Virus record (IMG/VR): IMGVR_UViG_3300002223_000010
Coordinates: 9,677 to 48,736 of that record
Source: a virus
Reading direction: 5' to 3' (one strand)
Length of the DNA: 39,060 nt
In this document: positions 1 to 39,060 of the stretch, piece by piece
Layout: every line of letters begins with the position of its first letter
Numbering within the stretch: the first letter of the stretch is position 1
Notes under the pieces: model-generated
Told to the model about the DNA's origin: nothing
Database searches by the model: none
The model's input: only the letters and a program-made list of their open reading frames with translations
Program-made: the position numbers and the translations under genes

Positions 1-1425
1 GAGCCTGTTGCGGAGGGTGTGGGCCATGGCCCAGATGCCGAAAAGGCCACTCGCATAATGCCTGCCCCTCCGCGCCTTGTTGAGGGGGCTGCGGGCCAGC
101 GTGAAGTTGCCGCTAAGGCCAGCTTAGCCGTGCCCGCTCCCCCTCGCTTTTCCGACGATCCCCGCATCCAGGACATTATGGCCCTGGCCCGCGACCGTGC
201 CTATTGGATGCAAATGCGCTTGCGGAATACGGCGCATCTCGCGGCCCGCATCAGAACCGAATTGCAGCCCACACGCGGCCAGGAAGAAACCTGGGCCGAA
301 GAGACAAAGAGCGCGGCGCTCAAGATAGCGCACGAAGCCGTCGCGCATCAAAAGCGCAAGCTCGAAAACGTCGCGCGCGAAGAGATTGGATTAAAGCCGC
401 GCAAGGACGTGCCGGAGCCCGAGCATCCCATTGGAAGGCTTAGCTTCGTCCTCAAAACGGCCCTCAGCTTGGCGCAATGGGAGCTTGAGGAAGAAAAGAC
501 CTTGGCGGAAATGGAGAACATCGCCGCCACGCTCCCGGTAGCGGCTTTCGTCAACGCCCCCGAGCGCAAGGGCTTCACGCTTGCCGGCCTCGCGGTCATC
601 ATCGGCCATGCTGGCCATCCGCTCGATTACCCGAAGAAAGGCCATCTGTGGAAGCGTCTCGGCCTCGCGCCATTCAGCAAGAACGGCACGACGCGCGCGG
701 GCTCTACATGGGGCCGTTGTGGCGGGCTTGAGAAAGATGATTGGATCGAACTCGGCTACAAGCGTTCGCGCCTTGGCGATCTATTCGGCAAGATCACGCA
801 GCCGCTTCTCTATGCGCAATGGCGTAGCACCGGGGCGATAGGCCCCTATGGCGAGGCGTATGGCCGTTACAAGGCGCGGCAGAAGGAATTGAACGAATCC
901 GGCGCGTTCGCGGAAGAGGCGGCGCGGCAGGTCGCATCCGCGAAGAAAGCGGGCCGCAAACCGCAAAAGGCGCTGACCGAGGGCAAGCTATCGGACGGGC
1001 AGATCAACGCCCGCGCGTTGCGGTACATGACGAAGAAATTGATTTCCGACTTATGGTCGGAATGGCGGCGGATGGACCAGAAATTTCATGGCGAAAAGCC
1101 CATGGCAGGGTTGTCCCCCGCCGCCGCATCTCTTGAGGGGAAGGCCATTTCGCGTCTGTCTGCAACGCAGGCCACCAGCGTTGTGCCGACCCCTCGCCTT
1201 ATTGGGAGAAAGGCCAGCGAAACAATGCCTTCAACGAAGGCCGGCGGCGATTTGCCGATCTCCCAACCCCTTGAGCGGGAGGCCCGCCTTGCTGTGCCGC
1301 GCGAAGGTGCGGCCAGCGCGCTTTTGCCGACCGCTCAAACTAATCGGAGCAAGGCCAAAACTAAAATGCCTTCGTCGAAGGCCAGATGCGCGGTGCCGGC
1401 CTCCGACCCTATTGCCGCCGAATGA
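1..1425 (+). CDS. Phage protein with IS110-transposase-like core, 5' end cut by window
   Basis: The frame is open from base 1; the first in-window start is GTG at 19, but the repeat pattern and open frame before it suggest the true start lies outside. A central region (about residues 180-360) has a layout like the C-terminal domain of IS110/IS116 transposases: a glycine-rich turn (GLAVIIGHAG), LWKRLGLAPF, then basic helices ending near residues YMTKKLISDLWSEWRR. I see no convincing N-terminal DEDD catalytic domain, so it is probably not an active transposase. Both termini are low-complexity repeats of about 23-24 residues with consensus K-A-x3-[MVL]-P. The stop overlaps the next start (ATGA). 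It may be an exapted DNA/RNA-binding protein; the function is unknown. Confidence 0.6.
   Translation, partial: EPVAEGVGHGPDAEKATRIMPAPPRLVEGAAGQREVAAKASLAVPAPPRFSDDPRIQDIMALARDRAYWMQMRLRNTAHLAARIRTELQPTRGQEETWAEETKSAALKIAHEAVAHQKRKLENVAREEIGLKPRKDVPEPEHPIGRLSFVLKTALSLAQWELEEEKTLAEMENIAATLPVAAFVNAPERKGFTLAGLAVIIGHAGHPLDYPKKGHLWKRLGLAPFSKNGTTRAGSTWGRCGGLEKDDWIELGYKRSRLGDLFGKITQPLLYAQWRSTGAIGPYGEAYGRYKARQKELNESGAFAEEAARQVASAKKAGRKPQKALTEGKLSDGQINARALRYMTKKLISDLWSEWRRMDQKFHGEKPMAGLSPAAASLEGKAISRLSATQATSVVPTPRLIGRKASETMPSTKAGGDLPISQPLEREARLAVPREGAASALLPTAQTNRSKAKTKMPSSKARCAVPASDPIAAE
22..134 (+). repeat. 5' hairpin repeat array (GGCCA-N9-TGCC units)
   Basis: Four exact copies of GGCCA-N9-TGCC start at 22, 45, 94 and 117, spaced 23, 49 and 23 bases, giving a 72-base period. 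Between TGCC and the next GGCC lie short loops (gaaaa, gctaa) or a longer inverted repeat (GCCCCTC at 64-70 with GAGGGG at 82-87). The copies at 22 and 94 sit in a different reading phase from those at 45 and 117, so protein constraint alone does not explain the conserved motif. Confidence 0.7.
1115..1397 (+). repeat. 3' hairpin repeat array (GGCC-N10-TGCC units)
   Basis: Units start at 1143 (TGTC variant), 1170, 1212, 1239 (GGCCG), 1281 (GGCCC), 1311, 1353 and 1380, always 14 bases from GGCC to TGCC, with a 69-72 base super-period. The intervening segments are inverted repeats whose arms differ but stay complementary: CTGC-aac-GCAG, TTC-aac-GAA, CTCCC (1260-1264)/GGGAG (1277-1281), GCTC (1333-1336)/GAGC (1347-1350) and TTC-gtc-GAA. 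This lies inside the 3' coding end of the IS110-like gene. Confidence 0.7.
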
Positions 1426-1511
1426 CTATGGAAAAGATCATCCTTCTGGCTTGCGCGCTTGCGATGGTGCTGGTCGGAATTTCTCTCGTTATTTTTGCAT
1501 TTAAGGATTGA
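1422..1511 (+). CDS. Tiny single-pass membrane protein (29 aa)
   Basis: ATG overlaps the stop of the preceding gene by four bases (ATGA), which suggests translational coupling. After MTMEK the product is almost wholly one hydrophobic helix of about 22 residues, ending FAFKD, so it would sit in the inner membrane. I recognise no family. It is the first of several tiny membrane proteins inserted between the larger genes of this operon. Confidence 0.6.
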   Translation: MTMEKIILLACALAMVLVGISLVIFAFKD

Positions 1512-1517
1512 AGGAGA

Positions 1518-1682
1518 ATGAGCGAAGCGATTCGCATCCCGCCCGGCGCAATTCCAAAAGATGAACCGGAGCCGCTGTATCGGCTTGCGGATGGCCGCGA
1601 GGTCGAGAAGATCGACGATATGACTTTCCGAATTGTCGAAACTGGGCAGATCATAAGGCGCGTGAAGCGCGGGATGAATTGA
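1518..1682 (+). CDS. Small hypothetical protein (54 aa)
   Basis: A good ribosome binding site (AAGGAG) lies just before ATG. The soluble product begins MSEAIRIPPGAIPKDEPEP and ends with a basic stretch (IIRRVKRGMN). No domain is recognised. It stops one base before the first glycosyltransferase, so it is part of the same operon. Confidence 0.65.
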   Translation: MSEAIRIPPGAIPKDEPEPLYRLADGREVEKIDDMTFRIVETGQIIRRVKRGMN

Positions 1683-1683
1683 G

Positions 1684-2496
1684 ATGTCCGCAATTAGGGT
1701 GTTCGTCGGAGTAGCACCAAACGGATCTGACGCTGAAAGCGCGGCGGTCCTCGATTATACTTTGCATAAACACGCCTCGCGCCCGCTCGAAATAACGTGG
1801 ATGGCGTTGTCAAAAGACCCTGCGAGCCCGTTCTATTCGGACCCAGCGATTGGTGCGGGCTGGCGGACGAATTTATGGCCGACGCCGTTCAGTTGTTTTC
1901 GCAATGCGGTTTCTGAAATTTGCGGCTTCGAGGGTAAAGCAATCTACATGGATTCTGATTGTCTCGCGCTCGCGGACATTGCAGAATTATGGGATCAGGA
2001 ATTTCTCCCCGGCAAGTGCATCATCGCGAAAGACGCGGGGCGCTTGTGTGTGAGCCTTTGGGATTGTCGGCGGGCTCGCGATCTTGTTCTGCCGATGGAC
2101 TTGCTTAGGCAGGTAAACGGCCATCAGGTCATGCGCCAACGGATTATTCAGTCCGGCGCGGTGCAGGCTTTCGAGGGTGGGAATTTTAATTGTCTCGACG
2201 GCGAGAAATACGAGCGCATCGACGATCCAGAAATCAAAGTGATCCACTATACCGATATGTCAGCGCAGCCCCACTTAAAGCACGCCCTGCCGCGTTTGGC
2301 GGCGGTCGGTCAACGCCATTGGTACGATGGCCCGATCCGGGAACACTGGCGGAAGGATTTAATAGCGCTGTTTGATGCGCTTCTGTCAGAAGCGGAGGCG
2401 GCTGGTTTTGCACGCGAAAATTACGTCCCGCTTTCTATGTTCGGACATATTCCCAAAAATTCCCTGGTAAATCATCCGGGAAGACACCCGAGATGA
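1684..2496 (+). CDS. GT-A-type glycosyltransferase (GT8-like)
   Basis: A 270-residue protein beginning with a Rossmann-like strand (RVFVGVAPNG) and carrying a DxD motif in AIYMDSDCLALAD (about residues 85-97), the usual site for metal and nucleotide-sugar binding in GT-A enzymes. A later segment (FEGGNFNCLDGEKY) and a conserved-looking HY pair (IHYTD) fit GT8-type transferases. It would move a sugar from an NDP-sugar to a glycan or protein in the cytoplasm; donor and acceptor cannot be told. It opens the glycan island and is followed by a second GT-A gene. Confidence 0.75.
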   Translation: MSAIRVFVGVAPNGSDAESAAVLDYTLHKHASRPLEITWMALSKDPASPFYSDPAIGAGWRTNLWPTPFSCFRNAVSEICGFEGKAIYMDSDCLALADIAELWDQEFLPGKCIIAKDAGRLCVSLWDCRRARDLVLPMDLLRQVNGHQVMRQRIIQSGAVQAFEGGNFNCLDGEKYERIDDPEIKVIHYTDMSAQPHLKHALPRLAAVGQRHWYDGPIREHWRKDLIALFDALLSEAEAAGFARENYVPLSMFGHIPKNSLVNHPGRHPR

Positions 2497-2518
2497 GGCG
2501 CGAGCAAAGGGCGCTGCC

Positions 2519-3211
2519 ATGACCATCACTTTCGCCTGTGTCCGCAGCGGCAAAAAATACGGCCCCGAATATGTGGAGCGCCTCCGCAATGGCGTGGCGC
2601 GGCATTATCGCGGCGAGCATGAATTCATTTGTTTGACGGATCAGCCAGAAGAGATTGAGGGCGTCGCGCGCATCGACATCGCGAAGCACGGGCTCACGGC
2701 ATGGTGGGTGAAGATGATCCTATTTTCCCCAGCCATTCGCGGGCCTAACCGCGCCATATATCTGGACCTCGACACGGTGGTGGTTGGCGATCTTACGCCA
2801 CTCACCAATACGCCGGGAGACTTTGGAATTTGCGAGAGCTTTACGCGCGCGGCGGGGCACGCATCGTGGCCATGCTCCTACGGCTCCTGCGCGATGACGT
2901 TCGCACCAGGGTGGGGACAGAATGTTTGGGAAGCGTTCTATGCAGAGCGCGAGGCACTTATGGGTGAGGCAATGGGTTTTGGAGATCAGTTTGCAATCGA
3001 AAGGCTCATAACGATATTAGCCTTGGGGGCTGGTGTTGTAGCGCTTCCGACCATTCTGCAACGCGTCCTCCCAGCGGGTTTCTTCCTGAACAAGCGCGAT
3101 CTGCACAAATATCCCGATGCACCGCCTGCCGGTGCCGCGCTGGTAATCTTCGGCGGGAACGAGCGCCCTCACAACTGCACGATTCCTTGGGTGAAGCGCG
3201 AATGGCATTAA
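2519..3211 (+). CDS. Second GT-A-type glycosyltransferase
   Basis: 230 residues with the motif AIYLDLDTVVVGDL (about residues 78-91), a DxD metal site flanked by hydrophobic strands, and an N-terminal strand TFACVRSGKKYG typical of the nucleotide-binding half. A late FFLNKRDLHKYP followed by a hydrophobic strand and PHNC probably closes the active site. It differs clearly from its neighbour at 1684, so it is not a recent duplicate. The 22-base gap from the previous gene contains an AAAGGG-like ribosome site. The FkbM-like gene overlaps its end by ten bases. Confidence 0.75.
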   Translation: MTITFACVRSGKKYGPEYVERLRNGVARHYRGEHEFICLTDQPEEIEGVARIDIAKHGLTAWWVKMILFSPAIRGPNRAIYLDLDTVVVGDLTPLTNTPGDFGICESFTRAAGHASWPCSYGSCAMTFAPGWGQNVWEAFYAEREALMGEAMGFGDQFAIERLITILALGAGVVALPTILQRVLPAGFFLNKRDLHKYPDAPPAGAALVIFGGNERPHNCTIPWVKREWH

Positions 3212-3858
3212 GTGATGCTCTGGTTGGCGGGTGGGGTACAGACCGCAAGGGGCGGCGCGTTTGCACGTCTCGTTTCAATCCCGCGTGGTTGGGCGAGCTT
3301 GGCATAGACCCCGCCGTTATATTCGACGTTGGCTCTTATGATGGGGCCGACGCGCTAAGGTTGAAGGATAAATTTCCGAAAGCGATAGTCGTTTCGGTTG
3401 AAGGCGATCCCATCCGCGCTGCGGCTATTCGCAAGAGCCTCGTGGGCGAGGACATCATTTTCATCGAAGCGGCTATTTCGGATGAGGTTGGGACCGTCGA
3501 GTGGTATCAGGGCGGCGACCGTTCGGAATTTGGCAGCAAGAATGGTTCTATCTTTAGATGGATAAAAAAGCCGGTTCGCGAACCGGATAAAGTGCCCTGC
3601 ACAACGCTGGCGGCGATTTGTGCCGCGCGTGGTATCATTAAGATTGATCTGATTCATATGGACGTAGAGGGTGCTGAGCTATTCGCGATGCGCGGGCTCG
3701 GAACTATTCAGGCGCGTTTGGTGTGGGCGGAAGTTGCGAACGCTTGGCCCGATGCGCCGGGACCGATTGCAACGCACGCCGAATTCCTGAGCATGGGCTA
3801 TATCCAAATTGCTGCGGCGGGATCAGACAGGCTCTATCTGAGGGATGGGCGATGCTGA
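3202..3858 (+). CDS. FkbM-family SAM-dependent methyltransferase
   Basis: ATG at 3202 is chosen over an upstream TTG; it overlaps the glycosyltransferase stop. After about 35 residues comes IFDVGSYDGADALRLKD (motif I, SAM binding), then VVSVEGDP (the acidic residue after the second strand) and IDLIHMDVEGAELFAMRG, the signature MDVEGAE block of FkbM methyltransferases. At 218 residues it is of normal size. FkbM enzymes usually O-methylate sugars or polyketides; with glycosyltransferases either side, methylation of a sugar hydroxyl is the likely job. Confidence 0.85.
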   Translation: MALSDALVGGWGTDRKGRRVCTSRFNPAWLGELGIDPAVIFDVGSYDGADALRLKDKFPKAIVVSVEGDPIRAAAIRKSLVGEDIIFIEAAISDEVGTVEWYQGGDRSEFGSKNGSIFRWIKKPVREPDKVPCTTLAAICAARGIIKIDLIHMDVEGAELFAMRGLGTIQARLVWAEVANAWPDAPGPIATHAEFLSMGYIQIAAAGSDRLYLRDGRC

Positions 3859-4394
3859 AGCTCCACGTTGGCTGTGGCGAGCGGTATCTGCCGGGGTACG
3901 TGCATGTGGATTCGCGCAAGCTTCCGCGCGTCGATGTTGTTTGTGACGTTGAGAGCCTATTGGAGCATTTTGGCCCCGCGAGCGTCGGTGAGATTTATCA
4001 TTGCGCGTTGCTGGAACACCTTCCGCGCGACCGCGTTCTGCCGGCGCTTAGGCGTTTCCATTACCTGCTGAAGCCGGGTGGGCGGCTTGTCAGCTCCGTG
4101 CCGAATTTCGCCAGCATCGTGGAAGCCTACCGCCGCCGCATCGTGCCGCTCGAAGGTCTCTTCGGGATGCTCTACGGCAAGAGCGATTATCCAGGCAACA
4201 TGCACCACGGGATGTTCGATTTCGATCTAATGTTGGGGCTTCTGGCTAAATCGGGATTTGTGCGCGCTGGCCTGTACGATTGGCGCACCTTTCTCCCCGA
4301 AGGCTATGACGATTTCTCGCGGGCCTACATGCCGCACATGGATTTCGAGAACGGAATGCCGATGATGTTAAATGTCATGGCGGACAAACAATGA
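3852..4394 (+). CDS. Class I SAM methyltransferase (180 aa)
   Basis: ATG at 3852 overlaps the FkbM gene by seven bases. The product begins MLKLHVGCGERYLPGYVHVD, the compact form of motif I seen in predicted SAM-dependent methyltransferases of surface polysaccharide clusters, followed by VDVVCD, a catalytic-region block ALLEHLPRDRVLPALRRFH, and LLKPGGRLVSSVPN, the post-core strand and turn. Its target is probably a sugar in the same glycan. The stop overlaps the next ATG (ATGA). Confidence 0.8.
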   Translation: MLKLHVGCGERYLPGYVHVDSRKLPRVDVVCDVESLLEHFGPASVGEIYHCALLEHLPRDRVLPALRRFHYLLKPGGRLVSSVPNFASIVEAYRRRIVPLEGLFGMLYGKSDYPGNMHHGMFDFDLMLGLLAKSGFVRAGLYDWRTFLPEGYDDFSRAYMPHMDFENGMPMMLNVMADKQ

Positions 4395-4528
4395 CGCTAA
4401 CGGCATTGATATTGGGATGGCTCTTTGTGATCGCCGGGGGCGTGATGGTGATGCGCCCTGGTGGCCTTGGTGTTGGCGTTTGCGGCGCGGTGATTCTCGG
4501 CGCGGCCTATGCCGGCGCGTTCAACTGA
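4391..4528 (+). CDS. Small two-helix membrane protein (45 aa)
   Basis: It starts within the stop of the methyltransferase gene (ATGA). The product is hydrophobic throughout: one helix from LTALILGWLFVIAGGVMVM, a short glycine turn, and a second hydrophobic segment ending YAGAFN. No family is recognised. Its place in the glycan island is compatible with a membrane anchor or small flippase-like accessory, but nothing in the sequence proves that. Confidence 0.6.
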   Translation: MTLTALILGWLFVIAGGVMVMRPGGLGVGVCGAVILGAAYAGAFN

Positions 4529-4554
4529 TATGGCGGATAAACCTGGAGAGCCCG

Positions 4555-4932
4555 ATGCGCATCGTTGACCGAAAGACTTTTCTGTCACTCCCTGACGGCA
4601 CCGTTTTTGCCAAATTCGATGCGCAACCCAGCGACGGAAGCCATCACGTCCTGACCTATGACGAGGTCGCGATTAAGGGCGAGACGGTCTCTGGGGTTGA
4701 CTTTGTAGTGCAGGAACTCTTCCCCTCGTTCGAGGGTGTGAACGATTCCGGCATGTGGGCGGATACGATGATTGCAATGCTTAGGGGGACGCCCTCGCCA
4801 CCGCTTGATTACGATTGCGGATCACGCGATGGGCTGTTTGATGACGATCAGCTTTTCGCAGTCTGGGACAGAGAAGATCATCGGCGCCTGATAGTGAGAC
4901 TACAGGACGCCTTTTTACAAGCGTACAAGTAA
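4555..4932 (+). CDS. Conserved-type phage hypothetical protein (125 aa)
   Basis: ATG at 4555 follows CTGGAGAG, a good ribosome site. The soluble acidic product begins MRIVDRKTFLSLPDGTVFAK and ends LQDAFLQAYK. It has a small beta-rich N-terminal half and a helical C-terminus. No catalytic motif stands out and I cannot assign a family. Codon use resembles its neighbours. It separates the methyltransferase group from the Cys-rich protein and sulfotransferase. Confidence 0.65.
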   Translation: MRIVDRKTFLSLPDGTVFAKFDAQPSDGSHHVLTYDEVAIKGETVSGVDFVVQELFPSFEGVNDSGMWADTMIAMLRGTPSPPLDYDCGSRDGLFDDDQLFAVWDREDHRRLIVRLQDAFLQAYK

Positions 4933-4943
4933 GGATAGTAAAA

Positions 4944-5135
4944 ATGGATGCTTGCGGCAAATGTTTTCATTGGGCGCGGCTAACCGATCCCAACGTGACG
5001 CTTAGCCCGTGGGGCAAATGTTTCTTTGCCGCTCCGCAGCCGATGGCCGTTTCCGCGCCCGCCTATACGACGCGGCCTATCACGCTGGAATTGGATCGCT
5101 GCTCAAACTTCAAAGAGAACAAGCCTGACAAATGA
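4944..5135 (+). CDS. Small Cys-rich, possibly zinc-binding protein (63 aa)
   Basis: It begins MDACGKCFHWARL with a CxxC pair, then a central Cys (WGKCFFAAP) and a last Cys (DRCSNFK). Four cysteines of this spacing suit a zinc site, as in many small phage proteins of the CxxCxxW type. The stop overlaps the sulfotransferase start (ATGA). The function is unknown. Confidence 0.6.
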   Translation: MDACGKCFHWARLTDPNVTLSPWGKCFFAAPQPMAVSAPAYTTRPITLELDRCSNFKENKPDK

Positions 5136-5670
5136 TCCTCGCGAATGGCTGCCCGAAAAGCGGAACGCACGCGCTCATGGCGTGGCTTGAAGGCTTGGGG
5201 CTGAAGCGTATGGCGGGCGTTGTGAAGGTTTGGGACGGATCGCCGCGCCTTCGGGCGGAACTCGACGGGCTCCCGTGTATCGGCGATTTTATTCACTCGC
5301 ACATTCCCTTTGGATACGATGTTGGAAGTCATCGCGTAATCACGATTATCCGGGACCCGAGGAATGTGCTGCTGAGCTACGCGCGGTGGCTTCAGGCCAT
5401 TGGGAAAAACATAATGTTGACGCCATTGCGGCCCTTACAGATTTTCAAGGCGACCAGTTCATTCCGAAATACCGCTCGTTCCTCGATTGGCGCGGCAACA
5501 GCACGATCATTCGCTATGAGGAATTGGTTCCGGGCGGCAGAACGTCGGGGCCGACAGATACCTACACGGGTTCGCCATCGAATTGGCGCGAGCACTGGCC
5601 TTCAAAATTGGAATCGGCCTGGGCCGACATGGGCGGAAACGATTTGCTGAAAGAGGCGGGGTATCACTGA
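5132..5670 (+). CDS. Sulfotransferase-like protein split by a -1 frameshift
   Basis: The first frame starts at 5132 with NGCPKSGTHALMAWL, a 5'-phosphosulfate-binding loop of PAPS-dependent sulfotransferases, and continues to IIRDPRNVLLSYARW, the 3'-phosphate-binding segment. After AIGKN homology moves to the -1 frame, which reads HNVDAIAALTDFQGD, then TIIRYEELV and GSPSNWREHWPSKLESAW and ends at 5670. Together they make about 179 residues with all expected parts. The switch can be placed at G_AAA_AAC (5404-5410). Either a base is missing from the A run, the gene is broken, or ribosomes shift. The first frame alone ends uselessly at 5650. Confidence 0.7.
5404..5410 (+). other. Candidate -1 slippage site in the sulfotransferase gene
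   Basis: In the upstream frame the codons are GGG AAA AAC; a one-base backward slip on G_AAA_AAC enters exactly the frame carrying the C-terminal sulfotransferase half. It is weaker than a canonical X_XXY_YYZ heptamer because the first position is G. A one-base deletion in a six-A run would look identical. Confidence 0.4.
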
Positions 5671-5885
5671 TGTTGCGGTGGACACTGACTGCTCTAATCC
5701 CGGTATGGATTTTTGGTTTTACGTCTCTTCTTGGACGGCTGCTAGTATGGCTTCAGAACGATAAAAACGAAAATTTATGGTGGTCAATTCCTGCGTGGAT
5801 GGCGCTCGGGTTGCCGATTTTATTTCTAGGTGTGGCTGGGCTCGAATTTGTATTATTCCTTTGGATAGAGGCGGCGAGACCATGA
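5670..5885 (+). CDS. Small membrane protein with two helices (71 aa)
   Basis: ATG overlaps the sulfotransferase-frame stop by one base, which supports the idea that the -1 frame of that gene is translated through to its end. Helix one covers LTALIPVWIFGFTSLLG, a polar NDKNENLWW loop follows, and helix two covers MALGLPILFLGVAGLEF. The family is not recognised. The stop overlaps the epimerase start by four bases. Confidence 0.65.
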   Translation: MLRWTLTALIPVWIFGFTSLLGRLLVWLQNDKNENLWWSIPAWMALGLPILFLGVAGLEFVLFLWIEAARP

Positions 5886-6790
5886 AAGCTCTGATTACCG
5901 GCGGGGCTGGATATACGGGCGTCCCTCTTTGCGCAGCGCTTCTCGCGGCGGGGCATCGCGTCATGGTGCTCGATAATTTTATGTTTGGCGTATCGCCGCT
6001 TTTGCATCTTGCCTCGCATCCGAATCTTGAGATTGTCCGTGGCGATATCCGAGACGAGCGGCTGGACTGCCTTTCTGGCCATGACGTGATCTATCACCTT
6101 GCCGGTATCAGCGGCTATCCAGCGTGCGAGGCGAACCCTAGCGGTGCTCGGCTCATAAACATCGACGGCACACAAAACATCGTTCGCAAACTCGACCCCG
6201 GCCAGCTTCTTATTAATGCCTCCACCACAAGTTTTTACGGCGCGAGCAAAACCGAGTGCCGGGAGACTGATCCCATCGTGCCTGTGAACCTCTACGGCGA
6301 AAGCAAGAAGGCGGCAGAAGATATCTGCATGGAGCGGGAGAATTCTATCTCGCTCCGATGGGCAACCGTGTTCGGCGTAGCGCCACGGATGCGCGATGAT
6401 CTGATGGTGAATGATTTTGCCCGCCGGGCGCTTCGTGACCGGGCGCTCGTTCTGTACGATCCCGATTCGACGCGGACGTTTATCCATATCGCGGATCAAG
6501 TGACGGGCTACATTTTTGCAATGGAGAACGCCGACAGGATGGCCAGCGGTATCTACAACATGGGCTCGGCCAAGCTGAATTACACAAAGCGGCAGATAGC
6601 GGAAGCGGTCGCGCGCGAGGTGCCGTGCGAGATTATTGTCGCGAAGAGCGGCGATAGGGACGTGCGTGATTTTCTCGTGCAATTCGACAAAGCCTATGCG
6701 TTAGGCTTCGATTGCGAGAAGACGCTGCAAGACGGCGTGAGCGAGCTTGTGAAGCTCTACCGCTTGGGCGACGGGCGGGCTGTGGCATGA
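5882..6790 (+). CDS. NAD(P)-dependent NDP-sugar epimerase/dehydratase
   Basis: An extended short-chain dehydrogenase of 302 residues. MKALITGGAGYTG is the GxxGxxG dinucleotide-binding loop, GDIRDE the acidic adenine-side motif, ASTTSFYG supplies the catalytic Ser/Thr, and NLYGESKKAAE contains the YxxxK pair. TRTFIHIADQV matches the sugar-nucleotide binding region of GalE/RmlB-like enzymes. It acts on an NDP-hexose in the cytoplasm (epimerisation, reduction or dehydration not resolvable). It overlaps the aminotransferase gene, a pairing typical of amino-sugar pathways. Confidence 0.85.
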   Translation: MKALITGGAGYTGVPLCAALLAAGHRVMVLDNFMFGVSPLLHLASHPNLEIVRGDIRDERLDCLSGHDVIYHLAGISGYPACEANPSGARLINIDGTQNIVRKLDPGQLLINASTTSFYGASKTECRETDPIVPVNLYGESKKAAEDICMERENSISLRWATVFGVAPRMRDDLMVNDFARRALRDRALVLYDPDSTRTFIHIADQVTGYIFAMENADRMASGIYNMGSAKLNYTKRQIAEAVAREVPCEIIVAKSGDRDVRDFLVQFDKAYALGFDCEKTLQDGVSELVKLYRLGDGRAVA

Positions 6791-7881
6791 TCCGTCAAGT
6801 TCAGCCCTGGATCGGAGCGGCAGAGCGCGAAGCGGTCGCGCGCTGCATAGACGACAATTGGCTGACTGAAGGCCCCCGCTGCAAGGAATTCGCCGCGCGC
6901 CTGTGTGAGCTTATCGGGAGCCCCTACGGCGTGTTCGCGCCGAACGGCACGCTTGCCCTCGCGCTTGGTCTGATGGCGCTCGGCATCGGGCGCGGGGATG
7001 AGGTGATCGTTCCCAACTCTACATTCATCGGAAGTGCGAACGCGGTTGTTCTCACGGGCGCGGTGCCGGTTTCCGTGGATATTGAGCCAGATCATTTTCA
7101 GATCGACGTGGCGCAAATCGAGGCGGCAATAACGCCGCGCACGAAGGCGATCATGCCGGTGCATCTATTTGGCACGGCGGCGGATATGGAATTTATCGAA
7201 GGGCTGGCTGAGGCGCGCAATCTATTCGTGATTGAGGACGCCTGCCAGGGCATCGGCGTTACGACCTTCGACGGCCCCCACGTCGGCAGCATTGGTGATG
7301 TGGGCTGTTTCTCATTCTTCGCCGACAAGACAATTACCACGGGCGAGGGCGGCTTTATCGTTTGCCGTGATATGGCGGTTTACGAACGCCTGCTGTTGCT
7401 CCGAAACCAGGGGCGTCCGAACAGCGGGACGTTTATTCACCCGTCCATCGGCTGGAATTTCCGCATTACGGACATGCAGGCGGCCATTGGTCTAGCACAA
7501 ATGGACCGGCTTGAAGTCATCATAGACCGCAAGCAGCGCATCTATGCCGCCTATCGCGAAGAGCTGGAAGGCGTCTCGCAAATCCGTATTCTATCCGCCG
7601 CGCCGAATAGCAATCTCGTCCCGTTCCGCCTTGTCATCATGTGCGACCGTGCGCCGGAACTTTCCGAGCATTTGCGGGCGAACGGCGTAGAGCCGCGCGG
7701 ATTCTTCTATCCCTTGCACCGGCAGCCGTGTTTCAGCGCTGGCCGTGCGGCACAGCGAGACGATAAATTTCCCGTTTCGATCCGCGCGCATGAACGCGGC
7801 CTGTGCCTTCCGATCTATCCGACGATGGCGGAGGCCGATGTTTCCACGGTAATAAGGGCGATAAAGGTGTTTTATGCGTAA
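6787..7881 (+). CDS. DegT/DnrJ/EryC1 PLP-dependent sugar aminotransferase
   Basis: 364 residues, full family length. It begins near QPWIGAAEREAVARCIDDNWLTEGP, typical of perosamine/DegT-type aminotransferases. GVFAPNGTLALALGL is the phosphate-binding loop, VIEDACQGIGV carries the Asp that binds the PLP pyridine nitrogen, and FSFFADKTITTGEGGF holds the Schiff-base lysine. NFRITDMQAAIGLAQMDRL is the usual subunit-contact block. The predicted product is an amino sugar from a keto-NDP-sugar, feeding the glycosyltransferases. ATG overlaps the epimerase stop. Confidence 0.9.
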   Translation: MIRQVQPWIGAAEREAVARCIDDNWLTEGPRCKEFAARLCELIGSPYGVFAPNGTLALALGLMALGIGRGDEVIVPNSTFIGSANAVVLTGAVPVSVDIEPDHFQIDVAQIEAAITPRTKAIMPVHLFGTAADMEFIEGLAEARNLFVIEDACQGIGVTTFDGPHVGSIGDVGCFSFFADKTITTGEGGFIVCRDMAVYERLLLLRNQGRPNSGTFIHPSIGWNFRITDMQAAIGLAQMDRLEVIIDRKQRIYAAYREELEGVSQIRILSAAPNSNLVPFRLVIMCDRAPELSEHLRANGVEPRGFFYPLHRQPCFSAGRAAQRDDKFPVSIRAHERGLCLPIYPTMAEADVSTVIRAIKVFYA

Positions 7882-7899
7882 AATCAGTGGTGAAGCAAG

Positions 7900-8076
7900 A
7901 TGGATAAAGATCAGAGAATCGCAGACATGGTTGGACAAATCGTCCGTGTATTCGTGAGCAACCGCCACGATTTTGTTCGTAGGGCACAGGTGCTGGCCAC
8001 CAACCGTGATGATCTTTACGTGCGGTGGTTGGATTATAGTCTCCCGAACGAATGGATACCAGCAAGATGGCTTTAG
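7900..8076 (+). CDS. Small hypothetical protein (58 aa)
   Basis: It reads MDKDQRIADMVGQIVRVFVS, then a basic stretch and LYVRWLDYSLPNEWIPARWL. This could be a small beta-barrel-like protein. The family is not recognised. A weak GGTGAAG lies upstream. It overlaps the start of the next gene in another frame, a sign that both may be translated by coupling. Confidence 0.5.
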   Translation: MDKDQRIADMVGQIVRVFVSNRHDFVRRAQVLATNRDDLYVRWLDYSLPNEWIPARWL

Positions 8077-8327
8077 GGACTCAAGTGAAAGCGCCGAAAC
8101 TCACAGACACGGGCAAGCGCCTCACGGCCGAGCAAACCAAGCGCATCGAAGATGCGAGGAAAAACCCCGTGATGAGCATCGATTTGAAGAGGGGACAGAC
8201 GATCCTCGACAATACGCCGCCACATTATTGGGTTCGGCAAGCGGCCATCGAGCACGGGCTACCGGAAGGACGAAAGTATGGTGCGGACACCGCGACCGGC
8301 CAGATTTTCTTTGTTGAATACGAATAA
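8052..8327 (+). CDS. Hypothetical protein (91 aa)
   Basis: It starts at 8052 or 8067 (both ATG, neither with a strong ribosome site). The product is basic, with a helix around RLTAEQTKRIEDARKNP and a compact C-terminal half ending GQIFFVEYE. It is not recognised. After its stop the same frame stays open as NYRRPERDEIEKVKRG, up to a TAA just inside the next gene; this may be the remnant of a longer C-terminus. Confidence 0.55.
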   Translation: MDTSKMALGTQVKAPKLTDTGKRLTAEQTKRIEDARKNPVMSIDLKRGQTILDNTPPHYWVRQAAIEHGLPEGRKYGADTATGQIFFVEYE

Positions 8328-8376
8328 GTTCTGAATTATCGCCGCCCTGAGCGCGATGAGATTGAAAAGGTGAAGC

Positions 8377-9066
8377 GTGGATAAATTCTGGCAGCACTAC
8401 GACACGCTCTATGCGGGCAAGGATTACGCGGCAGAGGTCAAAACAATAACGCCACTTCTTGGCGAGCCGGGGCGGCTTTTAGATATCGGATGCGGGACTG
8501 GTGAGCACGCAATCCAATTTGTGCTCCTTGGCTTTTCGGTTTGCGGCGTTGATACGGATATGGGCGCGATTGAAATAGCCTGCGGCAAGGATATCTTCTG
8601 CGCGGATTTTGTATGTTCCTCCATCGAGAAACTGCCGTGCCGTGAATTTGACGCGGCCGTGAGCCTGTTCAATGTGGTCAATTATATAATGACCGAAGCA
8701 GCGCTCGTTTCTTTCTTTGCGGCGATACGCCAGCGGTTGAAAGTTGGTGCCCCCTTCATCTTCGATTGCTGGAATGGCGAAGCAGCGCTTGCCGATCCCC
8801 CGCGCGTGAAGATAACGGAATATGGAACGGTAACGCCGGCGCTGGACCGCGAAGCGCGCCGCGTTCACATGAAGGCCGAGCTTACTGTCAACGGCGATTC
8901 GTTCACGCATGAATACGATCACCGGCTATGGACGATAGCGGAGCTGAAGGCAGCGCTCTGGAACGCGGGCTTTACTGCAATTCATGTCGCACCTTGGATG
9001 CGGCCAGCAGAGACGGCAACCGCGAACGATTGGAAGATCATGTTCATTTGCAGGAACGGCGCATGA
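8377..9066 (+). CDS. Class I SAM methyltransferase (229 aa)
   Basis: GTG start with AAAAGG upstream. It begins MDKFWQHYDTLYAGKDY, then RLLDIGCGTGEHAIQFVLLG (SAM-binding motif I), VCGVDTD (motif II acidic residue), EFDAAVSLFNVVNYI and IFDCWNGEA. The layout matches Methyltransf_11/25 enzymes used on sugars in surface-polysaccharide and antibiotic clusters. The next methyltransferase begins within its stop codon. Confidence 0.8.
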   Translation: MDKFWQHYDTLYAGKDYAAEVKTITPLLGEPGRLLDIGCGTGEHAIQFVLLGFSVCGVDTDMGAIEIACGKDIFCADFVCSSIEKLPCREFDAAVSLFNVVNYIMTEAALVSFFAAIRQRLKVGAPFIFDCWNGEAALADPPRVKITEYGTVTPALDREARRVHMKAELTVNGDSFTHEYDHRLWTIAELKAALWNAGFTAIHVAPWMRPAETATANDWKIMFICRNGA

Positions 9067-9629
9067 CCGTCATCGAAGGACGCCAGCACGCCACGACACT
9101 TGTGGAAATCCGCCGCGATCACGTCGAGCGCTACCGCTTTGCAGCGCTTCACGCGCGCGGGACGGTTGCCGATCTTGGCTGCGGTATCGGCTACGGCTCA
9201 AACATCATGGCGACGGCGGGGCGCAAGGTCCACGCTTACGACAAATCAGCCGATGCAATCTCGTTCGGAGAGCAACATTGGGACCATCCCAATATCACAT
9301 GGATCGCGCTTCCGCTCGAAGGCTACTCGAAGATCATTTCCGATTGGGCCGTATGTTTCGAGGTAATCGAACATCTGGAAAATCCGCTCAAGCTATTGCA
9401 GTCGATCAAAGCCCCGCTTTTAATTTGCAGCGTGCCGAACGAGGACGTTATGCCGTTCGATCCAAAACGTCACAGCTATCATCATCGCCATTATACGCGC
9501 GATGAATTTGGCGCGCTTCTGACGGCAACAGGCTGGCGCGTCACGGGCTGGCATGGGCAGCAAGGTAAGCAATCTCCCGTCGAGCCGGACGTAAACGGCA
9601 TGACGCTGATAGCGATGTGCGAGCGATGA
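9063..9629 (+). CDS. Class I SAM methyltransferase (188 aa)
   Basis: ATG overlaps the previous stop. VADLGCGIGYGSNIMATAG is motif I, VHAYDKS follows the second strand, and CFEVIEHLENPLKLLQSI is the typical EVIEHL block of UbiE/COQ5-like methyltransferases. The end contains HRHYTRDEFGALLTATGW, a common C-terminal cap. It is the fourth methyltransferase in the island, so the glycan product is probably heavily methylated, or several phage-specific glycans are made. Confidence 0.8.
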   Translation: MTVIEGRQHATTLVEIRRDHVERYRFAALHARGTVADLGCGIGYGSNIMATAGRKVHAYDKSADAISFGEQHWDHPNITWIALPLEGYSKIISDWAVCFEVIEHLENPLKLLQSIKAPLLICSVPNEDVMPFDPKRHSYHHRHYTRDEFGALLTATGWRVTGWHGQQGKQSPVEPDVNGMTLIAMCER

Positions 9630-9880
9630 TAAGAACGATTACCGACGCCAGAACGAAGATGTGCCCGCTGGCCCCAATGCCCGCAAAGTGCGTGGCTTCT
9701 GACTGTATGGCGTGGGAGCCGATGGGAGGCGAAGGCGAAAGCGCGCGAGGGTATTGCGCGGTTTTCTTGGCCTCAATTAGAGACAGGCCGGCGCCAGGGC
9801 GGAAGCAGAAGCCGAAGGACAATATTCGGACGCTCAGGATTGTGACGCCGCTAAAGCCGACAGACAGAGGCGCTGCATGA
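9626..9880 (+). CDS. Small Cys-containing phage protein (84 aa)
   Basis: ATG overlaps the preceding stop (ATGA). KMCPLAPMPAKCVASDCMAW places three cysteines within 15 residues, as in small phage zinc-type proteins whose core reads CxxSxCMAW; the C-terminal half is basic and looks disordered. The stop overlaps the start of the GT11-like gene. Confidence 0.6.
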   Translation: MIRTITDARTKMCPLAPMPAKCVASDCMAWEPMGGEGESARGYCAVFLASIRDRPAPGRKQKPKDNIRTLRIVTPLKPTDRGAA

Positions 9881-10536
9881 TCGTAGACATTCGCGGTGGC
9901 CTTGGAACCCAGGTGCTCGAATTGATGGGCCAGTACGCCCTCGCGATTGAGCGCGGGCAGACGATCACCGGAATTCGTATCAATGGCGGCGGCGGCATCG
10001 AGGAATCCCGGTATAGCTATGTTGGTGACATATTTCAGAACCTTCCGCCCGTAACGCATGTTGACGGCGTGGCGAAGCTCGGGATTTTTAAGGACTGGTC
10101 GATATTTCGCCTGATCCTCAAGCACCGTGAGAGGATACTGCATCAGATTGGGTCGCTGCGGTCCTTTGGCGCGATACGTTGCGACCGTCTTCTGCATGTG
10201 CGTACTGGCGATTACGAATTTGTCTCGATGGAGCGCTATATCGAGTTTGCGCGCGGTCGCCATGGGTTGGCGTGTATCGGCAATAACGACGCGCATATAA
10301 ACGTAGTGCCTGGATCGAACGTATCGACAGGCAGCGCTGCGGGCGATTGGTTCACATGCCTGTACGCGCGCGAGCTTTTTACATCGGCAACGACATTTAC
10401 CATCAGCACGCTTTTCGTTGACCCGACGAAGCGGGTATCTATGTGGGCGAAGCAGGATGGCGAGGTGTTCGCAAAGACGCTTGGGCCTCTGATGCGAGAA
10501 CTCCAGGGAGCGTTCCCGAATTTCAAATGGATATAA
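9877..10536 (+). CDS. Fucosyltransferase-like (GT11-type) protein
   Basis: VDIRGGLGTQVLELMGQYAL resembles the N-terminal GGLGNQ loop of GT11 alpha-1,2-fucosyltransferases, and LLHVRTGDYEFV resembles their HVRRGDY donor-binding motif. At 219 residues it is shorter than the roughly 280-300 of cellular enzymes, and the Asn/Gln and second Arg positions vary, so the donor may not be GDP-fucose. It probably transfers a sugar in the cytoplasm. It overlaps the dioxygenase gene by ten bases. Confidence 0.55.
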   Translation: MIVDIRGGLGTQVLELMGQYALAIERGQTITGIRINGGGGIEESRYSYVGDIFQNLPPVTHVDGVAKLGIFKDWSIFRLILKHRERILHQIGSLRSFGAIRCDRLLHVRTGDYEFVSMERYIEFARGRHGLACIGNNDAHINVVPGSNVSTGSAAGDWFTCLYARELFTSATTFTISTLFVDPTKRVSMWAKQDGEVFAKTLGPLMRELQGAFPNFKWI

Positions 10537-11321
10537 CTCGCACAAACGCGAAGGACTTTGGCCGCTACCCGGAACTGCTCGGGCCGCATATTCAACGCAT
10601 CATGCGCGCGCGTGAGGCGGCAGAGAACTACATGGTCAATCCGCGCGCGCTGTTAACGGAAGGGCTCGCTCGGTTTGAGGATTTTACCTATCAGCACATT
10701 GGCCTAGCGGCGCGGATCGCTGCTGAAATTCAGGCCATTGCGCCTGGCGATAGCAAGCGCGCGGACAGCCTTGTTTCGGCCACAAGCCCAGCCAGCGCCT
10801 CCCGCATGTGCGCGGAAGTCATACGCGCGGCGGTGTGCGAAATGTTTGGCAATCGCCGCGCGGAAGCGGAACGAAAATTCGGCGCGAGCACGTACCTTCA
10901 GCACCTCGTCAATTCGCCGGACGATAACGACAAGCAGAAGGTTTTCCATTCCGATACGTTTTTCCCGGCGCTCAAGTTCTGGTATTTTCCGCAAGCCGTT
11001 GACGTTGACGACGGGCCGCTTTGGTACGTCCCAAATTCGCCGGTCCTCACCCCTCAATTGCTCGCATGGCATCAGCGGCAGGTTGACGATATTGCGGCGG
11101 GGAAGGTCGAGCCGTGGCGCGGGCACGGGCACACAGAAGGAAGCCTCCGCATCAACCTGGAAGAAATAGCTGCGCTCGGTTTGAAACCGGAGCCCGTCAC
11201 GGTCGAAGCTGATACATTAGTGGTCGTGAATGTTTGGGGTTTTCATGCGCGTGGCAACACAAAGACGACGACGCATCGGCTTTCGATCCACGGGTCAATT
11301 AGATTGGATCATCCGTTATGA
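10527..11321 (+). CDS. PhyH-type Fe(II)/2-oxoglutarate dioxygenase
   Basis: 264 residues; ATG at 10527 chosen because it overlaps the preceding stop and follows GAATTTC. KVFHSDTFFPALK contains the HxD pair that binds iron; VVVNVWGFHARGNTKTTTHR supplies the distal His and the Arg for 2-oxoglutarate, the order seen in phytanoyl-CoA dioxygenase-like proteins. A WYFPQAV and GPLWYVPNSP segment forms the central jelly-roll strands. In a glycan cluster it probably hydroxylates or oxidises a sugar or lipid-linked substrate; the substrate is inferred only. Confidence 0.75.
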   Translation: MDITRTNAKDFGRYPELLGPHIQRIMRAREAAENYMVNPRALLTEGLARFEDFTYQHIGLAARIAAEIQAIAPGDSKRADSLVSATSPASASRMCAEVIRAAVCEMFGNRRAEAERKFGASTYLQHLVNSPDDNDKQKVFHSDTFFPALKFWYFPQAVDVDDGPLWYVPNSPVLTPQLLAWHQRQVDDIAAGKVEPWRGHGHTEGSLRINLEEIAALGLKPEPVTVEADTLVVVNVWGFHARGNTKTTTHRLSIHGSIRLDHPL

Positions 11322-12133
11322 AAGTCATCGCTTTTATCCCAGGGTATAACGCGAAGCATTGCGAAATTTTGGGGGCGCTTGCGTCTGGCATTCCCGGAGC
11401 TGTTGCCAGAGATGTGCGTGAGTACGAGCCCTGTGATGTTGCGATCATATTCGGCGGCGTAAAAAAATCTTTCCCCGCGACGTGGACAAAGCAGGAAATC
11501 CTCAACCGTCATTCTGGCCGCTCTCTTATCATGGTGGAATCCGCCTTCGTAAAGCGCGGGCAGTATTGGGCGGTAGGGTGGGGCGGGTGTGCGGGTAACG
11601 CGGATTTCAGAAGCGAGGGGGTGCCGTTTGACCGCTGGCTCTCTTTCGACATTCCCGGCAAGCCGTGGCAAGTGCGCCCCGATGGCCCCGTTGTCGTATG
11701 CGGGCAGCTCTTGCGTGATGTTCAAATCCAGGACGTGGATCATCCGAAATGGTGCCGCGAGACGGTCGCATATTTCGAGGCGCTTGGCGTGCCGGTGTTA
11801 TTCCGCCCGCATCCGAAAATGGAAATGACGGGAGACTACGGGGTGGACAGCAAATACTTTGACGAGCGCCCACTCGACAATATCCTGAGCGTGGCCCGCT
11901 GCTTCGTCACCTGGAATTCCACGTCGGCGGTTGATGCGGTCATTGCAGGCGTTCCCGTCATGGTCGGGGATAAAAGCTCAATCTCATGGCCGGTGGGTGT
12001 TCATGGGCTTTGCCATCCCGACGATCTGATATTCCCCGAACGCCAGCCGTGGTTATCGGGGCTTGGATATTCCCAGTGGTCAATGGCCGATCTTCGCGCG
12101 GGTCTTCCGTGGCGGCATCTGACGCGGCCATGA
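11318..12133 (+). CDS. GT-B-like/capsule-polysaccharide-type transferase
   Basis: 271 residues beginning MKVIAFIPGYNAKHCEI. The C-terminal half has VLFRPHPKMEM, then LDNILSVARCFVTWNSTSAVDAV and AGVPVMVGD, a pattern typical of the nucleotide-sugar-binding domain of capsule polysaccharide/Kdo-transferase-like GT-B enzymes (HPK motif, then a Ser/Thr-Asn-Ser loop). It probably adds a sugar to a growing glycan. The start overlaps the dioxygenase stop by four bases. Confidence 0.65.
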   Translation: MKVIAFIPGYNAKHCEILGALASGIPGAVARDVREYEPCDVAIIFGGVKKSFPATWTKQEILNRHSGRSLIMVESAFVKRGQYWAVGWGGCAGNADFRSEGVPFDRWLSFDIPGKPWQVRPDGPVVVCGQLLRDVQIQDVDHPKWCRETVAYFEALGVPVLFRPHPKMEMTGDYGVDSKYFDERPLDNILSVARCFVTWNSTSAVDAVIAGVPVMVGDKSSISWPVGVHGLCHPDDLIFPERQPWLSGLGYSQWSMADLRAGLPWRHLTRP

Positions 12134-12807
12134 CTGGCGAGCACATTCCCTGGGGTCGGATTGAAACCAGCGCTGAGCGGGTGCTGATAATCGGCGCGGG
12201 GCCATCTTTGGGCGAGGTCAAAAAATCCGCCATCGTCCACGCCCGCGAGGGTGGCGCGCATATCATCGTCGTCAATGCAGCGATCATCGCGGCCCGATGC
12301 GCTCAGGATTGGTTTAGCCTAGACTTTGACGAGCGGACGCGGGCGCTATCCAAAAAGTGTGAGGACAAAACCCGCGTGATCGCGGCGGTGCCGGATGACT
12401 TTGGCACGTCGGACGCCCGGATACCGCAGCACAGATGCACATTACCCGAAGGAGTGCTCTATCTTCGGCGGATTGAGGGATCAGGGGCGCTCAAGTCCAA
12501 AGCCCGACTTTGCGATGACCAGGGGGCCATCCACACGGGAAATTCGATCTGGGGGGCGTTCGGCGTTGCGTGGCATCTTCGCGCCCGCAAGGTAGCGTTT
12601 CTGGGTCTGGACGGCACGGAAGCGCCTGGCTGGCCTGGGGCTCACAAGCCGCGCGGGCTTGAACATCTTAACGAGCTGTTCGCGACGGCGGTTCCTCAGA
12701 TTGAAGATCGCGGCGTGGAGGTGCGAATTGGAAACCCTCATAGCCGGGTGCGATGTTTCCCCCGCTTACCGGCATCTGAGGTCTTGGACTGGATTAGCAC
12801 GGATTAG
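12130..12807 (+). CDS. DUF115/MptE-like nucleotide-binding protein, possible glycosyltransferase
   Basis: ATG at 12130 overlaps the previous stop. RVLIIGAGPSLGEVKKS is the glycine-rich N-terminal loop and HTGNSIWGAFGVAWHLRARK plus VAFLGLDGTE match the second conserved block of DUF115-like proteins, some of which act on flagellin or sialic-acid-type sugars. It is the last gene of the glycan island and converges with a small minus-strand gene, overlapping by four bases. The reaction is not resolvable. Confidence 0.55.
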   Translation: MTGEHIPWGRIETSAERVLIIGAGPSLGEVKKSAIVHAREGGAHIIVVNAAIIAARCAQDWFSLDFDERTRALSKKCEDKTRVIAAVPDDFGTSDARIPQHRCTLPEGVLYLRRIEGSGALKSKARLCDDQGAIHTGNSIWGAFGVAWHLRARKVAFLGLDGTEAPGWPGAHKPRGLEHLNELFATAVPQIEDRGVEVRIGNPHSRVRCFPRLPASEVLDWISTD

Positions 12808-12986
12808 GCTACGGCTCCGCGCACTCTCGGCCCTTTCGCGGGCACAACGGGGTCTTGCGTGAAGCCGCGCCGCTCAAGATCGGCAACGGATTCGTCAGGG
12901 ACCGTGATACGGCCGTCAACGATTTCATAGGTCTTGCCGTCCGCCGACACGGGCGAATGGGTATTCTTTGGGGCACGCATACGCAT
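12804..12986 (-). CDS. Small hypothetical protein (60 aa), minus strand
   Basis: A GAAGGA ribosome site precedes ATG at 12986. The product reads MRMRAPKNTHSPVSADGKTY then EIVDGRITVPDESVADLERRG, a short beta-rich protein of the kind common in phage structural regions. It runs opposite to the surrounding late operon, downstream of the lipoprotein gene. The family is not known to me. Confidence 0.6.
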   Translation of the reverse strand: MRMRAPKNTHSPVSADGKTYEIVDGRITVPDESVADLERRGFTQDPVVPAKGPRVRGAVA

Positions 12987-12989
12987 GGG

Positions 12990-13082
12990 CTACCATCCTT
13001 CGGGGACGATCATTTCGTGGGGCGCACAATCGCGCGTGATCCCGTTAACGAAGGGGATCGCCGCCAGAGGAATGATCAGCAA
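12990..13082 (-). CDS. Possible tiny protein (30 aa)
   Basis: TTG start; the product is LLIIPLAAIPFVNGITRDC (TTG read as Met) and then APHEMIVPEGW. It fills the gap between the lipoprotein and the 60-aa gene, and its end carries the ribosome site of the latter. The start codon and ribosome site are weak, so it may be an untranslated spacer. Confidence 0.3.
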   Translation of the reverse strand: MLIIPLAAIPFVNGITRDCAPHEMIVPEGW

Positions 13083-13112
13083 GGTAACGCGAAATTCCGG
13101 GGGCAGGTTCCG

Positions 13113-13481
13113 CTAAGGGCAGAACCTTTCCGCATCCGATGCGCGCGTGGGGCGGCCGTTTGCGAACCAGACATAACCGCCGCGCTCGCCAACATAGCCG
13201 CCGAAACCGTTCTTGGCATTGTACAGCACCGGCACGGCCCAACCGTAAAAGCGGCCATAGATGCCGATGAGACAGCTTGAGCGGAAACCCTCGCCTACTT
13301 GAATCATGGCGGTGTAGGGGTCTCTCAGGCGCGAGCGGACCAGAGTTTCGGTTTGCGCTTTGTAATCGGCCGGCAATTGGCCCGCGTCCATTTCCGTGTT
13401 CGCGCCGATGAAATTGCCGCCCGGCGTTCCCGCGCATCCGGCAAGAACGATGGCGAGCAAGCAGGCTCCTAAAGTCTTCAT
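13113..13481 (-). CDS. Putative lipoprotein (122 aa), moron-like
   Basis: MKTLGACLLAIVLAGCAGTP is a clear type II signal peptide with lipobox LAGC, so the mature protein would be lipid-anchored at a membrane. The rest contains TLVRSRLRDPYTAMIQVGEG and several aromatic Gly-rich strands; the LRDPYTA element occurs in small secreted bacterial proteins. Upstream lie AGAGGGT as ribosome site and TAAAAT (13504-13509) as a possible -10, with no good -35. Its reversed orientation inside the late operon suggests an independently expressed moron, perhaps acting in superinfection exclusion (inference). Confidence 0.75.
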   Translation of the reverse strand: MKTLGACLLAIVLAGCAGTPGGNFIGANTEMDAGQLPADYKAQTETLVRSRLRDPYTAMIQVGEGFRSSCLIGIYGRFYGWAVPVLYNAKNGFGGYVGERGGYVWFANGRPTRASDAERFCP

Positions 13482-13606
13482 GTTACCCTCTCTTTATGGG
13501 CCTATTTTAGCATGATCCCGGCGGCGCGCTAGGATTTTGCCGCCCTTAAAGGTATTGTCCGGTGTTCGCGCCGTGAGGCGTCACGACCTAAAAAGGGGCC
13601 TAGATA

Positions 13607-14269
13607 TTGGCGCTCGTCCTCGTTACCGCACCATCCGTTGAGCCGTTGACGGCCTCGGAAACGTGGCAGCATCTTCGCGTTCCCCTGACCGGAAGCCCGG
13701 AAGCGCCCGCCGATGCTACGTTAATCGCCAACCTCCTTACCGCTGCCCGGCAGACGCTTGACGGCAAGGACGGATGGCTAGGGCGTTGCCTTTGCCAGCA
13801 AACTTGGGATCTGAAATTAGACGCCTTCCCGCGCGGGCGGAATGTGCAATCGGGCTACCGTGGCACGCTCGCGGCTGCGGATTGTATCGAGGTCCCGCTT
13901 CCGCCCCTTCGCAGCGTGACCAGTATTACCTACGTCGATCAGGACGGCACGACGCAAACGCTTTCGAGCACGCTCTACACCGTGGACAGCTCAAGCGAAC
14001 CCGCGCGCATCACCCCGGCCTATGGCGAGGTCTGGCCGTCTACGCGCGATCAGGTGAACGCGGTGACGGTTCGCTTTGTTGCCGGATACGATCCGGGCTC
14101 GCCAGCCGATTACCGCGCGAACGTCCCGTGGGGGATCAAATTCGGCTTGCTGCAAATCCTCACCGATATGTACGAGACGCGCCAAACGCTTCAGCCAATG
14201 CAGGCTTACGAGGTTCCCGAAGGCGTGCAGCGGTATCTCTCCCAATATCGCATGTGGGAATTTTTCTAA
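13607..14269 (+). CDS. Head-tail connector protein (HK97 gp6-like)
   Basis: TTG start at 13607 after AAAAAGGGG. The 220-residue product has a helical N-terminal part (TASETWQHLRV, DATLIANLLTAARQTLDG), QTWDLKLDAFPRG, a beta section around PLRSVTSITYVDQDG, and a C-terminal helix bundle (WGIKFGLLQILTDMYETRQ), the layout of the gp6/Phage_connect family. It would form the ring between portal and tail. It marks the return to structural genes after the glycan island. A CGCC-gtga-GGCG hairpin (13569-13580) lies in the leader. Confidence 0.8.
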   Translation: MALVLVTAPSVEPLTASETWQHLRVPLTGSPEAPADATLIANLLTAARQTLDGKDGWLGRCLCQQTWDLKLDAFPRGRNVQSGYRGTLAAADCIEVPLPPLRSVTSITYVDQDGTTQTLSSTLYTVDSSSEPARITPAYGEVWPSTRDQVNAVTVRFVAGYDPGSPADYRANVPWGIKFGLLQILTDMYETRQTLQPMQAYEVPEGVQRYLSQYRMWEFF

Positions 14270-14605
14270 ATGATCTCCGGGCGCATGGACCGCCGGATCA
14301 CGCTCCGCGCGCTGGTGGAGACCCAGGACGCGACCGGCGAACCTGTTCAAAGCTGGTCCACGTTTGCGACCGTTTGGAGCGAGCGCCGCGACACGCGGGG
14401 AAGCGAGCGCTTCCAAAGCGATCAGGTTCTCCCGATACGTTCAACGGTTTTCATTATGCGCTGGCTCGCCGGGGTACGCGAGACGATGACCATCCTCGAC
14501 GTTGACGGCTCGGTTTATGACATCAAGGGATTGGCCGAGAACGAGCGCACCGGATTTTTGGAGATAACCGCTGAGGCTCGCAATCCCGTAGCGGTGGGGG
14601 CTTAG
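14270..14605 (+). CDS. Head-tail adaptor/head closure protein (SPP1 gp16/HK97 gp7-type)
   Basis: 111 residues; it starts directly after the connector stop. MISGRMDRRITLRALVETQD then a SWSTFATVWSERR strand and VYDIKGLAENERT are the usual signature of Phage_H_T_join proteins: RITL strand, a W in TVWAE-like position, and a C-terminal strand. It completes the neck ring after DNA packaging. Its order between connector and tail completion genes is canonical. Confidence 0.85.
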   Translation: MISGRMDRRITLRALVETQDATGEPVQSWSTFATVWSERRDTRGSERFQSDQVLPIRSTVFIMRWLAGVRETMTILDVDGSVYDIKGLAENERTGFLEITAEARNPVAVGA

Positions 14606-14609
14606 GCCG

Positions 14610-14999
14610 ATGACGATAGAAACCGAAATCCGAACACGGCTCCTCGCGGACGGCACGATCAGCGGGCTCATTGTCGCGCGTGCGTATCCCCTCCTGCTTC
14701 CAGAAAATCCCACGTACCCGGCTCTCGTTTTCAGCCGCGTCTCGGGCGAACGGCTCCACAATCTCGCGGGCGTGGCCGGGCGAGGCTTTCCCCGCATAAC
14801 GATCAGCTCATGGGCCGCGTCCTACGCGGGCGCTCAAGCGCTCGGCGCGGCGGTGCGCGCGTCGCTTGACGGGTTTAACGGGCTACTCACCACCATGAAA
14901 GCCGTCATTAAGATCGAGAACGAGATCGACGACTATGACGAAACGGTCAAGAAATACAGGCTGATTCAAGATTATTTATGCAGCCATCCCGAGACCTGA
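14610..14999 (+). CDS. Tail completion protein (DUF3168-type)
   Basis: 129 residues beginning MTIETEIRTRLLADGTISG, then YPLLLPENPTYPALVFSRVSG, the two characteristic stretches of DUF3168 (HK97 gp10/lambda gpU-like position). A central helix follows (YAGAQALGAAVRASLDG) and the end YDETVKKYRLIQDYLC is typical. It caps the tail tube at the head end. Confidence 0.8.
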   Translation: MTIETEIRTRLLADGTISGLIVARAYPLLLPENPTYPALVFSRVSGERLHNLAGVAGRGFPRITISSWAASYAGAQALGAAVRASLDGFNGLLTTMKAVIKIENEIDDYDETVKKYRLIQDYLCSHPET

Positions 15000-15000
15000 C

Positions 15001-15288
15001 ATGCCGCTCTACCTTCTCAATTCGCCCTATGGATTTTTCGCGGTTCGCGCCGCGACGGGCGGCCGAGCGATGGAGCTTGCGGGCGTGGACGAGGCCGACG
15101 TAACGCTGCTACCCCCCGAAGGCCCAGAGGCGGTCCTAGCCGCCCTTGCTGGCGCTGGCGAAGAGGAAGAGCCCGAACGGCGCGAGGTCGAAATTACCGC
15201 CCTAGGAGACAAGGAGCGGAGGTTCCAAAATCTTGATACTCGCGCTATAAGATGTGAACCGTTCGAGCGTTCCGCCAACCGGCGGTAG
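15001..15288 (+). CDS. Hypothetical late protein (95 aa)
   Basis: ATG one base after the previous stop. It opens MPLYLLNSPYGFFAVRAATG, with a middle acidic, alanine-rich segment (GAGEEEEPERREVEITAL) and a basic tail. It could be a small neck or tail protein, but no family is recognised. It is followed by a leader with a hairpin before the tail tube gene. Confidence 0.55.
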   Translation: MPLYLLNSPYGFFAVRAATGGRAMELAGVDEADVTLLPPEGPEAVLAALAGAGEEEEPERREVEITALGDKERRFQNLDTRAIRCEPFERSANRR

Positions 15289-15305
15289 GTTCGGACATAC
15301 CTGGA

Positions 15306-15338
15306 GCGTCTTGAGACGCCCCGCCCCGAAGAAGGAGA
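15306..15338 (+). promoter_or_regulatory. Hairpin leader of the tail tube gene
   Basis: Stem GCGTC (15306-15310), loop TTGA, stem GACGC (15315-15319), then CGCCCCGAAGAAGGAGA (15322-15338) containing the ribosome site for the TTG start at 15345. The same layout with compensating stem bases occurs at 23858-23891. It is likely an RNA element for stability or translation of highly expressed genes. Confidence 0.6.
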
Positions 15339-15344
15339 TTTGCT

Positions 15345-15761
15345 TTGGCGATCTATGTCGCGGACGGCGCAACAATTGGTCGGGGCGATGGCGCCTCCCC
15401 GGAAGTTTTCACCACCATCGCTCAGGTCCGCACCATCGGCACGGTTGGTCTCAACCGTGGCTTGATCGACGTGACCAACCTTTCCTCAGCGGCCCGCGAA
15501 TACAAAAAGGCCATCGTGGACGGGCAGGAAATTTCGCTCTCGATCCAGTATGACCCGGACGACACCGGCCACGCCGGCCTTCGCACCGATTGCAGCGCCG
15601 AAGTCTCGCGCAACTATCGGATCACACTCACGGACTCGCCGGCTCAAACCATCACCTTCGCGGCGATGGCGATGAACTGGACGCTTTCCGGCATCGAGAT
15701 CGACAACGTGATCATGCTGAGTTGCACGCTCAAGCCGAGTGGCGCACTGACCTTCGCCTGA
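15345..15761 (+). CDS. Major tail (tube) protein
   Basis: TTG start after AAGGAG. The 138-residue product has MAIYVADGATIGRGDGASPE then FTTIAQVRTIGTVGLNRG and VTNLSSAAREYKKAIVDGQE, matching phage tail tube proteins with the 'VTNxxS' segment, and ends in a beta domain with MAMNWTLSGIEIDN. It polymerises around the tape measure. Its own leader hairpin and a strong hairpin after the gene fit a need for high, separate expression. Confidence 0.8.
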   Translation: MAIYVADGATIGRGDGASPEVFTTIAQVRTIGTVGLNRGLIDVTNLSSAAREYKKAIVDGQEISLSIQYDPDDTGHAGLRTDCSAEVSRNYRITLTDSPAQTITFAAMAMNWTLSGIEIDNVIMLSCTLKPSGALTFA

Positions 15762-15777
15762 TCCTAGCCTAACCATC

Positions 15778-15799
15778 CCTCCCGGAATTGGCCGGGAGG
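15778..15799 (+). terminator. Perfect 8-bp hairpin after the tail tube gene
   Basis: CCTCCCGG (15778-15785), loop aattgg, CCGGGAGG (15792-15799). There is no T tract, so it is probably an RNA-stabilising 3' hairpin or weak attenuator between the abundant tail tube message and the chaperone gene, not a full terminator. Confidence 0.55.
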
Positions 15800-15814
15800 C
15801 AGCAAAGGTGAATC

Positions 15815-16267
15815 ATGTCTCAGAAGTTTCTCTCGCGTGCGGACATTCTTGGGGCCGACGATCTGCCGTCCGAAGTCGTACCTGTCCCCGAATGGGGCGG
15901 CGATGTTCGCGTGACGGGGCTCACGGCGAAGGATCGCGCGCAATACGAATCCGGCTTCACCAAGGAGGTGCGCGGGAAGGCGGGCGAGATTGAGTATCGC
16001 CAGAACCGTCCGGCGCTGATGCAGCTTCGCGAGCGCTTGGTCGCCTACACGGTGGTCGATCAGAACGGCGCGCGGCTGTTCTCCGATACCGACATTGCGG
16101 ACCTGGGCAAGAAATCAGCCGCCGCATTGCAGCGGGTGTTCGAGGTGGCGCAACGCCTTTCGGGCATGAGCAAGCAGGACATCGAGGAACTGGAAAAAAA
16201 CTTAGACGAGACGGACGAAGACAGTTCCTCTTCCGTCTCGCCGGTTTCCTTGGTGGCCGCACAGTAG
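15815..16267 (+). CDS. Tail assembly chaperone, short form (gpG-like)
   Basis: 150 residues beginning MSQKFLSRADILGADDLPSE, with a WGGDVRVTGLTAKDRAQYE stretch typical of siphophage tail chaperones. The last part is acidic and serine-rich (DETDEDSSSSV), as expected for the zero-frame tail after a slippery site. It binds the tape measure during tail assembly. AAAGGTG precedes ATG. The long form is made by the frameshift at 16195-16201. Confidence 0.8.
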   Translation: MSQKFLSRADILGADDLPSEVVPVPEWGGDVRVTGLTAKDRAQYESGFTKEVRGKAGEIEYRQNRPALMQLRERLVAYTVVDQNGARLFSDTDIADLGKKSAAALQRVFEVAQRLSGMSKQDIEELEKNLDETDEDSSSSVSPVSLVAAQ

Positions 16268-16560
16268 CAGAACTCGAACGCACCATTTCGGAGCGCGAGC
16301 TAACGGAGTGGAGAATGTACGACGCGCTCTATGGTCCTATCGGGGAACTGGGCGCGTTTCTTCGCGCGGGCATCATCGCGTCCACCATCGCCAATGTTAA
16401 TCGCGATCCCAAGAAGCGGGCACAAGCGTTCACGCCGGCCGATTTCATGCCGAAGCCAAAGGCATCGCGCGAGCCCACGCTATTGCCTGCCGGAAAGCAT
16501 CTTGCCGCCGAATTGCGCGAGACATTCGGGAAGAGGGTGAAAGATGCCGGGCGTAGTTAA
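15815..16560 (+). CDS. Tail assembly chaperone, frameshifted long form (gpGT-like)
   Basis: A -1 shift on A_AAA_AAC joins the first 129 codons to a frame reading LRRDGRRQFLFRLAGFLG, then GRTVAELERTISERELTEWR, DALYGPIGE, LRAGIIASTIANVNRD and FTPADFMP, the classic T domain of lambda-like G/GT chaperones. The fusion is about 248 residues. An ATG at 16315 gives a separate 81-aa frame, but the T-domain homology begins before it, so frameshifting is the better reading. It ends inside the start of the gp10-like gene. Confidence 0.85.
16195..16201 (+). promoter_or_regulatory. Programmed -1 ribosomal frameshift heptamer A_AAA_AAC
   Basis: Codons in the zero frame are GAA AAA AAC TTA; a slip of one base backward continues with CTT AGA CGA in the T frame. 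The heptamer is one of the canonical bacterial slippery sequences and lies at the expected junction between gpG and gpT. Confidence 0.85.
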
Positions 16561-16960
16561 TTTCGACATCAAGGGCGCTGCGGAGATGGAAAATCTCCTG
16601 CGGCAACTTGGACCGAAGGTCGCGGCGAAGGTCGGCGACAAGGCGCTACTGGCTGGCGCAAAGCCCATCGTGCAGGAAGCAAAGCGGCTCGTTCCAAAGA
16701 AGACCGGGCGTCTGGCGAAGAATATCGCGTCACAACTAAAGCGCAATTGGGGCCGCGTCGATGAGCGGGTTATTGCGATTGGCGTTCGCAAGCCCGTAAG
16801 CAGGATATTCCACCTTATTGAATTTGGGACATCGAGGGCCGCCGCCCACCCCTTCATGCGCCCCGCGATGGACAGCCAAGCCGAAAACGCTTTGAACGAA
16901 ATGGGCCGCGTGCTCGCCAAAGGCATCGAAGACGAAGCCGCAAAATTGGCGAAGGGGTAG
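16544..16960 (+). CDS. HK97 gp10-like minor tail/neck protein
   Basis: 138 residues. VNFDIKGAAEMENLLRQLG, then AKPIVQEAKRLVPKKTGRLAKN and HLIEFGTSRAAAHPFMRPAM are the three hallmark blocks of the HK97-gp10_like family (AxxxVPxxTGxLxxS-like, then FGTxxxxAxPFLRPA). Usually this gene sits before the tail tube; here it lies between the chaperone and the tape measure, a variant order. It starts just before the GT stop. Confidence 0.85.
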   Translation: MPGVVNFDIKGAAEMENLLRQLGPKVAAKVGDKALLAGAKPIVQEAKRLVPKKTGRLAKNIASQLKRNWGRVDERVIAIGVRKPVSRIFHLIEFGTSRAAAHPFMRPAMDSQAENALNEMGRVLAKGIEDEAAKLAKG

Positions 16961-16963
16961 CCC

Positions 16964-19900
16964 GTGGCGAGCCTCGGCACACTTGTTGCGGACATGAAGT
17001 TGCAGAGCGCCGCGTTCATGCGCGACATGACCGCGGCTGCCAATTCGGTGAACAGCAACACAGCGCAGATGAAGCGCTCCATGCGCGAGATGGAAAGCGA
17101 GTCGCGCAAGTCTGCCGCCGCGATGCAAAGTTTGACCACTGGGCTTGTCCGGTTTGGCGCGGCTGTCGGCGTCTCATTTGGCGTTCGGGAGATAGTCAAT
17201 TTTGGTCGCGAGGTCGCGAAGATGACCGCAGACCTTGACGATCAAGCGAAGAGCGCTGGCCTTAGCGTGGTCTCTCTTCAGGCTTACCGGTTGGCGGCAA
17301 CAGAATCCGGTGCGGCCTCCGGTATTGCCGATGCGGCAATCCGTAAATACACGCGAAGCCTCGGAGAAGCCAAGGAAGGCAATCGGCAGACCATCGAGAT
17401 TTTCAAAGCCCTCGGGATGACGGCGCGCGATATTGCTGGCTCACCGGAAGCATCGCTGCCGAAGGTGGTGGCAGCTCTTAATCGGATTGGTGACGTTGCG
17501 GTTCGGGCGCGCATCGAAACCGCACTTTTCAGCAGGTCAGGCCAGGATGTTGAGAACGTTCTCCAGGCGTGGGGCAAAAGTTCTGACGAATTGGCGAAGC
17601 ATTTCCGTTCCCTCGGATTGATAATCGAAAATGAGCTTGCCGAGAAAATGGAGAAGGCGGCAGTGGCTCAAGAGCTGGCGTGGCAACGGATCAAGGTCGC
17701 GGCCGTCCCGACGATTTTGACGATCAGTAATTTGATCGCGAATCTGCTGAGCAATATCTCTGGAATGCCAGCATCTATTGACCAGATGACGGCAAGCCTT
17801 CGCGCGGCGCAAGCGCAAGCAGATCGTGGGCGCGGGACATCTGCTGGCGCATCAGCTCAAGCGCGGGCGGATGAATTATCGCGGAGGATAATTGAGCAGC
17901 GCAATGCAACGCTTCCATTTTTGGCGTCAGGATCATTTCAGCCTGATTTAGGCGGGGGCGTCAGCAATAAGGGGTGGGATGACAAAGAGCTAACGAAAAT
18001 GCTGGCCGATTTTGACAAGGCCAATCGCGAAAGCGGTCAGAATTTCATCGCGACATGGGATAAGGCGTTTACCGCGAGAGCCGAGGCCGCGAAGAAACAG
18101 ATATCCGAAGAGTACGTCGCACGCGGGGAGGCGCTTGATCAAAGCACGCGGCAGATTGAAGAAGCGGTCAAGATTCAGCGTGACGCACAGCTCGAAATAA
18201 ACCGCGCCTATGGCGAATACCTTGGTCAACTCGAACAAGCCGTGACGCTCTCCGGTCTCTCGCGCGAACAGCAAGAGGAAGAGATTGCTGTATTGCGCGC
18301 AATCGAGATTGCGGGCGGCAAGATCACGGAGGGGCAAGAGGATTACGTTCGGGCCACCGTTCGCGCGCGGCAAGAGACGGAACTATGGCGCGATGTGACC
18401 GACGATTTGCAGCGTGGCTTCCAAAATTTCTTCGCCGATTTCCTTGAGACCGGCACGCTCAATATCGGGAAGCTCTGGGACTACATCAAATCGACCTTCG
18501 CGCAATTGCTCGCATGGATGGCGGCGCGGGCGATAGCGCAGCCGATCATCGTTCCGATGGTGCAGGGCTTTGCGAGCGCGCTTGGGCTTTCCGGCGCTGC
18601 CGCTGGCGCCACGAATTATCTTGGCCTTGGTGGCTCGCTGGCAAGTGGCGCTGGAGGCATCGGCTCCCTCCTTGGCATGGGAGGTGCTGCCTCTACTGGG
18701 TTCACGGGGCACGGCTTCGATACCTTCGGAACATCGTCGAGCGGTGGGGGTGCGCTTGGTGGGCTTGGTAGCATCCTTGGTTGGGCTGGTGCCGGTGCGC
18801 TTGGCGGTGGGCTCTTAGCCTCACTAGCGGGCGGCAATTCGACCGGCGGCATGATCGGCGGTGCGCTTGGCGGCGTCGGAGCATCCATGCTTGGCGGGAC
18901 GGCATTGGGCGCAATGCTCGGCTCTTGGGCTGGCCCTCTTGGCATTGCGGCAGGCGGGTTGCTCGGGAGCGTCTTCGGCAATAACACGCCGTCGAATTTC
19001 ACGGCATGGTCGAATTTCGGGCCTGGCTATTCGCAGGGAACCGGGCTTGCCGGTGATAAGCCTAATTCCGCGACATTAGGCGCGGCTGCGCAGGCGGGCG
19101 CGGCCATAGCGGCTGCGGCCAAGTCGCTCCAGGATGTAGGGATCACGCTCAGGCAGGGCATTCAGCGGCTTGAGATAGGCCAGCGCGATCAATCCCGCCT
19201 CGTCACGGCATCGGGCCAGCGGATCAATGTCGGGGCGGCTGGCGATGTACAAGCCGCCGTGGTGGGTACGCTCAATTATCTCTTGGGCGGCGCTTCCGCA
19301 ACGGATGCAAACGCGCAAAAGGTGCTCGCGAGCTATCAGGCCAAGGGCGGCATCACGACGGATAATCTCGACCAGCTTTTGGGCGATATCGACTTCGCGA
19401 AAAGCTTGGCCGATCTGGCGTTCACCGAAAAGGCGCTTACCCAATCCGAGCAAATTCTGAAGCAGGTGACGGAGCAATTCGAGGCGGCGATCACGAAGGC
19501 AAAAGAGCTTGGTCTGGAAACCAGTCAAATTGTAGCCGCTCGCGACCGCGCCGTTAAGGATTTGATTGACGGCTTTAACAACGCCACGCAGGACGCCATC
19601 GACGAAATGACCAACGCCACGCTGTTTGCGTGGAACGCGCTTCAAAAGGCGCAGGAAGACCGGATAGCGGAGGCGAAGGCTCTGGGGGCGGATAGTGCCC
19701 TTCTCGAACGCCGGGCGGCGCTGGAGCGCAATGCGTTCCTTAAAAGCCTGAATGATCAGCAGCGCGCGTCCCTGATGGGCCTTGTGGATTTGGCGACCGA
19801 GCTGGCCTTGCGAGTCGCGGATGCCCTGTCGCGTGCGCTCACGGGCATAGACGAGCAGATTTCGGCGGCGTCTCGGTTCGGAGCGGAGATGCGCTCGCTC

Positions 19901-21388
19901 GCCCAGGAGTATGCGTCGGCCGGCGCTTCGATTTCCGCCGCGCAAAGCGGTCTCTTGCTTGGCGATGCGTCACCCCTCAGCCCGATGGCGCAATATGGCG
20001 AGGCGCGGACGCAGCTCGAAACCGCCCGCACGTCGGCGGCTGGCGGCAATCTTGAGGCGCTTCGCAATCTTCCCGATGCGGCCCGCGCATTCCTGACGCA
20101 AAGCCGGAACGTCAACGCATCGACTGCCGCCTATGCGTCCGATTTTTCGTTTGCTCAAGGCGTTCTCGGTGATGCGCAGCAGCTCGCGGGCGCGCGTGGA
20201 TCGACGGCTACGTCCTTGGCCGATATGGCGGACGAGCAAGTCAAGCTGCTGGAAGCCATCCGCGAGAACGTATCTGCCGAAAGCCCAAACGCCGATCTAT
20301 TGCGCGAACAGTCGGCGAAGCTCGATCTTATAGCCGCCAGCTCGGCCCTTGCGGCGGCGTCCCTTGGGCTCGGCATCAACGTGCTCGATGCTCCGACGCT
20401 ACGGGCGGTGCTTGGCGAGGTTGTGGCTGGCCTTTCCACTGTAAGCCAAGAGGCGACCCTTCAGGCCGCGCTTGAAGCCTCTCGCGCTCAAATCGAAGCG
20501 CTGAATAAAGCCAATGCAGATTTTCAACAGATCATGGCGATTCTTGATGCCGGGCTTACGCTGGCGACCGCGCCGACGATTACCGCGACACTGGACCGCC
20601 TCCGCGCCGATCTTCTCGCTGCTGCTGGCGGAACGGATAACTCGGATGTTGTCGCCGCGATTGACACCCTTCGCAAGTCCGCCGCCGATGGGCTTATTGA
20701 AACCGCCGAAGCGCAGCCGGTTCGGGATTCCCTCAGCGTAATCGCGGACTATATCAATCGCCTGAATAGCACGGTGCTTCTAGGCGCCGACAAAACATCA
20801 AACGCGATTGCGGGAATTTCCACGGGTACGCCTGGCGCAAACGATGAAGCGCTTGCAGCGGAAGCGGCTCGCATAAAGGCGGCGCAGGCGGCGGCCGAGC
20901 TTTCCGTTTTGAGTGTTGCCGCCATCTCGAAAATAAAGACCGATATTCAAGCCTGGGCCAAGGCGATGGGAGAGGCCAGCGGTCAGCCGGTTCTCGACGT
21001 AATCGCGGGCGGCGGCGATTTGATGGCTATCCAGAACGCGCTCGTTAAGCTCCGCAAGGCGACTACAAACCCAAAGAACACCAAATTTCTTGATCCAATT
21101 ATTTCCTACGGCGCGTCGTCTCTCTCGGCCTATGAGGACGCAAAGCGGCGCGCGGACGAAGCTGAGGCGGCGGCGCAATCTTACGGGCAGACGGGAGCCA
21201 GCATATTCAATACCAGCGTTCCAGGGCTGCAAGACATAAACGGCTCTCCGGGCATCCCCGGCTCGACGCTGGAGGCGGTGACGCGCGCCGGGTCCGCCGA
21301 GATTGTCGCGACGCTTGAGGATATCAAACAAGAAATTGTGGCGTTGCGGCAGGATGCGAATTCTGCCCCGATGAGGGCTTTGATGTAA
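16964..21388 (+). CDS. Tape measure protein (1474 aa)
   Basis: GTG start after GAAGGGG. It begins MASLGTLVADMKLQSAAFMRDM and has long helical, coiled-coil-rich stretches with many Ala, Gln and Glu. A glycine-rich hydrophobic section at about residues 545-680 (many GGALGG and GAGG turns) probably forms the membrane-inserting part used during DNA entry. Two shallowly conserved regions follow, rich in repeated AAxxL heptads. By the usual rule of about 0.15 nm per residue the tail would be near 220 nm. The stop overlaps the next gene by one base. Confidence 0.9.
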   Translation: MASLGTLVADMKLQSAAFMRDMTAAANSVNSNTAQMKRSMREMESESRKSAAAMQSLTTGLVRFGAAVGVSFGVREIVNFGREVAKMTADLDDQAKSAGLSVVSLQAYRLAATESGAASGIADAAIRKYTRSLGEAKEGNRQTIEIFKALGMTARDIAGSPEASLPKVVAALNRIGDVAVRARIETALFSRSGQDVENVLQAWGKSSDELAKHFRSLGLIIENELAEKMEKAAVAQELAWQRIKVAAVPTILTISNLIANLLSNISGMPASIDQMTASLRAAQAQADRGRGTSAGASAQARADELSRRIIEQRNATLPFLASGSFQPDLGGGVSNKGWDDKELTKMLADFDKANRESGQNFIATWDKAFTARAEAAKKQISEEYVARGEALDQSTRQIEEAVKIQRDAQLEINRAYGEYLGQLEQAVTLSGLSREQQEEEIAVLRAIEIAGGKITEGQEDYVRATVRARQETELWRDVTDDLQRGFQNFFADFLETGTLNIGKLWDYIKSTFAQLLAWMAARAIAQPIIVPMVQGFASALGLSGAAAGATNYLGLGGSLASGAGGIGSLLGMGGAASTGFTGHGFDTFGTSSSGGGALGGLGSILGWAGAGALGGGLLASLAGGNSTGGMIGGALGGVGASMLGGTALGAMLGSWAGPLGIAAGGLLGSVFGNNTPSNFTAWSNFGPGYSQGTGLAGDKPNSATLGAAAQAGAAIAAAAKSLQDVGITLRQGIQRLEIGQRDQSRLVTASGQRINVGAAGDVQAAVVGTLNYLLGGASATDANAQKVLASYQAKGGITTDNLDQLLGDIDFAKSLADLAFTEKALTQSEQILKQVTEQFEAAITKAKELGLETSQIVAARDRAVKDLIDGFNNATQDAIDEMTNATLFAWNALQKAQEDRIAEAKALGADSALLERRAALERNAFLKSLNDQQRASLMGLVDLATELALRVADALSRALTGIDEQISAASRFGAEMRSLAQEYASAGASISAAQSGLLLGDASPLSPMAQYGEARTQLETARTSAAGGNLEALRNLPDAARAFLTQSRNVNASTAAYASDFSFAQGVLGDAQQLAGARGSTATSLADMADEQVKLLEAIRENVSAESPNADLLREQSAKLDLIAASSALAAASLGLGINVLDAPTLRAVLGEVVAGLSTVSQEATLQAALEASRAQIEALNKANADFQQIMAILDAGLTLATAPTITATLDRLRADLLAAAGGTDNSDVVAAIDTLRKSAADGLIETAEAQPVRDSLSVIADYINRLNSTVLLGADKTSNAIAGISTGTPGANDEALAAEAARIKAAQAAAELSVLSVAAISKIKTDIQAWAKAMGEASGQPVLDVIAGGGDLMAIQNALVKLRKATTNPKNTKFLDPIISYGASSLSAYEDAKRRADEAEAAAQSYGQTGASIFNTSVPGLQDINGSPGIPGSTLEAVTRAGSAEIVATLEDIKQEIVALRQDANSAPMRALM

Positions 21389-23064
21389 TGTTTGGGCTTC
21401 ACGCATTTGGCGCAGCGGCGTTCGCGGAGTTAGGCGATCAACAGTCGATTGTCGCCAGCATCCTTGCGGCAGAGGATCAAATCTATCTTGTGGAGATTAC
21501 GGTCCAGTCCGGCGTCGATGCTGGCGAAACGCCGGGCGGCTTCTCGGCATTTGCCTTTGGCGAAGCGCCATTTTCAGGGAGCGAAGGCGATCCCGCCACG
21601 GCTGGGAAGACAGTAATCCGTTTATCGGACGCGCCCTATATCACATTGCCAACCGACACGCCGCCCAACGAATACTATTCCGCACGGCTCGCTGTTCCTC
21701 TTTCGGTAAGTCGCCGGCTGATGCTTTCCCCACTATCGCCAGTGGATGGCGCTCAGGCCGCTCGCATTGATATAGCTGACAACGACGGATCGCTTACCGA
21801 AACGATAGCCACGCAGTCAGTGGACTCTCAGCCGGTGCGCGTTCTCGTTGGTCCTTCTGGCGGTGCATATTCGGAATTCGTGACGATATTCCAAGCGACG
21901 GGCGTTCAATTTGAGTCCGATGAAAAAATTATAACGGTCATCCTGCGGGACAATTCCTATTTGCTTGATGTGCCAGTGCAGCCGAATAAATACGCGGGGA
22001 CTGGGACATACGAAGGGACCTCCGACATGGAGGGGTTGCCCAAGCCTCTCGCGCTAGGGCTCCTTCGCAGCATAACGCCACGTTTGTTTGACCCGACGAA
22101 TCTTATTTTCCAAGTCAATGACGGTGCTGTGCAGGCCATTTCTGCCGTCTACGACAAGGCCGCTGCTCTAACGGCGCAGGGCGATACGGGCGATCTTTAC
22201 GCGGGCTCGACCACGGCAGGAAATTTCCGCACCGATCTTGCGCGGGGGCTGTTCCAAGTTGGCTCCCTTCCGGCGGGGGCTATTACCGCCGACGGCCAGG
22301 GTGACAACACTGGAGGATACGTTTCGACGGTTGCGGAAATAGCGCTTCGGCTCATCCGCGATAAAGCCGGAATGTCCAGCACTTATATCAGCGGCCCCTC
22401 GTTTTCGTCATTGGCGGTCGATGTTTCTGGGGTGGCGGGGATTTATCTCGATGAAGTGATTACGGCTCGGGATGTGCTGACGAATCTTATGCGCGGCATA
22501 GGAGCGTTCTGGTATTGCAGCCGACTAGGCCAGATCACGGCGAAGCGCTTGACCGAGCCAGTGGCGGCTAATTCCGTTCTTTCTCTCACGACGATCAATG
22601 TGTTGCGGCTTAAAAAGTTTCCCATCCCGGAAACGGTTTATCCGCCGACGTTTCGTTGGACGATGAATTATCAAAAATGCTGGACAGTCCAGACCGGCGA
22701 TTTGGCGGCCAGCGTCACGGCGACCGTTCGTCAGTTTCTTGGAAAAGAATGGCGCACAAATAATGCCACGGATGCTGCGGTTTCGCTCAAATACCCATCG
22801 GCTATCGATGCTGGGCCGGTTGATAGTTATCTCGACGTTGAGGCGGATGCACACAGCGCGGCGGCGAGTCTATTGGCGCTGCATAAGGCTGATCGCGCTA
22901 TGTATGAGGCGACCGTTTCTACAATCGGGCTAGAAAGTGAGATGGGAAGTACGGTGCATTTAACGTGGCCCTCGTTTGGGCTGGAGTCCGGGCAGTATTT
23001 CCGAGCGTTTCCTCTCCGCGAGAATTTGCGGGACCGCCTCGTCACTCTAATCTTGTGGGGCTGA
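21388..23064 (+). CDS. Tail tip/baseplate hub-like protein (558 aa)
   Basis: Its ATG overlaps the tape measure stop. The product begins MFGLHAFGAAAFAELG and contains FAFGEAPFSG, IDIADNDGSLTETIA, YEGTSDMEGLPKPLALGL and ARDVLTNLMRGIGAFWYCSR, followed by beta-rich domains. The 'xGxPKPLxxG' and 'GAFWxxSR' features occur in tail hub proteins that cap the tube after the tape measure. Its position and size agree with a distal tail/hub component. No peptidase motif is seen. Confidence 0.7.
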   Translation: MFGLHAFGAAAFAELGDQQSIVASILAAEDQIYLVEITVQSGVDAGETPGGFSAFAFGEAPFSGSEGDPATAGKTVIRLSDAPYITLPTDTPPNEYYSARLAVPLSVSRRLMLSPLSPVDGAQAARIDIADNDGSLTETIATQSVDSQPVRVLVGPSGGAYSEFVTIFQATGVQFESDEKIITVILRDNSYLLDVPVQPNKYAGTGTYEGTSDMEGLPKPLALGLLRSITPRLFDPTNLIFQVNDGAVQAISAVYDKAAALTAQGDTGDLYAGSTTAGNFRTDLARGLFQVGSLPAGAITADGQGDNTGGYVSTVAEIALRLIRDKAGMSSTYISGPSFSSLAVDVSGVAGIYLDEVITARDVLTNLMRGIGAFWYCSRLGQITAKRLTEPVAANSVLSLTTINVLRLKKFPIPETVYPPTFRWTMNYQKCWTVQTGDLAASVTATVRQFLGKEWRTNNATDAAVSLKYPSAIDAGPVDSYLDVEADAHSAAASLLALHKADRAMYEATVSTIGLESEMGSTVHLTWPSFGLESGQYFRAFPLRENLRDRLVTLILWG

Positions 23065-23065
23065 T

Positions 23066-23842
23066 ATGGTTTTAATTCTCTCATGGGAAAACTGGAGCGA
23101 TCAGACCGGCGTAACACTCACGACGGATTCGGAAGTATCGACGCTGCCTGTTGAGAATGTGGCCGATCCAATCATCAGCAAAGTGTGGCGGACAGAGGCG
23201 ACATCGGCTTACTTGCAGACAGACCTAGGAAGCGCTCGTGCCATTGATTTCTTTCTTCTCGCCAGGCTGACCTTTACCACGACGGATACCATCCGTTTGC
23301 GGCTCGGAACGTCCGCTGGGGCTGGCGACCTTCTCGACACTGGGGCCGTGTCGTCGAATGTAAATACAAATTACGGCATTTGGGCGCATGTTCTAGCGAC
23401 GCAAATCTCGGCGCGTTATGCGCGGTTGGATTTTGTCGCCACATCACGCGCCGCGCTTGGGTATTTCGATCTGGGCCGTCAATGGATTGGAACATCGTTT
23501 CAGCCCACATATGACGCGGCTTATGGGTACGAGGATGGGCGGAAGGATTTCTCTAAAATGGATTACGCCGAGCGTTCCGGCGTGGCGCTCCCGCTCCCAA
23601 CATATCAAAAACGCTTCGTCACCTTCGGCCTTGAGGCCCTGAGCGAGACCGAAGCGCTGGACGACATGAGGGAAATGGAAAGGATCGCCGGGGTTCGGAA
23701 CCAGATTGCGTTGATACCGGACCCCGATTCCACCCGCATAAATCAGGAAGCAATTATCGGCCGAATGATGCAAAGCTCCCCCATACGCCGCCCGCAATTT
23801 GGGATATATTCCAAAGTGTTCGACGTATGGGAAGACAAATAG
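23066..23842 (+). CDS. Tail protein with galactose-binding-like fold (258 aa)
   Basis: It starts two bases after the hub gene. VENVADPIISKVWRTEATSAYLQ and TDLGSARAIDFFLLARL resemble the N-terminal part of discoidin/F5-8C-type phage tail proteins, where W-x-x and 'DLG' strands recur. The C-terminal part is helical (ALDDMREMERIAG) and could bind the hub. It is probably part of the tail tip and may bind a surface glycan. Confidence 0.55.
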   Translation: MVLILSWENWSDQTGVTLTTDSEVSTLPVENVADPIISKVWRTEATSAYLQTDLGSARAIDFFLLARLTFTTTDTIRLRLGTSAGAGDLLDTGAVSSNVNTNYGIWAHVLATQISARYARLDFVATSRAALGYFDLGRQWIGTSFQPTYDAAYGYEDGRKDFSKMDYAERSGVALPLPTYQKRFVTFGLEALSETEALDDMREMERIAGVRNQIALIPDPDSTRINQEAIIGRMMQSSPIRRPQFGIYSKVFDVWEDK

Positions 23843-23857
23843 CGTAACTGATTGGCA

Positions 23858-23891
23858 GCGCCTTGTAGGCGCCGCGCCCCGAAGATGGAGA
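23858..23891 (+). promoter_or_regulatory. Hairpin leader of the tail fibre gene
   Basis: Stem GCGCC (23858-23862), loop TTGTA, stem GGCGC (23868-23872), then CGCCCCGAAGATGGAGA (23875-23891), which differs from the tail tube leader at one base in 17. The stem differs from GCGTC/GACGC but remains paired, a compensatory change. The fibre ATG follows at 23899. Confidence 0.6.
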
Positions 23892-23898
23892 GTGCCGC

Positions 23899-24777
23899 AT
23901 GGCGCACGTCGTCAATGATCGCGTCAAAGAAACATCGACTACAACCGGCACTGGAACATTTACGCTCGCGGGGGCGTCTACCGGGTTTGAGAGTTTCGCG
24001 GCTGGCATCGGCACTGGCAACACAACTTATTATTGCGCCACCGATGGAACTGATTTTGAGGTTGGGCTTGGCACCTACACAACTGGGGCCACCAACACTC
24101 TCAGCCGTACTACCATTTATTCTTCAAGCAATTCCGATGCTGCGGTGAATTTTGCGGCTGGGACGAAAAGCGTCTTTAGCTGCGCGCCAGCCTCGCGTCT
24201 GGTGATGCTGGACGCTTCCGGTGTTCTCAAAACTGGTGGCAGCACTACCCTTCCGGCACTGGAATCGAGCGCCACAATCAAAGCTGCGACCGGGATTGCG
24301 GTCGGCGCTGCAACGCCCGGCGCTGGCGGTGTTGCTTTTCCCGCAACTGCCGTCGCCGTCGCCGACGCCAACACGCTTGACGATTACGAAGAGGGAACAT
24401 TCACCCCGACGCTGACGTTTGGCGGCGGCGCCACAGGCATGACGTTCGCCGCGCGCGCTGGGCGTTACCGCAAAGTCGGAAGCCTCGTTTATGTCGTTAT
24501 ATCGCTGTCGTTGAGCGCCAAGGGCTCGTCAACCGGCGATGCAATTGTCGGTGCGTTGCCGTTCACAAGTTTCAATGCGGCAGGCAATAACTCGGTCGGC
24601 GTCTTCGGCTCGCTCAGTAATCTCACAACCGCATCCGGCATCAATTCCCGCAACGATTTTAATACGGCGGATGTTTATCTTTCGCAGTTTGCTGGAACGA
24701 GTGACACGGGCCTTACGCACGCCAACTTCAACGACACGACGAGCATGTCGTTATCCATTACATACGTCGCAGCTTAA
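23899..24777 (+). CDS. Tail fibre/spike protein (292 aa)
   Basis: MAHVVNDRVKETSTTTGTGT, TLAGASTGFESFAAGIG and YCATDGTDFEVGLGTYT form the N-terminal attachment region common in alphaproteobacterial phage fibres; a middle linker precedes DDYEEGTFTPTLTFGGGATG, a receptor-binding type beta domain also common in fibres, ending LSITYVAA. It probably binds the host surface. No hydrolase motif is seen. It follows the hairpin leader and ends just before a 117-aa gene. Confidence 0.8.
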   Translation: MAHVVNDRVKETSTTTGTGTFTLAGASTGFESFAAGIGTGNTTYYCATDGTDFEVGLGTYTTGATNTLSRTTIYSSSNSDAAVNFAAGTKSVFSCAPASRLVMLDASGVLKTGGSTTLPALESSATIKAATGIAVGAATPGAGGVAFPATAVAVADANTLDDYEEGTFTPTLTFGGGATGMTFAARAGRYRKVGSLVYVVISLSLSAKGSSTGDAIVGALPFTSFNAAGNNSVGVFGSLSNLTTASGINSRNDFNTADVYLSQFAGTSDTGLTHANFNDTTSMSLSITYVAA

Positions 24778-24789
24778 GGAGAGATTTTA

Positions 24790-25143
24790 ATGGCACTAGA
24801 ACGGCGCACGGCTTTGCAAAGCACGGTGATTGAAGAGTCGGGGCGTGTCTTCGCCCGTCTCGCGCTCGGTATTTTCGATACGACGGCGGGGCAATGGGCA
24901 TCTACGCCAACGACGCATGTCGTTGAAATCAAGCCAGGGCAGGTGGCATCCGAACGCCTTGCGGATGTCACCTTGAACATCGCGGAGAATGGATATCCGC
25001 CGATCCCCTCTGGCGTCGAAGAGAAGATTAGCGCCCATGTCGAACGCGAGCACACGCCGGAAGTCGTGGCGGCGTTCAAGGCTGCGGGAGGAGCGCGGAG
25101 AGCGGCCCGCGCCGAAGCTGGGGGGGGTGCCGCAATCCCATGA
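24790..25143 (+). CDS. Hypothetical late protein (117 aa)
   Basis: AAGGAGA lies before ATG. The product starts MALERRTALQSTVIEESGRV, has a beta-rich middle (VVEIKPGQVASERLADVTLN) and a charged helix ending in Gly/Ala. Similar small proteins sit between fibre and endolysin genes in tailed phages, but I do not recognise a family. Its stop overlaps the endolysin start by four bases. Confidence 0.6.
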   Translation: MALERRTALQSTVIEESGRVFARLALGIFDTTAGQWASTPTTHVVEIKPGQVASERLADVTLNIAENGYPPIPSGVEEKISAHVEREHTPEVVAAFKAAGGARRAARAEAGGGAAIP

Positions 25144-25760
25144 CCTTCGTTCTCTCGCAGTTCGCGCCGAAGGCAACGCCGCAATTCGCGCGGGCGTTCG
25201 CGACGGTGTTCCCGCGATTGGCCCCGGCCTATGGGCTTACCACGCCTACCATCCAAGCCCATTTTCTTGGACAGATGGCGCACGAAAGCGCCGGGTTTTC
25301 GAGGATGCAAGAGAACCTGAACTATTCCGCCAAGCGAATCCCGCAAGTTTGGCCGCGCCTCGCGTTACGCGCGGACGTTCTTGCCGGGAAGCCTGAAGCC
25401 TTGGCGAACGCCGCCTACGGCGGACGGCTCGGCAATGGACCGGAAGCCTTGGGAGACGGCTGGCGATTCCGTGGCCAAGGCCCCACGATGCTTACGGGCC
25501 GGGAGAACTATCGCCGCTACGGCGGGATGATCGGCGTCGATCTGGAGGCGCACCCCGAGCTTGCAGCTGAGCCTGGCGTCGGCATGTGGATTGCGCTGGC
25601 CTACTGGGAATCGACCGGCTGCAACGAACATGCGGCGCGTGACGATTACGAGGAGGTCACCAAAGCCATCAACGGCCCCGCGATGCTTGGGCTTGCCGAG
25701 CGCAAGGCGCTGACGATCAAAGCGAAGGAATTGCTCGTGGCCGGAGGGCTGATTGCGTGA
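25140..25760 (+). CDS. GH19-type endolysin
   Basis: 206 residues. FLGQMAHESAGFSRMQENLN carries the first catalytic Glu of family 19 glycoside hydrolases (HES motif) and the following ENLNYSA segment; WRFRGQGPTMLTGRENYRRYG and ALAYWES are the later active-site blocks. It cleaves the glycan strands of peptidoglycan to release progeny. There is no signal peptide, so release depends on a holin; the next genes are small membrane proteins. ATG overlaps the preceding stop (ATGA). Confidence 0.9.
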   Translation: MTFVLSQFAPKATPQFARAFATVFPRLAPAYGLTTPTIQAHFLGQMAHESAGFSRMQENLNYSAKRIPQVWPRLALRADVLAGKPEALANAAYGGRLGNGPEALGDGWRFRGQGPTMLTGRENYRRYGGMIGVDLEAHPELAAEPGVGMWIALAYWESTGCNEHAARDDYEEVTKAINGPAMLGLAERKALTIKAKELLVAGGLIA

Positions 25761-26074
25761 GGGACTGGAAACTTATAGACGAATTGTGGGCCTCATTCTC
25801 GCGGCCATACTCGATCTATGCCTGCGCCACGTCCATCGGCATTTCGCTGCCGCTCTCCATCTATTTCAAGTCCGGCGATCTCGTGGTTGGCGCACTTGCC
25901 GCTACGGCTGGCGGCGTCGTTACCGGAACCGCGTATTTCCGCACAATGGACAAGAAGAGTGCTTTGGCCGCCGCGACGGAAGACTTGAAAACCAAATCCG
26001 CCGCAACCACGACCGACAAAGCATCTGACCGTCAGACCGAAGCCATAATGGCAAAAACAGGAGAACCAGCATGA
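25757..26074 (+). CDS. Putative holin-like membrane protein (105 aa)
   Basis: GTG start overlaps the endolysin stop. Two hydrophobic segments (SIYACATSIGISLPLSIYF and LVVGALAATAGGVVTGTAYF) are followed by a charged, Lys/Thr-rich tail. Position after the endolysin and the two-helix plan fit a holin, but the sequence does not prove that. The stop overlaps the lipoprotein start. Confidence 0.6.
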   Translation: MRDWKLIDELWASFSRPYSIYACATSIGISLPLSIYFKSGDLVVGALAATAGGVVTGTAYFRTMDKKSALAAATEDLKTKSAATTTDKASDRQTEAIMAKTGEPA

Positions 26075-26457
26075 TCATCAAAGGGCTTACTCTCGCACTT
26101 GCGATCACCATTGGAGCGGCGCAAGGCTGCGCTCCGCTTGCTCAACTTATTGGCGGCTCCAGTGTTACGACCGTCGCGCCGACTACAATCAAAGAGGCGA
26201 AGCGCGCGCTGATAATCGCCCACGTCACCTATGACGGTCTCGGGCTCGGTCTCGAAGCGGCGGCAAATTCCGGCGCAATCCGCGGCTCAGTTGCAGCGAC
26301 GGCTTTGTGCTGGCACATCAAAGCAGGCAATGCGATCCGCGCTGCGGATACTGCCGATAGGGCGCTCGATGCTGAAGGCATTACGAATTCTATCAGCATC
26401 ATGAATGAAGCCGTGGTGCAGGCGAAAACCACGCTTGAGCCTTGCCAAGCCAATTAG
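26071..26457 (+). CDS. Lipoprotein-like protein (128 aa)
   Basis: MIIKGLTLALAITIGAAQGC is a signal peptide ending in a Cys (AQGC lipobox). The mature region is Ala-rich and helical and ends with a Cys (LEPCQAN). In the lysis cassette it could be an outer-membrane spanin partner, but it is larger than most and lacks the Pro-rich core, so this is uncertain. Confidence 0.6.
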   Translation: MIIKGLTLALAITIGAAQGCAPLAQLIGGSSVTTVAPTTIKEAKRALIIAHVTYDGLGLGLEAAANSGAIRGSVAATALCWHIKAGNAIRAADTADRALDAEGITNSISIMNEAVVQAKTTLEPCQAN

Positions 26458-26490
26458 ATCGTCAGCAATCCATAAACAGGAGTAGCCCGC

Positions 26491-26709
26491 ATGGACCCGG
26501 TGACAGCAACAATCGCCATCAATTTGTTGAAAACTGCCGTAGAAACCGGCATGTCGTTTTATACAAAATGGGAAGAAGGCAAGGCCGCGTTGTCGGCGAC
26601 TGAACTGGAAGAGATCGACGCTCTGCTGTTGAAGGCCCAGCAGATCACGGCGTTGCTTGAGCCACGCATCCGTGCGTCGCTACAGCGCGCCATCGCGCGG
26701 GGGGACTAA
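26491..26709 (+). CDS. Small helical protein (72 aa)
   Basis: ACAGGAG precedes ATG. The product MDPVTATIAINLLKTAVETG then a helical charged region (ALSATELEEIDALLLKAQQI) looks like a short helical bundle. Function not known; it sits among lysis-region small genes. Confidence 0.65.
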   Translation: MDPVTATIAINLLKTAVETGMSFYTKWEEGKAALSATELEEIDALLLKAQQITALLEPRIRASLQRAIARGD

Positions 26710-26726
26710 CCCGCCCGGTCGCCAAG

Positions 26727-26795
26727 GTGCCGATCTCCTTGCTTGTCATCCTCACCTTATCGGCTGGGCTTTACCTGATTTTGCACGATCACTGA
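26727..26795 (+). CDS. Possible single-helix peptide (22 aa)
   Basis: GTG start, then PISLLVILTLSAGLYLILHD, one membrane helix. The ribosome site is weak, but the position between two well-supported genes and the hydrophobic pattern make translation plausible. Confidence 0.35.
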   Translation: MPISLLVILTLSAGLYLILHDH

Positions 26796-26816
26796 ATCCA
26801 ACGGAAGGAATAGACC

Positions 26817-26957
26817 ATGTGGCCAACCATCTTTCTTATTACCGCCGTTGTCCTATTCGTGCTCGCCGCCATCGGCGTGCCTAGCGGGCGCGTCAACCTT
26901 ATCGCGGCCGGGCTTGCGTGTTGGGCTCTCTCTACGTTTGTGACGCGACTGGTGTAA
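26817..26957 (+). CDS. Small membrane protein (46 aa)
   Basis: GGAAGGA precedes ATG. The product MWPTIFLITAVVLFVLAAIG then PSGRVNLIAAGLACWALSTF gives two helices with a short polar turn. It is a typical late-region small membrane protein of phages; role unknown, perhaps in lysis. Confidence 0.7.
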   Translation: MWPTIFLITAVVLFVLAAIGVPSGRVNLIAAGLACWALSTFVTRLV

Positions 26958-26963
26958 TGTGCC

Positions 26964-27254
26964 GTGTCCGAAAAGCCGAGCGGGTGGAATCCTGAGACGC
27001 TATTCCTGCATTTCGAGGCGCGGCTTGAAGCGCTCCACCAGAAACACGAAACGCTACGGGAAGCTGACCAGCAAGCTCTCCGCGCCGCGCTTGAACAATC
27101 GGATCATCGCCACAACAGCACAAACGAATGGCGGCAAACCTACGGATCCTTGGTCGGGCAGATGCTAACCCGGAAAGAGGCTCTTACTTTCATCGCAGGC
27201 GTAATTGCGTCGGCGGCCGCCGCCGCCGTGATCTATAACGCGCTTGGAATGTAG
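26964..27254 (+). CDS. Coiled-coil protein with C-terminal membrane anchor (96 aa)
   Basis: GTG start. N-terminal MSEKPSGWNPETLFLHFEAR, then a charged helix (EALHQKHETLREADQQALRA) and a C-terminal hydrophobic segment ALTFIAGVIASAAAAAVIYN. This tail-anchored plan is common for small late phage proteins of unknown function. It lies seven bases after the previous gene. Confidence 0.65.
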   Translation: MSEKPSGWNPETLFLHFEARLEALHQKHETLREADQQALRAALEQSDHRHNSTNEWRQTYGSLVGQMLTRKEALTFIAGVIASAAAAAVIYNALGM

Positions 27255-27308
27255 CCTGTCACCACCGGACGCGGGGGACGCGGACGGCTTATAGGAGAGT
27301 TCAATGTC

Positions 27309-27773
27309 ATGTGGAGCTTTTTCAAGAATGCCGGGCTCGCGCTTGTCCCCCAGCCCGAGAACGGCGAGCCGCGCCATGTCTACCAATGGCGGCAGACAGC
27401 GGCTTTCTGCATCGTCCTAATGGGGTTAACGATGGTTTTTCATATTGCTTGGGCTTGTGGGTTTCTTATTAGCTTTGGTCTCGCGGGATTTGCGCGGGCG
27501 GATGAAGTTCGGACTGTCCAACAGCAAAATTCCTACATGATGACGCGCGCGGCGGGCGACGACATCCGCGAGGCCAGAACGCAGCAATGCCTTGCTATCG
27601 GCGAAGGCAACGTGCGGGCCATGCAGTACAATTACACCCGCCTTGAAAGCGCACGAACGGCTTACAGAGAGATCACGAAGCAGGAGCCGCGCGTGCCGGA
27701 TTGCTCAGAAATCGTGAGCGCTGTCCCGGCAATTCCGATTGCGCCATCAAGGCTCGCGCCACCTCCCCGCTGA
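27309..27773 (+). CDS. Membrane protein with periplasmic helical domain (154 aa)
   Basis: AGGAGAG lies before a tandem of starts (ATG at 27304 out of frame and 27309). A hydrophobic helix (AAFCIVLMGLTMVFHIAWAC and FLISFGLAGFARA) precedes a charged helical part (ARTQQCLAIGEGNVRAMQYN) and a Pro-rich end. The membrane-plus-coiled domain could be an inner-membrane spanin, but this is only a possibility. It is the last gene before the terminator. Confidence 0.6.
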   Translation: MWSFFKNAGLALVPQPENGEPRHVYQWRQTAAFCIVLMGLTMVFHIAWACGFLISFGLAGFARADEVRTVQQQNSYMMTRAAGDDIREARTQQCLAIGEGNVRAMQYNYTRLESARTAYREITKQEPRVPDCSEIVSAVPAIPIAPSRLAPPPR

Positions 27774-27988
27774 CCTTCCCCGCCGTCATCCCCTCCCCGG
27801 CGGTCTTGGCCCGGTGGCTGAAAAGCTGCCGGGCTTTTTTCGTTGGGGCGTGACGCTGCTCGCGCGCGGCGATCAAGGATGTCTTCACACAGGGCAACAA
27901 TCCCAGCGGCGCAGAACACGACAATCAAAAGCGCCACCGCAAGAGCGGCGATCCAGATTGCGAAGTGCGATGCGGTCTCCCAGCCCAA
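27662..27988 (-). CDS. Minus-strand membrane protein (108 aa), overlaps late operon end
   Basis: TTG at 27988 is favoured because AAGGAG sits five bases before it; an upstream TTG has none. MGWETASHFAIWIAALAVALLIVVF gives a membrane helix (seen as MGWETASHFAIW, then IAALAVALLIVVFCAAGIVAL), followed by a basic, Gly-rich disordered tail. Its last 111 bases overlap the plus-strand gene and it reads across the plus-strand terminator. It may be shorter in reality. It lies downstream of the RHH gene, possibly in the same transcript. Confidence 0.45.
   Translation of the reverse strand: MGWETASHFAIWIAALAVALLIVVFCAAGIVALCEDILDRRARAASRPNEKSPAAFQPPGQDRRGGDDGGEGQRGGGASLDGAIGIAGTALTISEQSGTRGSCFVISL
27809..27840 (+). 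terminator. Intrinsic terminator of the late operon
   Basis: GCCCGG (27809-27814), an inner GCT-gaaa-AGC stem, CCGGGC (27829-27834) and six T. It lies 36 bases after the last late gene and is the strongest rho-independent terminator seen in the window. Confidence 0.85.
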
Positions 27989-28023
27989 ATCCGGCTCCTT
28001 CAATATCTAGCCGCGATGCGTCT

Positions 28024-28170
28024 TCATTGTTCGGCCAAGGCTATTGAAACGATCCAGCATACTTGCGCCGTAATCGAGCGGTGCTCTTTTTTCGCGAGCG
28101 TAGCCAGTTTGCGCCAATCCTTGTCGCTCAGTCGTATATGTATCTCGCGGAGCTTCGGCTGCTTTTCCAT
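28024..28170 (-). CDS. Ribbon-helix-helix (Arc/CopG-like) repressor candidate (48 aa)
   Basis: The product MEKQPKLREIHIRLSDKDWR then KLATLAKKEHRSITAQVCWI fits a ribbon-helix-helix fold: a beta strand (REIHIRL), a first helix (SDKDWRKLATLAKKEH), the turn, and a second helix (SITAQVCWIVSIALAEQ). Such dimers bind short inverted repeats. There is no ribosome site and the predicted -10 ends eight bases before ATG, so the message is probably leaderless. A 15-bp palindrome lies 27 bases upstream. It may control the Thg1-like gene and its own promoter. Confidence 0.75.
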   Translation of the reverse strand: MEKQPKLREIHIRLSDKDWRKLATLAKKEHRSITAQVCWIVSIALAEQ

Positions 28171-28178
28171 GAGATGGG

Positions 28179-28207
28179 ACGATAATGGGAGAATTTGGGC
28201 TTGTCAA
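28179..28207 (-). promoter_or_regulatory. Sigma70-type promoter for the RHH gene
   Basis: On the minus strand, a perfect TTGACA (28202-28207), 17-base spacer, and TATCGT (28179-28184) as -10. Its -35 overlaps that of the opposite promoter. The predicted start of transcription is at about 28172, next to the start codon. Confidence 0.65.
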
Positions 28208-28211
28208 ACCC
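28197..28211. promoter_or_regulatory. 15-bp imperfect palindrome, candidate operator
   Basis: GGGCTTGTCAAACCC is symmetric (GGGnTTG-t-CAAnCCC) apart from one pair and the centre. It covers both -35 elements of the back-to-back promoters, so a dimeric RHH protein bound there would block both. Confidence 0.55.
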
Positions 28212-28229
28212 TTTTGGCGCGAGTACAAA
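28201..28229 (+). promoter_or_regulatory. Sigma70-type promoter toward the Thg1-like gene
   Basis: TTGTCA (28201-28206), 17-base spacer, TACAAA (28224-28229). It would yield a leader of about 115 bases before ATG at 28350. The leader contains an open frame from 28232 (about 72 codons) that overlaps the Thg1 start; its translation is not supported by other evidence. Confidence 0.5.
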
Positions 28230-28349
28230 GGATGGGTGAGCGTGAGCAAACAGCACGCCAGAGTGCGGAATCGGGGTGCTGCCTTAACGATCCGCCGCTT
28301 TATGCCGGTTGGCCCGGTACGCTCACACCGAAACACACGAGACGCCCGA

Positions 28350-29141
28350 ATGGGAATGATCGACAGCTTAGGCGACCGGATGAAGGCTTACGAAGAGGCC
28401 GGAGAAGGTGCGCGCCTAGATGTGACGTTGCCGATCTACGCCCGCATTGATGGCCGGTCGTTCTCAAAATTCACGCGCGGCATGAGTCGTCCGTTCGATA
28501 GCCGGTTCTCCGAGGCTATGATCGCGACCCTGAACGGCCTAGTCGATAAGACGCACGCGCGCCTTGGCTATACGCAGTCGGACGAAATCAGCTTGGTCTA
28601 CGAGGCCGAGAGCGCCGAATCCGACACCATCTTCAATGGCCGCCAGCAAAAGCTGGTTAGCGTGCTGGCATCCCTGGCAACGGCTTTGTTCGCCCAGGCG
28701 CTCGACAAGGCTTTCGAGGATCGCGCTTCGCACACAGACAAACTTCCGCACTTCGATTGCCGGGTGTGCCAGCTACCGTCCCGTGCTGAAGCGGCCAATA
28801 TGTTTCTGTGGCGCTGGAAGGACGCGACCAAGAACGCAATCTCGATGGTTGCCCAGGAGAACTTTTCGGCCAAACAGCTTCATGGAAAGCACGGCGGGGA
28901 GATGATCGCCATGTTGGCCGAGCGCAGTATCGCGTTTGGTGACTTCCCGGCATTCTTCCGTCGCGGCACTTTCGCCCGGCGCGTGACCGAAATGCGGGAG
29001 CTTACCGCCGACGAACTGGCGCGCATCCCCGAGGAACACCGGCCAAGCGGCCCTGTTCAGCGCCATAGGATCAACAATTTCGAGGTTGAGGATTTCTTCG
29101 GTATGGATGACCGGGAAGCCTTCATCTTCGATGCCCGATAG
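28350..29141 (+). CDS. Thg1-like 3'-5' nucleotidyltransferase
   Basis: 263 residues (a second ATG lies six bases downstream). LGDRMKAYEE and LPIYARIDGRSFSKFTRGMS carry the first metal-binding Asp (DGR-F) of the Thg1 family; GYTQSDEISLVYE supplies the Asp-Glu pair (SDE) of the palm domain. The C-terminal helices (ANMFLWRWKDATKNAISM, GPVQRHRINNFEVEDFF) match Thg1-like proteins. Thg1 adds G to tRNA-His in the reverse direction; bacterial and phage relatives repair tRNA 5' ends. Here a role in tRNA repair against host cleavage, or in RNA modification, is inferred. It stands alone on the plus strand after the late operon. Confidence 0.85.
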   Translation: MGMIDSLGDRMKAYEEAGEGARLDVTLPIYARIDGRSFSKFTRGMSRPFDSRFSEAMIATLNGLVDKTHARLGYTQSDEISLVYEAESAESDTIFNGRQQKLVSVLASLATALFAQALDKAFEDRASHTDKLPHFDCRVCQLPSRAEAANMFLWRWKDATKNAISMVAQENFSAKQLHGKHGGEMIAMLAERSIAFGDFPAFFRRGTFARRVTEMRELTADELARIPEEHRPSGPVQRHRINNFEVEDFFGMDDREAFIFDAR

Positions 29142-29355
29142 ACGCCGATCCATGCCCCACGAGCCCTTCATAGTCGAAGACGACGCCAGCAGGCTCCTTG
29201 ATGCCAAGCGCATGACATGCGTGATCCGTGCTGGCTGCACCGAGGCCGAGGTTCACCTGATGTGCAGCTATCCCGATTGTTCCTGCAAGCAACTTCCGGT
29301 CGCGGTTAAGACGGCTATCCGCTTGTGGGAATTACTGAGAACCGAAACCGTCTAG
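29131..29355 (+). CDS. Small Cys-containing protein (74 aa)
   Basis: ATG at 29131 overlaps the Thg1 stop; another ATG lies at 29152. The product has CTEAEVHLMCSYPDCSCKQL, four cysteines in a row of 16 residues, suggesting metal binding, then a helical end (VKTAIRLWELLRTETV). It is probably co-expressed with the Thg1-like gene; family not recognised. Confidence 0.55.
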   Translation: MPDRRRSMPHEPFIVEDDASRLLDAKRMTCVIRAGCTEAEVHLMCSYPDCSCKQLPVAVKTAIRLWELLRTETV

Positions 29356-29814
29356 GAACCGCCCGCAGGGAGAAATTCAGTTCATACCGCAGGAACCGAG
29401 TCGTTCGCGTCTCGGGTGAAGGTATCGAGAAGAGAAGACTTCGCCTGGAATTGCTCTCTCGCCGATCTGTCCGGTTAATCTGGTGGCGGCACACCTACAG
29501 ACAGAATGCCGCAAGAGCGCGGAGGTATCGGCCCGAAGTACAAGGGCGCGAGACGCGCTCCGAGACGGGGTGGGAGGCCCCTCACCGCTGCGGCGGAAAC
29601 GATGGTTTGGCATGCCGGGGAGATAGCGCGGTCTAGAACGCGCCATTCCAATGGCGGACTGAATAGTGCCGTCGATCCCGGCCCGCAGCATTTCCCCCGC
29701 CTAGGCCCCGCCCAGGAGCCGAGCAGCGGGGGCGAGCGCCGGCACGTCCTCAAATGGCGGGACGAGACGAAGACGAAGCCCGGCGCGGCTCAATCGGCAA
29801 ACGTAGCCGTGCGC
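29356..29814. other. Region without a confident gene
   Basis: About 460 bases between the plus-strand Thg1 pair and the end of the minus operon. Several long overlapping open frames exist on both strands (for example plus 29506-29952 and minus 29377-29691 and 29475-29753), but each is Arg/Pro-rich, lacks a good ribosome site and contradicts the others. It is GC-rich with no tRNA or clear terminator. It may hold an untranslated RNA, an attachment site or a decayed gene. Confidence 0.4.
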
Positions 29815-30417
29815 TCATCTGCTTTTATCCGGTGTAAGCGGGTGGGCCGGATCGCGGCGAATGACGCGGATGCTGCTTCTAGGCCATGCGATTTTAAGGT
29901 GCCCAACGACGCGCCTCCCGTTTATTTTCACGCCGAAATCCTCGTCGGTTAACGCCCCGCCGACGATAGAGGAAAGAATTGAGTATCCGCCTGGGAAGCG
30001 CGTAAGGTCGCTGGCGCATCCGTTACGGCGTAAATGTGGGCACACCTCAAGAGCAAGTTCAGCGCAGACGCGATGCACCGGCGCTTCCGTCGTCATAAAC
30101 CAATTCTCGCGATACTCTCCAAGGGCGAACCACCAGCGATCATCTTTTGGTGTCGGCTTGCCGCAAACCGTACAGATTAACATAGCGATGGATTGGCGCT
30201 GCCTGACCATGTGCGGCTTTGCAAAGATCGGCCGCCCGACGCCAGGAGAGTGTGGGCACCAAATCGCCAGCGCGCCGCCAACGAATTTACACGGGCGTAT
30301 CTCATACTGTGCCTCGCTCGACCAAGACGCATTCCAAGGGGCCGTAATCCCGCGAGCCCCCGCACCCTCAAGCGCGGCGGATGGCGGATTGTCGTCGATG
30401 GCAGTCCGTGCGCTCAT
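29815..30417 (-). CDS. Hypothetical phage protein with treble-clef-like Cys pair (200 aa)
   Basis: ATG at 30417 overlaps the stop of the upstream gene (ATGA), so it is preferred over longer frames. The middle contains MLICTVCGKPTPKDDRWWFA (a CxxC knuckle) followed by WFMTTEAPVHRVCAELALEVCPH, giving a C-C-H-C-C set suited to zinc. Early part: GGALAIWCPHSPGVG. It resembles small metal-binding phage proteins; function unknown. It is the last gene of the minus operon. Confidence 0.6.
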   Translation of the reverse strand: MSARTAIDDNPPSAALEGAGARGITAPWNASWSSEAQYEIRPCKFVGGALAIWCPHSPGVGRPIFAKPHMVRQRQSIAMLICTVCGKPTPKDDRWWFALGEYRENWFMTTEAPVHRVCAELALEVCPHLRRNGCASDLTRFPGGYSILSSIVGGALTDEDFGVKINGRRVVGHLKIAWPRSSIRVIRRDPAHPLTPDKSR

Positions 30418-30737
30418 CCCTCTCCCCCTTCCTTGGGGTGGGGAGCGGCGGAAAGCATAACCGGCCAAATTACGCTTGCGTTCGCCCATGCGTGGATGGC
30501 GAGGCTTTCGAGCTTTTCGCAGTACGCTTCCATCATCCTGTCCGTCGGCTCCTTCGGCACGATCTGCCAGCCTTCCGTCACCCTCACGTATCCGAGGGCT
30601 TTGGCGGCGGCGAGGGCGGCGCGGGCTAGTGCCATATCGCCGGACGAATGCAAGTCCTCGTCGCTTGGGTCGCAGTTCATTTGAGAGCGGTACATCGCCC
30701 GCGCCATAGCCTCGATCACATCGTCATCGTTAGCCAT
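30414..30737 (-). CDS. Hypothetical phage protein (107 aa)
   Basis: MANDDDVIEAMARAMYRSQM at the start is a pattern common in phage proteins of early regions, and GWQIVPKEPTDRMMEAYCEK matches a widespread segment of DUF551-type or similar phage proteins (VPKEPTxxM). Function is unknown. It overlaps its downstream neighbour by four bases. Confidence 0.7.
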   Translation of the reverse strand: MANDDDVIEAMARAMYRSQMNCDPSDEDLHSSGDMALARAALAAAKALGYVRVTEGWQIVPKEPTDRMMEAYCEKLESLAIHAWANASVIWPVMLSAAPHPKEGGEG

Positions 30738-30748
30738 CTAGGAGTCCT

Positions 30749-31033
30749 CTATTGTGCGCGGAAAGAAATGATCTTCATGCGGCCAGCCGCGATCTCACGC
30801 TCGCGCCACTTCTTGCGCCGGTCTTCCGATTCCTGTTTGGCCTTCACTTTCTCGCGTTCCTTCTGAATAGATAACCCAAGTTCGGCATGGAGCTTACTTG
30901 CCGCTTCAAAGCCCAAGTCAACCGAAACGGTGCTGGCGACAGAGGCCCCGACCTGGTACACGCCAGCCTTCACTTGAAGCTGAATGTGCCCCTCTCGGTA
31001 ACTCTTCATCACCTTGACTACAGACTTCGCCAA
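30749..31033 (-). CDS. Hypothetical protein (94 aa)
   Basis: TTG start directly after the stop of the preceding gene, with AGGAGG upstream. It begins MAKSVVKVMKSYREGHIQLQ, then a Val/Gly/Ala beta region and a highly charged helix (QKEREKVKAKQESEDRRKKW). It may be a nucleic-acid-associated protein, but no family is evident. Confidence 0.6.
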   Translation of the reverse strand: MAKSVVKVMKSYREGHIQLQVKAGVYQVGASVASTVSVDLGFEAASKLHAELGLSIQKEREKVKAKQESEDRRKKWREREIAAGRMKIISFRAQ

Positions 31034-31189
31034 CTATCCCTCCTGCCTTTCCGCCATCCGCTTGAACGGCGATCTCCACTTTGGTTTCGTATCCGGCGGG
31101 TCGAATACCGGGCCTATTCTGCTCTCCCATGACTGCCGCTCTAATCCAGGATAGGGCCACTCTTTGAACGGGTTCAAATCGCGTTGCAC
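31034..31189 (-). CDS. Small basic protein (51 aa)
   Basis: GTG at 31189 lies within the end of the lipoprotein gene; GAG is a weak ribosome site. The product MQRDLNPFKEWPYPGLERQS then FDPPDTKPKWRSPFKRMAER is Pro- and Trp-rich. A longer upstream frame is rejected because it is antithetic to the better-supported lipoprotein. Function unknown. Confidence 0.5.
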   Translation of the reverse strand: MQRDLNPFKEWPYPGLERQSWESRIGPVFDPPDTKPKWRSPFKRMAERQEG

Positions 31190-31299
31190 GGCCACTCGGC
31201 CGCAGTCTTCGGGTCTATAAGGCAGTAGAAAGCCAGCGTGCCGCAGCCTTGAAGAGATAGGGATAGGAGGAGGGCGGCGACGGCGCGGGCGATGGTCAT
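31174..31299 (-). CDS. Tiny lipoprotein (41 aa)
   Basis: ATG overlaps the stop of the 73-aa gene (ATGA). MTIARAVAALLLSLSLQGCG is a signal peptide with lipobox LQGC; the rest is TLAFYCLIDPKTAAEWPCNAI with two further cysteines. Small lipoproteins like this are frequent among phage early genes and host toxins, but no function is known here. Confidence 0.6.
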   Translation of the reverse strand: MTIARAVAALLLSLSLQGCGTLAFYCLIDPKTAAEWPCNAI

Positions 31300-31517
31300 G
31301 CGGGCGGCTCCGAATATTCAACGATGGCGCGCCGTGCCGCCTCAAAGATTGCGCGCCTCAAGCATTTGACCACGTGCCCGCCGTGAGCATCTTCAATAAC
31401 GCTGCCGTACCTGAGCATGTCGTGAGCGACAATCATGCCGATATGGTGTGGCGTCGTGGTCAGCGTGCGGCCCCGCTCAATAGAGGCGCTTCCAACTCTT
31501 ATCCAATCGCGTGTCAC
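31296..31517 (-). CDS. Hypothetical protein (73 aa)
   Basis: GTG start with AGGAGAATAGC upstream, overlapping the HNH gene by four bases. The product MTRDWIRVGSASIERGRTLT, then a His-rich middle (TTTPHHIGMIVAHDM) and a helix (KCLRRAIFEAARRAIVEY), is not recognised. Confidence 0.6.
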   Translation of the reverse strand: MTRDWIRVGSASIERGRTLTTTPHHIGMIVAHDMLRYGSVIEDAHGGHVVKCLRRAIFEAARRAIVEYSEPPA

Positions 31518-31858
31518 GCTATTCTCCTAAATGGGCGCGAGGGCCATTTGTGTTTCGGGCCGGTGATGCCAAGATGTCTTTTGCGCTTGTCGGCGGTGCG
31601 CGATTTCTCGTCTACATCGTCGGCAGTCTTCTCGCGGTGTTTGTCTCGGAGAGCAGGCGCGAGGTTGGTTTCTCGATTCTCGCCACCGTTGCAGATCGCG
31701 ATAACATGGTCTGCGTCCCACTTGTCGGCGGGGCCAATTTTGCGCCCGCTGATATGGCAGATGCCGCCGTGCGCCTCGAATACGCGGAGCTTCACGCGCG
31801 GCGGGACTGGCGTGTCTGGAGTCGCGCCAATCCATTCGGGGACGCGGCGCGTGGTCAT
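31514..31858 (-). CDS. HNH-type nuclease (114 aa)
   Basis: KWDADHVIAICNGGENRETNLAP is the beta-beta-alpha HNH core (D-H, N-G-G-E-N, N-L) and KHREKT continues the metal finger helix. Only one Cys is visible before it (GICHISG), so it lacks the zinc knuckles of some HNH proteins. It may cut DNA during replication or packaging, or act as a homing or host-exclusion nuclease. Overlaps both neighbours. Confidence 0.8.
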   Translation of the reverse strand: MTTRRVPEWIGATPDTPVPPRVKLRVFEAHGGICHISGRKIGPADKWDADHVIAICNGGENRETNLAPALRDKHREKTADDVDEKSRTADKRKRHLGITGPKHKWPSRPFRRIA

Positions 31859-32373
31859 GCCGCCTTCCCCGAATTAGCCGCCAGCGTTTCCGGCGTCGTG
31901 CCGATAAGCGCGGCGACGGTATCCATAAGAGCCGTCTTGGAGCGTTGAAATTCCTCTTTGCCCATTGACCGGCGCGATTGGCTCTTGGCTGTGCGCTCGA
32001 TCACAAAGGCGCCGCGCACGATGACAAGGGCAAAGCCATCCCTGGACCGTAAATGGGACGCCACACGCAGCGCCGCTGCATTGGTTCCGCAGTCGATTAT
32101 CGTCTCGTTGTAGAAGCCAGAATCTATCAGCGCTCTTTTGCGTAAATGTTCCGAGGTTGGATATTGGTCAGCGAGGGTTTCCGGTAGGTTCTTCCAGGCT
32201 TCATGCAGCCACGCAAATTCGTGATTGTGCGAATTGATCGACCTCTCTTCCACCACGTCGAGGCGGTAGGCTTCACCATCGACATAGGTACGGCACGCCA
32301 TCGCTTTGCTGCGCGGGACCATGACCATCGCATCCGCATCCCAGATGAATTCTTGAGGCCAGATGTTGGTCAC
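31855..32373 (-). CDS. Hypothetical protein downstream of RecT (172 aa)
   Basis: GTG at 32373 overlaps the RecT stop by one base (TAGTG), with GGAAGG upstream; a longer frame start is not needed. The product has MTNIWPQEFIWDADAMVMVP, INSHNHEFAWLHEAWKNLPE and KRALIDSGFYNETIIDCGTN. Proteins with this HNHEFAWLH segment accompany RecT in related phages, so it may act in recombination or replication, but the activity is unknown. Confidence 0.65.
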   Translation of the reverse strand: MTNIWPQEFIWDADAMVMVPRSKAMACRTYVDGEAYRLDVVEERSINSHNHEFAWLHEAWKNLPETLADQYPTSEHLRKRALIDSGFYNETIIDCGTNAAALRVASHLRSRDGFALVIVRGAFVIERTAKSQSRRSMGKEEFQRSKTALMDTVAALIGTTPETLAANSGKAA

Positions 32374-33266
32374 TAGCCGGAGCCTTCCGCGTTCTCGCTC
32401 ATTTTGCCCCACGCGCCGTTAATCAGCGCGGCTTGAATGTCGTCAAGCTCGCTCCGCTCAAGCGCGCCCATGACCGCATCGGCGACCGTATCGACAACAT
32501 CCTTGCGGGCTTTGCCGTCTTTTGCCGCCGTCAATTCATCTTTCATGCGGTCGAGATAGTCGCCCCAATCGCCGGGCAGAGCGGTTTGTGTTTCTACGGC
32601 TGGCGCAGACTCGCGGCGGCGAGGCGCAGCTCTTGGCTTGGCGGGCGGTGGCGTAAGGATAGTAGGAGCACCCGGCGGGGCAGGCGGCGGCACGAGCGCC
32701 ATTCCGGGGGCGCCATCGTAATGCCCGCGCTCCGCTTCATCGGGCTCCACAATGCCGGCAAACCCGAAGGCATATCGCGCCGCCTGGATTAGAGCCTTGT
32801 GCCGCAACATGCGGCGCGGCCACTGTTTCCACGTTACCGTTTCACGTTTGCACTCGGACATATATTCGGTGGCCGATGTCGGGTGCGTGCGGTCCTTGCG
32901 ATAGATGCGACAGGTGATAGACACGATTTCGCCCGCATCCGTGAGGGCGTCTTGAAATTCAAGCCCGTCGCATTGGGGGTGGGAGTTGACAAGATTTGCC
33001 CACCCGTCAACGGAGACGATGGGCTGAATCCCGCCACCCTGTTTTGGGAAGGCGTAAATTTCCTTCGTAATTGGATTGAGATTATATTCTTTGGCGACGA
33101 GCAGAAACGCCGCGAACTGCTCTTTCGAGCAATCCTTCGGGACGACCGTTGCTCGAAGGGTCTGCTCAAACGCGGCTGGCTCCATGCCGTACCGCATCGC
33201 CATCGCGACGATTACGGATCGGCTCGCTTGCGGCTGTTCGATGGTTGCGATCTGGTTCATTATCAT
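32373..33266 (-). CDS. recT: RecT-family single-strand annealing protein
   Basis: 297 residues. AAFLLVAKEYNLNPITKEIY and FPKQGGGIQPIVSVDGWANL are signature blocks of the RecT/Bet superfamily, followed by ITCRIYRKDRTHPTSATEYM and WPRRMLRHKALIQAARYAFG. It anneals complementary single strands and promotes recombination of phage DNA. The C-terminal third is Pro/Ala-rich linker plus a helical tail likely used for SSB or partner contact. No exonuclease gene is obvious beside it; the next gene upstream may be the partner. Confidence 0.92.
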   Translation of the reverse strand: MIMNQIATIEQPQASRSVIVAMAMRYGMEPAAFEQTLRATVVPKDCSKEQFAAFLLVAKEYNLNPITKEIYAFPKQGGGIQPIVSVDGWANLVNSHPQCDGLEFQDALTDAGEIVSITCRIYRKDRTHPTSATEYMSECKRETVTWKQWPRRMLRHKALIQAARYAFGFAGIVEPDEAERGHYDGAPGMALVPPPAPPGAPTILTPPPAKPRAAPRRRESAPAVETQTALPGDWGDYLDRMKDELTAAKDGKARKDVVDTVADAVMGALERSELDDIQAALINGAWGKMSENAEGSG

Positions 33267-34219
33267 CCCACCTTCTTTTGTTTCTCGACGTTAACGCCAT
33301 TAATATCGTGCCCCGCGTCGATACCGCGCTGCGCGAGCTTCGCGATCAGCGCCACCAGCTCGGGGTGCGTTTTCAGGGATTGATAGGCAGCATCTTGATC
33401 CGTGACGGTGACGACGTTCACAGTCTTGACGCCCGCCGCCCGCCCATAGCCGCCCTTGATTTGCTGCGGCACGGCAGGCGCGGCGATGGGCTCCGGGGCC
33501 GAGGTGGGTGGCGGGGCGGGCTTACCCGCAGCCACGGCGGCGCGCGCGGCTTCCTGCTCCTTGCGGGCAGCCTCTTCCGCAGCCGCCTGTACCTTCTTGG
33601 CGATCTTGTCCTGTTCATTTACCCACGCATCCATCGCCGCCTTAATCGTGTCCGCAGCAGCTTTCGCGGCCTTGACTAGCGGCTGCCATTTCGCGTCGAT
33701 ATTCCTCCCGGCGTCGAGGTGCGGCTTCTTCTCGGCTTCACGCTTCTTGTCAGCATCGCCGCTCAATTCGAGAAGGCGTGAGCGCGTAGCTTGCGCGCGG
33801 GCAAGGTGTTCGGCGTCCTTGATGGCTGCATAGTCCTTGAGGCTCGCGGAAGCAGACTCGATCTGCCCCTTTAGAACCTCCGACTCGTCCACAACGCCGC
33901 TATTGTGACCAGTCGCCGGCACTTCAAGCGATTCCGTCACGGCCCCATCTTCGTCGGGCCACGGTTCCCCGCGCATCTTCGCGTGATACCAGTCCTCCGC
34001 GACAGGGTGCTGGCAAACATAGGTCCATATCTCGGCCGGATCAGCCTGCTTGCCGTCTACGAGCGCAACAATCTTGCCGTCGTGCTCGAAGATCGCGCAC
34101 GCGATGAACGGCCCCGCGCGGCGCGTGCGCTTGCGGTAGAATCCGAGCTGAGGGTCGCCCTCGTGTACGTCGCCGAACGTGCCGGACAGCGCATTTTGCC
34201 AATAGGAATAATCTGCCAT
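33263..34219 (-). CDS. Hypothetical RecT-operon protein with coiled coil (318 aa)
   Basis: ATG at 34219 has AGGAGAG upstream and overlaps a leader mini-ORF stop. The N-terminal part MADYSYWQNALSGTFGDVHE looks globular, then VPATGHNSGVVDESEVLKGQ introduces a long charged coiled coil with many Ala/Glu/Lys (AAEEAARKEQEAARAAVAAG) and a Pro/Ala linker; the C-terminal part contains VNVVTVTDQDAAYQSLKTHP. Proteins of this layout precede recT in several phages. A role as recombination mediator or end-processing partner is possible but unproven. Confidence 0.65.
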   Translation of the reverse strand: MADYSYWQNALSGTFGDVHEGDPQLGFYRKRTRRAGPFIACAIFEHDGKIVALVDGKQADPAEIWTYVCQHPVAEDWYHAKMRGEPWPDEDGAVTESLEVPATGHNSGVVDESEVLKGQIESASASLKDYAAIKDAEHLARAQATRSRLLELSGDADKKREAEKKPHLDAGRNIDAKWQPLVKAAKAAADTIKAAMDAWVNEQDKIAKKVQAAAEEAARKEQEAARAAVAAGKPAPPPTSAPEPIAAPAVPQQIKGGYGRAAGVKTVNVVTVTDQDAAYQSLKTHPELVALIAKLAQRGIDAGHDINGVNVEKQKKVG

Positions 34220-34295
34220 CACGCTCTCCTGTTCTCTGTCTCGACCATCACCCACCCCTCTTTGCTTTCATCGCGATTACGTTCTCCGCCTTCAT
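34219..34295 (-). other. Two coupled mini-ORFs (15 and 9 codons)
   Basis: After the stop of the 204-aa gene, ATG at 34295 begins a 15-residue frame (MKAENVIAMKAKRGG); its stop overlaps ATG at 34248 of a 9-residue frame (MVETENRRA); that stop overlaps the ATG of the 318-aa gene. A GGGTGGGTGATGG motif lies at the junction. They probably pass ribosomes along the message. Confidence 0.4.
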
Positions 34296-34906
34296 GCCGA
34301 CACCTTCGCGGCTTGGATGCGCTCCAAATTCACGAGGTAGTAAATCGCGGATTCGCGCTCTTCGTCAGTGAGCGCGCGCTTGCGGGCGTCTCGTTTTAGT
34401 CCAATGCTGAAGCAAATGGAGCCGTGCCGCGGGCCACACCCGTATTCGCAATCGGCGCGCTGACCGGACCATCGGTCGTAATTCTTCGTGCCGAAGAACT
34501 CATGCTTGAGTCCGCGATAACCAGCGATCCCTGTTGCGAACCATTTGATCGCGTCCTGCCGCGCGCTATTGCGTTCTTCGCCGCCGCGCGAATAATCCGT
34601 GACCGCGAGGATAGTTTCGGCGCGCGCGATGGCTTCAAGGTCAAGCCCCACTTCGGCGCGCAACACCCGCGTCTTTTCTCCTGCGATCAATCCCCGTAGG
34701 CGGACAGTTTCAGTGGCGGATTTCTTTTCGTGCTCAGCAAGATGCTTCGACAGATATTCGATGTTGCGCACGGCCGCGCCTAACCCAACGGCTTTTGAGC
34801 AAAGTCCCGGCTCCACGTCGTGGTGGGCTGTTCCACAATGGATGCACGGATCGCCTAAATGATACATCGCTTGGTCCTTCTCATAATGGATACCGTCGCG
34901 CGTCAT
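34292..34906 (-). CDS. Hypothetical Cys/His-containing protein (204 aa)
   Basis: ATG at 34906 overlaps the preceding stop by four bases. The product starts MTRDGIHYEKDQAMYHLGDP, followed by CIHCGTAHHDVEPGLCSKAV (a C-C-H-H-C set) and a helical middle; the end has CEYGCGPRHGSICFSIGLKR. Two metal-like sites suggest a nucleic-acid-binding role. Family not recognised. Confidence 0.6.
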   Translation of the reverse strand: MTRDGIHYEKDQAMYHLGDPCIHCGTAHHDVEPGLCSKAVGLGAAVRNIEYLSKHLAEHEKKSATETVRLRGLIAGEKTRVLRAEVGLDLEAIARAETILAVTDYSRGGEERNSARQDAIKWFATGIAGYRGLKHEFFGTKNYDRWSGQRADCEYGCGPRHGSICFSIGLKRDARKRALTDEERESAIYYLVNLERIQAAKVSA

Positions 34907-35193
34907 GCCTTCGCCGCCTTCACCTTCATCGGCACCACGTTCTCCGCTGGCTTCGGCGGCTTCATCGGCTTCGGCTCCGCGAGCACGGGCGTGGTGAATT
35001 TGAACTTCACCTTGTTGTCGATGCGCGCCTTTCCGCAGCCGCCGAAGACCTCGAACTCCTGATAGGGGTATTGCTTCTGGAGCCGGTCGATTTCTTTCGC
35101 CGCTTCTTTTTGCGTCATCGGCACAACCTTCGGCCCATGAGGAGGCCAATATCCGCCGCTCTCAAGGCGCATGATGATGAAGGTGGCGGTCAT
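34903..35193 (-). CDS. Hypothetical protein (96 aa)
   Basis: ATG at 35193 overlaps the HNH gene stop. The product MTATFIIMRLESGGYWPPHG then KEAAKEIDRLQKQYPYQEFE resembles small phage proteins with a beta sheet and one helix; the tail is basic and Pro/Lys-rich (PKPMKPPKPAENVVPMKVKA). Function unknown. Confidence 0.65.
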   Translation of the reverse strand: MTATFIIMRLESGGYWPPHGPKVVPMTQKEAAKEIDRLQKQYPYQEFEVFGGCGKARIDNKVKFKFTTPVLAEPKPMKPPKPAENVVPMKVKAAKA

Positions 35194-35498
35194 TCTTGGT
35201 GCTCGTACGCGGCGATCTTTTGAAGGTACAGGATGAAATCTGCCTCCAGCATCGAGCCCTTCATTCTGTTGCAAAGCGCGCAACTGCCGACGAGGTTCTT
35301 CCGCGAGTGATTTCCGCCGCGTGACAAGGGGGTCCGGTGTTCAAGCGTGACGCTGTTCAGCTTCTCACGCGATTTGACCATGCGCCGCTTGCAGTACGCG
35401 CATTTGCCACGCTGGGCTTTGAAGAATTCGTTACGCCGCCGCTTCGCGTTTGAGTGCGAGCGATGACCGGTCGGGACGCGCTTCAGAAATGGCGTCAT
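35190..35498 (-). CDS. HNH endonuclease (102 aa)
   Basis: ATG at 35498 is favoured over the far upstream start because that extension is Arg-rich and runs over another gene. AQRGKCAYCKRRMVKSREK is a zinc knuckle, LEHRTPLSRGGNHSRKNLVG is the HNH core and SCALCNRMKGSM is the second CxxC knuckle, the standard free-standing HNH layout. It could process DNA at packaging or recombination. It overlaps the small membrane gene upstream. Confidence 0.85.
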   Translation of the reverse strand: MTPFLKRVPTGHRSHSNAKRRRNEFFKAQRGKCAYCKRRMVKSREKLNSVTLEHRTPLSRGGNHSRKNLVGSCALCNRMKGSMLEADFILYLQKIAAYEHQE

Positions 35499-35647
35499 CG
35501 CTTCACCCCTTCCGCATCTACCGTCCCAAACACCTGCCTCAAAATCCTGTTCTCGCTCTCGACGTAGACCCATCCCGCGAGCGCGCCGATGCTCAGCGCC
35601 CACATGGCGCAGACCAGGAGCACGCGGCCGGTTTCGGAGAGCGTCAT
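35495..35647 (-). CDS. Small membrane protein (50 aa)
   Basis: MTLSETGRVLLVCAMWALSI then GALAGWVYVESENRILRQVF gives one membrane helix with a soluble C-terminus. ATG at 35647 has no perfect ribosome site, but the stop overlaps the HNH start (ATGA) and the reading is plainly protein-like. Function unknown. Confidence 0.6.
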   Translation of the reverse strand: MTLSETGRVLLVCAMWALSIGALAGWVYVESENRILRQVFGTVDAEGVKR

Positions 35648-35698
35648 CGGGGCGGCGTCCTAAGTCGCGAGCGCGAGAGTGCATGTTGTCGAAGGTGG

Positions 35699-35992
35699 TC
35701 ATGACGATGGGCCGTGCGTGGCTTCGATTTCGTTTTGGTCAAGTGGCGGCTCTTTGCCGCTTCCGCCGCAATTGGGGCAAGGCTCTATCTCTTGAGCAGG
35801 GGCCGGATTACCGCAGCACTCGCCGCTACTGGTCGCCATACCGCAGCAGACTGGCACGATTATCACCTGGCCGCATTCACCTCGGCAGCACGTACAAATT
35901 CCGTCCTCGCACGCCTGACAATACGGGATAGGGCCGCGATTTGTTTTCATAAAGTCCAAGCCGTGGAAAAGGCAGAAATCGTCGCTCGCCAC
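35699..35992 (-). CDS. Cys-rich zinc-finger-like protein (97 aa)
   Basis: GTG at 35992 follows GGAGGTGGGTA. After MASDDFCLFHGLDFMKTNRG (GTG read as Met) come CQACEDGICTCCRGECG, CCGMATSSGECCG and CPNCGGSG: thirteen cysteines, mostly in CxxC pairs. It probably binds two or three zinc ions, perhaps as a nucleic-acid or adaptor protein. Its stop overlaps ATG at 35702 of an Arg-rich frame that is not favoured. Confidence 0.65.
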   Translation of the reverse strand: MASDDFCLFHGLDFMKTNRGPIPYCQACEDGICTCCRGECGQVIIVPVCCGMATSSGECCGNPAPAQEIEPCPNCGGSGKEPPLDQNEIEATHGPSS

Positions 35993-36054
35993 TACCCACC
36001 TCCCATCATCGAAGCCATCCCGTAGCGCCATAAGTAGAAGCTGGAGCGGGTCAT
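35992..36054 (-). other. Coupling mini-ORF (20 codons)
   Basis: ATG overlaps the stop of the 66-aa gene and the stop TAG shares its last G with the GTG of the Cys-rich gene. Peptide MTRSSFYLWRYGMASMMGGG. It contains the GGAGG site of the next gene, so it probably serves to keep ribosomes on the message. Confidence 0.35.
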
Positions 36055-36251
36055 GGTGTTGCCTTGTCAGGAGGAAAGAGGCGCTCTTTGAGGCGTTTAA
36101 CTTTCGAGCGCGATAATTGCGCCGCAAACACCACAATGTCGTTTTGAGAGCGAGAATCGGCATACTGCGACACCTCTTTGATGCAGAAGTCGAAGCATCG
36201 CAGCAATGTGTCGCACTCATCTTCCGAGAAAGACCATCTATGTTCAGCCAT
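36051..36251 (-). CDS. Small helical protein (66 aa)
   Basis: ATG at 36251 after GGAGGTGGGTG. The product MAEHRWSFSEDECDTLLRCF then DFCIKEVSQYADSRSQNDIV and a basic end is helical and soluble. No family is known. Same leader motif as the Cys-rich gene. Confidence 0.65.
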   Translation of the reverse strand: MAEHRWSFSEDECDTLLRCFDFCIKEVSQYADSRSQNDIVVFAAQLSRSKVKRLKERLFPPDKATP

Positions 36252-36433
36252 CACCCACCTCCCACAATCAAAGCCAGCCCATAGGCGAACGCAAAGCCGA
36301 GAATGATCGCTGCGAATCCCCACGCGACGTAGCGCCAATCGTTGACCGGCCCGCGCGATTCCGGCTCCGGTAATTCCGTCTCATGCAGGCGATGATCGCG
36401 GATGTAGCGGATGCGGTCGGACACGTCGTACAT
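36251..36433 (-). CDS. Small membrane protein (60 aa)
   Basis: ATG at 36433 with GGAGGTGCGTG upstream. A polar N-terminus (MYDVSDRIRYIRDHRLHETE) is followed by a membrane helix (YVAWGFAAIILGFAFAYGLA). Likely an inner-membrane protein of the early operon; function unknown. Shares one base with the next gene's start. Confidence 0.65.
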   Translation of the reverse strand: MYDVSDRIRYIRDHRLHETELPEPESRGPVNDWRYVAWGFAAIILGFAFAYGLALIVGGG

Positions 36434-37224
36434 CACGCACCTCCACGGTTGAGAGCGGCGCGGGCAACAGCGCCATCATCGACAAGCACTGGCGTTTTCT
36501 CCCAGTCGAGGCGGTGCCCGCAATCGCCGTTAAACTTTAGAGCGCTGCAATAGTTTTCCGGCTTGGCGTAGAAATTCAGCGCCGCTTCAAGCGCTTCCTC
36601 GCGCGCGCGGAGGGAGATGATTTCACGCTCCAATGCAGCAAGCTCGTCCCTCGTCTCTTCCGCTGGCGGGCGATGGGAGAGGGCGGATTCTCGAATATCG
36701 TGGAAATGGTCTGACAGCGAAGACTTGATCCCCGCTCGATTGCCTGGGCCGACCATCATTCCGTCAAGCTGCGATTGCATTAGTTTTTCGGCGCGCTCGT
36801 CCAGATCATCAACGTCCAATGAGTTTATAAATCTGTGAAGTCTGTTAGCGCTCTCGCTCATGGGCAAACCCTCGGCAAGCCGAGCTTCCAAATGCAAGAT
36901 ATGCACCTTCAACGCCTCCACCGCCCCCGCGACGGGTTGCGGCGCGCCAGGATTTAGAATGTGAGCCAGTGCGGCATTCATTTGCTCGCGCGTGTGGGCG
37001 CTGACGAAAATCGACGGTTCGTCCTCGCTGGTAGCAAACCACAACGAGCCTTCCTGGCGTATCGTGATTGTCTGCGTCGCCACGTGTTGCGGCGAGACAA
37101 GCCCCCGCTCTTGGGCGGCGGTGAGGATGGCGCGGACAATGCTTCTCCGCATGGATAAGTCTTCATGCCAAACCGCATCATCCGCAATCGCTTCCACGTC
37201 TTCGTCTGTGATGGTGGCGTGCAT
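36433..37224 (-). CDS. Hypothetical protein with DUF1902-like motif and coiled coil (263 aa)
   Basis: AGGAGC precedes ATG at 37224. After a helical start (DDAVWHEDLSMRRSIVRAIL) comes TITIRQEGSLWFATSEDEPS and IFVSAHTREQMNAALAHIL, a beta-hairpin-helix like the DUF1902/HicB-type fold. The second half is a long coiled coil (DELAALEREIISLRAREEAL) ending with a Cys-containing tail. It may bind DNA or a partner protein; a regulatory role is only a guess. Confidence 0.6.
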   Translation of the reverse strand: MHATITDEDVEAIADDAVWHEDLSMRRSIVRAILTAAQERGLVSPQHVATQTITIRQEGSLWFATSEDEPSIFVSAHTREQMNAALAHILNPGAPQPVAGAVEALKVHILHLEARLAEGLPMSESANRLHRFINSLDVDDLDERAEKLMQSQLDGMMVGPGNRAGIKSSLSDHFHDIRESALSHRPPAEETRDELAALEREIISLRAREEALEAALNFYAKPENYCSALKFNGDCGHRLDWEKTPVLVDDGAVARAALNRGGA

Positions 37225-37228
37225 GGCG

Positions 37229-37375
37229 TTAGCTCCTGCTCAATACGATCAGGAAAGCGAGTGTGCCTAACCCGAATAAGACGGCAAAAAACGTGCGGCG
37301 TGCCCAAATTTTCGCTTCTGTCGCTTGCTGAAGCAGGCCGATAACCTTTAGGGCGTCGTATTTGCTCCAATCCAT
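37229..37375 (-). CDS. Small membrane protein (48 aa)
   Basis: MDWSKYDALKVIGLLQQATE is a short amphipathic helix, then AKIWARRTFFAVLFGLGTLA and FLIVLSRS form one membrane helix. It lies four bases before the 263-aa gene, whose AGGAGC site is inside its end. Function unknown. Confidence 0.6.
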   Translation of the reverse strand: MDWSKYDALKVIGLLQQATEAKIWARRTFFAVLFGLGTLAFLIVLSRS

Positions 37376-37714
37376 CTACCCCTCCTTGCCTTCGAGCGCG
37401 GCGAGGGCGCGGATAAGTCTCGCCCGCGAATCTTCTAAAGCAGCATTGCGTTCCGCACGTGATGCGCCGCTGATCTTCTGGTTTTGCCAGAGCGCAACAT
37501 GATCTTTCGCCGTCTCGACCGCTTCCCCCATCGCCTTTGCGCGGGCATCGTCTTGCGCCGGGGTGGACGAAAGGGCTTCGAGGCGGTCGGCGGCTTTGTT
37601 TGCGAGTGCCGCTCCAATCGAAAGGTCTTGGCCACCATCCAGGCGTTGCCATGCGCGGCCTTCTTTTATCAAAGCGTTTTCGCGCAAATTCGCAATCAGT
37701 TCCGCGTCCGTCAT
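37376..37714 (-). CDS. Hypothetical helical protein (112 aa)
   Basis: ATG at 37714 overlaps the stop of the upstream gene. The product MTDAELIANLRENALIKEGR, then NKAADRLEALSS and a long helix (RAERNAALEDSRARLIRALA) is common in phages, where proteins with 'LIxxLRE...AADxLE' are plentiful; function not known. GGAGGGG at its end is the ribosome site of the next small gene. Confidence 0.7.
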   Translation of the reverse strand: MTDAELIANLRENALIKEGRAWQRLDGGQDLSIGAALANKAADRLEALSSTPAQDDARAKAMGEAVETAKDHVALWQNQKISGASRAERNAALEDSRARLIRALAALEGKEG

Positions 37715-38034
37715 GGCTCTTTCCAATTCCGAACCCACGCCATCGCATCGCATAGCCGCTCGAACGTCTCATAATACCGGGAGACAGATTTCGTTTCGGG
37801 ATAGACGTGCGCGAAGAAACAGCCTTCCTCATCGCTCCACTCGACATCGCCCACCAGCTTTCCGTCGCGGTGGAATTGCATGGGCGTCCAGATTTCAAGA
37901 GGCTGGGAGGCGGCGAGCGCCGCGACGCCCATCATCCATTCGTGATAGACGCGGGCCTGTTCCCTCGCCTCATCGGGCGTTCGTGTTGATTGCGCAGCAT
38001 CAGCAACCGGCGGGGATACGAGCGGCTTATTCAT
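37711..38034 (-). CDS. Hypothetical protein (107 aa)
   Basis: After MNKPLVSPPVADAAQSTRTP comes a helix (EAREQARVYHEWMMGVAALA) and a beta region (GDVEWSDEEGCFFAHVYPET). No recognised family; soluble. It overlaps both neighbours in the operon. Confidence 0.65.
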   Translation of the reverse strand: MNKPLVSPPVADAAQSTRTPDEAREQARVYHEWMMGVAALAASQPLEIWTPMQFHRDGKLVGDVEWSDEEGCFFAHVYPETKSVSRYYETFERLCDAMAWVRNWKEP

Positions 38035-38419
38035 GGGCGGGCTCCTGGGATGGATTCGGCTCGTAACGCTTCGTTTCCCAGTTCCAAAAACGATCAGACG
38101 TAACGGGCTCTTTGGCCTCCCCCAAAATTACACGCACATCCACTACGTCACCGTCTTTCAATTCGTCAAAATGTTCGGTGATGAAGTTGTGCGCGTTGCC
38201 CATCGTGCGCCGACCGAAACCAAGATCGACCCAAGCATACGGATCGACTGTCGCCTTTTGATTATCAAGGTGCATGAGCACAATGCCGCTTCCGTCCTTC
38301 GGATACCCGCATCGCCCGTGAACGTAATAGCCCTGCACGCCGTTCTCAGCGAGCATCCGCATCGCGAGCACCGGGATGTGCGTTCCTTCGTCTCTAACCT
38401 CAAGAATTTTGAACTGCAT
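38027..38419 (-). CDS. Hypothetical protein (130 aa)
   Basis: MQFKILEVRDEGTHIPVLAM, then GYYVHGRCGYPKDGSGIVLM and RTMGNAHNFITEHFDELKDG suggest a compact alpha/beta fold with a conserved HGRCG-like loop. It is found in this kind of phage early operon, but its activity is not known. ATG overlaps the partial gene's stop. Confidence 0.65.
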   Translation of the reverse strand: MQFKILEVRDEGTHIPVLAMRMLAENGVQGYYVHGRCGYPKDGSGIVLMHLDNQKATVDPYAWVDLGFGRRTMGNAHNFITEHFDELKDGDVVDVRVILGEAKEPVTSDRFWNWETKRYEPNPSQEPAHE

Positions 38420-39060
38420 CACCTGGGCTCCTTTGCTGCGGCGAGAGCGGCGCGGGTTGTTAGGCTGCGGTTTGCTTTGACGATCTCGGCGAACCTATCG
38501 TGGCCGTATTGGCCCCTGGTAAGAGCGAGTATTTCCGTCAGCGTGTAAGACTGCTTGAGCTTGCCCTGCGCTTCGATGAATCTCGCCACCCCGTACTGGC
38601 AGGCTCCAGTGACCATGCGATAGACCAGCGCCCATTCGGACGGTGACTTCTTCGTGTCGCGCGGCATGTTGCGATATCGCTCGACATCGCGCGGGCCGAT
38701 CTTGAATTGGAGTTCTTGGATCGCTTCCGCGATGGTTTTGCCGTGGGCGTTGTCGGAGCCCTTCTGCGCAACGTAGAATTTCTCGCCGATCACCTTCTGA
38801 TTTTTAATCTCGGAGCGTCGGCACATCAGGACCGTTACGTTGTCCTGCTTCTTTTCGGAGAGAACGACGCAGCCAATCCCGTCGATCACGCGGAATTTGT
38901 CGTATCCGCCGCAATAGAGCCTGCCTGCGGTCAATGCGCCTTTGCTGTAGATGGACAGGTCGCCGCCGACGCTGGTGAGCGCAGGCGCATCGAGCTTGGC
39001 GCTGCTGTGGATGGACAGATCGCCGCCGACGCTGGTGAGCGCATCGAGCTTGGCGCTGCT
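38419..39060 (-). CDS. Repeat-containing phage protein, 5' end cut by window
   Basis: The frame is open to the window end, so the gene starts outside. The visible N-terminal part has tandem repeats (SAKLDAxxLTSVGGDLSI) like leucine-rich, solenoid-type phage proteins; the C-terminal part contains FYVAQKGSDNAHGKTIAEAI and SEWALVYRMVTGACQYGVARF, a helix set found in such proteins. The function is unknown; a solenoid could bind protein or glycan. Confidence 0.65.
   Translation of the reverse strand, partial: SSAKLDALTSVGGDLSIHSSAKLDAPALTSVGGDLSIYSKGALTAGRLYCGGYDKFRVIDGIGCVVLSEKKQDNVTVLMCRRSEIKNQKVIGEKFYVAQKGSDNAHGKTIAEAIQELQFKIGPRDVERYRNMPRDTKKSPSEWALVYRMVTGACQYGVARFIEAQGKLKQSYTLTEILALTRGQYGHDRFAEIVKANRSLTTRAALAAAKEPR
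38944..39057 (-). repeat. Tandem repeat of 60 and 54 bases in coding sequence
   Basis: Two units (38944-39003 and 39004-39057) are nearly identical apart from a six-base insertion (two codons) and two base changes. They encode the solenoid-like repeats of the partial gene and continue past the window. Confidence 0.75.

What the first reader, a model, noticed from the sequence alone, without database searches (positions are those of the whole stretch)
1..1425. Hairpin repeat arrays with compensating stems at both ends of an IS110-like gene
A motif GGCC-N10-TGCC recurs twelve times in 1.4 kb (nine exact with GGCCA) and nowhere between about 135 and 1140. The spacers are inverted repeats with different but paired arms: CTGC/GCAG, TTC/GAA twice, CTCCC/GGGAG, GCTC/GAGC, GCCCCTC/GAGGGG. 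In the 5' array the motif occurs in two reading phases. This points to selection on DNA or RNA structure, not only on the protein. IS110-family enzymes are known to work with structured RNAs, so a link is worth testing but is speculative.
Basis: partly seen in the sequence, partly recalled or inferred. Interest (0 to 1): 0.78.

Follow-up and report, generated by a model that had tools for sequence, protein, structure and literature searches.

The report
Guide-RNA array inside phage genes
The repeats are ten guide-RNA hairpins of a phage TIGR-Tas system, a recently discovered RNA-guided DNA-binding machine, and here and in related phages the guides are written inside the protein-coding genes themselves, in reading frame, which has not been described in the text available to us.

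Summary
The motif is the repeated half of a guide-RNA hairpin: outer stem, GG-CCA (box C), 9-nt spacer A, TG (box D), inner hairpin, CCA, 9-nt spacer B, TG, outer stem. Six hairpins lie in the window and four more just upstream (L001), ten in all. The gene is not an IS110 transposase. It is TasA, the nuclease-less, Nop-domain protein of TIGR-Tas systems: NCBIfam TIGR_Tas E=1e-13, and the AlphaFold model's best PDB matches are TasR and TasH, ahead of IS621. Tandem stem-loop arrays with TasA were reported by Faure et al. 2025, so the system is a known kind. The variant is where the guides sit. In this locus and many relatives the units lie inside open reading frames, in frame: in the linker of a conserved upstream partner gene, in the tails of tas, and in some relatives inside the Tas domain gene. 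Unit spacing is a multiple of three in 14/14 partner-gene intervals against 42/114 outside ORFs, and 0/248 in-frame spacer triplets are stops. Between four closely related loci the spacers are 29% identical while stems are 95%. No natural target was found. Expression, processing and function are untested.

The parts
10..73 (+). TIGR stem-loop unit U5: stem 10-17/66-73, spacer A 27-35 TGGCCCAGA, spacer B 50-58 CTCGCATAA
   Evidence: motif; fold z -3.2; arm test; in frame of tas ORF
82..145 (+). TIGR stem-loop unit U6: stem 82-88/139-145, spacer A 99-107 GCGTGAAGT, spacer B 122-130 GCTTAGCCG
   Evidence: (z -4.3); 72 nt after U5, same phase
178..1089 (+). TasA (Nop-domain, no nuclease) folded region, 304 residues
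   Evidence: NF052498 E=1.1e-13; AF2 pLDDT 89; PDB matches 9mty (TasR), 9w04, 9w02, 21kl (TasH), then 8wt6/8wt9 (IS621)
1..1425 (+). tas open reading frame as it runs through the window. Upstream ATG at L001:9589 overlaps the stop of the preceding ORF; one ambiguous N at L001:9676 breaks the frame between U4 and U5
1135..1195 (+). TIGR stem-loop unit U7 in the 3' coding tail of tas: stem 1135-1140/1190-1195, spacer A 1148-1156 TTTCGCGTC, spacer B 1175-1183 CCAGCGTTG
1203..1265 (+). TIGR unit U8: stem 1204-1208/1260-1264, spacer A 1217-1225 GCGAAACAA, spacer B 1244-1252 GCGGCGATT
   Evidence: 69 nt after U7
1271..1338 (+). TIGR unit U9: stem 1272-1278/1331-1337, spacer A 1286-1294 GCCTTGCTG, spacer B 1316-1324 GCGCGCTTT
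   Evidence: (z -4.3); 69 nt after U8
1345..1405 (+). TIGR unit U10: stem 1345-1349/1401-1405, spacer A 1358-1366 AAACTAAAA, spacer B 1385-1393 GATGCGCGG
   Evidence: (z only -0.8, weakest stem); 72 nt after U9

Best explanation
The locus is a TIGR-TasA system of a tailed phage. One transcript is expected to carry an upstream partner ORF and tasA, plus ten stem-loop guide units in three groups: U1-U3 inside the upstream ORF, U4-U6 at the start of the tas ORF, U7-U10 in its 3' coding tail. Each unit would yield one tigRNA with two 9-nt spacers held by box C (CCA) and box D (TG). A TasA dimer should bind one tigRNA and open an ~18-bp DNA site by pairing spacer A with one strand and spacer B with the other. 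With no nuclease domain it should bind and bend rather than cut, so the likely outcome is RNA-guided blocking or regulation of DNA of competing mobile elements. Because the guides lie in frame inside the coding sequence, the mRNA of TasA and its partner is also the guide precursor. Maturing guides should cut the message, and TasA binding to its own message should limit translation, so dosage would be self-limiting. SHOWN here by sequence: the array anatomy, the Tas homology and fold, the in-frame placement, the operon with a conserved partner family in relatives, the spacer hypervariability. INFERRED from Faure et al. 2025 for relatives: processing and dual-strand targeting. INFERRED without a test: one transcript, blocking as the outcome, and self-limitation.
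For: Tas identity: (61/61 aligned relatives hit TIGR_Tas). Array identity matches the published stem-loop TIGR arrays (two 8-12 nt spacers, CCA and UG boxes, variable palindromic stems). Ten units in this 48.7-kb contig, all on one strand and only here. The same unit type surrounds tas in relatives: 422 units on the + strand, 24 on the - strand, 8 in shuffles over 86 loci. In-frame placement: spacing a multiple of 3 in 14/14 intervals inside the upstream partner ORF (P=2e-7) against 42/114 outside ORFs; all 29 such units in phase 2; 0/248 in-frame stop triplets in spacers against 31/620 in the other frames; an independent set from bacterial genomes gives 7/8. Units even lie inside the Tas domain gene of L019, L020, L024, L025, L027, L046 and L157, at a loop, all phase 2. 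Spacers 29% identical, stems 95%, protein domains 91% between four related loci.
Against: No RNA data, so transcription, processing and loading are untested. The window protein scores below NCBI's curated cut-off (52 against 100 bits), though far above chance. No convincing target was found. The upstream ORF of this contig was not recovered by a partner-family model built without it (hhalign E=0.087), so its membership rests on position, the overlap with tas and the in-frame units. A single N at L001:9676 makes the U4-U5 spacing 73. The 3' array is also open in a second frame, so for this contig alone the in-frame case is weaker than for the group.
Confidence: 0.88

Rival explanations
1. A degenerate or unusual IS110 insertion sequence whose hairpins are bridge-RNA loops guiding recombination.
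For: The Nop/RNA-binding domain is shared, and 47/61 relatives also hit the IS110 model weakly. IS621 follows Tas in the fold search. Each hairpin resembles one bridge-RNA loop.
Against: No DEDD domain in Pfam or in the model. Ten loops in three groups, not one two-loop RNA. The TIGR_Tas score exceeds the IS110 score. TasR and TasH rank first structurally.
Confidence: 0.03
2. The arrays are TIGR guides, but their lying inside ORFs is passive: a stop-poor, GC-rich array simply leaves the frame open and is not translated.
For: In several clades the tas stop-to-stop frame extends upstream through units of mixed phase (L002, L019, L066). The window's 3' array is open in two frames.
Against: Conserved domains flank the units in the partner ORF, with 14/14 spacings divisible by 3 and disordered-linker confidence in the model. 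Units occur inside the Tas domain gene itself. Spacers show stop avoidance in one frame only.
Confidence: 0.1
3. A variable protein-repeat region under selection at the peptide level, the hairpins being a by-product.
For: The units encode a recurring peptide, G-[HQ]-xxx-A-D-K-A-xxx-[VM]-P, in frame.
Against: Arms pair unit by unit. The same hairpins are used in non-coding arrays of relatives. The box and 9-nt spacer geometry is constant across clades with different reading phases.
Confidence: 0.02

Closest known systems
TIGR-TasA with stem-loop arrays (Faure et al. 2025, PMC12045711; Peromyscus gut contig, 13 stem-loops in three subarrays)
   Same: Nuclease-less Nop-domain TasA; dual spacers of 8-12 nt; CCA and UG boxes; variable palindromic stems; three subarrays; mostly on mobile elements
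   Different: Units embedded in frame in the tas ORF and the upstream ORF; a conserved upstream partner family; inner hairpin GCC/GGC between the two spacers; spacer hypervariability measured between orthologous units. The first two and the last are not in the main text read here; supplements were not held
TIGR-TasR and TasH dual-repeat systems (PDB 9mty, 9w04, 21kl)
   Same: Fold, box C/D logic, presumed dual-strand targeting
   Different: No RuvC or HNH domain; stem-loop units of about 60 nt with long variable stems instead of 36-nt repeat units
IS110/IS621 bridge-RNA recombinases
   Same: RNA-binding domain; loop with left and right guides
   Different: No DEDD domain; many single-loop guides; no donor loop
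Box C/D snoRNPs (Nop5/Nop56/58)
   Same: Nop domain; two guides between C and D boxes
   Different: No K-turn motif or fibrillarin gene was noticed (not searched systematically); targets presumed to be DNA

Membership tests
TIGR-Tas | Effector with the Tas-type Nop domain | tested here: met
   NF052498 E=1e-13 for the window, 61/61 relatives; PDB best matches 9mty, 9w04, 9w02, 21kl
TIGR-Tas | Score above NCBI's curated cut-off for the endonuclease equivalog | tested here: inconclusive
   52 of 100 bits; the model is named for an RNA-guided endonuclease, and this protein has no nuclease domain
TIGR-Tas (stem-loop type) | Tandem units with two 8-12 nt spacers flanked by box C (CCA) and box D (UG) | tested here: met
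   Ten units, spacers exactly 9 nt; same in relatives
TIGR-Tas (stem-loop type) | Variable but palindromic sequences enclosing each unit | tested here: met
   0 of 20,000 arm permutations; folds
TIGR-TasA | No nuclease domain fused to the Nop domain | tested here: met
   No Pfam nuclease; the folded region starts at window 178 with a long helix
TIGR-Tas | Array transcribed and processed into tigRNAs bound by Tas | not testable with these tools
   No RNA data
TIGR-Tas | Spacers direct DNA binding at an adjacent A/B site | tested here: inconclusive
   No target above chance in own or related phages, IMG/VR patterns, or the phage collection
IS110 transposase | N-terminal DEDD (RuvC-like) catalytic domain | tested here: not met
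IS110 transposase | Single bridge RNA with target and donor loops next to one end of the element | tested here: not met
   Ten single-loop units in three groups

The most novel reading that the evidence does not exclude
The message that encodes TasA and its partner is itself the guide precursor. Its spacers are rewritten in place, quickly and without breaking the reading frame, by an unknown targeted process, possibly involving the uncharacterised partner protein, while stems and protein domains stay fixed.
Probability: 0.3. Interest if true: 0.9.

Novelty: new variant of a known kind. Interest (0 to 1): 0.75.

Why it matters
Faure et al. list spacer origin, array maintenance, tigRNA maturation and the role of TasA as open. 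Guides written inside the genes tie guide maturation to translation of the effector, which gives a direct experiment on maturation and dosage. Orthologous arrays with 95% identical stems and 29% identical spacers show that spacers change at fixed sites rather than only by adding units. The conserved partner gene, next to tas in 76 of 86 loci and in 12 of 12 further loci, is an obvious missing component to test.

Tried and rejected
IS110 membership: rejected (no DEDD, wrong RNA layout). Self-targeting or targeting of related TIGR phages: 340 unique spacer pairs against 1.24 Mb gave no perfect site; four 17/18 hits where I estimate about two by chance. IMG/VR exact pattern scans: U1 3 hits (2 distinct sites), U10 6 hits (3 distinct sites), swapped-pair control 0; a few are expected by chance, so no claim. 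Rhizobium phage RHph_X2_25 spacers (eight of ten pairs) against all phages: none, at a sensitivity that can miss gapped sites. Aminobacter spacer in six host genomes: none. Rfam: one weak snoRNA match on the other strand, far below its gathering score. Partner protein: no convincing Pfam, PHROG or PDB assignment. My first idea that the upstream ORF here belongs to the partner family by sequence was not confirmed by leave-one-out. A scan of IMG/VR for the partner family alone could not be run.

Full report
WHAT IS THERE. The window is positions 9677-48736 of a 48.7-kb IMG/VR contig. I read the upstream part as locus L001 (window position = L001 position minus 9676). Upstream, the same motif continues in L001 8964-9665. 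A scan of the whole contig on both strands finds ten complete units, all on one strand and only between L001 8964 and 11073.

THE UNIT. Each unit reads: outer stem, GG, CCA, 9-nt spacer A, TG, CC-loop-GG, CCA, 9-nt spacer B, TG, CC, outer stem (the A of CCA is replaced in a few boxes). Spacer pairs (A/B): U1 GAAAAATAG/TTGGGGATA, U2 ACGCGCTCG/AGTTCCCAA, U3 TCCTTGTGC/AGCACTCCG, U4 TCCGCATAC/GGCACTCCG, U5 TGGCCCAGA/CTCGCATAA, U6 GCGTGAAGT/GCTTAGCCG, U7 TTTCGCGTC/CCAGCGTTG, U8 GCGAAACAA/GCGGCGATT, U9 GCCTTGCTG/GCGCGCTTT, U10 AAACTAAAA/GATGCGCGG. The stems differ between units yet pair within them: own arms score 15.9 on average, swapped arms 8.3, none of 20,000 permutations reaches the observed value, and the ten places were chosen without a stem criterion. 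Single units fold more stably than shuffles in most but not all cases (U10 is not significant alone).

THE PROTEIN. The ORF 1..1425 has no Pfam hit. It hits NCBIfam NF052498, TIGR-Tas (E=1.1e-13 for the protein from window 178), below the curated cut-off. An alignment of 61 relatives gave a confident AlphaFold model (pLDDT 89). Its best PDB matches are TIGR-TasR 9mty and TIGR-TasH 9w04, 9w02 and 21kl, followed by IS621 (Foldseek E-values 0.008-0.3, probability 0.97-1.00, so the match is distant). There is no DEDD, RuvC or HNH domain. This is TasA.

KNOWN KIND. Faure et al. 2025 (PMC12045711) describe TIGR-Tas. They include TasA with tandem stem-loop arrays: two 8-12 nt spacers between box C (CCA) and box D (UG) inside variable palindromes, pulled down and sequenced as separate units. 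The window fits each sequence feature that can be tested. Targeting in their work needs spacer A on one strand and spacer B on the other, adjacent or with a gap of up to 2 bp; the site order I searched (A followed by the reverse complement of B) is my derivation from their 8-nt 3' overhangs.

RELATIVES. A profile scan of IMG/VR gave 80 more tas loci, beyond the Rhizobium phage group. With a fixed detector, 86 loci hold 422 units on the tas strand, 24 on the other, 8 in shuffles. Bacterial hosts of relatives named by genome records are mostly Alphaproteobacteria: Bauldia, Aminobacter, Brucella/Ochrobactrum, Rhizobium, Shinella, Methylobacterium, Acidiphilium, Paracoccus, Devosia.

A CONSERVED PARTNER. 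An uncharacterised gene lies directly upstream of tas on the same strand in 76 of 86 loci (one of the 76 being this contig, see below); the only two strong hits elsewhere are in loci with a different gene order. Inclusion in that iterative model was loose and position-restricted, so the clean test is the validation: a model trained without them finds it upstream of tas in 12 of 12 bacterial-genome loci, E 5e-8 to 4e-40 (a few of these are relatives of loci in the training set). It has no convincing Pfam, PHROG or PDB match. The corresponding ORF of this contig (L001 8763-9596) was not recovered by leave-one-out and only hinted at by hhalign. Its link rests on gene order, the ATGCGTAA overlap with the tas start (L001 9589) and its in-frame units.

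GUIDES INSIDE GENES. In L008, L009, L010, L011, L012, L017, L018 and this contig, units sit between the two domains of the partner ORF and/or in the tails of tas. Spacing between neighbouring units inside the partner ORF is a multiple of three in 14 of 14 intervals (P=2e-7 if independent; four of the loci are related), against 42 of 114 outside ORFs. In the tas C-terminal tail it is 7 of 8. In the tas N-terminal frame it is 32 of 61, because some of those frames are merely open and not coding. All 29 units inside the partner ORF share one phase. In the spacers of 62 embedded units, 0 of 248 in-frame triplets are stops, against 31 of 620 in the other frames. That test is partly conditional on the ORFs being open, but in the partner gene the frame is fixed by flanking domains. 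In the validation set 7 of 8 intervals are in frame. The strongest evidence is that units lie inside the Tas domain gene in seven further loci, at the loop that corresponds to window TasA residues 74-88 in those mapped, always in the same phase. The model of the partner from L010 shows the array-encoded linker as disordered (pLDDT 46-50) between more ordered domains.

SPACER TURNOVER. Four loci about 87% identical overall (L009, L011, L012, L018; two of them proviruses of one bacterial genome by their IMG id) have the same units at the same sites: outer stems 95% identical, remaining (mostly protein-domain) DNA 91%, boxes 84%, spacers 29%. A few spacer pairs still share 7 of 9 positions, so change by substitution is visible in places. 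This speaks against growth by adding units as the main source of new guides here; how spacers change is unknown.

TARGETS. None found. See Tried and rejected. The absence of perfect sites in related TIGR phages argues that these guides do not aim at the phage itself or its near kin.

MECHANISM AND LIMITS. I commit to an RNA-guided, non-cutting DNA binder whose guides are cut out of its own message. The RNA-guided part is inferred from studied relatives; the blocking outcome and the self-limiting loop are inference. No expression data were available. The supplements of Faure et al. were not held, so I cannot exclude that coding-embedded units are mentioned there; the main text does not mention them in the passages searched and read.

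VERDICT. A known kind of system with a new layout: guide RNAs doubly encoded with protein.

Noticed in passing
L001:9676 (one base before the window start): A single N between U4 and U5; it adds one base to the otherwise three-divisible spacing and spoils the 3' arm of U4, so it looks like an assembly error.
   Followed up: partly
L001:9097-9168 and 9609-9675: U3 and U4 are near-duplicates with almost the same spacer B (AGCACTCCG/GGCACTCCG) but different spacer A, a possible unit duplication followed by spacer change.
   Followed up: no
L001:8497-8757: An XRE-type helix-turn-helix gene (by eye) directly upstream of the partner ORF; in Rhizobium phage RHph_X2_25 the tas genes also lie between repressor C and an XRE gene.
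   Followed up: no
window 1684-7881: A cluster of glycosyltransferase-like, FkbM methyltransferase, epimerase and DegT aminotransferase genes between the head and tail genes, suggesting phage-encoded surface-sugar or glycosylation functions.
   Followed up: no
L011 and L018: Two proviruses of the same bacterial genome (IMG id 2894228515) carry the same array frame with unrelated spacers.
   Followed up: partly
L156:2971-3675: Partner protein with an N domain like L017 and a C domain like L155, joined at the array (by eye): the array may be a site of domain exchange.
   Followed up: no
window 38943-39060: Tandem repeat of period 60, 2.1 copies, running off the window end.
   Followed up: no
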